From Pristionchus mayeri (taxonomy: Eukaryota; Nematoda; Chromadorea; Rhabditida; Neodiplogasteridae): DNA of 64,000 nucleotides. Below the pieces are notes generated by a model, which saw only the letters and a list, made by a program, of their open reading frames with translations, had not been told where the DNA came from and did no database searches. Both the position numbers and the translations under genes were made by a program. Positions 1-64,000 of the stretch are shown here, in pieces. Numbering within the stretch: position 1 is the stretch's first letter; each line of letters opens with the position of its first letter. Location: assembly GCA_036245805.1 (NCBI GenBank), contig BTRK01000004.1:6944001-7008000 (forward strand), written 5' to 3'.

Positions 1-940
1 TCCTTTCGACAAGGAGTGACAGCCGCTTCTAACCCGAAATTACGGGTCAGAAACAGGTCAGGGTCATAAAATCGGGTGATCCTGCGGAATGGTGAATAGC
101 GCGGGTCACCCGTGACCCCGTTCTTGCCGCCCTAATTTCGACCCATCCATTCGAGAATGATAATTAAAAATCTGGCAATTACGCAGCATTCTATCACTCA
201 GAACCGCAAAAGTAGGACTCTCATCCGATGAATACACTGAATAGTGTAAAATGACAGTATTTCTCCTACTAGCACAAGTGGTCTGTGCGTATTTGAGACC
301 TGAAGCTGCCCAAACAGGTCCGAAGTGGTTTGATGCTTCCTCCTTGTCTCATTGTTGCCCACTCCAATCGCCATGACAATAATTGTGCGTCTGTAAAAGA
401 GTCAACCCGTCTCATCTTCACCCGTTAAACAACCACCCGCTCATGCGTCTCTTGCCTTTTTTGCCCATGTTGCTGCAGGTTAGTTCTTCTCATCAATTGG
501 TAATGGATATTATGCCCCTACCCGCGGTGCCTCGCCATCTGTTAGCAACTTACATGGATGCCAACACGACCAGTAATCATTATCATTCACGACATATTTT
601 GTCCAGGTTCATGGCCAAATCTACAAGGCACTGACTGCAAACCGAGCAAGGGTGACTCAGTTTGGTCCCTTCGACGTAGCCTCGCACGCCGCCTGTCAAC
701 TCGCATGCACGTGCGCCCGAGGAAGCGAAAGGCGAGATTATTTAAATTCACAAAAAAAATTCCGATATTGTAGCGATGAAGTCTGTGCACAATTCGCTGG
801 AGTTATTCGCCCCATGCCTTGCACCATCTACCATTACACCTCATCCTGGTGCTTGTTTCTCCGAAACTTCAAAAACACCTGCGCACGGCCGATTGTAAGC
901 ACATTGTTTGGCCCTCTATGAAAACCGCAAATGGCAGGTG
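1..940. other. no gene recognised
   Basis: Only short open frames without recognisable motifs are present. I see no splice-consistent gene, RNA gene or repeat with clear boundaries here. Confidence 0.5.
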
Positions 941-1500
941 GAGTACCACTTGGTTTCACCAACCACGACTACCTGAACCCTGACAACAACTAACACTTCT
1001 CCATCCACGACTAACACAACCCCGACCATGACTACCACGGTTACCACGGTTCCTACCACGACTACCACGACTATCACGAGCCCTACTACAAGTTCTCTAC
1101 ACCACCCCTACAACTACTACCGCAACTCCTGCGACGACTATTGATGTGTGCATTTATAATATTGAATTCTTAAATAATGATTTGAGGATAAGCGCTAGGC
1201 AGAGTGCGAAATATACCATTGCTGATTGATGGAGTATGGAGTGAGTGGTCGACTACTGGCCTGTGCGCGACTACTTGTGGATCGTGCAGTGTAGCGAAAA
1301 GAAATAAGCAATGGAAATTCATGCAGGTAATAGAATTGCATAATCCAATAATTCGTCAAATACATGCAGCGGACCCTCTGAGGATGTCGGCATCTGCGGA
1401 ACCGCCGTGTGCATATTTCCGTCACAAGTCGGAACTTGCTGCAAGCCATCCAAGAAGTCTTACAATTGTATGATGATTTTGTTGTTGTCAGAATGATTAA
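941..1500 (+). pseudogene. remnant of Thr-rich / thrombospondin type 1 (TSP1) secreted protein gene
   Basis: The + strand from about 960 to 1135 reads mainly ACC/ACG/ACT codons, a Thr/Pro-rich mucin-like linker that changes frame at about 1095. At 1228-1300 a frame reads DGVWSEWSTTG followed by CATTCGSCSVAKR, the WSxWS/CxxTCG core of a TSP1 repeat. About 100 bases on, another frame reads CSGPSEDVGIC and TCCKPSKKSYNC, the cysteine spacing found in nematode TSP1/mucin proteins. Such proteins are extracellular or cuticle-associated. The modules lie in different frames and I could not join them with phase-consistent introns, so I call it a decayed gene. A poorly predicted live gene remains possible. 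Confidence 0.5.
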
Positions 1501-2033
1501 TAGTTTTAAGATCGCGAGGAGAAATGGTTCTGCGCAGAAGCTTCAGTTCCGGCTAATTGAGAAATTTCATCTCCCAAATAATAACTTACACCAATTTATG
1601 CGAATAGTGTACCAGAGCAAATCAGAAACAATGTGTGTTCATAAAAATTGAATGGGCTTTGGAAAAAAACTATTGAAATTATGGAAGTGTTTGACCCAAA
1701 TATCAACAGAAAAGAATCTGCACAAAAAATGAACTTCAAGATGGGTAACATAAATGAAAGATTATTTAGATTGCGCTAATTGTAGTGAACCAGAAGAAGA
1801 ACTAGAATTTGGATGTACTTGAATAATGGAATTGATCGAGAAACACAATTGACTTCGAAACGCTGAGCGATATTCGGCACTTGTTGTGTACAGAACGAGC
1901 CAGTTGAGTGAGAGCGTGATGTTAATTGGAGTCCCCGCGATCTGCATCCCAATCAATCTTGCTTCACCTCAATGTTATATTTTTAGAAATATCCTCCCGA
2001 TTTGTTTTTTTTTGAGTTGAGAGTGCTAAATGC

Positions 2034-2450
2034 CAAAAGTTATTCATAAAGTTATTCACGAAGATGTAGACATAGGCTGCCCTTCCTTTCTCCTCCTAGC
2101 CCCCCCCCCTCGACCTAGGCGCCCCAATCTCTTCCAGTTACGTAAACATCGTTCCATATCTGCTTTTTACCACACATTTCTCACAAATAGAGTTGTACCC
2201 TTATGGAACCGTATCCCTAATAATATTGTAATCTCTAGAAATAGTGAACTGTTCTCGCTCAGAGCTAGAGCTATAAATAGTATTGATTATTCTCATTATC
2301 TCTAATTCACTCTCGCTTGTAACTGACGGCTATACTCCCTTTGTCATCTAGATATGACATCGTAATTATCATGATTCTAATTTTCCCTGTAACATCTATT
2401 TTATACCTCTGCACTGTCGCATGATAAAAAATTATTATTATTATAAAAGG
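2034..2450 (+). mobile_element. 3' fragment of a non-LTR retrotransposon (LINE, reverse transcriptase C-terminus)
   Basis: The frame ending at 2305 reads RSISAFYHTFLTNRVVPLWN and then RIPNNIV, matching the R-x-FF-x-NR-x-x-x-WN-x-LP pattern near the C-terminus of CR1/jockey-type ORF2 proteins. It is followed by about 130 bases of 3' UTR and a TTATTATTA microsatellite-like tail at 2435-2448, typical of LINE 3' ends. Everything 5' is missing, as expected for a 5'-truncated insertion. It sits just downstream of the broken srsx-type receptor on the other strand and may have removed or replaced its last exon. Confidence 0.6.
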
Positions 2451-2532
2451 AGAAAAATTACTGAACAGTCTACTGAATTACTGAACTCGCAGGGGCTACA
2501 TTCCTAAAAAAAACTTTTAATATTATCTTCAC

Positions 2533-3596
2533 CTTCTAGTTTGAGCACGAATACGACACTAACAACCATGGTCGTCGAAAGAAACGATCCAATCATTAAA
2601 ATGCTCATTAAGATAAGAATTGTCCTTAATATACGTCTTTGAGCGCATTGAGATGCTAAACAAAGATGATTATTCATTATTATCACCAGAAATTATAAAT
2701 GATGCTTACTTCTCCTTCTCAACTTGAACCAAACCATGACGTATATAACAATGGAATGCACAATAACAACAAAGGCCGTGGCTCCGAACCAGTGTTTTGT
2801 TATTCCTTGATACATCTCAAGTGGTAAGCACAGGACTTGTCTGAAACAGATTCCATTTTACCTTTCAAAATTTGATATCTCACCTTTCTTCAAAGTAGAA
2901 ATATGATAAAGCGTACTGAATCGAGTTATGAATAATAATCACAGCAATGTTGATCTGGAAAATCACGCTTCAATGTGTCAATACTTCAACACTTCAACGT
3001 TGAAATCGAACCATCAAGTATCGCTTTTTGTTCTTGCTGATATAGAAGATGGGGCACTGAACTGCCAAAAGTCTGTCGATTGCGATCAGGAGAACAATAA
3101 TACCACCGGAGGTGAGCCCAAAGCTTGGAAGGATCTAAACGAATGGCAGACTCGCTTTTCACATAGGGTGTATTTCTCATAATATCGGTTCAATAATATA
3201 AAGAAAATTCTAGTATTGGTTTGCTCCAGCGAGCCAAATCGTAATTAGTATTCACCTGTGCCAAGCAGCAAGTCTTACTCGATATTTTCAATTGATCTAC
3301 CGCAACCTGCGCGATCGTAATAAATTGGCCGAGCTTAAATTATTTTGAACAAATGAGTTATTTTTTTCCCGGAAACCTGTTGAAGGGCGTCGGACATGGC
3401 ACAGAAACCGATGAGAATGTTACAAGCGGTTCGTAGTGTTCTGCAATTACATTGCTGTACGATGCACATATATGATAATATTATTAGTCAACGCTCACTT
3501 TGTTCGTGCGGTAGTTATCACTATGAATACATTAGCACTGCACCCGGCAGTATTCAAAATGCCGAGAAGTACGTTCAGAGTTTGCGAAGTTTTCAT
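2533..3596 (-). pseudogene. srsx-class 7TM chemoreceptor, frameshifted and lacking TM7
   Basis: Exons read on the minus strand: 3596-3499 (MKTSQTLN..., TM1, ending VITTARTK), 3440-3377 (LRTACNILIGFCAMSDA, TM2), 3306-3256 (ending KTCCLAQ), 3134 to about 2998 (ILPSFG... then LLIAIDRLLAVQCP, the TM3 DR motif), 2840-2710 (VLCLPLEMYQ..., TM5) and 2655-2533 (RRILRTILILMS, TM6). The succession and the IDRL and C-x-x-Q features fit srsx-type GPCRs of chemosensory neurons. Phases agree from exon 1 to 4 and from 5 to 6. Within exon 4 the frame must shift by one base after AVQCP to reach KNKKRYLMV. After exon 6 the next acceptor leads at once to a stop, and no TM7 exon is found before the LINE fragment. 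It is therefore probably a pseudogene. Confidence 0.65.
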
Positions 3597-3649
3597 CCGA
3601 CTTTTCGTGATGACAAATCTGATACGATTGGCATACATGTAGATTCCTA

Positions 3650-4830
3650 ATGTAAGACGTTCGCGCAAACACATTTTAAGGGCGGACAAATCAGGCGATA
3701 ATGATAATACCGAATGGAGCAACGACATGAAGTACGAAGCTAACTGTAATCGATTCGCCCTATCTGAAAAAAAGGTAGAGGAGGGAGAGATGAGACTTAA
3801 AAAAAGAGTACATGCGTTCGCGAAAACATTTTTTTAAAAGGGCGGCTCAAATCAGATTCAGCAAAAAACCGATTTGCAGCATTTCTTTTTCAATAGTGAT
3901 GAATAGACGATGAGCACACAAATGAAGCTCTAATGCCTCTATTTCGAAGCAGGAAGAGGGAGAGGCTAGACATAAGTAGGAGAGATGACTGCAAAACTGT
4001 CGAGTACAACTCGATCGTGAGAGATCTGAGAAAACCTTTTACCTGCATTTTAGGATATCACAGCTATTCATAACATAAAAGCTTCTTCTTCGAATCTCAG
4101 ATTCTCATCCCGTGCTCATTGACCTATTCACTACTGCATGATATTGCCGGTTTGAGAAGGGTATACTCGGTAACGCACTGCTTGTTTTGACGGAAAAAAA
4201 TATTATTATTATTATTATCATAAATGACGTGAAAGAGACCTTAGGAGGTGAACAAAAATTGGAATCTAACGATGTCGTCGGCTTAGACTAATACTTATTA
4301 TTGATATGAGGCAAATAAGAAATAACCTATTTTGGAAATGACGAGTAATGAATTTGGTTTGAACGTCACATAAAAAATATTCGATTTGAGATCAATATTC
4401 TCCAAACTCAAATACTGTACGATTTGTTCTCGTACAAATACGATACATAACCTCTTAGTGCATACTACATCGTTAGGATACCGATAATCGGAGAAATTGT
4501 AATTAAGCTTTGAAGTGAGAATATATGCAACGAATTGTCAACCACCTTTTTCTCCATGTTTTCCGCTTCACTGTATCTTGTCATCGATTGTTTATGAAAT
4601 TCAGTTCGAAAAATCGATCTTGTCTTTATCTGCACTGCCGTATCATTGATCAGGAATAGAGCGGAATTCGGGTAATTGTTTCTTTATTTGCGCTCTTTCA
4701 AACGGTTGAGCGATGACATTGAAACCCGAAACATTTTGAGCGGATACGGTCGAGGAAACCATGACACATCAATGGTCAGCAGTAATAAATAATCGTTCAA
4801 CACCATAGAAACGTCTAATTTCTTATTTGC
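3650..4830. other. intergenic, no gene; LINE-like tail at 4085-4222
   Basis: No coding signal is seen. At 4195-4218 an A-run is followed by a (TTA)n run like the tail of the LINE fragment at 2.4 kb, suggesting another very short 3' retrotransposon insertion. Its homology to the first copy is weak. Confidence 0.35.
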
Positions 4831-6757
4831 TCATATCACGCCTCTCACGAGAGAATCGAGCTGATTGCCGTTCATGGGAATGGAGTAAAATCGTGAATTG
4901 AGTTCTAACCGGTTTTGGCCATCCTAAAGCATGCCTGAGTGACCCCCAAAGTCTTTTTGTGCAGACTTCACTTTAGAGCTTCCTAGACCGGGTCGCAATT
5001 CGGCATCACTCACTTCAAGGGCCGATTTCTCGAATACGGTGATAGATTAAGCAAAAGTGACCTCTGAATGACCCCGACCCATTTTTCGTGCTCTATCGAT
5101 CTGTCTAAACAATTTTCTCTAAAACTCATTTCCAACGGTGGTACACTTCAGGTCAATTTTCTCAAAAATGTAGGTGAAGACGCAGCTCAAATTTTCACAG
5201 TAGACGCAGCTCAGCGAGAGCTTTCCAATGAGTGGTTTGCGAACACTATACGAGGTTGCAGGTGAGAGTTTCGCCCTTTTTACTTCGTCAGGATCGTTTG
5301 AACTATTTTTTCAACGGACATTTCGATTGAACTTCGATCATTTTCAGCCGCGCACTTCGAAAAGTGCGGTGTGAAATGAAATCGTATGTTGAAAAAATAG
5401 TTCAAACGATCCTGACGAAGTAAAAAGGGCGAAACTCTCACTGACAACTTCGTATATTTTTCGCAAACGATTCATTGGAAAGCTCTCGCTGAGCTGCATC
5501 TACTGTATAAATTTGAGCTGCGTCTTTACCTACATTTTTGAGAAAATTGACCTGAAGTATACCACCCTAGAAAATAAGTTTTCGAGAAAATGGTTTATAA
5601 GGTTGATGCAAAAGTCCTGTGGTTTTTTGTGACCCTACTTTGAACTATCATTATTCGCGTGTCTACAATGTCATTGACAAACAAACAGGGCATTATTTAG
5701 TGGTATGCTTGAACTTTATTTGCCCATATTTCAATCACACATATCTCGCAATCAACGCAAGCAATTATAATTTAACTAGTTGCGAATTATCTACAAAAAT
5801 TAGCCATCATTATATTCATCTGGCATCTAGCAGGCAAAATTCATGAAACTACGTCATATGGTTATCTATGAAATATCATTCATACCCTTTCAGAAAATAT
5901 GCTAGATATGGCGCATATTTAAATTTGAACAGAATTACATGATAGCGAAAATTAGCAGTGAACGTTGGATACGCGTAACTTGTTCGGATTTTTTTTCTAC
6001 AGAAACAAATAACACAGACTTCTCCATGAGCGCGTTACATTTAACCACGAAGATGCTATACTATCATTAAAAAAATTTGGCGCCTGCTTCTCTTCTCTTT
6101 CAGAAAATTTGAATTTCTTATTTTTCAGAAATATGCAAAATCAACACGGAAATGGAAAAGGTAGTCATTTTCAGATCAGCACGTTTCTCGAAAGGGTGCA
6201 ACTTCCAGCATCCATGAGAAAAAGTGTTTATAGGGTTAAGTTTGAAGCTTCATATAACCACCAGAAATTGAGCATTCGTGCTTCAAAGGAAACATAATAT
6301 TGAGAAATATGTCGTTTTCGACAGATGTAAAATTTAACTTTTTCCTATTCGCGCCTCTATGAATGGGCAATGCTGGTAGGGTGCGCATATGAAAGAGTAT
6401 CCAAGGCCTTATTAGTAATCAATATCCGGAAGTTTATAGATCAAACTAAAAGGAAGATGGAAGGCGAAATATCAAAAAACCACAAGACTTTTGCATCAAC
6501 CTTATAGATAGATCGATAGAGCTCAAAAATGAGTCGGGGTCACTCAGAGGTCAATTTTGCTCTATCTTTCACCGTAACCAAGATAACAGCTCTCAAAATA
6601 GGAGGTGCCGTAATCCGACCCTACGTAGGAACGAAGTGTGCACAATAACATTTCGGGGGTCACTCAGGCATGCCTCAGGATGGCCAAAACCGGTTAGATC
6701 TCATTTCACCATTCCCAAGCCCAGCTCGATTCTCTCACGAGAGGCGTGATATCTCTT
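4831..6757. mobile_element. foldback (long inverted repeat) element interrupted by a mariner
   Basis: The outer arms begin with a shared TATCACGCCTCTCACGAGAG (4836 onward; reverse complement ending near 6755). The left arm runs from 4831 to about 5330. The reverse complement of the right arm occupies 5385-5597 and resumes at 6505-6757, the gap being a mariner. The apex is near 5357. The two arms are clearly homologous but diverged by eye (roughly 80-90 percent). No transposase frame is seen, so it is non-autonomous. Confidence 0.75.
5598..6504. mobile_element. non-autonomous mariner-like element, 907 bp
   Basis: It is bounded by TA dinucleotides (5596-5597 and 6505-6506) with inverted ends TAAGGTTGATGCAAAAGTC and its reverse complement; the CCACA run and a T-run behind them also match. 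Ends of this type and the TA target duplication are typical of mariners of the irritans-like group. No D,D34D transposase frame is visible inside. It splits the right arm of the surrounding foldback, so it inserted later. Confidence 0.75.
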
Positions 6758-6759
6758 CG

Positions 6760-9700
6760 ATATCAAATCGGGAGATTCTCACTATGTGGCCAAGCCTGGA
6801 TACTTCGCGGTTACAGAGTCGAAACTTATTTCTTTTAAACTTTTTTTCCAAACTGTTATAAAATTGAATAAAATAACAAGGAAATATTATATGTGCATCA
6901 TTTCTACGAAGAAAACTCTTGACTCTTAAAGTCGCAGTAATGCTTCCTCGTGATGATGTTTTCGTGTTGTGCATTACAATTAGAGAAGAAGTAATGCGGT
7001 CTGGTGTGATTTCTTAGCATGATATTACAATGAAATGTGATGTACAAACAACAAAAATGTGATGTACAACGTAGGTATGATATAAGAAGAATGAGGCAAA
7101 AACGTTTGGGAAATATTTCAGGCCATGAAGGAGAAATAAAAAAGTTAATATGAAAACCACGGAAAAGAGCATATCGCCATATTGGTCAAGGCTTGGACGA
7201 TAATGACATCGAAATATAGTGAAAAACATGAACAGATGGAAAGGAAGTACTTTTTTCCTTCATGTGCACGCTCAATCGTGATTACTATGATTAGCAAATG
7301 CAAATTTGATGTTGTGAATCAAGGTCTGGTAAAGATGACGTTGAGATTCCGAACAGATTATTACGGCCTAGGACAGCTCACATAGTGCAAACATTGAGTA
7401 CGGAAGTAATGCTCGGATTCGTTTCCTTGGAAATTTTTATTTATTTATTCACATTTGCCTGCACAATTTACCGATCTATTTATTAGGACTGTTCATGTGT
7501 ATATTACACCATGTGTAATTTGTGTAATTTATTAGTGCTGTTCATGTGTAAATTTTCTAGTATATTATTTCTTCTAAAACCGGAACTAAATTTGATAAGG
7601 GAAGTCAATACAATTGTTATGAGTAGGGATGTCAGAATCAAGAGGTTGGCACAGAATGAAGAGGCCTTTTATTGCTCGTCATTTCCCCTCTTGATTCAAG
7701 AGGGTGCGGTGTGGGAGCTCTTGAATTAAGAGCTGATTTCACAAACTCTGATGTAACTAGAGAATGCGTAAACATTTTAACGTGAAACTTCGGGAATCAT
7801 ATGACATAAACATAAGACGGGAAATAATCAATAAATTTGAAAATAATAATCATCCAAAGCCTATGGATCCTACCAAAACACAGGAGAAATGGATCAAATC
7901 TCTGGTATCTACACATAGAGAAGCCTATATTGTAAGTAGGACATCGTTAGTCAACAATATTATTTCATAAGGAAGGGGCTAAGAGTATGAAGAGTCTTTC
8001 TACTCCAGGGAGCTGGAGTTACCGCCCCCCCCCCGTTAGAATGGAGAGATCAAGCTAGGACACATGCGGAGGTGGTGGAGAGGAACAGAAAAGATCCATC
8101 AAGCTTTCATTCTTGATTGAGAGCCGAAGAAGGACTTGACAAATAGACGAGGACCGCTCCCGATGGTTCAGACCAAGCCAGAGCGTCCTTTCCCAAACCT
8201 GCCTGTTCTTTGGAATGAAGTGACAGGGTTTACTGGGTACAAGGACACCCCAGCGAAGTATTAGCCAAAGGGGAAGAGAAGAGATTCATTCCACGCCCAT
8301 GGATGAATGTGTCTGCAATAACATACATTACGAAGTGAACAATGCTGACGTAGACAAGCAAAAGACTCTCCTTCTCCACCTGTCCTTCTGCGAAATCGTT
8401 CAATGGTCGCATCAGCATCATTGGCAAGAGAGCAGCCCTGCCTAAAACGTAACAGTGAAGAGAAGTCGAAATGGACAAGAACTTAAATACCAAAGATCTA
8501 ATGACAAAACAACTAATCGAATGGAACGTCAACATACCAACTACAGCTTCATGTGGGTTCTCCCAGGACTTGGGCGACTTACGGGCACGAAGGATGATCG
8601 AAGAAGCGAGAGAGGGAGACCGAAAGATCAAAGATCAATCACTGCTGCGACAGTAACTTCAAATCTATAGGAAACTGACGAAAAGACCACGACAAACCTG
8701 ATTCGACTTTGCTTGCCCTGCCTTGGCTTCTCCGGAGCTGTTTAACGGGAGAAGGGCTAGGATAGATGGTTCGACAAGGCAGTCGGACAGGGGAGAAGTG
8801 AAAATACAAAAATTATCAACAAAAATGGGGAGTAAATGGCAAAAACACACGACGAAGCACAAAGAAACGAGAGGAAGACTGCACGAGCCAAATATGGCTC
8901 GTCATCATTCCCCTGTCATGTAAATGACCCTTTGTCCGGTGGATATGCATCGGACCAACCTTCGACTTGATCCCCCATGAAAATCGGACTCGATTGGACT
9001 TTGTTCTGAGGTCGCTTCATTGAACTCCCTCCCCCTCTTGAATCAAGAGGTCGCCGGTCACTTTCCTCTTGAATTAAGAATGACGCCGGTCAGGCGACTG
9101 TGGGGAATGAAAATGAAGACTTGAATTAACCTCTTGCTTCGCCATCCCTAATTATGAGGCAAAAAAACACAAATGGTCTGCTCTCGATCAAATCGAATCC
9201 CATTTTGAGCAATGTAACTGAGCGCGAAAGCGCGCAAACGTCGTATGTGTCTAGCCAATCTGATTATATTTTCAAAGACAATTTATTATATTTCGTGCGT
9301 GCACTGCAGGTATTGAGTGCAGTGGATCTACTTCAGCGCTGTACAATATTTCCTCATGGTAATTTTTTAAATCGTTTTGGTATAAATTTTACTTTATTAA
9401 TTTATTAATTTTTGGTATTATTTGTATTAATTTTGGCATTCATTAAAATGATACAAGCAGCTCATCTCTCTGTTTCCATATGTTCCAACTGTTCGTGTCA
9501 TTCCTTTACATGTAAGTGGCAGGTACGATATACGATACATATACATAAATAGTATACGAAGTGTGTATGTTGTTAAGCATCAAACGAACGTGATGGCTAA
9601 ATTGCCGCGGTGACTGCTCGTGTTCAGCGACTTGCCTTTCTGCGACAGAAAAAAAACAGAGGAAATGGCTGCGCTATGTTGTGTTGACCAACGACATGAT

Positions 9701-10640
9701 AAGTTGGGCGCTGAAAAGGAGAAGTAAATACCGAAGAGAACAGTCCTTTGAAATGCATTAGATTTCAAAATTAGTTTCTTCATACCGCACAACCTCTCCA
9801 CACTCGAGAATGTACAAACTAAAGAAAAGTTTAAACGAATTTCGAAATTTACAAAATTCCAATGTCAACGAAGTGGCAGAAATGAATATCGGATCCACAG
9901 AAATCAATGCATGCAAAGAGTTGACCATTACACACGACCACGCACACTAAGACCTTTTCTCCCAATCACTCCGATTTTCGAAATTACATGTTTCGATAGT
10001 GGGATCAGAAAGCTGCAAGAGAAAGAAGGCGGAATATGTAGACGTGATTATTTTTCATATTGTTTTTCTTATCCAAGAATATTGCACCATTGCAGACAAG
10101 TACATATTCACGCATGAAAAAAACAGGACATTAAAAGCAGGTGGAAAGTAAAATTGAACCGCAATGAAATCCAATCACACGACAATGCTTGAGTATCGGT
10201 TTGAGCAAATCTAAACAATTATATTGGGTAAATGGCATTCATCACCTGCTATACGGCTCTAGTAAATCGGAATCAATTACCAAGGATTATAACTTACATT
10301 TTTTTCAATTTATTATCTTGTTCATGCTATTAATTATATCGATTCGATAGTATAAGTAAGCCGCAGATGTAAATGAGTTAGACTTTTTCCAGAAGAGCTG
10401 CACATCTCCATCAAATGTGTGGAAACGAGTTTCAATAACAGAAATGGTATGAAATCGTATTTATATAACTGGGCGAGATAATGGTTTGTGAAGAGGGTGC
10501 GTCACCCCGTCACCACCTCTATTTCTTCTGTGATCGTTATCCAATTAAGTAAATAATTAATTAGTTTATCGTAATTTATCGTTTTCTCGCAAGACCGGAA
10601 AGTAAAACCGGCAAATAGGATATTTTAAATGTTTGTTGTG
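6760..10640. other. gene-poor stretch, nothing recognised
   Basis: Scattered open frames (including a 133-codon one on the minus strand at 8230-8631) show no family motif or splice-consistent extension. Near 7675-7735 and 9030-9130 there are short, imperfect copies of a CTTGAATCAAGAGG motif. I see no RNA gene. Confidence 0.4.
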
Positions 10641-10642
10641 TA

Positions 10643-10760
10643 TACTAGTGATGGCAATACGGCGCGCGCTCTCCTCGTTTCACACGCTCTCTCGCCGGTC
10701 AGACAGAGCGAGAGAGCATGTGAAACGAGGAGAGCGCGCGCCGTTTTGGCATCACTAGTG
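10643..10760. mobile_element. hairpin MITE, family H (copy 1)
   Basis: This is a near-perfect palindrome: ACTAGTGATGGCAATACGGC at the left returns as its reverse complement at the right, around a CTCTCGCCGGTCAGACAG apex. It shares the apex motif (CTCTC, CCGGTC, GAGAG) and the 5' CTCTTC/TC-rich stem with copies at 12.6, 17.8, 27.1, 30.3 and 48.8 kb. No coding capacity. Confidence 0.75.
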
Positions 10761-10764
10761 TGTA

Positions 10765-11760
10765 CCTGCCAATCAGGCAAATTACGGTAGCTCTACCTCG
10801 ACTAAATATATTTTGGTTATTCCTGTTATCACTTACCGTTGTTATCGATTAATTGCCTACAAGCTTTTATAAACTTTATTCGATTAATTCAATTGCTCGC
10901 GTTCTTGAATTTCCGAAGTGGTTTGATGCCACAGAGTTATCTACAATCGTCTTTAATTTCTTGTTTGCGTTTTGCGTGTGCTAGCCGGGTCATCTCTTGT
11001 GCGACCCGGGCTAGAAGTCGTGCTCCATCAGTTCGTGCGGAGTGCGCGCAGCCACATCTCTTTGTGCGTGGCTGGACCTTGACTTCGTGACTGAGATTTG
11101 CTTCTGTGCTATCGGCAATTTTAGAATTGCAGCCTCGATTCAAATGAAGCAGGATCGTTTCCCCGTCTTCTTCCCGAAGAGGTTATCCGGTCGTCAATCA
11201 AGTCGAATCCCACTGGTTCGAAACGGTGAGATTTTATCTGACGAAATTGTCGAGTTTGCACTTAGTGTGACGTGGCATAAGTTAGTGGCTGGATTGGGTG
11301 ACTGTGTAGCCTATTAGAAGAAGTTCCCGGGTTTGCGTATCTTGTATATTTGTTATCTCCGATCTTCAAAAAAAATTGCTAATCATCATTCCATTTTTAG
11401 TGTCAGAGTGCCAGTTTCGTTTTCAACGTGTGCTAGTAGAGTCCTGCCGTTTTTTTTCTTCACATTAAAAGTCCATTAAACTCAACAATAACGAAGAAAA
11501 CAAGTGAGCGGGGATACTTCCTTGCCTACTTGTCCGTCTCAAAACAAAGCTTTGATGTAAAGATTGAAGATTAAAGACCGTGTTCTGTTGTTCATTAAAC
11601 TGCTTCAGAAGAGAATATCAGCTAATTAGCATATTTATAACTTTGGTATGTCGCTTTCCCGAGAGATTAACTACGGTGCTTCATGAGCCACAACGCAAGC
11701 TCATCACGATGCATTGCGCATTATGCCTTTACACATTTATGGTTGAGAAAGCTGCAAGTC
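10765..11760. other. no confirmed gene; one open frame at 11042-11317
   Basis: A 91-codon + strand frame (11042-11317), containing a possible start MKQDRFPVFFPKR at 11144, has no recognisable domain and no clear splice partner. Otherwise non-coding. Confidence 0.25.
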
Positions 11761-11762
11761 TT

Positions 11763-12146
11763 CAATGTGTATGTAATGAAGATATTTTGGTGTTGCTACC
11801 TCACAGTTACGGTTGTGATTACTATATAAACGCGTGCAGTCAAGTCGAAGCCGGCTCAACGCAGTTCCCTTGTTACCACATCTCGTTGCATAATGTGTAT
11901 GTAATGATGATATTTTGGTGTTGCTACCACACAGTTACGGTTGTGATTACTATATAAACGCGTGCAGTCAAGTCGAAGCCGGCTCAACGCAGTTCCCTTG
12001 TTACCACATCTCGTTGCATAATGTGTATGTAATGATGATATTTTGGTGTTGCTACCACACAGTTACGGTTGTGATTACTATATAAACGCGTGCAGTCAAG
12101 TCGAAGCCGGCTCAACGCAGTTCCCTTGTTACCACATTGCATATGC
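11763..12146. repeat. three tandem copies of a 128-bp TATA-containing unit
   Basis: The units start at 11763, 11891 and 12019 (exact spacing 128) and are nearly identical. Each contains ACTATATAAACGCGTGCAGT followed by CAAGTCGAAGCC, a TATA box with a downstream CAGT that would fit an initiator. The last copy breaks off after ACCACAT and is followed by an ATGCAAAT octamer at about 12144. No coding exon directly follows, so a promoter role is only a suggestion. Confidence 0.8.
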
Positions 12147-12481
12147 AAATTTTCGTAAACAATAACAACAAATGTAAGGTGTTTCCAAAATACAGTATTG
12201 ACGGGTGTCATGCACAGTTAAATTCTGTGGAAACATTGTCAATGTATTTCATTGTCCCCTTAGACATGCGATTTACGCGAACTCACTGATATTTATATTT
12301 ATAAAGTTGTAGTTGTGCGCGAATCATTTCATTCTCGGTAGCATACTCGGTACTTTTCACTCGCAGTCACGCCACCGTAGCAAGACATTGGCACTGAAGA
12401 AGTTCGCGCACTTTTTCTAATAATTTCCCTGGGGGTGTTCGATAATCGACATACCACTCAGTATATTTTGCTCCGTTCACC

Positions 12482-13969
12482 ATGAGTCTGCCTACGTTTC
12501 GATTCAACATCTGGATGGACCAGTACGAAGAGTACAACTGCAGGTTTATCATGTTCTGAGTTGTGCAAAAATTTTACGGTCTCTTCATTCCGCATACTCT
12601 CTCACCGGTCAGACAGTGCGAGAGAGTATGCGGAATGAAGAGACCGTACAACTCTAAACCAATTCAGCGCTCTCGGTGAAATCGACTGGTATTCGCGCGG
12701 AACTCGCCGTCCTCATCTGGGTCTTTTCTGCGTAATGTTCGGCGTTCTTACAATTCCTCCATATGCAGCCTGTACAATGGCAATGATATCGATGCGCAAG
12801 CTTTCTGCCTACAAAGTAGGTCACACAAGTGACAATAATAAATCGATAGTACTCAGGTAATGATCTACCTCGCGGTGGCGGATATATTTGATCAAATGTT
12901 CGCTTCGGTTGGCTTCGGAATAATGTTGTATAGAGTGAGTGTTCATAAAATTATTAATATACTTTTTTAAAATTAAAATTCAGGGAGAAGTATACTGTGC
13001 ACATCCGCGCTTGCAACTAATGTACTCGCTTGGTCTTGAATGTGGGATCTTTCGTTGTGTTTTATTTTTTTTTGACAAGAAGTTTAGTTTTCTTCTTCTG
13101 TTCCGCGGCCGCATGCAACATTCTCGCAATTAATCGAATTGGAGAGATTATGCTCATTAAGGTTATTATGTGGTGCTTCAAGGTTAGTTCAGCGATAGAG
13201 ATAATGATAGAATATCACTTTGAGGGCTCGAGAACATTTCTGGTGCTTCTTATTTGCACCGTGCATGTGTGCGTTCTGGTACTGTTCACGCCACCGATGT
13301 TGTTCAATTCCACCCAGCACATGCTGTTCTTTGATCCAATGATATTCAAAGGTCGATTTGTGGTACGCAATGCGACATTGCAATATCATAATTTGCCATT
13401 ACAGTACAACAGTTACATTCACTTTATGTGCGCTATCGTTATGCCGACCGTTTCGCTCATCCTCTATATCTTGCTGCTAGCAGGCATTCTTCACAAACAT
13501 GGCAATGTAATATCTTGATTCGACCTTATTCGCTTCACTTTTCATTGAATTTCAGCCGACGAGGTGGAGCCAATCGAATGCGGTAACCATTGCAAAGAAG
13601 CATATTCTCATCCAATCTGGACTGATCATAATCATTCATCTGATGGCAATGTTCATAATGCATTTTGACTGGACGAATTCGATTAAATGTAAGCCAAATT
13701 TACCACCGTAGTCTGTATCAATCGCATTACTAAATCTCAGTCCTCACAATTTTGCGATTTCTTCCTTCAAACACCGTCGATTCGGCATTATATTTCGGCC
13801 ATTTTGGCTGGATGTTAATGCATGGTATGCTCACATGTCATAGCGTTAATTGTTTCTCATCACCTCAGGGACTCCCCCATTAATCTACCTCAGTCTCAAT
13901 AAGACGATTCGTGGTACATTGGTTATGCAAGTGAAGCGAAGTAAGATCGCCAGCGTCGTATGCCAATAA
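12482..13969 (+). CDS. srt-class (serpentine receptor class T) 7TM chemoreceptor, intact
   Basis: Eight exons with agreeing phases: 12482-12543, 12668-12815, 12857-12934, 12984-13041, 13088-13506, 13556-13688, 13741-13824 and 13869-13969. They give 360 residues, close to the usual 330-350 of the class. Family signatures are the N-terminal YNC...IDWYSRG...RRPHLG, the LAINRIGEI motif after TM3, the TPPMLFNS...FFDPMI loop and the C-terminal HFGWMLMHGTPPLIYLSLN before a short tail. Seven hydrophobic segments are visible. Proteins of this class are nematode GPCRs, presumably of sensory neurons and acting through G alpha subunits. The start ATG follows CACC and is the first in frame. Intron 1 carries a hairpin MITE. 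Intron 4 is only 46 bases. No lesion was found. Confidence 0.9.
12557..12655. mobile_element. hairpin MITE, family H (copy 2), in srt intron 1
   Basis: A palindrome with stem ACGGTCTCTTCATTCCGCAT and its reverse complement around CTCTCACCGGTCAGACAGTG. It lies wholly between the donor at 12544 and the acceptor at 12667, so the receptor frame is unaffected. Confidence 0.75.
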
Positions 13970-14155
13970 CAACGGTGAAATCAAGTCGTATTCCCGCATG
14001 CATACATTAGCAAATATTCTGTGACAAGTAGAGAAATGTAGAATTCATGTGGTGTACAAATTGAATTTCTCAGTGATCGCAACATCGATTATTTCTCGCT
14101 CATGTACACAGTCTTTACCTCAGTTGTCAATTACCTATGTGCTCTCTATTGTTTA

Positions 14156-14161
14156 AATAAA
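14156..14161 (+). promoter_or_regulatory. poly(A) signal AATAAA of the srt gene
   Basis: A canonical AATAAA occurs 187 bases after the srt stop codon, in AT-rich DNA. This is a reasonable 3' end for the gene. Confidence 0.5.
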
Positions 14162-14164
14162 CAT

Positions 14165-15040
14165 ATTTAGGGACCACAAGGGGTACAGCCGAAATGAAGG
14201 TATGCGGCCCTAACTATGCTCAAACTGCCCGCTGGGATCCAAATAAGATCATGCTTTTGGCCGTTTGTCGATATATTTTCTCAGAATCACACTAGACCTC
14301 TTAAAGTACGAGAAAAGGTGTCAACGGAAAGCGGTAGGAAAACGAGACGAGGGGGAGAGGGGCGGAGCCTATTCCGACCATTCCCTAGTCAAATCGCCAA
14401 AATTTTGAGCAGGGCTCCGCCCTTTCCCGGTTGCGCCTTACCCCTGTGAGGCAAGGCGAGAGAGCGAAGCGGCGCACTCTTCTTTAGAGCGCGCGCTCTC
14501 TACTCACGCCGGGTCAGAAACAGGCGAGAGGAGAAGGAGGAGAGGGAGAGAGGAAGACGGCGATCTTTTAGCACAGGCACCGACTGGTTTACTTAGAATC
14601 ACAGACAGAAAAATCAATATTTTTTCGATTTCTCTTCACCAACTTGTTTGAATGGTTGCTGGCTATCATAATTTCACTATTCAAACCTTGTATCGTAATT
14701 TCACTGCTCACGCATAGCAAAAATCTGGAAAAACGATGAATCGCGTTACAAATTTCGATTTTTAAACACGACAGGTGCAAAAACTGTTTTTGAATAGTGA
14801 AATATCGAAAGCACACGGGGAGAGCTTTCGAATTCTTTTTTGATCAAGTCATTTGGTTAAGAATGAACGCTGTGATGGTTCTGTCTTGCATCGAGGGGGC
14901 ATCGTGTCAGAAGCAAGTGGGCGGGGCTTGTGGTTACATATTACGAAGAACAATGAGAAAAATAGTTGAATTGTGTGGCAATAATAAAAAAGGAAAATCG
15001 AGATTTTAAATGTAATTCTGTAGGCAATCGAGAGGTTATC
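14165..15040. other. intergenic between srt and elongase genes
   Basis: Contains GA-rich and GAGAGG-rich low-complexity sequence (14320-14560) and, at 14600-14800, an imperfect inverted repeat built on TTTCACTATTCAAA. No gene recognised. Confidence 0.4.
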
Positions 15041-15044
15041 AGGT

Positions 15045-17500
15045 CTAGTCGACCTTGTGTGCCCTCCTCCTGGTCGTCACCCCATTGCTCTCTTTCTTCT
15101 CCTCTTGTCTCTCCTTCGTCTCTCCACTAGACGTCTCCTTCTTCGTATCCAGCACAGCGTACCGATTGTTCTTAATATTGGACGTTTCTCATTAAATTTC
15201 ATTGTCGATTAAATAAAAGTCATCAAATTTTTAAGAACGACATTTTTCTTTTCTGATTAAACAGTTGGTCGGATAAGAACTATGACGCCATTCCACCTTT
15301 GATATATCAGATGAGAGCCATGACATGCGGCATGACGTCAGGGTTCTCATTCGAGCTGGTGCCGAATAAATGGGAATACCTTCTTGATATAAGCGTGGTA
15401 GAAGAAGTTGCAGAATAGGATGAAGTAGGAGAAGTACATGGCCAGATTGAGGAAGAGATTGCCCCACGTCTGATGGCATTCGCCTCCAGAGGCCTGCAGA
15501 GTGAAAAGGCAAAGGTAAAATCACGTCATCGAGACCGATCTCGCGGGAGAACACTTCTAGAACACTGCTGATTCTAACGCATTAGACATATCTTATTCTG
15601 GCCCTTATATTTTATCTATCCATTGTCCGAACGTACGGTAGATTCATGAACGATTAGTGACTTTTCTCCCCATCATTTTCGTGCATTTCATCCTCGCTAT
15701 CAGTTTCCGATAGCGAAGTGAGTACAGTACCTTGATACGGTAAACGGAGATTCCTATGGTGATTCCCGCGATCATCTGCGAGATCTGGAGTACGGTAATG
15801 AACATGGCGATCCACTTGGGAGCCCGCCACTTGAGCGATCGAATGGCGTAGTAGGAGTACATAACCGCGTGCACCCCGTAGTTCATCCAGACGAACCAAC
15901 GACCTGAGCGAAGTTGCATGTGGCATATCATGATGCCTGGATGCAACTTCAAGTTCGAAAATCGAGTATTCATCTCTTAATTTTTCCACAAAACATTCGA
16001 CTGGCGCGAGAGCGTGAATGAAAAGAGCGTGTTTTCGTTTCTAGAACCGCGCCCCCTCTCGAAATCCAGCGTGAATAGAATAAATGTCTGACCAGAGGCA
16101 GTGTGATCCTTGTACGCATGCCAGGTGTACACGAGCACGGAGATGTGATGATACCAGTGGAGGAAGAGGAGAGGCCGCTTCCGAGCCACGATGAACACCT
16201 ACAGTTACCTACAGTAACCTATAGAACACCTACAGTAGTAAGCGATCTCTCCTCGTTTTGCACACTCTCTCACAGGTTAGAAAAATTTAAAAAAATAAAT
16301 TTAAAAAAGAGATTAATCAGACTTGTATAAATTATGCTATTATCGAATGGGTATTCAGATTAAATTCGATGTATGCGGCATACGTCTCAAAACATTTAAA
16401 AACGCGCAGATGTGAAACATACCGTGTCGAGAAGTTCCACAATCTGCAATGGAACACATTATTCAAATTTTTTAACTCGACTCGGCGCTATCATCTCATC
16501 TCCCCAAGCTTCTATCTGTCTCTTTCGCGCGCTCTCTCTCTCCATTCCGGACCATCACCTCATCTGAATCATCCTATGCCCAGCCACTGATAAGCTGCTT
16601 ACGCATGGTTAGCGAGATACGTGTCTGCAGAACTTTGAGTCGCTATCTAAGTGTATTCATTTCGATGTCTGATAAGGGAAGCTGCTTTCAACTCTCTCCC
16701 AATTCATGGATCACCCCATCTGAATCATTCCCTCCCCATCCACTGATAAGCTCCATACGCATAGTTAACGAGCTACTTGTCTCGGTCACATTAGTCGCTT
16801 ATACATATCATTCGATATACCGTACCTTGCTGAGCACAAATTGTTGTGTCCAGAAGCCAGAGACTGCATGAGTATAGGATGCAACGCAGATTGAGTACGT
16901 GAGATCGTTCTCTCCCCTCCACGACCAGAACCTGCAGGGAATCCTCGACTACCGTAATCTTCCTAATATCGATTACCATTCTGGAGTCACCCGTAGGAAG
17001 CCTAGAATGGAGAATATGGCTAGTCCAGCATTCCACACGAATAGAGGTGTGTCGAGGGAGAATGGCTTGCGAGACTCCATCAGTTTGCGGCCCGCGAAAA
17101 TCACGATGACATACGCGGCAGAGACACTCAACGAGTGCGCCCAATTCGCCTCAATGCATATCAACTTCATAAATTTTATCGAGGCGTTTGGATCTCGAAA
17201 ATGAAACCCGGGTGTAATTTAAAAACCAAACACGAAATGTGGTCTTTTCGAAATATTTTATTACAATTTTAAACTAGATATTCCCGTAATGCTCTCTATT
17301 GCATTCATTGACTGAAGTGAAACTAATCAGCGATGACATGGAGAGTCGGTTTAGCATATTCGATCTCGAGAGGTGTTCTCTATCACTTTTCTCACCTGCA
17401 TCCATGAAGTAAACTTCTTTCCATCGTAGGAGTCTTCGAATGGAAGGATGACGGAATAATTATCGTATCCATATCTCGGCCAGTAGTCAAAGCGAGCCAT
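15045..17500 (-). CDS. ELO-family very-long-chain fatty acid elongase (3-ketoacyl-CoA synthase), intact
   Basis: Eight exons with agreeing phases: 17500-17396, 17164-16977, 16931-16826, 16443-16423 (21 nt), 16198-16093, 15903-15731, 15493-15380 and 15170-15045; 312 residues. Family hallmarks are the histidine box [13 protein letters not shown], the preceding VELLDT...[13 protein letters not shown], the [14 protein letters not shown] motif and the cytosolic YIKK. Elongases are multi-pass ER proteins that condense malonyl-CoA with fatty acyl-CoA. The microexon encodes IVELLDT exactly, which is essential for the family pattern. The N-terminus [15 protein letters not shown] and the charged C-terminal tail ([13 protein letters not shown]...) are less conserved. 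The start of exon 2 is the least certain splice site; the alternative is upstream in the same frame (DPNASIKF). Intron 3 is about 380 bases. Confidence 0.9.
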
Positions 17501-17818
17501 CCCTCAGAATAAGACACGTTCTAGAGATAAGCTTTTATAAACGAGGGAAAAATAAAATGGCACGATTTTTGAGAGGCTGCGATTTTTTTAAGTGTTCGAG
17601 AATATCAATGCGATAAGAAGTGCATGCACGTGCGGATCAATGCAGAAATTTTTAAAAAAATGAGACTCTGAATGGAGTTAGGAAAAGCGAACAACCCGTT
17701 TTCACTCTCTCATGATAAAATATTACAGGAAACGATATGAGTCTAGCGTCATCTCAGTAGATACTGAGTCAGTATTCAAACACTAGAATGGACCAAAAAG
17801 GAAGCTGGAGATATGCAA

Positions 17819-17929
17819 TAGAGTTCGATAAACGATACCACGCTCTCTTCATTCTACACACTCTCTAGACCGGTCGATCGGTGAGAGTGTACACAGAGTG
17901 AATAGAGCGTGGTATCGTTTCTCAAACTG
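17819..17929. mobile_element. hairpin MITE, family H (copy 3)
   Basis: Palindrome beginning TAGAGTTCGATAAACGATAC with stem CCACGCTCTCTTCATTCTAC, apex CCGGTCGATCGG and the reverse complement stem. The terminal TAGAGTTCGA is shared with the copies at 30.3 and 48.8 kb. Confidence 0.75.
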
Positions 17930-19120
17930 TAATATACAACTGCCTTGTTGCAGAGATGACTCATTTGTTTCATAGTATGTGAATGGGAGGGAAGCAGTGT
18001 GTGTGCGTTTCGTTGCCTAAAATTCACAAGAACCAAAGTCGAAAGTATCGGCTTATCGGCATGTCTCGTTGATCCTTTTGAAAAGTAGTCGTGATGGGGT
18101 GGGGAGGGAAGATAAAGAGAGTAGGGAGATCGACGGAATCGAATGTTGCATGAATTACCAGCGCGATAACGATATCGAGAATATTGGATCAAGAAGGGTA
18201 GAGATCGGATATTAAATATAGGAGATGAGAAAAAACTGAGTTGTTTGGGGCCATTCTTGGGTTATTTCACGTGTTCACCGATTTTACTGGTAACGGTAGG
18301 CGTTTCGATCTTTTAGAGACATATTTAACCATGCGATGAGCGAATAATTCAATAGAAACATAGACATCAAAAGAAGGAGCCACAGTATTTGATGCATATT
18401 TGGTAAACATATTGCTTACACAAAACTTTCAAAATGATTGGGGGATGGTCGTTTGAGAATAAGTGTGCGGGGGGGGGGGGGGTGAGAAAGGCCGAGAGGG
18501 GTCAGTGAGTAAATACGGAAGAGGGACGAGTGACTGTCTCAGTTTGCATAGAGAGATGGAGGGAGTAGGAGAGGGACAGAGGGGAAAGTACTCTGAGGGC
18601 AGAGAGATGTATATTGTAGATGGCATTAGGTAGGGGGCGATGATCCTTGGGTAGCTCTCTTAGTGAATTTCATAATTCGGAACATGCTTTTTACAATTTA
18701 TTCAACCATTCTTATCATTATTTATTTGTAAACAGGACAATTCTGAGCTATTTCTAGCAAGCACAAGATTCGTGTCAAATTTGAACAATACGGGTGCAGT
18801 AGTTACTATTACAGGCCTCCCTCTCTCTAAACCTCAGCGGAAATAGGAAGTATTGTAAAGTAAGTGAGACTTTGCAAAAACAACCCCATTGCAATGGACT
18901 TTCCAATACGAGCTCACAATCCCGCAATCATGTAGCCAATCCTAACAAGCAAGCACTCTGGAAGTGAGGTGCGAATCGCAACCCACGTGCCTCCCAGAAC
19001 GAAAGTGAACTGTCAGTTTAAGCCTGTTTACGAATCGCTGTAATATTCTGAATTGTATTATTCAAATACATTAATGTTGTAATGTAGACATTCACTCCCT
19101 AGTCATTTTTTTTTAATGTA
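17930..19120. other. intergenic, no gene
   Basis: Includes a G15-type homopolymer near 18470 and GA-rich DNA to 18600. No coding signal recognised. Confidence 0.4.
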
Positions 19121-19648
19121 TCAGGTTGTCCGCAAAGTCTTTGTCACTGGAGTTGTTTTTTCACTGCTCGTCGCAAATGCACTTTGGCGTTCCCTCGTTC
19201 CTTGTGAATAATAATCAGTGAAGGGCCTTTATAGTAAACACCTCCTCACTCCTTCCCTTCAGACAGGCTCTAGTAGAGCAACGATGTATGTCACTAGTAC
19301 CATCCACTTCCGTTATTCTACAGCTTCACCTCTTTCTATCCTACACAACGACGAAGGATTCGGAGGCCATACTGAAGTATTTTTATTTCACGCATGCCCC
19401 CTCACTACAACACAGTCAAGATTTGGTTTCATCGCTTCGAATCAGGCGACTTTTCCAATTTTCTTAATTGTTCGAATTTTACGTCTTTTTGGCGCTCAGG
19501 TGGGTTCTACAGGGAGGGGATCCATAGATTCAAGGAATATTGGGCATATATTGACAATGATGATGACTCGTATACTTGAAATCGTGTTATTGTTTCCTCA
19601 AAGAAATACAGTTTTTAAAAAGTGACAAAAACTTTCCGGACAACCTAA
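19121..19648 (+). mobile_element. internally deleted mariner, 528 bp
   Basis: Ends TCAGGTTGTCCGCAAAGTCT and, inverted, AGGTTGTCCGGAAAGTTTTT are flanked by TA (19119-19120 and 19649-19650). Inside, a + strand frame at 19394 reads NTVKIWFHRFESGDF, matching the second helix-turn-helix region of mariner transposases. After a short spacer, EGIHRFKEYWAYIDNDDDSY matches the extreme C-terminus. The whole catalytic D,D34D core is missing. The element therefore kept both ends of the gene and lost the middle. Confidence 0.8.
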
Positions 19649-19801
19649 TAAAAGCAATCATTCATGCAGATTGGGCGTCCCGACCTTCAATGAGGAATGA
19701 CACAACACATCTCAGAGCACAGTTGATGAGAGAACGATTTTGTATTTCTTCATTCGCCATTCCAGTCACAATGACACTCACGTTGCTCAAAATTCCTGAG
19801 A

Positions 19802-21239
19802 GTATGGCGAATGAGCGGGAAAAGGAAACAAAGGGGAAGACATCGCACAACAGCCACCCCGGAAGTTCACCGATTGTTTCCCATCACATCACCACTATAG
19901 GATGGAAAGGAAGTCGGACAAGGCGAATGTGCCGTGGCCTGCGGTATCCCCAAGTGTGGTTGCCTGGTTCGGGTCGGATCTGGCTGGCCACGTGCTGCAC
20001 CATAGAGGGACTCTCGCTCGTGCTAATCACTGTGTTCGATGTCGACTCAATCGCGGGATTTCGTGAGTTTCTCCAGTTTCCACTTCACTTGACATCGTGC
20101 CACGTTCGTGGCATTAGGCGTTAATCGTATCATGGAAGGCAATTTAGCAATACCTCTGAGGCGATTCCTTGTTTCTGATATATCTGTTATTGTCGTCGCG
20201 GGATTTCGAGTACTTTCGACAATCTCGATTTCCATCTGTTAATTTCTTAGTCTATCTACACCTAGTTGATTACTTCTTCTCTGTCTTCAGATTCTTCATT
20301 TTCAGACGTGCACGCGGCCTTCTTCGCATAGTGGGCACTCTGCACGGTGCTCTGCATGATCGTCACCATTCACCTCATGCGCCTGACCGGACTCAAGGAC
20401 ACAAGTAGCATGGTGAATATCGTGACACTCGAAGAGTTTTCTATGCGACCCTGACCTGCAGAGGGGACATCGATATTTTTCACGGATCCTGATTCGAAAA
20501 CAGAGCCAGCCATCTAGTCCGCATAAAACCCAAAAAAGATCTCACGATGCCGGGACTCATCATTAGTCTGCAAAATGTGTCATAATTCGACATTTCAATA
20601 TCGTTTTGTGATTGAATAATTTCACCTAAACCATCTGCACTAATATTAACCTGTAAAACCAGCCAATAAATGTAGTATTATTATTATCACTCGTCCCTTC
20701 TCAGTTTCGTCGTTCTTTCATCGGCAAGTGCCTCCTCCTGGCTGCCTTCATCCTGGCTGCGAGTGCCGCTAGCACCTTCTACCCTCTCTCGCAGCGACTT
20801 TGCCTCAGCTGGGGTATGCAATCTCCAATATAGTTCGTAACTCGGGAGACCGTATGCCAAATTTCCCTCACTCTTTCGCCATTCAGCCAGACGAGAGGCT
20901 GTTGGAGATGAAAAGACGGCGAGCCGAAATACGAACACTAATCTCCACCTCGTATAGATATCTACCGATAGTGTTCATGTATTCCAAGCTATAACGTCCA
21001 GTGCCTTGCCTTGCCCATCTGCATTCTGATCCTGCTATAATCCCACCATTCCAGCCTACTCCATCTTCTGCATCTTCGAGTACTCGCTCGTGGCGATTAA
21101 CGCCGCCTTCTGGGCGCTGAATCTGCACGAATTCTCGTCCGTCTACGCGGGCTTCAGAGTGACGTCAGTGAGACACGACGAGTTGAGAGAGGATCTCATG
21201 TCTTCTGCGTTGCCCTCAGTGACCACCGTCGAGGCATAG
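19802..21239 (+). pseudogene. Frag1/PGAP2 (CWH43 N-terminal)-like membrane protein, probably broken
   Basis: The last exon (21055-21239) reads YSIFCIFEYSLVAINAAFW and then HEFSSVYAGFRV, resembling the C-terminal FEY...N...F pattern of the Frag1/DRAM/Sfk1 group (PGAP2 remodels GPI anchors in Golgi). Further hydrophobic exons are at about 19802-20050 (GRIWLATCCTIEGLSLVLITV), about 20306-20411 (HAAFFA, stop, WALCTVLCMIVTIHLMRL) and about 20730-20812 (LLLAAFILAASAASTFYPLS). The TAG inside the third segment, where CAG would keep the frame, suggests a pseudogene or a sequence error. Family assignment rests mainly on the last exon and on TM layout. Other multi-pass families are possible. Confidence 0.4.
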
Positions 21240-21420
21240 ACCGTGGCTGTATCATTGTTTTTGAACACACTGATGAACTTGGAAGACATTATTTTTCACC
21301 CTCTGTAGAGATAAAATGATGCAGCCCCGCATATACCTAACATTATTTGTTGTATATTGTTAGTTCATATCGGTTTTTAACACATGAAGATTCGGGGTAG
21401 GAATAAATGGCGTACTATTC

Positions 21421-21830
21421 TTGTTTTATCGCACAATTCGTTCGGTTATCATCAAATATTCGGTAAGCTCACTGATTGGTCGGTCTCTCGTCATCCCAAT
21501 CATCGAAGCAAATAAGACATCGGCACTCGGTGAAACACTGCAGAGAACGGGAATTTGAGTAAAAAATTGATCACTTGTGTACATGGATGTGTACTCGGCA
21601 CTCTCTATCTTGTGCGACACGATTCGGATGATCCCGCTCCCCTCTCCCCCCCCCTAATCCTTAGTTTATTCTCGAACACCCTGCACCTGATGAAGCACCC
21701 ATGTGGAAGAGTTGCTGATCGTTGATCGTCGGCAGAGTGATCAGAGGAGAAATCGCTCACTGCATCCGTTCGTTTACTCTGTCTAGGAGGAGTGTACGAC
21801 AAATCGGATATCTGCATCTCCGAGTCATCA
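21421..21830 (-). CDS. possible 3' exons of an unrecognised gene
   Basis: Two neighbouring minus-strand frames look coding in composition: about 21805-21685 (MQISDLSYTPPRQSKRTDAV..., polar) and about 21606-21421 (IESAEYTSMYTSDQFFTQIP...), the second ending in a stop at 21426-21428 region. They could be joined by an intron with donor after CFIR and acceptor before IESAEY. No family recognised; no 5' exons found. Confidence 0.2.
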
Positions 21831-21957
21831 ACTTGGTCTCATCTGCACTCGTCTACTCGTTGAGCAAATGTAACCTTTCCCTCTATTGTTATCATTTCCT
21901 CCTGTGATCTCTGATTTCTTCGTTCACACGATTCGTCTACTCCCACCATCTATGGTT

Positions 21958-22346
21958 TCTCCCAACCAGTGGTTAACCAGCGCCCTGACCAGTGGGTGGG
22001 TGGCGCGTTGCCCACAAACTGGTCAGGGAACCAGTGGTTGAGAGGCCTCCTGCAGTATGCAACTTTAGAGAGTCAAATTATTCGCACTCAGGAATAGGAG
22101 TGCCCCTTACATTAGTATACTCTCGCGCGGAAATTCCGTCTTTCGGGAGTAGCTACAAAATACGATCATAGAGATCGTACATTTAGCCATGGCTTTCTCT
22201 TAGCCCGGCTGTCTAGGCTGCGTCGGAGGTCTCTCGTAGAGTGCTCTCTACACGCCCCGGGATAGAATCGGCATCCGGTGGTTGACCACTGATCAGCTTA
22301 CTACTGGTTAATCACTGGTCAGGGAACTGGTCAACTGCTGGTTGAC
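21958..22346. repeat. MITE-like element with CAACCAGTGGTTAACCAG ends
   Basis: The left end CCAACCAGTGGTTAACCAGC then CCTGACCAGTGG returns inverted at the right (CCACTGGTCAGGGAACTGGT). The end motif is itself made of CCAGTGGTT / AACCACTGG blocks. A second, shorter copy lies at 27.08-27.44 kb. No coding capacity. Confidence 0.6.
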
Positions 22347-22788
22347 GCAAACCCCGCGCTCTGAGGGGCGCTGTGAGGTGTTTTATGAAAATTTATCCTC
22401 ATGCCAAGATCCAAAAAATTGTAAATCTAAATCGATTTTCTCGTGTCGTGAGTGTTATTCCCATTATTCAGCAATTTTTTTATGTCATGAATTAATACAA
22501 TTACGAGAATATAAATTGTTCGCATTTTTCACCGAAATGGCGATTATTCAAAGAAAAGTAACAAACGTTCTGGAAAATATATGCAATTTTGCCGTGTTAT
22601 CAATGGACGATAAATCTTTGTATCTGTCATTGTATCCTGATCACAGTATTTCCTTTTCTATGAGAATACAACCTGACTTTTTCTTGTAATTGCACAAATC
22701 ATCTTGCAAATGTTACAGTAACTAACCGCAAGAGACCGGCCTATAAAATACGTCGATTGTGCTCGGAGAGTCATGTATAACGTTGACA
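22347..22788. other. upstream region of the srd gene; 115-codon frame without known domain
   Basis: A + strand frame at 22342-22689 is Cys-containing at the N-terminus but matches no family I know and has no splice partners. Confidence 0.2.
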
Positions 22789-25085
22789 ATGATCGTATCC
22801 TTCGCAACTCTATTCGACATCGCTCACCACCTGTTCGTGTTCATAGGAGTTTCAATTAACTCGGTTGCTGTTTTCATAATTGTCCACCATACTCCAGAAT
22901 CATTGAAGGTTAGAACACTGGAAAAATGTATCGACAAATCGATATTTAGAATTATTCGATCATAATTTTGAACACCGCACTGAACGATCTATTTGGAATG
23001 GTATTGCATATTCTGCTCAATGCTCGGTAGCTTTTTCATGATTTTTTACTATCTCAAATTTGCATTACTAGATCAATTAATTAACTAATTATTTAGCTTA
23101 TTCATCAACGGTCTTGCGGTAACGATGATGGCCCACGGTCCTTGCCGGGCTGTCTCCGACTCCCTCTGCACGATCTTCTTCCAGTTCATGCACTTTTCGA
23201 TAATGCATACATGCTCGTTGATTGCGCTCTCGTTCTGGTACAGGTAACGCAGAATTAGATTTCTGTGAACGTTCCTTCGTCCCTTCGTCTCTTCATTTCA
23301 CGCCCTTTCTTGACCAGTCCAGCGATGGTAGGACCATAAAGAAGCCCCACTTATCGGATTCTAGTCAGCATGTATGTTTTGAGGCATCGCACACTTCGTT
23401 GTGAGCATCCACTTGGATGGCTGCATCTGCAAGCCCTAATCCTCCTCTCCTGCCTCCCCACATACCTCAAGCAGTCAGTTGCCCATTTCACCAAAATTTC
23501 CTTCCAATTAGAGGTCGATAAACTTACCGTTATATCTTCATTTCCCAAACTCGTTGGAGTGGCGAAAACCTGAGCAATGAAGTGACGAAGGACCGCTTAT
23601 CGAACTAAAATATCAATCATTCTTCGAATTCGACTACTCTTTTTTAGATACTCTTCAGTTCCATTGTCGAGCCTCGCGAGGTCATGGAGCCGTTCATCAC
23701 TCAGGTCTACGGTGCTGGCCACATCGATGAATACGCGGTTATAGGTGACCAAACTTTGAGTGGATAGATTTCGAAGTTCGATCAGTTCTAAAAATACTTA
23801 CAGCTCCATCGAGAGCAAAATTGTTTAATAGTTGACCCGAATTTCGCTTCTACACTAAATCGCGTTTCCAAAACACACCTTCCTGCCAATGTCTTCATTT
23901 CTCAGGATTTCCTGATGTTACGAACGCTTCAAGTCTGCTAAATTTCACGTATTATATCGGCGCGGGTCCGCTGCTCTATATCTACATATTTTTGAAGAGA
24001 CGAGCGGTAAGATACATGCTAAGAGATGATTGTGAAATGAGCGAATTGCCGTACTGCAGGCGAGATTTGGGCATAAATTTATCATTTATGCAGGTGTTCC
24101 GAATACTCGTGAAAACGCGACAAAGATGAGTGCGATGACAAAAGAGATACACCATTATCTAGTTAAGGTACTTTTTTTTTCAAATTTATGAATTATTCTT
24201 CCCTGTTACACCTCAGGTTCTTTCCATCCATGCCGTTCTTCCCTTATGTCTCATCTTCGGATTCCTTTTCATGTTCCTCCAGATGACCAACTACTACCAC
24301 TCCGTGCAGATCGAAATGATCGAATACACGGTGTGCACTTACTCTACCCATCACAACGATTTTAATAATAGTTCAATTAAACAATACTTATTCACTAGCA
24401 GTGAAATTGCATTGAAATGATTCGCACGAACATTCCAATTCTAATACCACACACACTTTTGTGTATAGGTGTTATGCGAAGATTGAGAGAGATCACTGAA
24501 CACCAGGAATGATGCAGAAATCTTGACGTGAAATTGAATAGAGATGCTCAGGATTTTCAGTCAGGCTGATTGCAGATTGTGGTTTTTCCTGCGGTAGTGA
24601 ATCCAGTGCTCACGCTATACTACGTGAAGCCGTATCGAAGGCGAGCAATTCGTTATTTTGTGCACTTTTTAAACTATATGTGAATACAAGGTTCATTTTT
24701 TTTTAAAATAGGCGAGTAGACCCATTTTTTCCAAAGAAACCGAATATCTACATAAAAGCGCGCTAAAATACGACATATAACAGTTATGCAAAGTCATTCA
24801 AAACAAAAGAATGACCTTGCGACAACACGCGCCACTCCGAATCACCCCGAGCCACACATGTTCACGAAATTGTAATTTGGTTCAAAATGAAATAACTTTT
24901 GCGTAGACCTCATACATCCACCACCAAATTTTAGCTGCGGCTGAATAACATTGATCAGTTTGCCAACCTGTTATCAGAATATTACAGGGTGCTCGCCGAT
25001 CTCATCAAATGGAGACGCTTCCCTATTGGCACGTCTACAAACGTTTCAATTGCCACTTCGAATTTGGACATGACATTACTATGAT
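22789..25085 (+). pseudogene. srd-class (serpentine receptor class D) chemoreceptor, copy A, two 1-bp deletions
   Basis: Exons: 22789-22908, 22950-23026, 23097-23243, 23369-23473, 23648-23744, 23906-24006, 24094-24167, 24217-24330, 24576 to 24683 or spliced to about 24988-25080. Class D signatures are PESLKNYSIIILNTALNDLF across exons 1-2, MMAHGPCRAVSD then LIALSFWYR, and the C-terminal NPVLTLYYVKPYRRRAI. Compared with copy B downstream, exon 4 lacks one base in the run CTCCCCACAT, and exon 7 is 74 instead of 75 bases, putting an early TGA in frame. All splice sites are otherwise intact and phase-consistent. Either a young pseudogene or two sequencing errors; the first lies in a C-run. Confidence 0.8.
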
Positions 25086-25639
25086 AACGTTGGTATCCCA
25101 ATGGCGGATTCGATGAGAAAATACGAGAAAATACATCAAATGATGTCCTTTGCATAATAATCTATACTTGAATTGTGATGCCAATAACGCGATAAAGAAT
25201 TCAAATAATTATTTTTTCACTTGCCCAAGAAATTCTCTTCCTCTTAATTTGTTTTCATGAAACAAATACCAAGTCTTGAATTAATGCAATCATAAAGAAT
25301 TACTCAAACCACACAAAAGAACAAATTATAAATTAGCATTTAGGAATATTTGAGATCACTCACAATCTGTAATAATCTCAGCTATCGTAACAGCATGAGA
25401 AAGTGCAACGCGATAAGTTCATTCGATGTTTGATCATAGCTATGCGATTTTATTTTACACTTTCAATTATGTATGATATTTTATGATAATGAGTTAGAAG
25501 TATTATCTGTGGAAGCGCCGAATTCGGTTATCGATTTAGGAAGTATTCTGAAAAAGGTAATTTTGACCTGATGTGTATTCGCACGAAATATCTGCAGGGA
25601 AATCTGCTGTTGTTTTTTTCCCGATCACCGTTGACTTAA

Positions 25640-25960
25640 ACCACCCAATTCAGGGGGTGGCACAAGGCTTCAAAATGGACGTATCGACTTGCAATTTTCA
25701 GGTTATTATTCCTATGGGTAGGGTATGCTCCAACACAATTTTGTGTCCCTACCTATACATTTTGACCTACCAATTTTGAAAAATTAAACTCAATATCGAA
25801 TGGAATGTTACATATCATTCGAAATAGCACAAAAAGTTATGCATAAATCCATGTTTTCGTAAGAATTGGTGCATGTGCTCACGAGATATCTCATGAAAAG
25901 TGCAAGCAGTTTTCGTGATGGAAGTCAATGATAGGGTAGCTTTGACAGCAGACGTTTTGT
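25640..25960 (+). repeat. solo copy of repeat R (arm of the TTAA-flanked element at 49-53 kb)
   Basis: From GGTGGCACAAGGCTTCAAAA to GCAGTTTTCGTGATGGAAGT this is collinear with 49490-49770 and inverted relative to 52860-53175, including CCTATGGGTAGGGTATGCTC and ATTCGAAATAGCA. It lacks the tRNA-like inner edge seen in those arms. Confidence 0.7.
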
Positions 25961-26400
25961 CTTTTTTCTACATAGTAATAGTTAATAATATTGTAATAAT
26001 GCCATAATTTTTTTATTATGGTAACACCGAAACTTGCAATTCGTCAATTTCCCTATTAGACGCGGTCCGATCGTGCTTAGCATTTTCCAATCCACCATGT
26101 GCCTTCTTATTTCATATTCATGTCGCACGATATAGCACATAATGAAGTCATCATCTAGGATTTTATAGTCTTGGCGTTGTCTTTGTTTTCTTTGAAGTCG
26201 TCAGTACGGATGTGTTTGAAATTGCTCGTGATGTCTGTGGTTTGGTATTTGGTGGCTTTGGTTTTGTCTCTTTTGTGTTCGTCGTTCGCTGTTCTGTCGA
26301 AAACATGTCCATACAAAATTTTAAAAAAACACAGGGGTCAATCACAAATTTAAAAAAAAAAATATAGGGGTCAATCACAATATTTGATTCTAATATTCTA
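25961..26400. other. non-coding, no homologue of srd exons 1-3
   Basis: I searched this stretch for counterparts of the first three srd exons of copy A and found none. It contains A-rich and direct-repeat (GGGGTCAATCACAA, twice) sequence. Confidence 0.4.
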
Positions 26401-26409
26401 ATATTCTCA

Positions 26410-28219
26410 CATTTCCGGCATCGCATTCTACGTTGTAAGCATCCACTTGGCTGGCTCCAGCTACAGGCCCTCATACTCCTCACGTGCCTTCCTCACATAC
26501 CTCAAGTTGTCAGTCATTAATTTTCGGTTTACGAGATCGCCGCCCCTAGCGGGTAGCCTCTTGACGGCCCCTTTAAATATTTACCGACTCATTTCAGATA
26601 ACATTCTTTACTATTGTCGACCCACGGGAGGTCATGGAGCCTTCTATCGCGGAGATTTACGGAGATGGACACTGCGATGAATACTTCGTAATAGGTGAGA
26701 ATTTCATGAGATACACTTGTCTCAAAATTCTCTAACGTCTACCACAACTCTATCAAGATAATGAACCCGACTTTCGAACGCATGTTTCTTAATTCCGTGT
26801 TTATAAACGCAAATTGAGTTCAAATGAAATCAATACACGTCTCGCGCCTTTTTCGCCCTCCTCGGAAAACAATATTTGATTTTTCCAGGCTTTCCCGACA
26901 TAACGTCGCCTTCCTGTCTTTCCAATTTCGTGTATTACATGGGTGCAGGCCCTCTGCTCTACACCTACACATTCCTACAGAGACGAGCGGTAGGCGACGC
27001 TTGCTAGATACATGCTATTTATAATTCGCAACAATTTCTACTCTTCATTACCAATACTCTCCGCTCTGGTTTATTCCAACTAGTGGTCAATCCTGGGTGG
27101 GAGTATAGTTCGTAATTCGGGCCGCAGTCTCTTCGTTTTTACACTATCTCGACCGCTCAATCGGCGAGATATTGCATAGAATGAAGAGATCGCGGCATCG
27201 TTTCTTATCGTAGGAATCGTTGAACCAGCCATAGCTTACTCGTAGTTAGGCCGTATAGCCGTTACGGGGTCCCTCGTAGGCAGACTGATCTCTACTCGCG
27301 ACGGGTTTAGCATGTCTATCCCAGCAAAACAAGTCAAAAAAGTGCGCAGCAGTATTTTACATGTGGTCGTCATTCTACTGGTTAACCACTGATCAGGAAA
27401 CTGACCAACCACTGATTGGCACGAACCCCGCCCCTTCTAACCGGTCAACCACTCGTTGGAAGAAACAAGAGGGTCATCGATAGGGTGTGAATTAGTGTGA
27501 ATTGAAGAGGCGAAGGTCCGTTTATCGGACTATATAATATAAAAAATTTGCGCCAAACTTGTATATTAATGCAGGTGTTCCGGTTGCTCGCTGCAAACGC
27601 TTCAAAGATGAGCTCGAGGACAAGAGAGATGCACCACTATCTAGTAAAGGTACACCAAGATTGATTATTTTATGCTGGCATATATTTCCAACTGGAGATA
27701 TGCTGGCACATATTTTCCTTCCGAGACTCGGTGCCCTAATAAGGGTCCGTCTGATGAATCATGACATAAAAAAGCTCATTTGATGATGAATAGCAATTGA
27801 GAGAATATACGATATTATACTAATATCCTGTTCGAAACAGAGAGACCGTGGCCAGGATTTCGACCCCTAATAACCTGATTTCAGGTCCTGTCTATCCATT
27901 CTGTGCTTCCCTCTTTTATGATGATCTCATTTGTTCTCGTGTTCCTTCAAATGACCAACTACTATCACTCTGTGCAGATCGAAATGCTCGAGTACACGGT
28001 GAGTGCATTACTCAACTATAATAATGAGAATAATAAGCATGTGAACTTTTTTTCCCTATCCACGCACATACTGGGCGACGTCTAGAAATGCCTTATCATG
28101 TACAATCATTATGTTTACAGAGCATCGTCTCTCCTGCCGTAGTAAATCCAGTGCTGACACTCTACTACGTGAAGCCATACCGAAGGCGAGTCATTAGTTA
28201 TATCGCATGTAAATATTAA
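26410..28219 (+). pseudogene. srd-class chemoreceptor, copy B, intact from exon 4 on but without exons 1-3
   Basis: Exons corresponding to copy A exons 4-9: about 26416-26505 (RHRILRCKHPLGWLQLQ...), 26598-26694, 26889-26989, 27575-27649, 27885-27998 and 28121-28219 (NPVLTLYYVKPYRRRV...). Reading frame and phases are continuous throughout, unlike copy A. An alternative last exon lies at about 28491-28619. Homology to copy A stops abruptly at the beginning of exon 4 and no N-terminal exons (TM1-TM3) occur upstream. Intron 6 carries two small MITEs. The copy arose by an incomplete tandem duplication or lost its 5' end later. Confidence 0.75.
27075..27440. repeat. two nested MITEs in srd-B intron 6
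   Basis: The outer copy ends with CTACTGGTTAACCACTGATC and CCAACCACTGATTGG, like the element at 21.96 kb. Inside, 27106-27225 is a diverged family H hairpin (GTCTCTTCGTTTTTACAC, apex GACCGCTCAATCGGCGAG, then GAATGAAGAGATC). A partial end of another H copy (GAAGAGGCGAAGGTCCGTTT) follows at 27504. Confidence 0.55.
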
Positions 28220-28619
28220 TCATTTTCCTGATTTTGTTGGGAACAACATTCCAAACCATAGACTTCTGCCGTTGAACTTAATCTAGCTCCTTTGTTATAT
28301 TTTTGCAACTAGGTCGGATGGTAAAATATAACATTTTTTGCAATAAGGGTGCAGAAGAGTCCTCGATAGTGTGGCAGCATATTATGCAAAACCTAGAGAA
28401 GGGTACTTTTTTGGTTAAGTTCCGACGGTGATCATCCGAAAAACTGCAAAGTTGTTAGTCCCCGGTAAATATAACAGTTTATATTTGCAGGGTTCTCACC
28501 GATCGCATCCCTTGGCTAGCATCTTTTGAATCAGCATCTACTACTGAGATTAGCAAATCGGTTGTCACTTCAAAAAAATCAGTTGACGTAACCGGATGTG
28601 ACGAAATGACGAGGTTCTG

Positions 28620-29302
28620 ACGTCATTACTCGGTCTCTTAGAAATCCCGTCTCTCATTGCCTTTCGTCCAGAATGACTAGCTCAATCCTACCTAGAATGA
28701 CTAGGAATCGGGGATGCTTCACAAAATACTCCCCTAAGTACAAATTATTTGTATTTACTTTTTTTTCCTTGTTAATTGAGCATATACGTGCGAAGGAATA
28801 AAATGATTATAATTGATTGTGTAGTCGATCATTTAAAAAAATCCGCTGGGGATATGAGAAGAACGATCCCCCCCCCCCCACACTGGTCTGCAACGACCGA
28901 CGAATACCGACTTGGGATGGATATTGGAGGAGGACAAATGATCCGTTCATTCTTTCTTCAACTGTGGATGCATCTTCATTGCAGGGCACGAATATTTTAA
29001 AATATCGCTGTTCCATCCCACTTCATACCAAACTTACCGTTTTCGAAAATGACATCCACACTTTCTCTAATCTCACAATCGGCATAAGTAAATGACAAAC
29101 ACACTCTCTCTAATCTCACAATCGGCATAAGATGTATTATTCGAATGAAAAAAAACACTATCTGACTTTACGAAATATTGCTCACAAAGGACAATCATGT
29201 TTCGAATCGGGATACAATTGCTGCATACGTTTCCTGAAGTCTATCATTGCTCGAGCGAAACTGAAAGTTCTGAACTTATTGGATTTTGTCGTTTTTCCTG
29301 GC
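28620..29302. other. intergenic between srd-B and the glycosyltransferase
   Basis: AT-rich with a C-run at 28870. A short direct repeat CACACTCTCTCTAATCTCAC-like unit occurs at about 29055 and 29100. No gene. Confidence 0.4.
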
Positions 29303-32300
29303 TCAACTGCTCATACCAAACCTCGGGCTATTTATCCACATCTTTGATACTTTTCCGACCATGTTGTCCTTATCGTTCACATCTGTGGACACAGTGTGGT
29401 ACACGAATAGATCGGTCAAGGGCAGTAGATGGTAGCCGGCACGACACAGTTCCCAGCGCTGCAATTAGATTCGATTATTAGTTACATAAATTTCTAAGAA
29501 AATTTAGCATGCTGATGAACCAACCAATACGAGGTTGTTGGACATGCGGTATGGAAAATGTTCATCAAACAGTGGCATGTTTCTCAACCCAGCGAGCTCA
29601 AACTCCCAGTATATATGGTACTCGAGCCTGAACACATTCAATTTGAAAAAAATTAAAAAAAAAGTATTTTGAAATTCGCTTCTGAAATCTAAAGGGGGAA
29701 CTCTGTGGAAGGGAACGGTAACGAGTTGGGCAATTGTCACCTCCCCGTTTACCCTCATCGAAACGGAATGAACGAACGAATGAATCAATGCATGAATGAA
29801 GTCATTAATGAACCATTTTAACACTACGATGAATATGATTTAGCTCACATACGGCATGGTAATATTGAATACGCGAGGGTGCTCCATTTCGGGTTCCTCC
29901 ATCCACTTTGATAGCTGTGGCAACGAATGAAATCCCCTCTAAAAATGGGAGAATTGAATATCAATTATCCGTTCAAGAATACAATTTACCCAATCCAATC
30001 TTAATTCGGCCAAATCTCCAGCAGCAATTAGTGACTTTAGATCAGCTTTTGTGAGTTGGTTGTTTCTGAGATATTAGTTTCCCGATACTTTCGGATTTAT
30101 TTTCACCTCAATCTTGATTGCGCTTTGCTCACATCGAAGAATCCGTACACGAGGACATTTTTCGAACCGAGCGGCACGTTTTCTCTGAGCATCGCAAGCA
30201 TTTTCTCGTAGAAACCGGCAGAGAAGAAGAAATCAGCATCGGCGAATACGATGTAGCGAGTAGTTGAGAACTGCACGCGAATGAAAAGAGCGAAAGAGGA
30301 GGCTGCTTACTAGAGTTCGAGAAACGATACCACGGTCTCTTCATTTTAGACACTCTCTCACCGCTCGACCGGTCTAGAGAGTGTGTGAAATGAAGAGACG
30401 AAGGCCCGTTTATCGAACTCTACTGCTTACTAGGGTGGATGAAATGGATCAACGGGTCGCTATTTAGAGAGCCTCGGCGGATCAGAGACGGATGAGACGG
30501 TTAACCGTCCCCTCTGGCAGTCCTACTCTCTCTATTTACTGTGGTGATAGAGACTCTCTCGTCTCTCTCTCCCTCCCCTCACGGATGACCCGTATGAGAG
30601 AGTAAACAAGACGGTTAACCGTGATCCATTTCAGCCACCCTGCAGCTTACCATCCTTGCCACATTTCGAACTGTGTTTATCGGGTACGACGCGAAGTATT
30701 CCAGGTTCGACTTAAATTTCTGATCTCGATTATGCTGAGCGGACTCCTCGCAATTCAGATTCTGAACGATTCGTAGGCCAATTGACATCAGGATAATTAA
30801 TAATTATTTAAAATTTGCATCTTTGAAATACTTTAGAGTCTTTCGAAAATACGTTTCAAGAGTGGATGAGCGATTTCAAAACATTCAAAATCTTTTCGGC
30901 ACCGAATCATCGAACTGTGAAAACATGCTTCAACTGGCACCACACTCACCTGGGCTCTTTCGACCATTGCATGGACAGTAAGGAGATTTGCACCGTCAAC
31001 ATCTTGTGCAGATAATACTGCATTCTCGATCTACAATTTAATGCGATTTCTTTCGATTCCAAATTGTGTTGTCCAACTCGCCTTTTCTGCTACGTAATCC
31101 TCATCAAATCCATCGTGCAACAATACTGCGAGAGAGATTGGTCCCCGCCAATTTGAAAGCTGTATTTCGGAATTTATATCCACTCTACATCGAGCATTCA
31201 CAACAGTGTCTAGGATGTAGGAAAATGATGGACACTGAAGAATCTTAAAAATGCAGAGAGATATTCACCAATTCCGCCAGATACTCTTCATCGAGGACAG
31301 ATGCGCTGATATGAGTGAGCAAGGTGAGATCATCTTCAAAAATCTGAAAAAAGAAGCAAATATGATGAAAGCCGTCACTACGCCGGGTGATCACCGTCGG
31401 ATCATAACTTTCCGGATGATCTGCTAAAAATGGACTTTTCTGTAGAACTTTCGCAGAATTATTTTTGACAGTTAGGGGACCTACTGTGAATATACTTGTG
31501 AGGAAAAGTATACCTTGGTTATCACCCGGAAGGATAACATGCGACGGTGATCATCCGATCTACTGCCGAGAATCCGTTGGTGTATCGTCATGCGGGAGCA
31601 AAGTGAAACATTTGGTGTCGTTTTCCGTACTTTACAACAAAATCAAGCAAATGTTTTTATTTTGTCCCGCTTGACGGTACGCTTCTAGAGACGATTGTAA
31701 TAGAGGCGAAGTGATCATAGTGCACTAACCGTGAGATCGTGCATGCCCGAGTCGGGCACTCTGATCGTCTCCTCTCTATCTGAATTCCCAATACGGCGAA
31801 TGCAAAAACCATTATAGATGATCCATCGAGGGGGTGATAATTCCGTAACCGGCATTTCCGAAAAGTCGATCGGAAATTCACAAATTCATTTTTCAAAACA
31901 TTTTAACAGACTGTAAACGGCATATTAAAAATTTCGAAAACAGTCGATTGCACTTTCTATAATTTTGTTAATATTCGGGAAGCGTAGATGTAAATATTTT
32001 ATAATCACTCCACAAATCCAATTAAAAATGTGAACTGTACGTATTAGTAGTAAGAATACGCACCGGAAGTTGAACATCGCTTTCTCCATTATGAGGATCG
32101 TTATGAGCCGTTGCGGAAATTTCGGTAACGGCATACCATTGCTGCCCCTATGTCAAAATTGAGTCATCTCAGTAAATGTTAAAACATAATTTTGTTCTAA
32201 TCTATATGCAGACTATGCAACATCTGCTGATATGATCCCACGTTCTGTGCTCTCCAGCAGAAATACACGGCACCAAGCATGAGCAGACAAAGAATACGGT

Positions 32301-32406
32301 TTAGGTAATTTCTGAATTAATAATTTTAATTAAAATAAATCCAGTTTTATCACATGGTCACTTGCCTAATTGGCTTGATGAGTTCTACATATCCGTTCCG
32401 AGACAT
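29303..32406 (-). CDS. GT49-family Golgi glycosyltransferase (B4GAT1 / LARGE C-domain / nematode bgnt type), intact
   Basis: About 345 residues in eleven phase-consistent exons. A type II signal anchor (LNRILCLLMLGAVYF) in exon 2 is followed by the stem and the catalytic domain: IFEDDLTLLTHISASVL, YPINTVRNVARM, FSTTRYIVFADADFFFSAGF (DxD-type DAD metal site), LVYGFFDV, MPLFDEHFPYRMSNNL, and CRAGYHLLPLTDLFVYH. The NxxRNVA...D-x-D...DExF series is diagnostic of GT49, which adds glucuronic acid or GlcNAc to glycans in the Golgi. Exon 1 ends AG|GCAAGT, so intron 1 appears to be a GC-AG intron. The boundary of the tenth exon is the least sure. Intron 6 holds two MITEs. The intact frame argues that the gene is functional. 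Confidence 0.85.
30311..30422. mobile_element. hairpin MITE, family H (copy 5), in GT49 intron 6
   Basis: TAGAGTTCGAGAAACGATAC at the left and its counterpart CGTTTATCGAACTCTA at the right enclose the usual stem (GGTCTCTTCATTTTAGACAC) and CCGGTC apex. The ends are fully palindromic, so TA may be the target site. Confidence 0.75.
30432..30641. mobile_element. 210-bp MITE with AGGGTGG ends, in GT49 intron 6
   Basis: AGGGTGGATGAAATGGATCA at the left is matched by the reverse complement of TGATCCATTTCAGCCACCCT at the right. GACGGTTAACCGT occurs near both ends. It lies next to the hairpin MITE in the same intron. Confidence 0.65.
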
Positions 32407-32654
32407 CGCAACGCTCTATGTTGAATGTTTGCGGAAAGGAGATGGATGGGAAATCAAAAACGACGGGAAGTGAAAACAATGCATAAATTAAGTGTTGGCA
32501 AAGAATTACCGGGTATGCGTACCAGCTCCCGAAACAGTGGCTAAAAGTTATGGAAAAGGTCCGGAATGATATGCCATTGATATCCCTCTCAATCGTCATC
32601 AGACGAACTACATCGAACATACGAACAATTTTTCTTGTTGTAGTGACCACTGGC

Positions 32655-32960
32655 CCTATGAACCATAAAGCGCGAGGAGAGGACAGCCGACAACGGGGGC
32701 ATAGGTCAGTGGTTAGAGCATCTATCCATGGATGTGAAGGTCGTCGGTTCGAATCCCGCTGCCTCCATCAGTCTTTTGTGCGCTCCTCTGACATGAGAGA
32801 CTTACAATCTCTACATTGTTATGTTCTTGTTAACTGCCCATTTCTTCATATTGATTATTATTGTACACTGCGATATGCATTTCCATTTCCAGCTTGCCGA
32901 CGTGCCCTTTCTCTAATCACACCATGTCTTCTTTTATATGAATAAAACAATTATTTGTAC
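32655..32960 (+). mobile_element. tRNA-derived SINE (copy 1)
   Basis: A tRNA-like head with A box TAGGTCAGTGG (32703) and perfect B box GGTTCGAATCC (about 32746) begins GGGGGCA and ends TGCCTCC, which can pair as an acceptor stem. The anticodon arm is poor. The head is followed by a body, GCTCCTCTGACATG..., shared with the copy at 62.1 kb, and by an AT-rich end containing AATAAAAC. Two copies with the same head-body junction show that this is a SINE and not a tRNA gene. Confidence 0.65.
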
Positions 32961-33018
32961 TTGCAAAAAAATTGAATGTGAGATAATTCGATATAATACG
33001 TGAATTAGATTGCTGTAG

Positions 33019-33377
33019 TTAATTCGGATGAAGTCATATCAGATGAGCGCTTCGATGCGAGAGTCGATTTCCTTGTCGTCGAAGAGCTAACAGAGGAGCC
33101 TTTCCAAGGGATGCGATCGGTGAGGACACTGCAAGATATAATTTCGGAACATTTTGATCGGATAAACCAATATGACGCCGTTTGCCTAAAAATCGAGCAA
33201 TGTCTGGCACAGAGAAAAAAGGTCGAATTTCTGAAACTTCACTATTGGGGGTTCTCGAGGGTGCTGATGACGATGGGTGTATTCATTTTGCATGTGGAGC
33301 CTTCGGTGAGGCCAGACGACGGCACGTCGAAAACACATTATCGGGATTATCTCTGCGTCCGATATTCCGAAAATTAA
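33019..33377 (+). CDS. possible exon of unknown protein
   Basis: A 119-codon frame opens after a plausible acceptor (TGCTGTAG) and reads SDERFDARVDFLVVEELTEE..., then a helical, charged stretch (IIEHF-like DIISEHFDRINQY). No domain recognised and no adjoining exons found on this strand. Confidence 0.2.
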
Positions 33378-33524
33378 GTGGGTAAGTCTCTAGGGTCAGA
33401 ATTTGATAGCGATCACGCCTATATAATTTATTTTTCTTTATTTATAAAAATGATTTTTTAAATTTTTCTAAAATGTCGGAGAGTAAAAGGTGAAAAATGA
33501 AATTATAATCGATCTGACCGGATT

Positions 33525-33800
33525 TATTTAAGAGACCCTCCACGAGAAAACGTAACAACCGTGCAGGGATCCACGGATGGCTAAAAATTCGATAATTCCC
33601 ATACTTTTTTTCTGAAGTGTAGGCCCCAAGTGCTGATTGACAGCCGCAATAACTAAGACTGGGGGTCGAATTTAAAAATGTTTCAGGTACCTCCCATTTT
33701 TGGGGTCAAAAAAGTCACAGAATTACATGGCATATAGATTTTCAGGTGAATTTTCATTCGTAGAAACCGAATTTCGACATCCGAATGCTGAAAAATGCGA
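33525..33800 (+). repeat. diverged solo copy of the giant palindrome's outer end
   Basis: TTTAAGAGACCCTCCACGAG, then AAAACGTAACAACCGTGCAG, parallels the outer edge at 36857 (TTAAGAGACCGTCCACGAGA). The similarity decays within about 200 bases; CATTTTTGGGGTCAAAAA corresponds to the CCCCAAAAATGAGGGG region. The rest to 34.2 kb is AT-rich without a gene. Confidence 0.5.
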
Positions 33801-34377
33801 AATAAAATATTTTTGGTCGAAAAACACATTTTTTGACCATTTTTTTGCCATTTTCATAAATGTATAAATTCGTGCGCAGATTTCCAATACGATTTTTGGA
33901 ATCTACTCATGAAAATATATATCCTATGAAAAAAGTAGATTTTTAAAAACGATGATTTTTGAGATATGACTCCCCAAACTTCGACTTTCAGTGCAAATTG
34001 TCAAATATGCTTCCGTGCAGAATGCTCAATTTTTGTCGCCTACCTCTCTAAGTGGAAATGAGAAAATGAGAACACTTAGAACAGAGCTACAAAATTTTTA
34101 ATTACATACTAAAATTGTTATTGAAATATTTATTCATGAAAGTTGAACAACAATAAAGTTAGGTGGCTAACCATGTGCATCTTATTTTACCATATTAGGA
34201 GAACACTCTAGACGTTATTTTTTGAAGGTCAACGCTAGTTAACCACGCTTTCTGACTCGGTATGCTATTTTTAAATAAAAGCTTAAAAGCGAAAAGGAGG
34301 GTTTGGGGTGGAAGCAGTTTGAATTGCTGATAAATACATTTCCTTCGCGATATCTGGGGTTGACTTAAATTCGGGAA

Positions 34378-37300
34378 TCAGTGAATTACTAGCTCGTCCT
34401 CCTCTGGTACTCCGTATCTTGCTTTGTGCTCGTCGAACAACTGAGTCAGCCTACTGATGTAGAGAGCGTGCAGGGCGTCGATCTGAAAATACATTTATTG
34501 ATTGATTTATTGATTTTATTGTTTATTCAAAATATGATTTTCGCTCCTGTAAATTGTTTCCTTCATGTATCGCGAAAACTGAGTAAAGTACCTGCTCTTG
34601 GTTCGGGTTTTCGGTCTTCTCCACTGGAATGGGCGCGCCAAGGACAGTGTCCAGCTTCTTCCTAGCAATGCCAGTATATGCCTACATGGTGTGATTCAAA
34701 GGAGCGTCTACCTGAACGGCAAGAGTCCAAAATTGTAGGTGAAGACGCTTCGACCGTACGCGATCACCGGAGACACCCCGCATAGCTGTTTCACCCATTC
34801 CTGCATGTTGCGCACGGTCGAGCCCTGATCGTGAGAGTTACGGTAGGTCAACATTTCACCGCTGAATGATGCAGGAAGAACTAATGTCCGGCAGTATACG
34901 CGACGGATGGGGGCACTTCTCATTTACAAATATGTCCAATCGGATTAAGTTTGCCTACCGAACCTGCTCATTCGCTGCTTGGCAGTAGAGATCGTTCTCG
35001 CCGAAGCCAAAAGAGGGCACGAGATGAGCGCCCGTCTCTAGCGCCAGCTTGATAAATCCCTGAGATGGACAGGATACAGTAGATCACTCCGTATACCAAT
35101 TATATTACTTATGGTGTAGGTATACTGGGAAAGCTATTGTACTCATTCAATTGCTTGAGATATTTTTCAATCGGATTTCACTGAAACTTGAACGAAAGTG
35201 ATCGTCTCATCATATGCTATTCTCTCTCACCACTCGACTGGTTTATGCGGAGTGAGGAGACGCCTAGCTAAAATGAAGAACTCTATTTGCTACCGTACCT
35301 TTCTGTGCTTGAGTGTGAGCACATATCTTCCAGGATGAGCATCGAGTGCCTCCTCCGCTCCGCCCACCACCAACACTGCAGCCTGACCCTTGCGTTCGTT
35401 GCCCAGCACGTATCTTGAATAGATGTTCGTTCAAATCGTGGATGCGTTGCGGTCACGCGAGGCGGCTTGGTGCTCACCGTAGCGATTCCTTGGAGCAGTT
35501 GATCACACCGTGCAGCAGGAACCACTCACGACGGAGCGGCACGTAGAAGTTGCCCACCTATTCATTCTGTTTTATGTAATATACTAATATTATTATGATC
35601 ATATAATAATATTGTTATACTATTATAAAAAAAACCTTTTTTTGTTCAGAAAGAAACGTCAAAAAACTTGTGTTTATCATAAATGATTTATATTCCTACT
35701 ATCCTAGCAATAAAATTGAATTGAGATCATAGGTGTCCACGCATGCGGCGACCCCCATGCCCCCCTATTCATGGTTGCGCATACCCTGTGACAGGGCATT
35801 CGTGCTATTGCACTGCTGGCTCACTGTCTCATGTACGCATATGGGTGAAATTAACGTATTTTCTGTATGTTTGCAATGGTGCTCATAACATTCAAGCGTT
35901 AGCTGCAGCTTTTTGCAACTTTTCGCGCCATATCCAGGAAATAGAGCTTTAGAGTTGGTCATATCCGGAAAATTTGTAGAATTACACAAATAGTACTGTA
36001 GGATTACAGCGCAAAATTAAAATATTGCTTATTTTTGTAGGGATTACTGTAGGATTACTCAAATTTAAATTCAAACATTGAAAGATTACACGCGAAATTA
36101 AAATTAAAATAATGCGAAATTAAAATTAAAATATTTAAAAATGATTGTATGAAAAATGCGAAATTAAAATTCAAATAATGAAGGATTACTGTATTCGGGT
36201 TACGGTAGTCAGGTTACGGTAGCCGGGTTACGGTAGCCGGGTTTTAGTATCAGGGTTACGGTAGGCGGGTTACGGTAGTCGGCAAGATCAAAGGGCGAGG
36301 GAGAGGGGCGAGGGAGGGGAGGAGGGGGTAATTAGCCCGAGGGCGGCTCAAGGACATCCGCTCCCCCTAGGGTTGGAATCTTAAGACCCTATATTCTACT
36401 GTTATCTACGTGAGAAAATACACCGGAAAAACTATTAAAACGAAGCTTTTCGGAAACAAATTTTTCACCCCCAAAAATGAGGGGTTACTGTAACAATTTC
36501 GAAATCGATCCCAGACCCTAGCCAATGGTGCCTGCATTCCTAACTTTGGTCCCATACTTCAAGAAAAAAGTTTGGAGGAAATCCATTTTTTGACCAACCG
36601 TGACCCCTGCCCAGGTGTTACGTTCTCTCGTGGACGGTCTCTTAAAAAGGATCAGTAATGCTTGGCCGTGATACCGTAACCTAGATAAAGTAACCCAAGT
36701 ACAGTACCATAACTGGCTATCGTGAACTGACTTAATTTTTTTCTGAAATTTAAATTAAGTCAAATTAAGTCAGTTCACGATAGCCAGTTATGGTACTGTA
36801 CTTGGGTTACTTTATCTAGGTTACGGTATCACGGCCAAGCATTACTGATCCTTTTTAAGAGACCGTCCACGAGAGAACGTAACACCTGGGCAGGGGTCAC
36901 GGTTGGTCAAAAAATGGATTTCCTCCAAACTTTTTTCTTGAAGTATGGGACCAAAGTTAGGAATGCAGGCACCATTGGCTAGGGTCTGGGATCGATTTCG
37001 AAATTGTTACAGTAACCCCTCATTTTTGGGGGTGAAAAATTTGTTTCCGAAAAGCTTCGTTTTAATAGTTTTTCCGGTGTATTTTCTCACGTAGATAACA
37101 GTAGAATATAGGGTCTTAAGATTCCAACCCTAGGGGGAGCGGATGTCCTTGAGCCGCCCTCGGGCTAATTACCCCCTCCTCCCCTCCCTCGCCCCTCTCC
37201 CTCGCCCTTTGATCTTGCCGACTACCGTAACCCGCCTACCGTAACCCTGATACTAAAACCCGGCTACCGTAACCCGGCTACCGTAACCTGACTACCGTAA

Positions 37301-40300
37301 CCCGAATACAGTAATCCTTCATTATTTGAATTTTAATTTCGCATTTTTCATACAATCATTTTTAAATATTTTAATTTTAATTTCGCATTATTTTAATTTT
37401 AATTTCGCGTGTAATCTTTCAATGTTTGAATTTAAATTTGAGTAATCCTACAGTAATCCCTACAAAAATAAGCAATATTTTAATTTCGCGTTTTTCCTAC
37501 AGTAATCATACAGTAATCCCTACAAAAATAAGCAATATTTTAATTTTGCGCTGTAATCCTACAGTACTATTTGTGTAATTCTACAAATTTTCCGGATATG
37601 ACCAACTCTAAAGCTCTATTTCCTGGATATGGCGCGAAAAGTTGCAAAAAGCTACAGCTAACGCTTGAATGTTATGAGCACCATTGCAAACATACAGAAA
37701 ATACGTAAATTTCACCCATATGCGTACATGAGACAGTGAGCCAGCAGTGCAATAGCACGAATGACAGGTCTCTCTCTCTCACCCACCCTTGAGGTCAACC
37801 TCTCCCTCCCATTCCCTCTCCCTCCACCTCCCCTCCCTCCGCCTCCCCTGCCTCTCCCTCCGCCTCCCTCCCTCTCCCTCCTCGCCGACTGCCAGCCGGA
37901 CCCCTCTAGCGCACTACCGTAATCCCACCTACAGTAATCCAAGTACCGTAATCGGGTCATGCTTTTCCCGCAAAGTCAGAGAAAAACCAGCCATAACATG
38001 CGGAAATACTCGAGACATAGTCAGTACACTCGCAATTCAATATCCCGACTAAGCATTTGAACCCACTGTACACAGGCTCCGCCCACTTTTGCTTTCGTCG
38101 CTGTCCAGAGTCACGCCTATATTTAATCACCAGTCATGCTAATCCTCGCACACTTGACACAAATCCGAGCAATAGCCACACGAGAGAGCGTAGACGGTCA
38201 GATAAACCCCACACACTGACACAATCGATGGTAAGATTGTACAATCGGTGGCAGCATTTTGACCCAGCGCTGCGGAAGTATCATCTTGACCTCCTAGCAA
38301 GACTACCCATACCAAACAATGGTGCAAAAGTAGCAAAATTGAGCCAATAGCCGCTTATTCATAGCACAATTTGGTTCAATGACACTACATTCATGGTAGA
38401 AATTAGTAAAACTACAGCTTATACACAACAAAATTGGTGTAATGTAAGCTTATTTAGACCATAATATGTGTGCTTTAAGCTTGTGCATTGCAAAATTAGT
38501 CCAATTTCATATTATTTACATCAAAATTTGTCCAAAAACACCATGTTCATGCCAAAATAGGTGTACATTAGGGCTATTAATATCAAAATAGGCGCGTTTA
38601 AGCTTGTTCAGACCAAAATTAGTGCAATTTCAGCTTAACTACAGCTAAATTTGTCCAATAACAGCAAATACATAGCAAAATAGGTCTTAAACACCATATT
38701 CACAGCAAATTTGGTTCAAAATCAGCGTATTCATAGCAAACTTGATGCCGAAACACCATATTCACATCAAATTTGGTTCATAATAAGCTTATTCATTGCA
38801 AATTTGGTGTCAAATACTATATTCAATGCAAATTTGACACCATGCAAGGTTGTTCAGCCCTCAAATTGGTCCCAAAAACACTATATTTATAGTAAAATTG
38901 GTCCAAAATAGCTTAAGCATACCAGAAATTGGCGTATTTTAAGCCTGTTCATAGTAAAATTGGTCCAAAATAGCTTATGCATACCAGAAAAAAAAACACC
39001 ATATTCATAATAAAATTGGCCAAAAACACCAAAAACACCATATTCATAATAAAATTGGTGTACTTTAAGCAATTCAGACCAAAATAGGTAAACTTTCAGC
39101 TGTTCATACCAAAATCTGTGCAATTACAGCTTATCTACAGCAACTTTGGTTCCATAAGATTTTCATAACAACAATTGCGTACTGTAAGCGTGTTTAGACC
39201 CAAATTGGACCAATAATACCATATTCACAACACAATTGGTCGAAAAACATCTTATCCAGGGCAAAATTGGTCCAGTAGTGTCTTATTCATAGCAAATTTG
39301 GTCCAAAACACCATATCCATAGCAAAATTGGTCCAGAAACATCATATTCATAGCTAATTTGATGGTGTGACACCTTGTCCGTACCACCAATAGATAAAAC
39401 AACAACTTATTTGCTACAAACACAGAAGTATTCCGGTTTTTAGACGTAGATAGACGGTTCTGACCGGTTTTTAGACGCATATAGATGGTCATTGCAGCAC
39501 GCAACCAGTGGACATATCACACTTTATGGTGAGTCTTGCTTATCCTCGAAACGCTGCAACGGTAGGTTCATGGAAACACACATCATATGCAGTTGATCAG
39601 CTACACACGTAGATAGTTGTGCCTAGTAGTTTCATGCATATATTCACTCTAGCAAGTGGTATAACACGTGCTCGTAGGATGTGTATTCATTGCAAAGACG
39701 GTTCAATGACCGGTTAATCCTAAGACAACACGTGAAGACGTTTGGTTCTACAGAAAACGTCGATGTATACCTATGCCAGACAGTCGAGTTGGTTCTGGAC
39801 GTGTTTCAGCGTGTAAACCCATTGAGGACAGCAGATATTAAATGCATTTATTAACACTATGTACAACACAAGCAGACGAATCCTTAACACAATGCACATA
39901 TTATGTGTCTGTGCAAGTGTACATGTTTACACTTATGTGCGTGTGCATGTGTACATGTGAATGTGTGTAAGTGTCTGCGCATATTTGCGCATGTGTGCGA
40001 GTGTGCGCGCATGTGCATGTGTGCGTGTAAGTTACGGACATGTGTGTTCATGTGTGCGTGTATGTTGCACATGTGTGTGCGTGTATGTTACACATGTGTG
40101 CGTGTATGTCGCACATATGTGCGCGTGCAAGTGTGCAAATGTACACGTGTGCATGTCAATTCCACGTTTGGACGCGCAATCTTCCACCACCATGTTGCGG
40201 ACGCTTTGTGCGTACTTCCGAAAATGCTCTAGGAAGTGCATCATGTGGAGTACGACGTTTACGAGTTGTTAGGTTACGAATAAAGGGTAATGGACGAGGA

Positions 40301-43300
40301 GGCCGACCGATTGGTGCGTCAGCAGCACGCTTTCTACTAGGACCAGGAGGTGGGTACCGTAGTGTAGGTGGATGTGGGAAATTAAAGAAACCATCATTTC
40401 CAGGTCGTTTAACACCTTTACCCGGTACTCGTTGTGGTGCTTTTCTTATACGAGATGCTCGCGGTGGTGCAACAAAGGCTACAGGCTGTGGTGCAGAAGT
40501 TTGCACTGCAAGTGTTTGAAATGGTTTTTGTTGTTGGGTAGGTACCTCTTGTTGTACTTGTGGCTGATGTCTTCGTCTCTTTTGAATCTTGCTATGTATT
40601 GGTACACGGGGGATACGATCGTGACCATGCTGTACCGCCGACCTGCGTGGTGAAGGAGACCTCTCTTCTTCTTCTTCTTCTTCATCCTCATCTTCTTCCT
40701 CATCTTCTTCTTCTTGCTCGTCGTATTCGTTCTCTTCTTCTTCATGATGTGTACGTGATTCTATACTCATTTTGAAATTGTGAATACGCTTGAGTAAATC
40801 CTCGTAAAGCATTCGCTTCTCATGACCGGGCATGTTAGGCAATTTCAGCATTTCCAGAACTTGATTTTCCATTTGCTCAAGTGTAGCTTCGTCCTTCTTG
40901 AGTGCAATTATAGGCATGAGCTTATATTTTGACGTGTTATTCATGATGACTACAGTTGTGATCGGTTCTGGGAGAACGCTTCAGGTAAGTCTGTGTATTT
41001 TGCGCATTCATTACGGCAAGTGTGTGTATTTTTCTGATTCATTACGGTTGGATATGCATGCATTAGGTTACTTTATGTGTGTGTTTCTTTATGGTATGTT
41101 TGCCGGTGAATTACTGTAAAACTGTGCGTATTACGCTACTTTTTGGGTGTTTTCCTGTTGATCATGGTGAGTATGTGTCTATTGATGATGTATTTCAGTA
41201 CCTTATGGGTGTTTTCTTGCTGAAGTACGGTAACTATTCATGTATTGGTGATGTATTGTGCTACTTTATGGGTACATTCCTGTACTTTATGGATGTTTTG
41301 TTGCTGAACTATAGTAAGTATGCATGTATTGGTGATGTATTGGGCTACTTTATGGATGTTTTTGTTGTTGAACTACGGTAACTATGTATGCATTGGTGAT
41401 GTATTGTGGTACTTTATGTGTGTATTGCTGATTCATTTCAGTACGTTATGGGTATTTGGTTTTGCATTACGGTACTCCATATGTGTTTTGCTTATGCTAT
41501 AGTATGTTTTGCTGACGTTCTATGCTGTATGAGCGTATTTCTGATATATTGCTGTACTGTATGGTTGTTTCGATGGTGTATTACCGTAAAATTGTGCGTA
41601 TTACACTACTCTTTGGGTGCTTCACAGTTGCATTACCGTAAAATTGTTTGTATTACTGGTGTATTACGCTACTTTTTGGGTGCTTTGCAGGTGGTTTACT
41701 GTAAATTATGCGTATGACTCGTGTGTGCACCATATGCGTGGGGTATAAATACATCACTCCCTGTGATTCCAGCTCATTATCTCTTGTGAGCTCGCTACAC
41801 ACCGTTAGTTTTCCTGAAGCGTTCTCCCAGAACCGATCACAACTGTAGTCATCATGAATAACACGTCAAAATATAAGCTCATGCCTATAATTGCACTCAA
41901 GAAGGACGAAGCTACACTTGAGCAAATGGAAAATCAAGTTCTGGAAATGCTGAAATTGCCTAACATGCCCGGTCATGAGAAGCGAATGCTTTACGAGTCA
42001 AAATATAAGCTCATGCCTATAATTGCACTCAAGAAGGACGAAGCTACACTTGAGCAAATGGAAAATCAAGTTCTGGAAATGCTGAAATTGCCTAACATGC
42101 CCGGTCATGAGAAGCGAATGCTTTGCGAGGATTTACTCAAGCGTATTCACAATTTCAAAATGAGTATAGAATCACGTACACATCATGAAGAAGAAGAGAA
42201 CGAATACGACGAGCAAGAAGAAGAAGATGAGGAAGAAGATGAGGATGAAGAAGAAGAAGAAGAAGAGAGGTCTCCTTCACCACGCAGGTCGGCGGTACAG
42301 CATGGTCACGATCGTATCCCCCGTGTACCAATACATAGCAAGATTCAAAAGAGACGAAGACATCAGCCACAAGTACAACAAGAGGTACCTACCCAACAAC
42401 AAAAACCATTTCAAACACTTGCAGTGCAAACTTCTGCACCACAGCCTGTAGCCTTTGTTGCACCACCGCGAGCATCTCGTATAAGAAAAGCACCACAACG
42501 AGTACCGGGTAAAGGTGTTAAACGACCTGGAAATGATGGTTTCTTTAATTTCCCACATCCACCTACACTACGGTACCCACCTCCTGGTCCTAGTAGAAAG
42601 CGTGCTGCTGACGCACCAATCGGTCGGCCTCCTCGTCCATTACCCTTTATTCGTAACCTAACAACTCGTAAACGTCGTACTCCACATGATGCACTTCCTA
42701 GAGCATTTTCGGAAGTACGCACAAAGCGTCCGCAACATGGTGGTGGAAGATTGCGCGTCCAAACGTGGAATTGACATGCACACGTGTACATTTGCACACT
42801 TGCACGCGCACATATGTGCGACATACACGCACACATGTGTAACATACACGCACACACATGTGCAACATACACGCACACATGAACACACATGTCCGTAACT
42901 TACACGCACACATGCACATGCGCGCACACTCGCACACATGCGCAAATATGCGCAGACACTTACACACATTCACATGTACACATGCACACGCACATAAGTG
43001 TAAACATGTACACTTGCACAGACACATAATATGTGCATTGTGTTAAGGATTCGTCTGCTTGTGTTGTACATAGTGTTAATAAATGCATTTAATATCTGCT
43101 GTCCTCAATGGGTTTACACGCTGAAACACGTCCAGAACCAACTCGACTGTCTGGCATAGGTATACATCGACGTTTTCTGTAGAACCAAACGTCTTCACGT
43201 GTTGTCTTAGGATTAACCGGTCATTGAACCGTCTTTGCAATGAATACACATCCTACGAGCACGTGTTATACCACTTGCTAGAGTGAATATATGCATGAAA

Positions 43301-46300
43301 CTACTAGGCACAACTATCTACGTGTGTAGCTGATCAACTGCATATGATGTGTGTTTCCATGAACCTACCGTTGCAGCGTTTCGAGGATAAGCAAGACTCA
43401 CCATAAAGTGTGATATGTCCACTGGTTGTGTGCTGCAATGACCATCTATATGCGTCTAAAAACCGGTCAGAACCGTCTATCTACGTCTAAAAACCGGAAT
43501 ACTTCTGTGTTTGTAGCAAATAAGTTGTTGTTTTATCTATTGGTGGTACGGACAAGGTGTCACACCATCAAATTAGCTATGAATATGATGTTTCTGGACC
43601 AATTTTGCTATGGATATGGTGTTTTGGACCAAATTTGCTATGAATAAGACACTACTGGACCAATTTTGCCCTGGATAAGATGTTTTTCGACCAATTGTGT
43701 TGTGAATATGGTATTATTGGTCCAATTTGGGTCTAAACACGCTTACAGTACGCAATTGTTGTTATGAAAATCTTATGGAACCAAAGTTGCTGTAGATAAG
43801 CTGTAATTGCACAGATTTTGGTATGAACAGCTGAAAGTGTACCTATTTTGGTCTGAATTGCTTAAAGTACACCAATTTTATTATGAATATGGTGTTTTTG
43901 GTGTTTTTGGCCAATTTTATTATGAATATGGTGTTTTTTTTTCTGGTATGCATAAGCTATTTTGGACCAATTTTACTATGAACAGGCTTAAAATACGCCA
44001 ATTTCTGGTATGCTTAAGCTATTTTGGACCAATTTTACTATAAATATAGTGTTTTTGGGACCAATTTGAGGGCTGAACAACCTTGCATGGTGTCAAATTT
44101 GCATTGAATATAGTATTTGACACCAAATTTGCAATGAATAGGCTTATTATGAACCAAATTTGATGTGAATATGGTGTTTCGGCACCAAGTTTGCTATGAA
44201 TACGCTGATTTTGAACCAAATTTGCTGTGAATATGGTGTAAGACCTATTTTGCTATGTATTTGCTGTTATTGGACAAATTTAGCTGTAGTTAAGCTGAAA
44301 TTGCACTAATTTTGGTCTGAACAAGCTTAAACGCGCCTATTTTGATATTAATAGCCCTAATGTACACCTATTTTGGCATGAACATGGTGTTTTTGGACAA
44401 ATTTTGATGTAAATAATATGAAATTGGACTAATTTTGCAATGCACAAGCTTAAAGCACACATATTATGGTCTAAATAAGCTTACATTACACCAATTTTGT
44501 TGTGTATAAGCTGTAGTTTTACTAATTTCTACCATGAATGTAGTGTCATTGAACCAAATTGTGCTATGAATAAGCGGCTATTGGCTCAATTTTGCTACTT
44601 TTGCTAGGGTGTGATTTCACCATTGTTTGGTATGGGTAGTCTTGCTAGGAGGTCAAGATGATACTTCCGCAGCGCTGGGTCAAAATGCTGCCACCGATTG
44701 TACAATCTTACCATCGATTGTGTCAGTGTGTGGGGTTTATCTGACCGTCTACGCTCTCTCGTGTGGCTATTGCTCGGATTTGTGTCAAGTGTGCGAGGAT
44801 TAGCATGACTGGTGATTAAATATAGGCGTGACTCTGGACAGCGACGAAAGCAAAAGTGGGCGGAGCCTGTGTACAGTGGGTTCAAATGCTTAGTCGGGAT
44901 ATTGAATTGCGAGTGTACTGACTATGTCTCGAGTATTTCCGCATGTTATGGCTGGTTTTTCTCTGACTTTGCGGGAAAAGCATGACCCGATTACGGTACT
45001 TGGATTACTGTAGGTGGGATTACGGTAGTGCGCTAGAGGGGTCCGGCTGGCAGTCGGCGAGGAGGGAGAGGGAGGCGGCGAGATAAAGGGCGGTAGGGAG
45101 AGGGAGGGAGGCGGAGGGAGAGGCAGGGGAGGCGGAGGGAGGGGAGGTGGAGGGAGAGGGAATGGGAGGGAGAGGTTGACCTCAAGGGTGGGTGAGAGAG
45201 AGAGACCTGTCATTCGTGCTATTGCACTGCTGGCTCACTGTCTCATGTACGCATATGGGTGAAATTTACGTATTTTCTGTATGTTTGCAATGGTGCTCAT
45301 AACATTCAAGCGTTAGCTGTAGCTTTTTGCAACTTTTCGCGCCATATCCAGGAAATAGAGCTTTAGAGTTGGTCATATCCGGAAAATTTGTAGAATTACA
45401 CAAATAGTACTGTAGGATTACAGCGCAAAATTAAAATATTGCTTATTTTTGTAGGGATTACTGTATGATTACTGTAGGAAAAACGCGAAATTAAAATATT
45501 GCTTATTTTTGTAGGGATTACTGTAGGATTACTCAAATTTAAATTCAAACATTGAAAGATTACACGCGAAATTAAAATTAAAATAATGCGAAATTAAAAT
45601 TAAAATATTTAAAAATGATTGTATGAAAAATGCGAAATTAAAATTCAAATAATGAAGGATTACTGTATTCGGGTTACGGTAGTCAGGTTACGGTAGCCGG
45701 GTTACGGTAGCCGGGTTTTAGTATCAGGGTTACGGTAGTCGGCAAGATCAAAGGGCGAGGGAGAGGGGCGAGGGAGGGGAGGAGGGGGTAATTAGCCCGA
45801 GGGCGGCTCAAGGACATCCGCTCCCCCTAGGGTTGGAATCTTAAGACCCTATATTCTACTGATAACGAATTTCCATGTGAAAATGGTTATAAATGAGATA
45901 CAAAAAAGTTGGAGCCAAAAAATCGATTTTCGCGATCCAAAATCCTACATAAATGAACATAACTTTGTTTAAAAAAATAATACGTTGGGTGATTAGCATT
46001 TTTCGAAAGTTTATCATATGATACATCTTTGAGAATTTTTGCAGAATTTTTAAAACGGACACTCATGTTCAAATTTCGGCCCGAAGTTGACACTATGCCA
46101 AAATTTCGTGAAAAAGATATTTTTGAATGTAGATACTGGTTCCAGCCTCCAATCATCTTCAAAATTCAAATAGAAGTCTTTTCAGATCATATAAACATGT
46201 TCATATGAAAAAATTGGAGAAATTTTGAAATTTCGATTTTTCGACCATTTTGAGCAAAAAAAAATCGAAATTTTAATTTTTTTCCATTTTGACAATTTTT

Positions 46301-48354
46301 TCATATGAACATGTTTATATGATCTAGAACGACTTATATTTGAAATTTGAAGGTGACTGGAGGCTGGAACCAGTATCTACATTCAATAATATCGAGACTT
46401 TTTCATGAAATTTTGGCATAGTGTCAACTTCGGGCCGAAATTTGAACATGAGTGTCCATTTTAAAAATTCTGCAAAAATTCTCAAAGATGTATCATATGA
46501 TAAACTTTCGAAAAATGCTAATCACCCAAAGTATTATTTTTTTAAACAAAGTTATGTGCATTTATGTAGGATTTTGGATCGCGAAAATCGATTTTTGGCT
46601 CTAACTTTTTTGTATCTCATTTCTGACCATTTTCACATGGAAATTCGTTATCTACATGAGAAAATACACCGGAAAAACTATTAAAACGAAGCTTTTCGGA
46701 AACAAATTTTTTCACCCCCAAAAATGAGGGGTTTCTGTAACAATTTCGAAATCGATCCCAGACCCCCCCCCCCCAATGGTGCCTGCATTCCTAACTTTGG
46801 TCCCTTACTGCAAGAAAAAAGTTTGGAGGAAATCCATTTTTTGACCAACCGTGACCCTTTTCCGTTTTCTGGTGGACGGTCTCTTAAATATGTTTTACTA
46901 CATTGTGATGTGCCTACATCACTCACAAGGAGACGTCGCGCAATGTATCTGGAGTTTCTAAACGAGTCCTAGCGCATTCGAAAGAGGAGAAAATTCTAAG
47001 AACTTCTATAGTTTTCAAATTTGCGGAACGCTCATGTGGAGCTCTGGGCAGTATGTGAGTTTATGGGAGTTTAGGGACATAGCCTCGGAAATTGCATGTT
47101 CCCCACTATGAGCCCACATCACAACATGAACGTTCCGCAAATTTGAAAACAACAGAAGTTCTTAGAATTTTCTCCTCTTTCGAATGCGCTAGGTCTCGTT
47201 TAGAAACTCCATATACATTGCGCGACCTCTCCTTGTCAGATTACGGTAGTTCTGGATACGGTAGCCGACAAATACATGTTGACTCGGTGTATATGATGAT
47301 GGTTATGGTACCTTAGGATTATCTTCCATGACTGAGGTTTTCCCACCACCTACCAAAAAACCATGACCCGGGGTTCATGGTTGCGAGGTCGCCGCCACTG
47401 CTGGACAGCTATGATTGAGATATGAATCGTAATACGATTGTAATCATTTTGCTTGGTGTCATTGCTTGTAGTCTTGTAATTTAATTTTAAAAAAATTGCT
47501 TTTAATCATTTTGTTTGCTTGTGGTATGCCCATTTCACTCAATTGACAAGTCGATAAATGAAGCAACGAATGTCGCAATTTCTGGCCAGTGTGCAGAGGT
47601 GGAAGTTGATGTGAGGAAAGCGATCCAGGAGTCCAGTTCCGTTGCTCATGAAGTTGTAGGCGGAAATGGAGATGACACCGTGCGGATGGAATCCGATCAG
47701 GTAGTTCTAGACAAACAATAATGTTGATTAATATTTTACCGTATGTTTTCGAGCATATCAATTTCATTTGTTTCCTTTTTCGGCCCTTGATGAAACTCAA
47801 ACAAACAATCCGGGTTTCTTAAAGCATTGTTTAGCTAAAATGCTACGGTAGATTGGTGGGTCAAGCCACTCACTTTGTCGCTCGGAAGTTCCGCAGTCGG
47901 GTAGATATTGAGCGGAAAGTATCCGCAGAACCACTTGTGGATGCGCAGATTTTGGAAGTACCGAGATGCGTAGGCTCCTGAGAGTAGGGCAATGGATACG
48001 GTAGGCTTGCGGATCAAGTACTGCCTGATACCGTACCCTGGTAGGGCGAGCCCCAGTCCCACCACAACCAGACGAAGTAGGCAGCAATCACCAGTGCGTA
48101 GCCGTTGAAGAGCTGCGGAAAATTTAGCCCGAATTGCACACTCTACTCACCATCCACCCAATCATGTAAAGAACAACCAGCGGAGCTACTAGGAACAGAA
48201 AGCAGTGGTAGAAGACGCCGAGTGTCTATAAATGGTTATATATCTTATTTCAATAATTGATTGTCGCGATTTCAATCAAGCTAAATGATACCTGCAGTCT
48301 TCGCTCCAACGGGACGTGCATCGGAGCAAACTCGATGCCCAATAGATTAGTCAT
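34378..48354 (-). CDS. DGAT2/MOGAT-family acyltransferase, split by a 12-kb intron holding the giant palindrome
   Basis: Exons: 48354-48292 ([20 protein letters not shown]), 48225-48151, 48112-48037 (TM segments), 47977-47874 ([12 protein letters not shown]), 47706 to about 47580 ([19 protein letters not shown], the HPHG catalytic motif, then [16 protein letters not shown]), 35557-35478 ([17 protein letters not shown]), 35413-35299 ([11 protein letters not shown]), 35059-34964 ([20 protein letters not shown]), 34824-34712 ([16 protein letters not shown]), 34661-34592 and 34482-34378 ([17 protein letters not shown]). The total is about 340 residues, the family norm. These ER enzymes esterify mono- or diacylglycerol to make triacylglycerol. 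Phases agree everywhere except at the giant intron, whose donor is unclear: ACACTGGCCAGAAATTG has no good GT. The gene may be disrupted, or the donor may be cryptic. Confidence 0.85.
35797..36650. repeat. extra, truncated copy of the palindrome's outer 0.85 kb, head to head with the element
   Basis: CATTCGTGCTATTGCACTGC through GGTCTCTTAA is collinear with 45213-45861 plus 46652-46886, and is the inverse of 36857-37770. It stops abruptly at 35797 inside the element's internal sequence. Only this end is duplicated. Confidence 0.8.
36651..36856. mobile_element. TTAA-flanked short palindrome
   Basis: Between two facing element ends lies a near-perfect palindrome, AAAGGATCAGTAATGCTTGG ... and its reverse complement, with an apex TTTTTTTCTGAAATTT at about 36740. 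Both outer ends abut TTAA. This resembles the small palindromic TTAA-site elements known from nematodes. Confidence 0.65.
38380..39375. repeat. degenerate minisatellite, left arm
   Basis: Variants of ATAGCAAAATTGGTCCAAAA and ACACCATATTCATAGCAAAT follow each other about every 40-50 bases for 1 kb. The mirror copy in the right arm is 43560-44560. Similar spacing but variable sequence suggests an old array within a recently duplicated arm. Confidence 0.8.
39900..40165. repeat. alternating TG/CA-rich tract, left arm
   Basis: A long tract of GTGTGCGTGTATGT-like alternating purine/pyrimidine sequence lies just 3' of the minus-strand gene, overlapping its stop. The mirror copy is at 42770-43030. 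Such sequence can adopt Z-DNA. Confidence 0.8.
40156..40944 (-). CDS. palindrome-encoded protein, 262 aa (left copy)
   Basis: A single exon begins [20 protein letters not shown]. Residues about 18-54 form a predicted helical segment ([19 protein letters not shown]... [13 protein letters not shown]). Residues 66-90 are almost all Glu/Asp, followed by a basic, Pro-rich C-terminal half with clusters RRR, RKR and TRKRR. The LPNMPG...K...LYEDLLKR pattern resembles a motif common in small proteins of Polinton/Maverick and adintovirus-like elements; this is recalled, weak similarity. The acidic-basic layout suggests DNA or nuclear-protein binding. Upstream, the reading strand enters the spacer and shows no TATA box, unlike the right copy. 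Transcription of this copy is doubtful. Confidence 0.7.
   Translation of the reverse strand: MNNTSKYKLMPIIALKKDEATLEQMENQVLEMLKLPNMPGHEKRMLYEDLLKRIHNFKMSIESRTHHEEEENEYDEQEEEDEEEDEDEEEEEEERSPSPRRSAVQHGHDRIPRVPIHSKIQKRRRHQPQVQQEVPTQQQKPFQTLAVQTSAPQPVAFVAPPRASRIRKAPQRVPGKGVKRPGNDGFFNFPHPPTLRYPPPGPSRKRAADAPIGRPPRPLPFIRNLTTRKRRTPHDALPRAFSEVRTKRPQHGGGRLRVQTWN
40987..41812. repeat. palindrome spacer: tandem array of about 64-bp units
   Basis: Units such as GCATTGGTGATGTATTGTGC / TACTTTATGGGTGTTTTC / TTGCTGAACTACGGTAACT recur at least six times between about 41150 and 41700, with looser copies on either side. This is the only unique part of the palindrome and would form the loop of a hairpin. Confidence 0.8.
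41744..41750 (+). promoter_or_regulatory. TATA box of the right-arm gene
   Basis: TATAAAT in the context GGGGTATAAATACATC, 104 bases upstream of the start codon at 41854, inside the spacer, so only the right copy possesses it. Confidence 0.6.
41854..42774 (+). CDS. palindrome-encoded protein, 306 aa (right copy with internal duplication)
   Basis: Identical in architecture to the 262-aa left copy, but residues 5-48 ([13 protein letters not shown]... to MLYE) are repeated in tandem, giving 44 extra residues. The second repeat unit has Cys for Tyr in MLYE. The gene has a complete transcription unit: TATA box at 41744, single exon, AATAAA at 43079. It then has the acidic run, the basic Pro-rich region and the C-terminal [11 protein letters not shown] shared with the left copy. 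Function unknown. Association with a virus-like transposon is inferred from the helical motif only. Confidence 0.75.
   Translation: MNNTSKYKLMPIIALKKDEATLEQMENQVLEMLKLPNMPGHEKRMLYESKYKLMPIIALKKDEATLEQMENQVLEMLKLPNMPGHEKRMLCEDLLKRIHNFKMSIESRTHHEEEENEYDEQEEEDEEEDEDEEEEEEERSPSPRRSAVQHGHDRIPRVPIHSKIQKRRRHQPQVQQEVPTQQQKPFQTLAVQTSAPQPVAFVAPPRASRIRKAPQRVPGKGVKRPGNDGFFNFPHPPTLRYPPPGPSRKRAADAPIGRPPRPLPFIRNLTTRKRRTPHDALPRAFSEVRTKRPQHGGGRLRVQTWN
42770..43030. repeat. alternating CA/TG-rich tract, right arm
   Basis: Mirror image of the tract at 39900-40165, immediately 3' of the right-arm gene. Confidence 0.8.
43079..43084 (+). promoter_or_regulatory. poly(A) signal of the right-arm gene
   Basis: AATAAA 305 bases after the stop codon. 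The mirror copy on the minus strand at about 39838 serves the left gene. Confidence 0.5.
43560..44560. repeat. degenerate minisatellite, right arm
   Basis: Reverse complement of 38380-39375, with units of the ACCAATTTTGCTATGAATAT type, almost base for base. Confidence 0.8.
45862..46651. mobile_element. 790-bp foldback inserted in the palindrome's right arm only
   Basis: Ends ATAACGAATTTCCATGTGAA and, inverted, TTCACATGGAAATTCGTTAT. The two halves are diverged inverted copies meeting near 46260. The left arm has the uninterrupted CTACTGTTATCTACG at the same place, an empty site, so this insertion came after the arms were duplicated. Confidence 0.8.
46924..47238. repeat. 315-bp foldback next to the giant palindrome
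   Basis: AAGGAGACGTCGCGCAATGT ... returns inverted near 47235 (GCGCGACCTCTCCTT). The arms share GAATTTTCTCCTCTTTCGAA. No coding capacity. Confidence 0.7.
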
Positions 48355-48359
48355 CCTGA

Positions 48360-49440
48360 AAATTATTCACTTTGAACTACTGATTTTGATGGTAGCGAGA
48401 GAAAGAAAACGCTAGGCTCACACGATACGGTTGATTGCACGATACCATGATAACGCACAGAATGATATAAACAGCAAGAAAATGTAGCAATCATTATCAC
48501 ATGAGAACCTTTTTCACTTTTCACAGGGTGTTGAGGTAGAGCGCTTTCTCAGTGCCCAAAGCCCCATGTTTCGAAACCCTACGAATTCGAGGAGTTTGCG
48601 AACCCTCGCTCCAGGGTTTGAGCTAATTTCGACTCCCCCGGCTGGGCGAATCCAATGGTATCTAACATGCAAGCGTCATAAACAGTTCGAGCTCGAGAAT
48701 TTTGGAAAGCTAGTTAGCCCTAACAATATCTTCGCAAAAAAACGAGAGTGAAAGATGTGTACATTCAATTATAAGAATGAAGCGAAGTGTAGTTAGGGTG
48801 GAGAGTAGAGTTCAATAAACGGGACTCTTCGTCTTTTAGTTTCTCCCACTCTCTAGACCGTTTGAGCGGAGAAGGAGTATGGGAAGATGATGAAGACCCG
48901 TCTATCGAATTCGAAAATCGAAAGTTCCAGACGAGACAGAGAGTAAATACGGCTGAGACGGGGACATGGGAATAACAGCCGTCAACGAGAAGAGGGAAAG
49001 AAATAGAGGTTACAGAGATAGAAAGAGAGGTGAAAGTGGTAAACTGAGGGTCACTTTGATCACTTGTGTTCAACTTACGGAGGAACTTTACACCCTCACG
49101 ACTCGGAGGAACAGATATCCTGAGGGAAAAATAATGATAGACAAACATTGCATGATGTTATCGAATGATACTCGTCTGGCATATAAGCGCAGAATTACCC
49201 CTTATGCAAAATTGAGTTGACGATTATGCTATATGCGTCCATTCATCTTATCCATTCACGCTCGTGATCTATCGTCTTTCAAGCTGAAAGACTTCGAACC
49301 CGATTCTTCACAGTCATTCCATTCTAATCGTTGAAATTTCAATTCCATAATTGTATCAGTAAAATATTTTTGAAATGCATTTATTCGACTGGAGTGAGCA
49401 TTGGAATAGGAACTACCGATGTAATCGTCTTCTTCGAAGC
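48360..49440. other. upstream of the DGAT2-like gene, no further gene
   Basis: Apart from the family H hairpin at 48806-48914 this stretch shows no coding exon that I recognise. Confidence 0.35.
48806..48914. mobile_element. hairpin MITE, family H (copy 6)
   Basis: TAGAGTTCAATAAACGGGAC, stem CTTCGTCTTTTAGTTTCTCC, apex AGACCGTTTGAGCGG and the inverse stem ending CCCGTCTATCGAATTCGA. It is more diverged than the other copies. Confidence 0.6.
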
Positions 49441-50111
49441 TCGTCTCTTAAAACGCGTTCCCTGTAAGACTCGGACGGCCCACTACAGAGGCTGGCACAA
49501 GGCTTCAAAATGACCGTATCGACTTGCAACTTTCAGGGTGTCATACCTATGGGTAGGGTATGCTCCCATATGATTTTTATGTCCCTGGCTCAACATTTTG
49601 ACCTACCAATTTTGAAAAATGAAACTCAATATCCAAGGGCATGCAATATATCATTCGAAATAGCATGAAAAGTTATGCCTAAATCTATGTTTTCGTGAGA
49701 ATTGGTGCATGTTCGCACGATATTTTGCATGAAAGGTGCATTTTCAAACAGTTTTCGAGATGGGAAGTAATGAAGGGATAATTTCTGCAAAAAGGTTTTG
49801 TTACTGTCGATGCAGAATTCAATTCTCTATCGATCTGTTTATTTAATTTTATAAACAAACACCCCGAAATTGCGATACAGCGAGTTTTGCATGATGCATT
49901 CGCCGCTCAGGTTTGAATCCTGCCCGATGCATTTATGTTTTGCCAATTATTTTTTGATTTGGATTTCTGGTTACATCGTGTTTACTATGTGAGTCAGTGA
50001 TTGTAAGTCCACTGTAGGCATTCTAAGCACATAATAGTCATTTATCGTAACGTAGCCTTAGCAGAGTATTATCCATCGTCGTCTTCTTCTTCTTCTTCTT
50101 CTTCGACACGA

Positions 50112-50421
50112 CTACATCTCAATCCATAGCTCCTCAATCACGAAGAGGTCGCCGTTTCTTTCGTTCTCGAGTAGGGGGAGAAGCGGGTTTCTCGGGATGC
50201 CCGGATGATTGCTCCTGTCGAAATGCTGAGCGATTGAAGCCCATCGATGTGTTTTCCAAGATTAGAGTATATTTTGTACACATTACTCACAGCCGGTCCG
50301 CCTCTCCGCACTTGGGTTGCATGTGTTCGACCGGAGACTCGGAGCGGGGACTTGATGAATTGGATACGTAGCTGGCCTCCACGGCACTGTTCAGAGGCAC
50401 GGTCTTTGAAGATGAAACCAT
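50112..50421 (-). CDS. small two-exon open frame of unknown function
   Basis: Exons 50421-50291 and 50214-50112 join in phase to 77 residues: MVSSSKTVPLNSAV..., a Ser/Pro-rich middle and a C-terminus ENERNGDLFVIEELWIEM. An alternative frame of the same exons would give a basic tail (RERKKRRPLRD). It lies inside the TTAA-flanked element, so it could be captured host sequence. No family recognised. Confidence 0.3.
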
Positions 50422-50589
50422 GGCAGTGCTGAAATTAGATATTAGTCTCAAAAATATTTCACGAATACATGCCGCATTCAATATTTACTGATAGTGAATT
50501 AATGGATTTTCTTTTAGGGAATTGTACTCACCCAGATCACTGTCTCCAACGAATTGCCCACCGCGACCAGGTAAGTGAGGTGCGCATAT

Positions 50590-51700
50590 GAGTGACTATC
50601 TGAGAAAACTGAGCAAAGGCAGTACATCGAAAAAAAGTGTTTATTTTAAAATCTCCCTAGGGGTAACTGTTCACGTAGAGTTCGAAAATCGACCTTAGGA
50701 AGCCGTATCTCTGACCCCTCATTTCGTGTTTCGCGCTGAACCTTGGTGGTCGGTTTTTGTAGTTTTTGAACGGCTCATCCAAACCCATACGTATATAGTA
50801 ATTCTGAAAGATCTCGACGAGATAAGCATTTTTACTGTTGAAAGTGAAACGCTTCGAGTAGGAATTGATGTGGCAGAAACGCGGAATTCGTAAATTACGC
50901 ACCACTAGAAACTTGTAATACATAGGAATGGTTCCGACACACATTAGTATTAATTATACTATCACATAGACTTTATACTTCAGATCTGTTGACAGTAGGA
51001 CCTTTGATTGTAGAGATTTCGTTGTCAAAACAAAGGCGAAAGTGTACCACAGGGTCAAATCAAATTGAAACACTGTTAATCAACCTGATGTTCACTTAGA
51101 TACGATTACTCCTGCTCAAATGTACAAAATATATTGAAAATAAGATAAAAACACTAATAACAATGTATGAGAGTGAGTTAGTTATTTTGCTATTGAACGT
51201 TGTTGGTTTGAACGATCGGGAAATCTGCACTTCGGCATTTTGCGAGACCCAGTAAACATCATTGGGGATCGAATTTTTCCGCAAAAAAGTGTCCTTAGGG
51301 GTACTTTTTCATGACGATTTGAATGCGCCTAATTAAAAAACTACAGCCCCCAAAAAATTTTTCAGGGCGGCAATTTTTAGACATTTTTTTTATTTCAAAC
51401 GGTCACAACTTTTTTCAAAGATGAGCTATCTCATCACTTTCAACAGTAAAAATGCTTATCTCGTCGAGATCTTTCAGGATTACTATATATGTATGGATTT
51501 GGATGAGCCGTTCAAAAGATTCATAAAAAACCACCCAGGTAGGGCAAAATACACGAAATTAGGGGTCAGAGATACGGCTTCCTAAGGTTGATTTTCGAAC
51601 TCTACGTGAAAAGTTACCCCTAGGGAGATCTTAAAATCAGAACTTTATTTTTCACTGTACGGCTTATAGGTTGAATTGCTCAATTCTCTCAGATAGTCAC
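50590..51700. mobile_element. 1.1-kb foldback inside the TTAA-flanked element
   Basis: The arms share ATGAGTGACTATCTGAGA at the outer edge and CCTAGGGGTAACT, GTAGAGTTCGAAAATCGACC and GCATTTTTACTGTTGAAAGT inside. The apex is near 51150. Related sequence recurs at 56.4-57.2 kb. Confidence 0.7.
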
Positions 51701-51869
51701 TCATATCTCCTGTTTGGGATGCCCAGCCCCCCCCCCCCCGGGAGTTCATCTCTGGGGATGGTGGGCACACCGGTGAGGATGAGACGAGGAGCAGCCACTG
51801 ATGAGATGATGGAAGATGAGAAGGAGACTGAAGCTGTTGGTGGAAAGGTCTATGATCTGGTGAGCATTT

Positions 51870-52052
51870 ATGCTATTTCGTTTGACTGGATCCTGGTTGT
51901 GGATCCCCGTCATCATCGGCAGCCTGCTATTGCTTCTTGCGATTCTCGCCTTCGTCTGCTGGAGGAAGAGACGAGGAGGAAGTCGACCGACGAGGGAACG
52001 ACTCATCGACATCGAGATGCACGACCTCGTGAGTTATTTGAAATCACATTGA
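51870..52052 (+). CDS. possible single-pass membrane protein exon
   Basis: A 60-codon frame has a clear helix (WIPVIIGSLLLLLAILAFVC) followed by WRKRRGG, a stop-transfer signal, and a polar tail with a possible donor after IEMHDL. No extracellular exon is evident. It lies inside the TTAA-flanked element. Confidence 0.25.
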   Translation: MLFRLTGSWLWIPVIIGSLLLLLAILAFVCWRKRRGGSRPTRERLIDIEMHDLVSYLKSH

Positions 52053-52244
52053 ATCTTTGTGTTTGTTCTCATCTTGGTAATACAAAGGTATCTTCTTTCA
52101 GGATAGCGCTATCTTCTCGCTCGAATGAGATGCACCAAGAAAGAGGCGACACAGCAAGTTAATTTCGGTTTATTGCTTCGCTTGTTTTTTTGTCCGATAA
52201 ATGTTAGTTGTTATAATTTGGTTGTTATTGTACAATTGAAGAAG

Positions 52245-52620
52245 ATTAAAGAAGGACTGTCAGCAAAGTTGAAATTTTGACGTTGTCATAACCATGACCG
52301 ACCTTTGTACAACCATAAGAGATTCTGAAAATTTCAAATGCGTATCTTTATTTTGATACCGAGTTATCATTAGTTGGCGGAATGCCAAGGAGGGCTTGAA
52401 GGGAAGGAACTTGCGGGAATTCAAATATCTAGAAGATTTTTCAAAAACTGGTGGGATTCGAACCCGCAGCCTTCCGATTACGCGGCGACTGCTTTACCAC
52501 TGAGCTATGCGATTGACCTTTGCCTATCCTCTTAGCTAGCGCTATGATCGTTGGATGATTGTCTAGGTCATGGTTATGACAGCGTCAAAAATTTAAATTT
52601 GCTGACACTCCTTCTTTAAT
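52245..52620 (-). mobile_element. tRNA-bearing inverted-repeat element, 376 bp
   Basis: About 55-bp inverted ends (ATTAAAGAAGGACTGTCAGC at the left; TGTCATAACCATGACC inside both) enclose, on the minus strand, a tRNA-like block with A box TAGCTCAGTGG and perfect B box GGTTCGAATCC (52458-52523). The acceptor stem does not pair, so it is not a working tRNA gene. It combines MITE ends with an internal Pol III promoter. Confidence 0.65.
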
Positions 52621-53317
52621 GCAATCGGGGTAGTGTTTCTTATCAGTAACGGGTGTTGAACAGGCAACATTTCATTAGGTATAGTCACTGACTTTGAAAA
52701 CATAGGTTTGGAGTAATGTTCAAGTTGGCAAAACATAAATGCATCGGGCAGGATTCGAACCTGAGCGTCGAATGCATCATGCAAAACTCGCTGTATCGCA
52801 ATTTTGGGGTATTTGTTTATAAAATGAAATAAACAGATCGATAGAGAATTGAATTCTGCATCGACAGTAACAAAACCTTTTTGCAGAAATTATCACTTCA
52901 TTACTTCCCATCTCGAAAACTGTTTGAAAATGCACCTTTCATGCAAAATATCGTGCGAACATGCACCAATTCTCACGAAAACATAGATTTAGGCATAACT
53001 TTTCATGCTATTTCGAATGATATATAGCATGCCCTTGGATATTGAGTTTCATTTTTCAAAATTGGTAGGTCAAAATGTTGAGCCAGGGACATGAAAATCA
53101 TATGGGAGCATACCCTACCCATAGGTATGACACCCTGAAAGTTGCAAGTCGATACGGTCATTTTGAAATCCTTGTGCCACCCCTCTCCGAATCTTACAGA
53201 GAACGCGTTTTAACTTGGCAGAATAGTACTATCTCTCGCTGTTTGTCTTCATTCCCTTCTCATCTCACCTCAGCTCGGCTCTCTATCAAAGACAGTCCAA
53301 AGACCTTCATGTAGTCA

Positions 53318-53803
53318 ATATACAGTACATGCTAATCGCCTTGCCCATATGCGGCCCGCGGCGACCCGCGGATTCCGCGGATCGATTTTGCGGGAAGCAT
53401 GTAATTTTTCACCATTCGATTTTTTGATTTTCAAATTCTCCATAAAATTTCGCATCGGATGGACTATTCATTCATATTTTAAAAAAATGCATAAATCGAT
53501 ATTTTAATGCCGCAATGCCTCAACCTACCGTAATCTCAGTTGCGAAAGCGACTGGCAAAGTGAAATCGAAAACTGCGATTACGGTAGGTTGAAGGATTGC
53601 TGCATTCAAAATATCGATTTATGTACTTTTAAAATATGAATGAATAGTCCATCCGATGCGAAATTTTATGGAGAATTTGAAAATCAAAAAATTGAATGGT
53701 GAAAAATTGCATGCTTCCCGCAAAATCGATCCGCGGAATCCGCGGGTCGCCGCGGGCCGCCGCGGCCGCATATGGGCAAGGCGATTAGCATGTACTGTAT
53801 TTG
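53318..53803. mobile_element. 486-bp foldback with GC-rich stem
   Basis: ACATGCTAATCGCCTTGCCC at the left returns inverted at the right end. Next come GCGGCCCGCGG / GCGACCCGCGGATTCCGCGG repeats, then AT-rich stems, with the apex near 53556 (flanked by AACCTACCGTAATC). No coding capacity. Confidence 0.8.
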
Positions 53804-54049
53804 GGATTGAGAAGGATTGCCACGCACGAGTTGGCTAATGAATGCGTGGCAATGCAGGCAATGGCAGTCCACGATACATCTGCAACAGGAATAGACAGAT
53901 CGGTATCATATTGAATCAAATTAACACATTTTTACCACTCTATTCGATTCATCACCACCCCTATGCAATCCTTACAGAAATCTCTCTCATTCGGAATCGA
54001 ATCAACTATCGAATTGGTTTCGAAATTTTTAAAAAAAACCTAAGAGCGC

Positions 54050-55500
54050 ATGAGGGAATGAGCGAGCTAAAATGGGAAATTAGTGAGCTCAGAGAGCGAC
54101 GACATTATAGCATGGGCCAGATAAGGAAAACTTTTGCAAATTGTTCCCGAGGGGTCTCATTTTGTAACCCATGATGATACGTACAGAATGGGAGATATCC
54201 GCCGAGGCAGATGACAATGGTAATGGGGGGAATCAGCTCAGAGATAAATAAGTTACGATCGACCCTTCAGTTTTTTTTAAATTTTATATTATGAACCACA
54301 GTGATACAATTATGCAAATTTTGCACACCATATCTTCAATTGTTCTGAATAATAGCGAACATTCGAGTTCGCAATTTGGGTAATCGTCTGTTCATTCCAG
54401 AACCTCTCCCGAATGCTCGAGAGTTTATGAGATATGGAGACGGATACCAGAATTTCGAACTCAAGCACTGACCTGTGATATGACGAGCGTGTCCACTCTC
54501 TTCACTCTCCGATTGAGTCTCTTGTCATGTCTTTTCCCAATGATTCTCCTCTGCCTTCTCACTATCCGTATCGTATTGCTGACTACGAGCAGCGCGAAAG
54601 ATCCGACGATCACAGACTGGAAGGCAATGGAGAGAAGGAAGAAGAAGGCGCCCCAATTCCACGAGTAAGCAGCCCATACGAAACCATGGGTAGATATCCA
54701 GGCGAGACCAGGAAAACGCTGAATCATGAAGGATTGGAATAGAGAGACTACTGTAGATCAAAAGAGACTACTGTAGAGTAAATTTTAGTAATAATCTCTT
54801 CATTGTGCCCAACTCTTTTGACTGGTACAGAGCGAATGATAAATCATGAGATACCCAAATTTAGTATTCTAGTAGGTTACCGTGCTTAGAATAGTCAATT
54901 GTTCGTCCAGTTGGAGGTCGATGAATACGAAAATGAATGCATTTGCTGCGAGAGAGAAATGGATGAGGAGGATGATAACCACAAGTTGAGGATCGCTCAG
55001 TTTGAATCTGCCTCGGAGGACGAGCGATTGATTGCGGAAAAGAGCGGCCATCAGGAGAGAGGTGATACAATCATCGACGATGAAGATGAGAGCAGTCTGG
55101 TGGAGGAGAGGATGAAGGGGAGGGGAGGGAGAGGAGGAAGGGAAGGAGAGGAGGGGGGGGTACCATCTGGTAGTGGAAGGATACGTGAAGATACGTCCCG
55201 AGGACTCCTCTGCTAAATGCGCCGAAGAGAGGATAGAGTGGGAATGGAATGAAGAGAATAGAGAGATGGAGGTTCAAGGCGATGAACCACACCTCAATCA
55301 TTTGAGGATTTGAGTGCGAAATGCAGGTTATCTTATTTTCATTTCACCCACTATCAATACCCCCTCAAGAGGCAAGGACATGCGCGGTAATTACATAAAT
55401 TTTGAAAAATGAGGAGAAGGATGTGACCTACCTGTAGAAGGAGCAGGGAGAATCGATATCTCCATGTGTAAATCTGACTGGTTTTGAGCAGTAGATAGAT
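54050..55500 (-). CDS. srh/sri-type 7TM chemoreceptor, first exon not found
   Basis: Exons read: 55500-55432 (IYLLLKTSQIYTWRYRFSLL, end of TM1 and the following loop), about 55329-55150 (IEVWFIALNLHLSILFIPFP, TM2, then FGAFSRGVLG), about 55098-54890 (TALIFIVDDCITSLLMAALF, TM3, then a TM4 segment IILLIHFSLAANAFIFVFI), about 54706-54480 (RFPGLAWISTHGF, TM5, then RRQRRIIGKRHDKRLNRRVK) and about 54215-54160 (LIPPITIVICLGGYLPF, TM6). The loop after TM1 and the P-L-P region fit the Str superfamily classes H/I. Phases agree across the first four junctions. The expected N-terminal exon is absent; a mariner begins 28 bases upstream of the first exon found. The TM7 exon is unclear (possibly near 54040). 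Confidence 0.65.
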
Positions 55501-55527
55501 CTGTGAAATCTGTAGATCTATATAGTA

Positions 55528-56425
55528 TTAGGTTGGTGCAAAAGTTTCTTTCTTTTTTCATGCACCAACATTCTGACCTTCCCAGGTAGTTGTGATGAGC
55601 CAATCAAATAATTGTTTTTGCTGTTGATACGGACATGGGTACACTCTATAGCGAACACTATATTGTGTTGATTCGATCAATTAGAATTGAGCATTTTAGT
55701 TCGGAAGTAATCGGACCAGGTAGAGCAATCCGACTTTTCAATTGCTCTAGGCTCCGAGGGGAATAGCGCAAAGGCTACATCTAGCACATTGTTACAAAGT
55801 ACTTTGACTGGGTATGCCATACGACATAGCCCACCAAACCTGCCCTGATAAACCTACTAGAAATGTTGGCCCAATTACAGAACTACTGTCTTTGAAAATC
55901 ATAGATCACAAATTGCTGAGCGCAACTTCCTTACACAGCATTAACGAATGCTCAATTTCGACGGGTTGTGAAGTACTTTCCCCTTTAAGTATGCTAACAA
56001 ATTTAGGAAAGAATAGGACTTCACGTTGAAGAACTGCTGATTTTGAAATAATCGTGTTCTGATTCATCCGCTGAAATCAACACTTTTTTGGATTCCCCTG
56101 TCTCACACACTCGTTCGAATCCGGATTTTTTACGCTTATTAGAACAAAGAACTCCTGCACAAGTGTTCCTCAATTGGGTAGAATCAGAATCCCAAAAGTA
56201 TTCGATAACCTGAAATTATCCCAAAATGCTCAAAATCGCCGTTTTCCTATGTTAATTTTCTGAGTCTTATCAAGTTCTCACGATGACGCGTAGATCCAAA
56301 TCAAATGTATGGTAGTAATCTACCGCCATGGCCGTAACACATGGTATTCAGAAAATCATGAGAGTCTAGGCACGCCAACAGAAATTTGAAAAAGAAAAAA
56401 GAAAGAAACTTATGCACCAACCTAA
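55528..56425. mobile_element. 898-bp mariner without intact transposase
   Basis: Ends TTAGGTTGGTGCAAAAGTTT and, inverted, TTAGGTTGGTGCATAAGTTT lie between TA dinucleotides (55526-55527, 56426-56427). The CTTTCTTTTTT that follows is also mirrored. No D,D34D frame is seen, so it is non-autonomous or heavily decayed. It lies immediately upstream of the srh/sri-type exons. Confidence 0.75.
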
Positions 56426-56429
56426 TAGA

Positions 56430-57235
56430 TCTGTGAAAAAAGGTGTGGCCGTTTGAATTCTAAATTTTGTCTAAAACTTGTCGCCCTGAAAAGTTTTACT
56501 CCACATTACAATCTAATTTTACTTTCATTCGATTCCGCATGCATTTTTACCCCTAGGTCCAAATTTATAGGAAAATCGAAAGGGGTATAGTTGGAGATTT
56601 TTTCAAAAGAAAATGACAAGGTCGAGACTTGGCCAAAAATAAAAAAAATCTCAGAACAAGTTTAGTTGAACTTTTTCTGGCGTATTTCGACAAGTATAAA
56701 ACGAATTTGCACTTATTTTTCCACCAAAAACAAAAATAAAGTGTGTGGGCGGAAAAACTCGTGATTTTTAGGTCAAAAGTCTCGACCTCGCAATATTCTT
56801 TTGAAAAAATCTCCAACTATACCCCTTTCGATTTCCCTATAAATTTGGCCCTAGGGGTAAAAATGCATGCGGAATCGAATGAAAGTAAAGTTAGATTGTA
56901 ATGTGAAGTAAAATTTTTCAGGGCGACAAGTTTGAGACAAATTTTAGAATTCAAACGGCCACAACTTTTTTCACAGATGAGATAGCTCTTCACGTCCAAC
57001 AGGAAAAATGCTTATCTCGTCGAGATCTTTTAGATCTTTCAAAAATCTTTCATAAAAAAACTATATATGTAGGAGGTTTGGAGCAGCCGTTCGCGATTTA
57101 CAAAAAAAGACCTCACCGTTGAGGCGCGCTTCAGGGAATCAGAGGTCAACGACACGGTTTCCTAAGGTCGATTTTCGTGATCTACGTGAAAAAGTACCCC
57201 TAGGGACAATTTTTTATTTTTTCGTTGTACGGACC
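56430..57235. mobile_element. foldback related to the 50.6-51.7 kb element
   Basis: Arms 56436-56650 and 56755-56975 share AACTATACCCCTTTCGATTT and GCATGCGGAATCGAATGAAA inverted. The right flank continues with GCTTATCTCGTCGAGATCTT and CTACGTGAAAAAGTACCCCT, as in the element at 50.6-51.7 kb. Confidence 0.65.
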
Positions 57236-57272
57236 CTGTATGGAGTACCTCGATTCTCTCAGAAATCCTCTG

Positions 57273-59249
57273 TTACCTATTCTTCCCATTCATTGCATTC
57301 AAGTTTGTCTCAAATATGCAGGCACATAGCTTGATTGATGTGAATGACGTTTCCTCTAAGAAATCCAAAAATAAACTGTCGATCACAATCTGATAATTAG
57401 AGATTAGCAAGCTCTTTCTCTTTCTCCTCACGTTGTTGATTTCGCAATTTTCAAATTCAAATCGATTTAATATTGCAGAGGCTCGTTGTAGGAGTGCTGG
57501 ATCGATTGCATTCTCATCCACGTAGTACTTAACGCAAATATAATAAAACACATTATGGCCAACAACACATAATTAAATACTAATTGCTGTAAAACTAGTA
57601 ATTACCCACTCTTGGATCACGATAATTCGATGGCACGTCCTTAAACAGTTCATTCCCATTAGCTGCTTTAACCAAGACCAATTGTTTGCTCCCGACATAT
57701 AAGAAGAATTCGTTAAGCTGACATAATTATGGATTTTTTAAAGAAGAGATATCTGGGCTCTGTATGAATATGCGGGGTCCTTGTATGTGGCGGGGCCCAA
57801 CCCCCCCCCCCCCATTTTTCCGGATTTAACGGGGCTTGGAATTGAAATTCCAATTCCAAATCCTAATTACAAATCTAATTCCAAAGGAATTTCAAATCCG
57901 GATTTGGAAGGGGATAAATTATGTAAAATAGCTTATTGACAATGAAATTTCATCGTGATGATGCACTAACGTGTTTTTATCGCATAGTTCGCACCAATCA
58001 ATCAATCAATCAAACAATGTATCATGTCAGGCATTAGGTGCTCAGATGAGGATGGGGCGGTATTCTCCATAAGTTTCATTCCACCAGTGTTAGCCATTAT
58101 CTCGGGTCAAATCATCTATCCATCGTACATGAGGCTTCCCAGGGGGGGGGGCTTCCTATTGTATGGCTTCCACACCGTAGTGGCACGGATCTTCTGACCT
58201 TGAGGGCCCAGCGCGCTTTCCGTTTCCAAAAGCGTCAGGAAAGTTAACGGAAAGTGTCCTTTGACTCCACATGGAACGCCACACCAGCATAAACGTTGCG
58301 TCATCATGACGCAATATGTAATCACCTTGCGTAATATTTCGTCATTTTTATACAATACATGCATATTCGCTGTTTTTGCACTGAAAGTTTGTAAGTGCCC
58401 CCAGAATGTTTAGTACATCGTTATTTGTCGCATCTTGCTCCTTCCTGAAGTGAATGTTATGTTGGAGAGGGATGGATGGGTTCTCGAATGACTCTTTAGG
58501 GGAGTGATAGCCGGGGCTAGCTCGTTCCATATATTGTAGATAGCTCTCTAGTCTCTTCACAGCAAGGTCAATTCACGTTAAGTAAATTATGTTTTCAGTG
58601 AAAAAAACACTAAAAAGCAAAAAAAGCACACACAGGCATTGCATAAGAATGACGAAATATTAGGTAAGATGACGACATATTACGTCAAAATGACGGAACG
58701 TTTAAATTGGTGTGATGTTCAATGTGGAGTCAAAGGACACCTTCCCTGAACTTCCCTAACGCTTGTGATTGGAAATATACGATATTGTCACGTTATTGCA
58801 TCATCTTTATGAAATTATATTACCACTAAGCAGCATTGGATTATCCATCTCAAAAACATTAAACGGCCCCGCCAAATCCGGAAGGGCCCGCCAAAGCAGA
58901 CAGCATCATGTATCCAAGGGCCCCGCTTATTTAGACAGAGCCGATATCTGACATACCCAAAACATTTCAATTAGTTTTGCGTGAACTTTGGTCGCCGTTG
59001 AATGAGCAGAATTGGATATGTTGAACATCATCTTACTCACTGTCGAAATCTCGTCAAGATCGACGCTACATATGCATGTGTTGAATTTACAAGCGGAAAA
59101 TAAAACGATCTCAATTTACAATTGTGCCTTGGAGAATTGAGCACTGTTAGCGACCATATATTTTTCAAAATTTTCTGAATTGTCACTTACTGGTCAACCC
59201 TTGAGAGCACATCAACCCAGCAATCATTGCTGAGCTCCGAAGCATGGCC
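57273..59249 (-). CDS. unrecognised gene, last five exons (162 residues)
   Basis: Exons 59249-59191 (GHASELSNDCWVDVLSRVD), 59065-58957 (VDLDEISTVSKMMFNISNS...), 57717-57610 (LNEFFLYVGSKQLVLVKAAN), 57527-57432 (YYVDENAIDPALLQRASAIL) and 57389-57273 (IVIDSLFLDFLEETSF... to a stop) join with full phase agreement. I do not recognise the family. The stretch is hydrophilic with no membrane segment. 5' exons were not found. The intron between the second and third of these exons would be about 45 bases without the 1.19-kb hAT element that sits in it, which supports the exon model. Confidence 0.55.
57756..58942. mobile_element. non-autonomous hAT-type element, 1187 bp, with 8-bp target duplication
   Basis: The element starts GGCTCTGTATGAATATGCGG and ends, inverted, GGCTCTGTCTAAATAAGCGG, with exact 8-bp duplications GATATCTG on both sides (57748-57755, 58943-58950). 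Longer inverted homology continues inside (the GTCCTTTGACTCCACAT blocks at about 58255 and 58725). No BED/hAT transposase frame is present. Confidence 0.85.
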
Positions 59250-59640
59250 CTGCAAAATTAATCGTTCAGAAAACATGAAATTCTTTCACTTTTATAGTTG
59301 TCGGAAGGTCGAAATTTCGAGCATTCTCTTCCCCTCCCTTTAGAATTTTAGACTCTCTTTATAATTTTATTTACATATTGTTTGCATATCTCAAGACGGC
59401 AGCTTTGCGCTACCACAATACTATCCAAAGGCGAAGGAGAGGAGAGTAAATTGGATTTATATCATCTATATTAGTAACAAACGTCTCACCATTGCGGGAT
59501 GATTTTGCCAGGTCGGGATCGGGGTTAGTGGAGATGAGGAAATGCTGAATAGTCAGCATCAACATTGAAAAACAATATTTATGAAATGGGAAAACACGAT
59601 ACATGTGTGTGAGGGAAGTGAAGGAAAAGCGAATATTTGA
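59250..59640. other. upstream of the unrecognised gene
   Basis: May contain further 5' exons (a minus-strand frame at about 59470-59560 reads LISTNPDPDLAKSS) but none joins in phase. Confidence 0.2.
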
Positions 59641-59650
59641 AGTTTGAAAC

Positions 59651-61745
59651 TAGTGGGCAACTACGCCTCTTGTAAATGTAGAAGTTCCCTGCGTATTCCG
59701 AAAATAATCACGTATTGATGCCGGCGAAATGCCGATAAAATCATGGTTCTCATGCCACGTACGTCCCAACGCTAGAGCTTACATAAGGGTCATGATATCA
59801 ACGTTTTTCACAAGCTGTTCATCGAAATCATGAATCTGACCCAGTATCTGACACAGCGCGACGGACTACTGTAGGTTATTTTTACGGTAGAATAACGATA
59901 TTGACGTTTTCCATTCATCCGCAGACAAAATCATAAATCTGACCAAGCGTCTGACCCAGCGATCATGGGTTACGGTAGCTTTAGGTTACTGTAGCAATAT
60001 GGTGTCGATGTTTTATATCGATCCTCCGATGAAATAATGAGTCTGACACAACATCTGCTCCAACGCCACTGCCGGGTTACGGTACACGGACGGACAACCG
60101 TACACCCATTTTTTGGTCGTAAAAAATTTTCTTCTGGAAATTTCTGGAATGTTTTTCATCTGCTGACCTTGTATTCCGGATGGGGTCATACTATCAAAAT
60201 CCCATCCGAATCGAAAGTGTCGAACACAAAAAGCTTTCAGATTATTGTAAATGTTGCAACTAGTGGGCAACTACGCCTCATGTAAAAGTAGAAGTTCCCG
60301 GCGTATTCCGAAAATAATTCCTTATTGCTGCCGGCAAAATCGTGGTTGTCATGCCGCGTACGTCCCAACGCTAGAGCTTACAGAATGGTCATGACGTTTT
60401 TCATAATTTGTCCATCGAAATCATGAATCTGACCCAGCATCTAACACAGCGCGATGGACTACTGTAGGCTATTGTTACGGTAGAATGACGGTATTGACGT
60501 TTTCCATCCATCCGCAGACGAAATCATAAATCTGACCCAGCGTCTGACCCAGCGAACATGGGTTACGGTAGCTTTAGGTTACGGTATAAGTACGGTATTG
60601 ATGTTTTGCAGCGATCATCCGATGAAATCATGAGTCTGACACAACATCTGCTCCAACGCCACTTAAGAGTTACTGTACGCGGACGGACAGACCAATCAAC
60701 ACCTATTTTTTGGTCGTAAAAATTTTTCTTCTGGAAATTTCTGAAATCTTTTTCGTCTGCTGACATTGTATTCCGGATGGGGACATACTATCAAAATCTC
60801 GCTCGAAACGAACGCGCCAGACAAAAACCCTTTCAGTTTATTGTATATTTAGCAACTAGTGGGCAACTACGCCTCTGTTTAAGTTCCATGAATATTTAGA
60901 AAATAATCTCATTTGGATGCTACAAAATAATGGTTTTCACGCGTTTTTTGAAACAATCCGCAGACGAAATCATGAATCTGACCCAGCGTCTGACCCATGG
61001 CTACGGATTACTGTAGCTTTCGGTTACTGTAGTAATACGGTATTGATGTTTTCCTTCGATTTTCTGATTAAATCGTGAGTCTGACACAACATCTGCTCCA
61101 ACGCCACACCCAGGTTACGGTACACAGACGGACAAACAGAGAAACGTTTTTTGGTCGAAATTTTTTTTATTCTGAAAATTTCTGATCTTTTTCGCTGCTG
61201 ACATTGTGATTTAAATGCACACCAACTGGCAAATTCCCGTTCGAATCGAATGCGCCAGACAAAAAAGCTTTCAGTTTATGGTATATGTAGCAACTAGTGG
61301 GCAACTACGCCTCTTATAAAGTTCCCTGAATATTTAGAAAATATGCCCATTTGAATGATGCAAAATGCCTGCAAAATCATGGTTCTCATGCTTTTTTGCA
61401 ACCATCCGCAGACAAAATCAGGAATCTGACCCAGCGTCTGACCCACGGCTACGGGTTACGGTAGCTTACGGTTACTGTAGCAGTAGAGTATCAATGTTTT
61501 GTTTCGATCCTCCGATGAAATCATGAGTCTGACACACGATCTGACCCAACGCCACTACCGGGTTACGGTACACGGACGGACAGACCAACCAACACCTATT
61601 TTTTGGTCGTAAAAATTTTTCTTCTGGAAATTTCGGAAATTTTTTTCGCGTAATAACTTTGTATTCCGGATGGGGAAGTACTTTCAAAATCCCTTTCGAA
61701 ACGAAAGCGCCAGTCAAAAAAGCTTTCAGTTTATGATAAGGTATG
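59651..61745. repeat. tandem array of four 440-600-bp units
   Basis: Units begin with AACTAGTGGGCAACTACGCC at about 59649, 60257, 60855 and 61291. Each contains AATCTGACCCAGCGTCTGAC, a GGTTACGGTAGCTTTAGGTT block, ATGAGTCTGACACAACATCT, CGGACGGACA and TTTTTTGGTCGTAAAAATTT, then TTTCAGTTTATGGTATATG at the end. The first two units are about 600 bases; the last two lack an internal block and are about 440-455. Confidence 0.8.
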
Positions 61746-61989
61746 CAATGCCAACGCGTTAGCGGTTGCGATGCGTGTCCAGTTTCCGATGGGACGCTAA
61801 TGTTTTTTTTAAAATAATGATTCTATGTTTTATGATTTTTGCTTAGTGTTGGAGCATAAATCGAAATTACAATTTCTCTCCCAGTGACTTCCCATGTATT
61901 TGCGTTAAAGAAATGTGATGAATGTCCCAGTAATAACGAACAATATCTCCACCATACTCTTTATCATATCTAGAATTTGTAAAGAGAGG

Positions 61990-62165
61990 TATGGCCGGAA
62001 CCCCGAACACCATAGCACGAGGTGGGTGGAGAGACGAGAGTGATTAGTTCAGTGGCAGACAACCCGACAAGCGATCGGAAGGTCGCTGGCTCGAATCCCC
62101 CTGCCTCCATTTATGTTTTGAGCTCCTCTGACATGTAAGATTCCAATCTTACTCATTTCCCACAG
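61990..62165 (+). mobile_element. tRNA-derived SINE (copy 2, head and start of body)
   Basis: A box TTAGTTCAGTGG, B box GGCTCGAATCC, then the junction CCTGCCTCCAT and body GAGCTCCTCTGACATGTAAG shared with copy 1. The tail after 62165 has no counterpart in copy 1. Confidence 0.6.
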
Positions 62166-62169
62166 AGGG

Positions 62170-63020
62170 GAGCTCCGTGAGAGAATGCTCTGGAGAAAAA
62201 TCTCAGGGAACGGTTGGTGAGGAAATTCACACCTTGTTCAAAGCAAGGAAAAAAGCGACCCGAGATTAACAACTGCCCGAGAAGTCTGTTGTCAATGGTA
62301 AAACGAATACTGAATGTCAGAAGTTTAATTTGGAGTTGTGGAAATCTTCCCAGGTCAGTAGAACACCTCAGTTCGATACATTCATTCTGTTTCAAATTGT
62401 GAAGCATCACTTTTTTATACGAGTGATATCGACCTTCAAGGAGGAGAATTTCCCACTGCATAATTAATGTTGGATTGCTTCCTCACTCGAGGCAAGGACT
62501 ATGCGATTAAGTAGAAAGACTTCTATCCTCTATCTTATCTCCTAGCGACGATGTTATTGCGCCAGCTTTCCACCGTTACCCCACCTTTCCAAGAAATGAA
62601 GTATGGGGGATGCAAAATCGGTCACATGCATTGTGGTGTTGTAGTGCCTAACTACTAAGGATATGTATATTCAAGTCTGCGTATGCTTTGTTGGTTATGC
62701 TTCGTTTGGCATACTGTTATTCGTGATGCGAAAGGAGGAAGTAATAAGTGATCATCGTGATCATGCTCATTTGTCTAATAATGATGTGCAGTGACATATT
62801 AATGTAAATGCAAAAGGGGTTCTACGTCAGGGTTGTTTATAGCTGGTGTATAGGCTTTACATAGCGAGTTATAAAAACGAATTTATAGAATTAAATATTG
62901 ATGCAATATTGTTGGGGGAAATGAATACACGAATTATTGCGCGTTGATACGAAGTTGTTAGTCAAAAACCATTGAATTGGTTTCAAAACTTGATAAGACT
63001 CTTTGCAAGCCTTCGTCACA
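62170..63020. other. no gene recognised
   Basis: AT-rich DNA between the SINE and the G alpha gene. Nothing coding seen. Confidence 0.4.
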
Positions 63021-63259
63021 CTATTGTATACCGCTACTGTTCAGGTTCTTCTGGAGGACGATGTCAAAGGCTGCTTTGAATACGAACTCGACATTCTTCG
63101 TTTCGGTGGCGCAAGTGTAGTGCGAATAGACCTTGCGATCTCTATCCTTCGTAGATTTTCGCTGCAAATCGTGGAAGGTTTATAACATTCCTTCTAGCAA
63201 TTTTACCTTGAGAAAATATTGCTTGATAAATTCCGAAGCTTCCTCAGCTGTTGATCCAG
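63021..63259 (-). CDS. heterotrimeric G-protein alpha subunit, last two exons
   Basis: Exons 63259-63207 (AGSTAEEASEFIKQYF) and 63161-63021 (RKSTKDRDRKVYSHYTCATE, then TKNVEFVFKAAFDIVLQKNL and a stop). The HxTCATET motif contacts the guanine ring of GTP, and the helix 5 sequence NVEFVFKAAFDIVLQKNL with its C-terminus LNSSGIQ is the receptor-contact tail. Nematode-specific G alpha proteins of this type work downstream of chemoreceptors. Upstream exons (switch regions, P-loop) are not in the window. A mariner begins 28 bases upstream of the first exon found, presumably in the preceding intron; the gene may continue beyond the window. Confidence 0.85.
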
Positions 63260-63286
63260 CTAAAAGCATGCAATACACTCTTACTA

Positions 63287-64000
63287 TTGGGGTGTCCGGA
63301 AAGTTCGTATAATTTTTTGTTTTTATTTTTTATTCAATGCTTTACAATTCTCAGTGACCAATGTATGCCCCCTTCTTTCTCACTACCTCCCTCCAGCGAT
63401 TGGGCAGGGTCTCGATTCCTCTCTTCCAGAATGCGGGTTTCTTCGAGACCGCCCAGTTCACGAAAGCCCTCACAACTTCATCTCGATTCTTGAACTTCTT
63501 TCCTTTGCAGAAGTCAGAGAGAGAGCGGAAGCAGTGGTAGTCGCATGGGGAGAGATCCGGGGAATACGGTGGATGGAGAATCCTCTCGATCTTCAGCTCG
63601 TACATTTTCTTCTGGGTCATCTTCGCTCGATGTGGGCGAGCATTGTCCATCAGAAGAAGAATTTTGCCCTGGTTCTGGGAGTCTGGGAGGGACTCTGATC
63701 GCGACATCTTCCAGTTGTTCAGAGAAGAGGTCGGCATTGATGCTGGTGCCAGGGGCGAGGATCTCCCAGTAGATGGGACCGAGCACTGAGAAGAAGAATC
63801 AGAGGAGTTCCTTCTTTCCGTGCTCTTCATTCTTCGGGACGGGCGTGGGCTTCTCATCTGCATCCACCCATTGCAGTCTCCTCACACGGTTATCGTACGT
63901 GATCCACTTCTCATCTGTAGCGATGATGGAATTGACCCATCGAAGATTGGATCTACGATGGAGTAATTCCCGACAGACTTGAACACGATTTTTCAGCTGT
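63287..64000 (-). mobile_element. mariner with broken transposase, runs off the window
   Basis: The 3' end TTGGGGTGTCCGGAAAGTTC abuts TA at 63285-63286. On the minus strand the transposase reads IIATDEKWITYDNR (first catalytic Asp), LGPIYWEILAPG, then LLLMDNARPH (second Asp), LHPPYSPDLSPCDYHCF (third Asp, D,D34D spacing) and the C-terminus VVRKKGAYIGH. Two lesions interrupt it: a TGA at about 63803 after GKKELL, and a frameshift near 63680 between RLPEPG and QGKILLLMDN. The N-terminal helix-turn-helix part lies outside the window. Confidence 0.85.

Follow-up and report, generated by a model that had tools for sequence, protein, structure and literature searches.

The window analysed here is a stretch of 64,000 nt, free of N and situated within a 48.75-Mb contig of Pristionchus mayeri. 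Comparison of the window with itself revealed one large inverted repeat, in which two arms (left 3.89 kb, right 4.05 kb) make up about 90% of the element and enclose a central spacer, and in which each arm holds a copy of a gene here called gene X. The features of the palindrome, with arms defined by alignment and genes by open reading frames, are as follows:

37100..40985, plus strand: left arm
41813..45860, minus strand: right arm, inverted copy
about 40986-41812 (~0.83 kb), no strand: central spacer of 31- to 148-bp tandem repeats, from a repeat listing and the genome search
40156..40944, minus strand: left copy of gene X, 262 aa, intact frame
41854..42774, plus strand: right copy of gene X, 306 aa, intact frame
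41866..42129, plus strand: in-frame 132-bp tandem duplication, two units with 1 mismatch, in the right copy only
41743..41834, plus strand: promoter/5' leader with TATAAATA at 41744; it shares 72% identity with the part of the related locus L024 that leads into a 99-aa ORF
39900..40155, no strand: TG/CA-rich tract of the left arm, immediately downstream of left gene X, a place occupied by an integrase in relatives
42775..43030, no strand: TG/CA-rich tract of the right arm
38641..39361, no strand: 31-bp minisatellite region of the left arm
43569..44287, no strand: 31-bp minisatellite region of the right arm
37868-38527, no strand: subterminal block matching C3:7661376-7662313 with interruptions, in pieces 86-100% identical

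An earlier, sequence-only reading of this DNA had described a near-perfect palindrome with two divergent gene copies and had suggested an arm-to-arm alignment as a check. Aligned base by base, the arms 37100-40985 and 41813-45860 differ by 4 mismatches in 3,870 aligned bases (0.10%) and by five indels of 14, 32, 14, 2 and 132 bp, four of which lie inside tandem-repeat arrays; with gaps counted, the BLAST identity of the arms is 98.3%. Because identity extends over kilobases, the palindrome did not arise by chance. Both gene copies are present with intact frames, and the gene, minisatellite and TG/CA tract reported for each arm were found in both. The spacer, which had been called unique, is built largely from 31- to 148-bp repeats, and its sole match in a search of the 290.8-Mb genome, with simple repeats and very common words skipped, was the spacer itself. 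The limits and lengths given in that reading need correction, since positions 36857 and 46886 mark the ends of a surrounding MITE and the palindrome proper spans 37100-45860, so that part of the proposed arms of 4.1 and 5.1 kb was MITE sequence. The right arm had appeared 1 kb longer because the ~0.8-kb centre of the MITE, absent on the left, was counted in.

Besides the 132-bp duplication, the two copies of gene X differ by a single Tyr-to-Cys change in the right copy. The sole TATA box of the spacer lies on the right gene X side, and no TATA[AT]A motif for the left copy was found on its strand in the spacer. No Pfam family matched gene X near the cut-offs, and two homologs each were found by phmmer and by profile search (about 8,000 candidates scored in each), one of them being Pristionchus pacificus PRIPAC_86388. 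Searched against the genome at E up to 0.001, the 262-aa protein gave 34 matches, of which three lie in the window, and several places yielded more than one. Of all 34, only those in the window include strong matches that form a close inverted pair. Two weak matches at C5:35666863 (minus) and C5:35677520 (plus) are also inverted, ~10.5 kb apart, and form a possible second divergent pair (C5:35666863-35677807). Between gene X of the window and that of L024, dS is ~1.3 and dN 0.30 (dN/dS ~0.23), values which show that purifying selection acted on the gene over the history of the family; present use does not follow. An outer ORF-like block (38057-38350) was considered as a second gene and rejected, as its relative on C3 shows an in-frame stop and a one-base gap when the alignment is read by eye.

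The sequences surrounding the palindrome define its insertion site:

37100..45860, no strand: whole palindromic insertion of probable Maverick type, 8,761 bp, with termini AGTAGAATATAGGGTCTTAAGAT and its reverse complement
37094..37099, plus strand: left target-site duplication GATAAC
45861..45866, plus strand: right target-site duplication GATAAC
36859..37099, plus strand: left half of the recipient MITE, with TTAA at 36855-36858
45861..46883, plus strand: centre and right half of the recipient MITE, with TTAA at 46884-46887
35797..36738, minus strand: later inverted duplication, by alignment, of 36762-37763 (part of the MITE, the target-site duplication and the element end)

The palindromic element was inserted in a TTAA-flanked MITE. 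MITE sequence breaks off at 37099 on the left and resumes at 45861 on the right, each time with GATAAC, and the 8,761-bp element therefore entered the MITE with a 6-bp duplication; the expected empty site, TAGATAACGAATTTCC, stands uninterrupted in the opposite arm of the same MITE. The left half (36859-37099) has its counterpart near 46647-46883, the two flanks being only ~94% alike, and the ~0.8-kb MITE centre (45861-46652) lies on the right side, the left side being without it. We use the name MITE for a dispersed family, the TTAA flanks having been read at this copy. With positions 36900-37700 as the query, at least 56 matches were obtained in the genome from the 40 of 493 candidates that were scored, 52 of them outside the window; nearly all cover just the first 200 bases of the query, and many form inverted pairs ~0.8-1.5 kb across.

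The element starts with AGTAGAATATAGGGTC and its far end is the reverse complement; at both ends, and in relatives, the terminus reads AGTAGAATAT(6N)TTAAGAT. In the three relatives with both ends in hand (L026, L028 and L030), this start was found without exception, together with 6-bp duplications (GATGGC, AGTGTA and AACCGT, respectively) comparable to the GATAAC on each side of the element. Scanning the genome for the terminus with at most one mismatch gave 20 places (10 exact, 10 with one mismatch), three of which are in the window, and a control pattern read backwards gave none; some of the lone one-mismatch places may be chance matches. The passages on vertebrate Mavericks in PMC8097293 give an end motif of (AGT)2//(ACT)2 and 6-bp duplications for these elements. 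Because termini, 6-bp duplication and gene family agree, the element can be placed in the Maverick family, and because the rve integrase with chromodomain is missing, it is classed as non-autonomous and not as a complete Maverick; that the palindrome is a non-autonomous palindromic Maverick/Polinton derivative is thus, in our judgement, highly probable. Integrase, capsid, packaging ATPase and protease had no match in the window.

To place gene X in its wider setting, the 20-kb stretches around ten other gene X places were taken as related loci. Gene X lies directly upstream of an integrase ORF in nine of the ten, L034 being the exception and the ORF of L026 being cut short; the one integrase tested, that of L028, matched rve above and Chromo just below the cut-off. 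A capsid-like protein is present in 9/10 (absent from L034), a packaging ATPase in 8/10 (absent from L024 and L034) and a protease in 9/10 (absent from L032), some of each being partial. The ATPase of L028 matches Pox_A32, and the protease of L038/L039 has a weak match, below cut-off, to Peptidase_C5 (adenovirus protease). The capsid-like protein, which we presume to be a capsid, had no match in Pfam, and its best named relative is a Pristionchus pacificus protein with 85% identity over 79% of the query.

At the nucleotide level, the closest relatives are L024 (C5:32360503) and a copy at C4:37622547-37657979 (L032/L033 plus a left end), in which gene X matches lie ~24 kb apart; the first 12 terminal bases are common to both and the element. 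In addition to the leader (72% over 41743-41834), L024 is 80% identical to the element over 233 bp at the start of gene X. In L024 the leader is followed by the 99-aa ORF, which we take to encode a Maverick pX-like protein, and then by gene X; the palindrome is without that ORF, and past the gene X stop codon it has the TG/CA tract where relatives have the integrase. The block at 37868-38527 looks like Maverick subterminal sequence, as judged from its C3 match, ~1.2 kb further out from which stands a 44-bp stretch 86% identical to bases 18-61 of the L024 end, a decayed Maverick-type end. Apart from this match at C3, the rest of the arms, beyond the ends, gene X region and leader, had no match in the related loci examined.

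These results identify an element that the sequence-only reading had treated as being of an unfamiliar kind. Its guess that a giant virus-like transposon had lost its centre and left its paired end was right as to kind, given the termini, 6-bp duplication and gene family, and not quite right as to extent, since the arms are more than ends, holding a gene and repeats from the interior, and since MITE sequence makes up the outermost ~240 bp on the left and ~1 kb on the right. Fuller versions sought in the same genome do occur, with integrase and capsid-like genes, and polymerase B was not among the genes of the ten loci.

In a genome search for polymerase B (PF03175), with 25 candidates scored, neither the window nor any of the ten related stretches gave a match, and a polymerase fragment from the same genome had no convincing match in the related loci examined. 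Elsewhere in the genome the search gave 19 matches, among them ones within open reading frames of 948 and 1,258 aa. L028 (C1:634120-643329), L030 (C5:1401739-1411251) and L026 (C1:16795292-16803106) are compact Mavericks in which genes for integrase, capsid-like protein, ATPase and protease occur, some of them broken, and polymerase B does not; with spans of only 9.2, 9.5 and 7.8 kb, they are too short to hold a polymerase in addition. At C2:15103311 a weak gene X match lies ~11 kb from a polymerase-B fragment (C2:15114077), so that some Mavericks may carry a polymerase at a distance from gene X. Since the element has no integrase, this enzyme was presumably provided in trans by a relative, and replication would likewise have taken place in trans. 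The region C1:4701601-4709975 (L043/L044), where two inverted polymerase-B fragments are 99.8% identical over 1,052 bp, was considered as a second palindromic Maverick and set aside, because a third near-identical copy at C4:18794290 means that the two may be separate insertions.

Inverted duplications are not confined to the palindrome itself. At the left flank, 35797-36738 and 36762-37763 differ by 2 mismatches in 942 aligned bases and by one 60-bp repeat-unit indel, and this duplication clearly arose after integration; in a second event of fold-back repair, ~0.95 kb comprising the left end and its flank would have been duplicated in inverted orientation. The Maverick copy L022 (C2:27086361-27089053) contains a fragment that we take to be LINE-like (LINE reverse transcriptase), enclosed by an inverted repeat of 1,017 bp whose halves differ by 2 mismatches. 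At C4:43142516-43144694, inverted Maverick-like termini, AGTTGAATATAATGCTTTAAGAT, stand 2.2 kb apart, perhaps as a miniature non-autonomous Maverick.

Elsewhere in the window, an ORF at 13030-13518 matches a nematode-type Srt chemoreceptor (Pfam 7TM_GPCR_Srt), which together with the named Pristionchus pacificus relatives points to a diplogastrid-like nematode as host, an ORF at 63351-63863 matches a DDE_3 transposase, and direct duplicated units of ~0.3-0.8 kb, 79-86% identical, occupy 59644-61748.

The origin we prefer, with a confidence approaching but not reaching an even chance, is that the palindrome was made by fold-back copying of one end before integration. A progenitor would have been copied by a strand starting from the end toward which gene X points and passing through gene X, the 5' leader and the 825-bp repeat region; the strand would then have turned back on itself a short way upstream of gene X, so that this gene and the end already copied were copied a second time, and the outcome would be two identical ends and arms with a single promoter, on the right only. 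As expected of such a snap-back product, the ends of the locus are identical, the loop between them is single-copy and the promoter stands on one side only; the TATA-bearing leader occupies the right side of the spacer, with the arms starting just downstream. Over their outermost 1,629 aligned bases the arms have no mismatch, all 4 lying further inward, and because of these mismatch-free ends the ends of the element are not older than its interior. Counting mismatches only, the terminal inverted repeats differ by 9/866 (1.0%) in L028, 17/592 (2.9%) in L030 and 19/668 (2.8%) in L026, against 0.10% for the arms, which are therefore younger than the repeats of these three relatives. The promoter on one side, the flanking target-site duplication and MITE halves, and the mismatch-free ends together favour a palindrome formed before or at integration. 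More specifically, the element is plausibly, on a confidence that falls clearly short of even, an integrated snap-back product of Maverick replication, that is, a palindromic defective genome formed as extrachromosomal linear DNA with the polymerase supplied in trans and inserted by the integrase of a relative. The joining of sister chromatids, or fusion of two chromosome copies with their flanks, was rejected, as the palindrome lies as a whole between the copies of the target-site duplication and between the two MITE halves.

The main rival to fold-back copying before integration is that a normal or reduced Maverick integrated and was made palindromic afterwards by fold-back break repair or half-to-half conversion, which we regard as a serious if rather doubtful explanation. 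Integrated copies do gain inverted duplications, as at the left flank and, it is suggested, in L022, and the passages on foldback priming at breaks in PMC10622511 describe inverted duplications arising in this way in yeast; moreover, copying before integration assumes extrachromosomal protein-primed replication, and no polymerase B is present in the examined loci where gene X adjoins an integrase, while the outer arms, free of mismatches, do contain indels. A later event would, however, have had to keep exactly within the boundaries of the element, and since the arms show no more divergence in their terminal part than further in, it would have had to follow integration very soon or to be a conversion of whole arms. 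Gene conversion, which the sequence-only reading had proposed as keeping the arms uniform, is not needed, as the arms may simply be young; the data accommodate conversion and youth alike.

Three further explanations have much less to recommend them. A duplication of one arm in inverted orientation during assembly is most improbable, given that 4 mismatches and five indels, the 132-bp duplication among them, tell the arms apart, and that they are flanked by different MITE halves with a fitting target-site duplication. It is equally hard to credit that the host domesticated gene X and retained it as two copies with incidental transposon ends: both frames are intact and the comparison with L024 indicates purifying selection, but that selection could have acted before the palindrome arose, no TATA box accompanies the left copy, and ordinary Mavericks carry the same gene family. 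A silencing locus resembling Mu killer, in which read-through hairpin RNA would give rise to small RNAs against Mavericks, is very unlikely as well. A transcribed inverted repeat of 3.9 kb would yield long double-stranded RNA, and Mu killer is, as described in PMC3440606, a transposon gene duplicated in part and in inverted orientation along with its terminal repeats; yet identity of small-RNA length to fuller relatives was lacking, as the element and the nine loci with an integrase have no 20-mer in common (L022 and L028 share two 18-mers each), and since the gene copies diverge from the centre a hairpin requires transcription from outside. Shared 20-mers were found in L034 (one) and in the C3 stretch (164).

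Very long inverted arms with tandem repeats are a feature of Foldback (FB)-type transposons and long-TIR MITEs, and the element has the same long repeat-bearing arms, whereas its termini, target-site duplication and gene are of Maverick type. Protein-primed linear viruses give rise to palindromic defective genomes, e.g. the end duplications of adenovirus, which the element resembles in its identical ends placed head to head around a short unique centre; it differs in being integrated in a nuclear genome with a target-site duplication, and is known here as an integrated copy. With Mavericks/Polintons (polintoviruses) it shares AGTAGA.. termini close to the (AGT)2//(ACT)2 motif and the 6-bp duplication given in the passages on ends in PMC8097293, as well as a gene family that adjoins the rve integrase in relatives. 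It differs from them in its size of 8.8 kb, against the 15-20 kb stated in the description of these elements in PMC4028283, and in having one gene in inverted duplicate and no integrase, capsid, ATPase or polymerase. The likeness to maize Mu killer consists in a transposon gene and terminal repeats in inverted duplication, as set out in PMC3440606, and the difference in an integration with its own target-site duplication and no sign of silencing.

Copying in the manner of adenovirus is expected of Mavericks from their genes and end motifs, according to the passages on replication in PMC8097293. A young Maverick that consists of one end in two head-to-head copies and is properly integrated with a 6-bp duplication is the trace to be expected of fold-back replication followed by integration in trans. 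No palindromic Maverick is described in the titles and abstract openings of the Maverick/Polinton literature searched, and a description may exist in print. The shape of the palindrome may be a fossil of Maverick DNA copying. If the snap-back reading is true, the locus would provide sequence evidence that animal Mavericks have a protein-primed linear DNA stage that yields adenovirus-like defective genomes, and should other strains prove to hold similar palindromes with duplications of their own, genome sequences could be used to test how Mavericks replicate and whether they have parasites.
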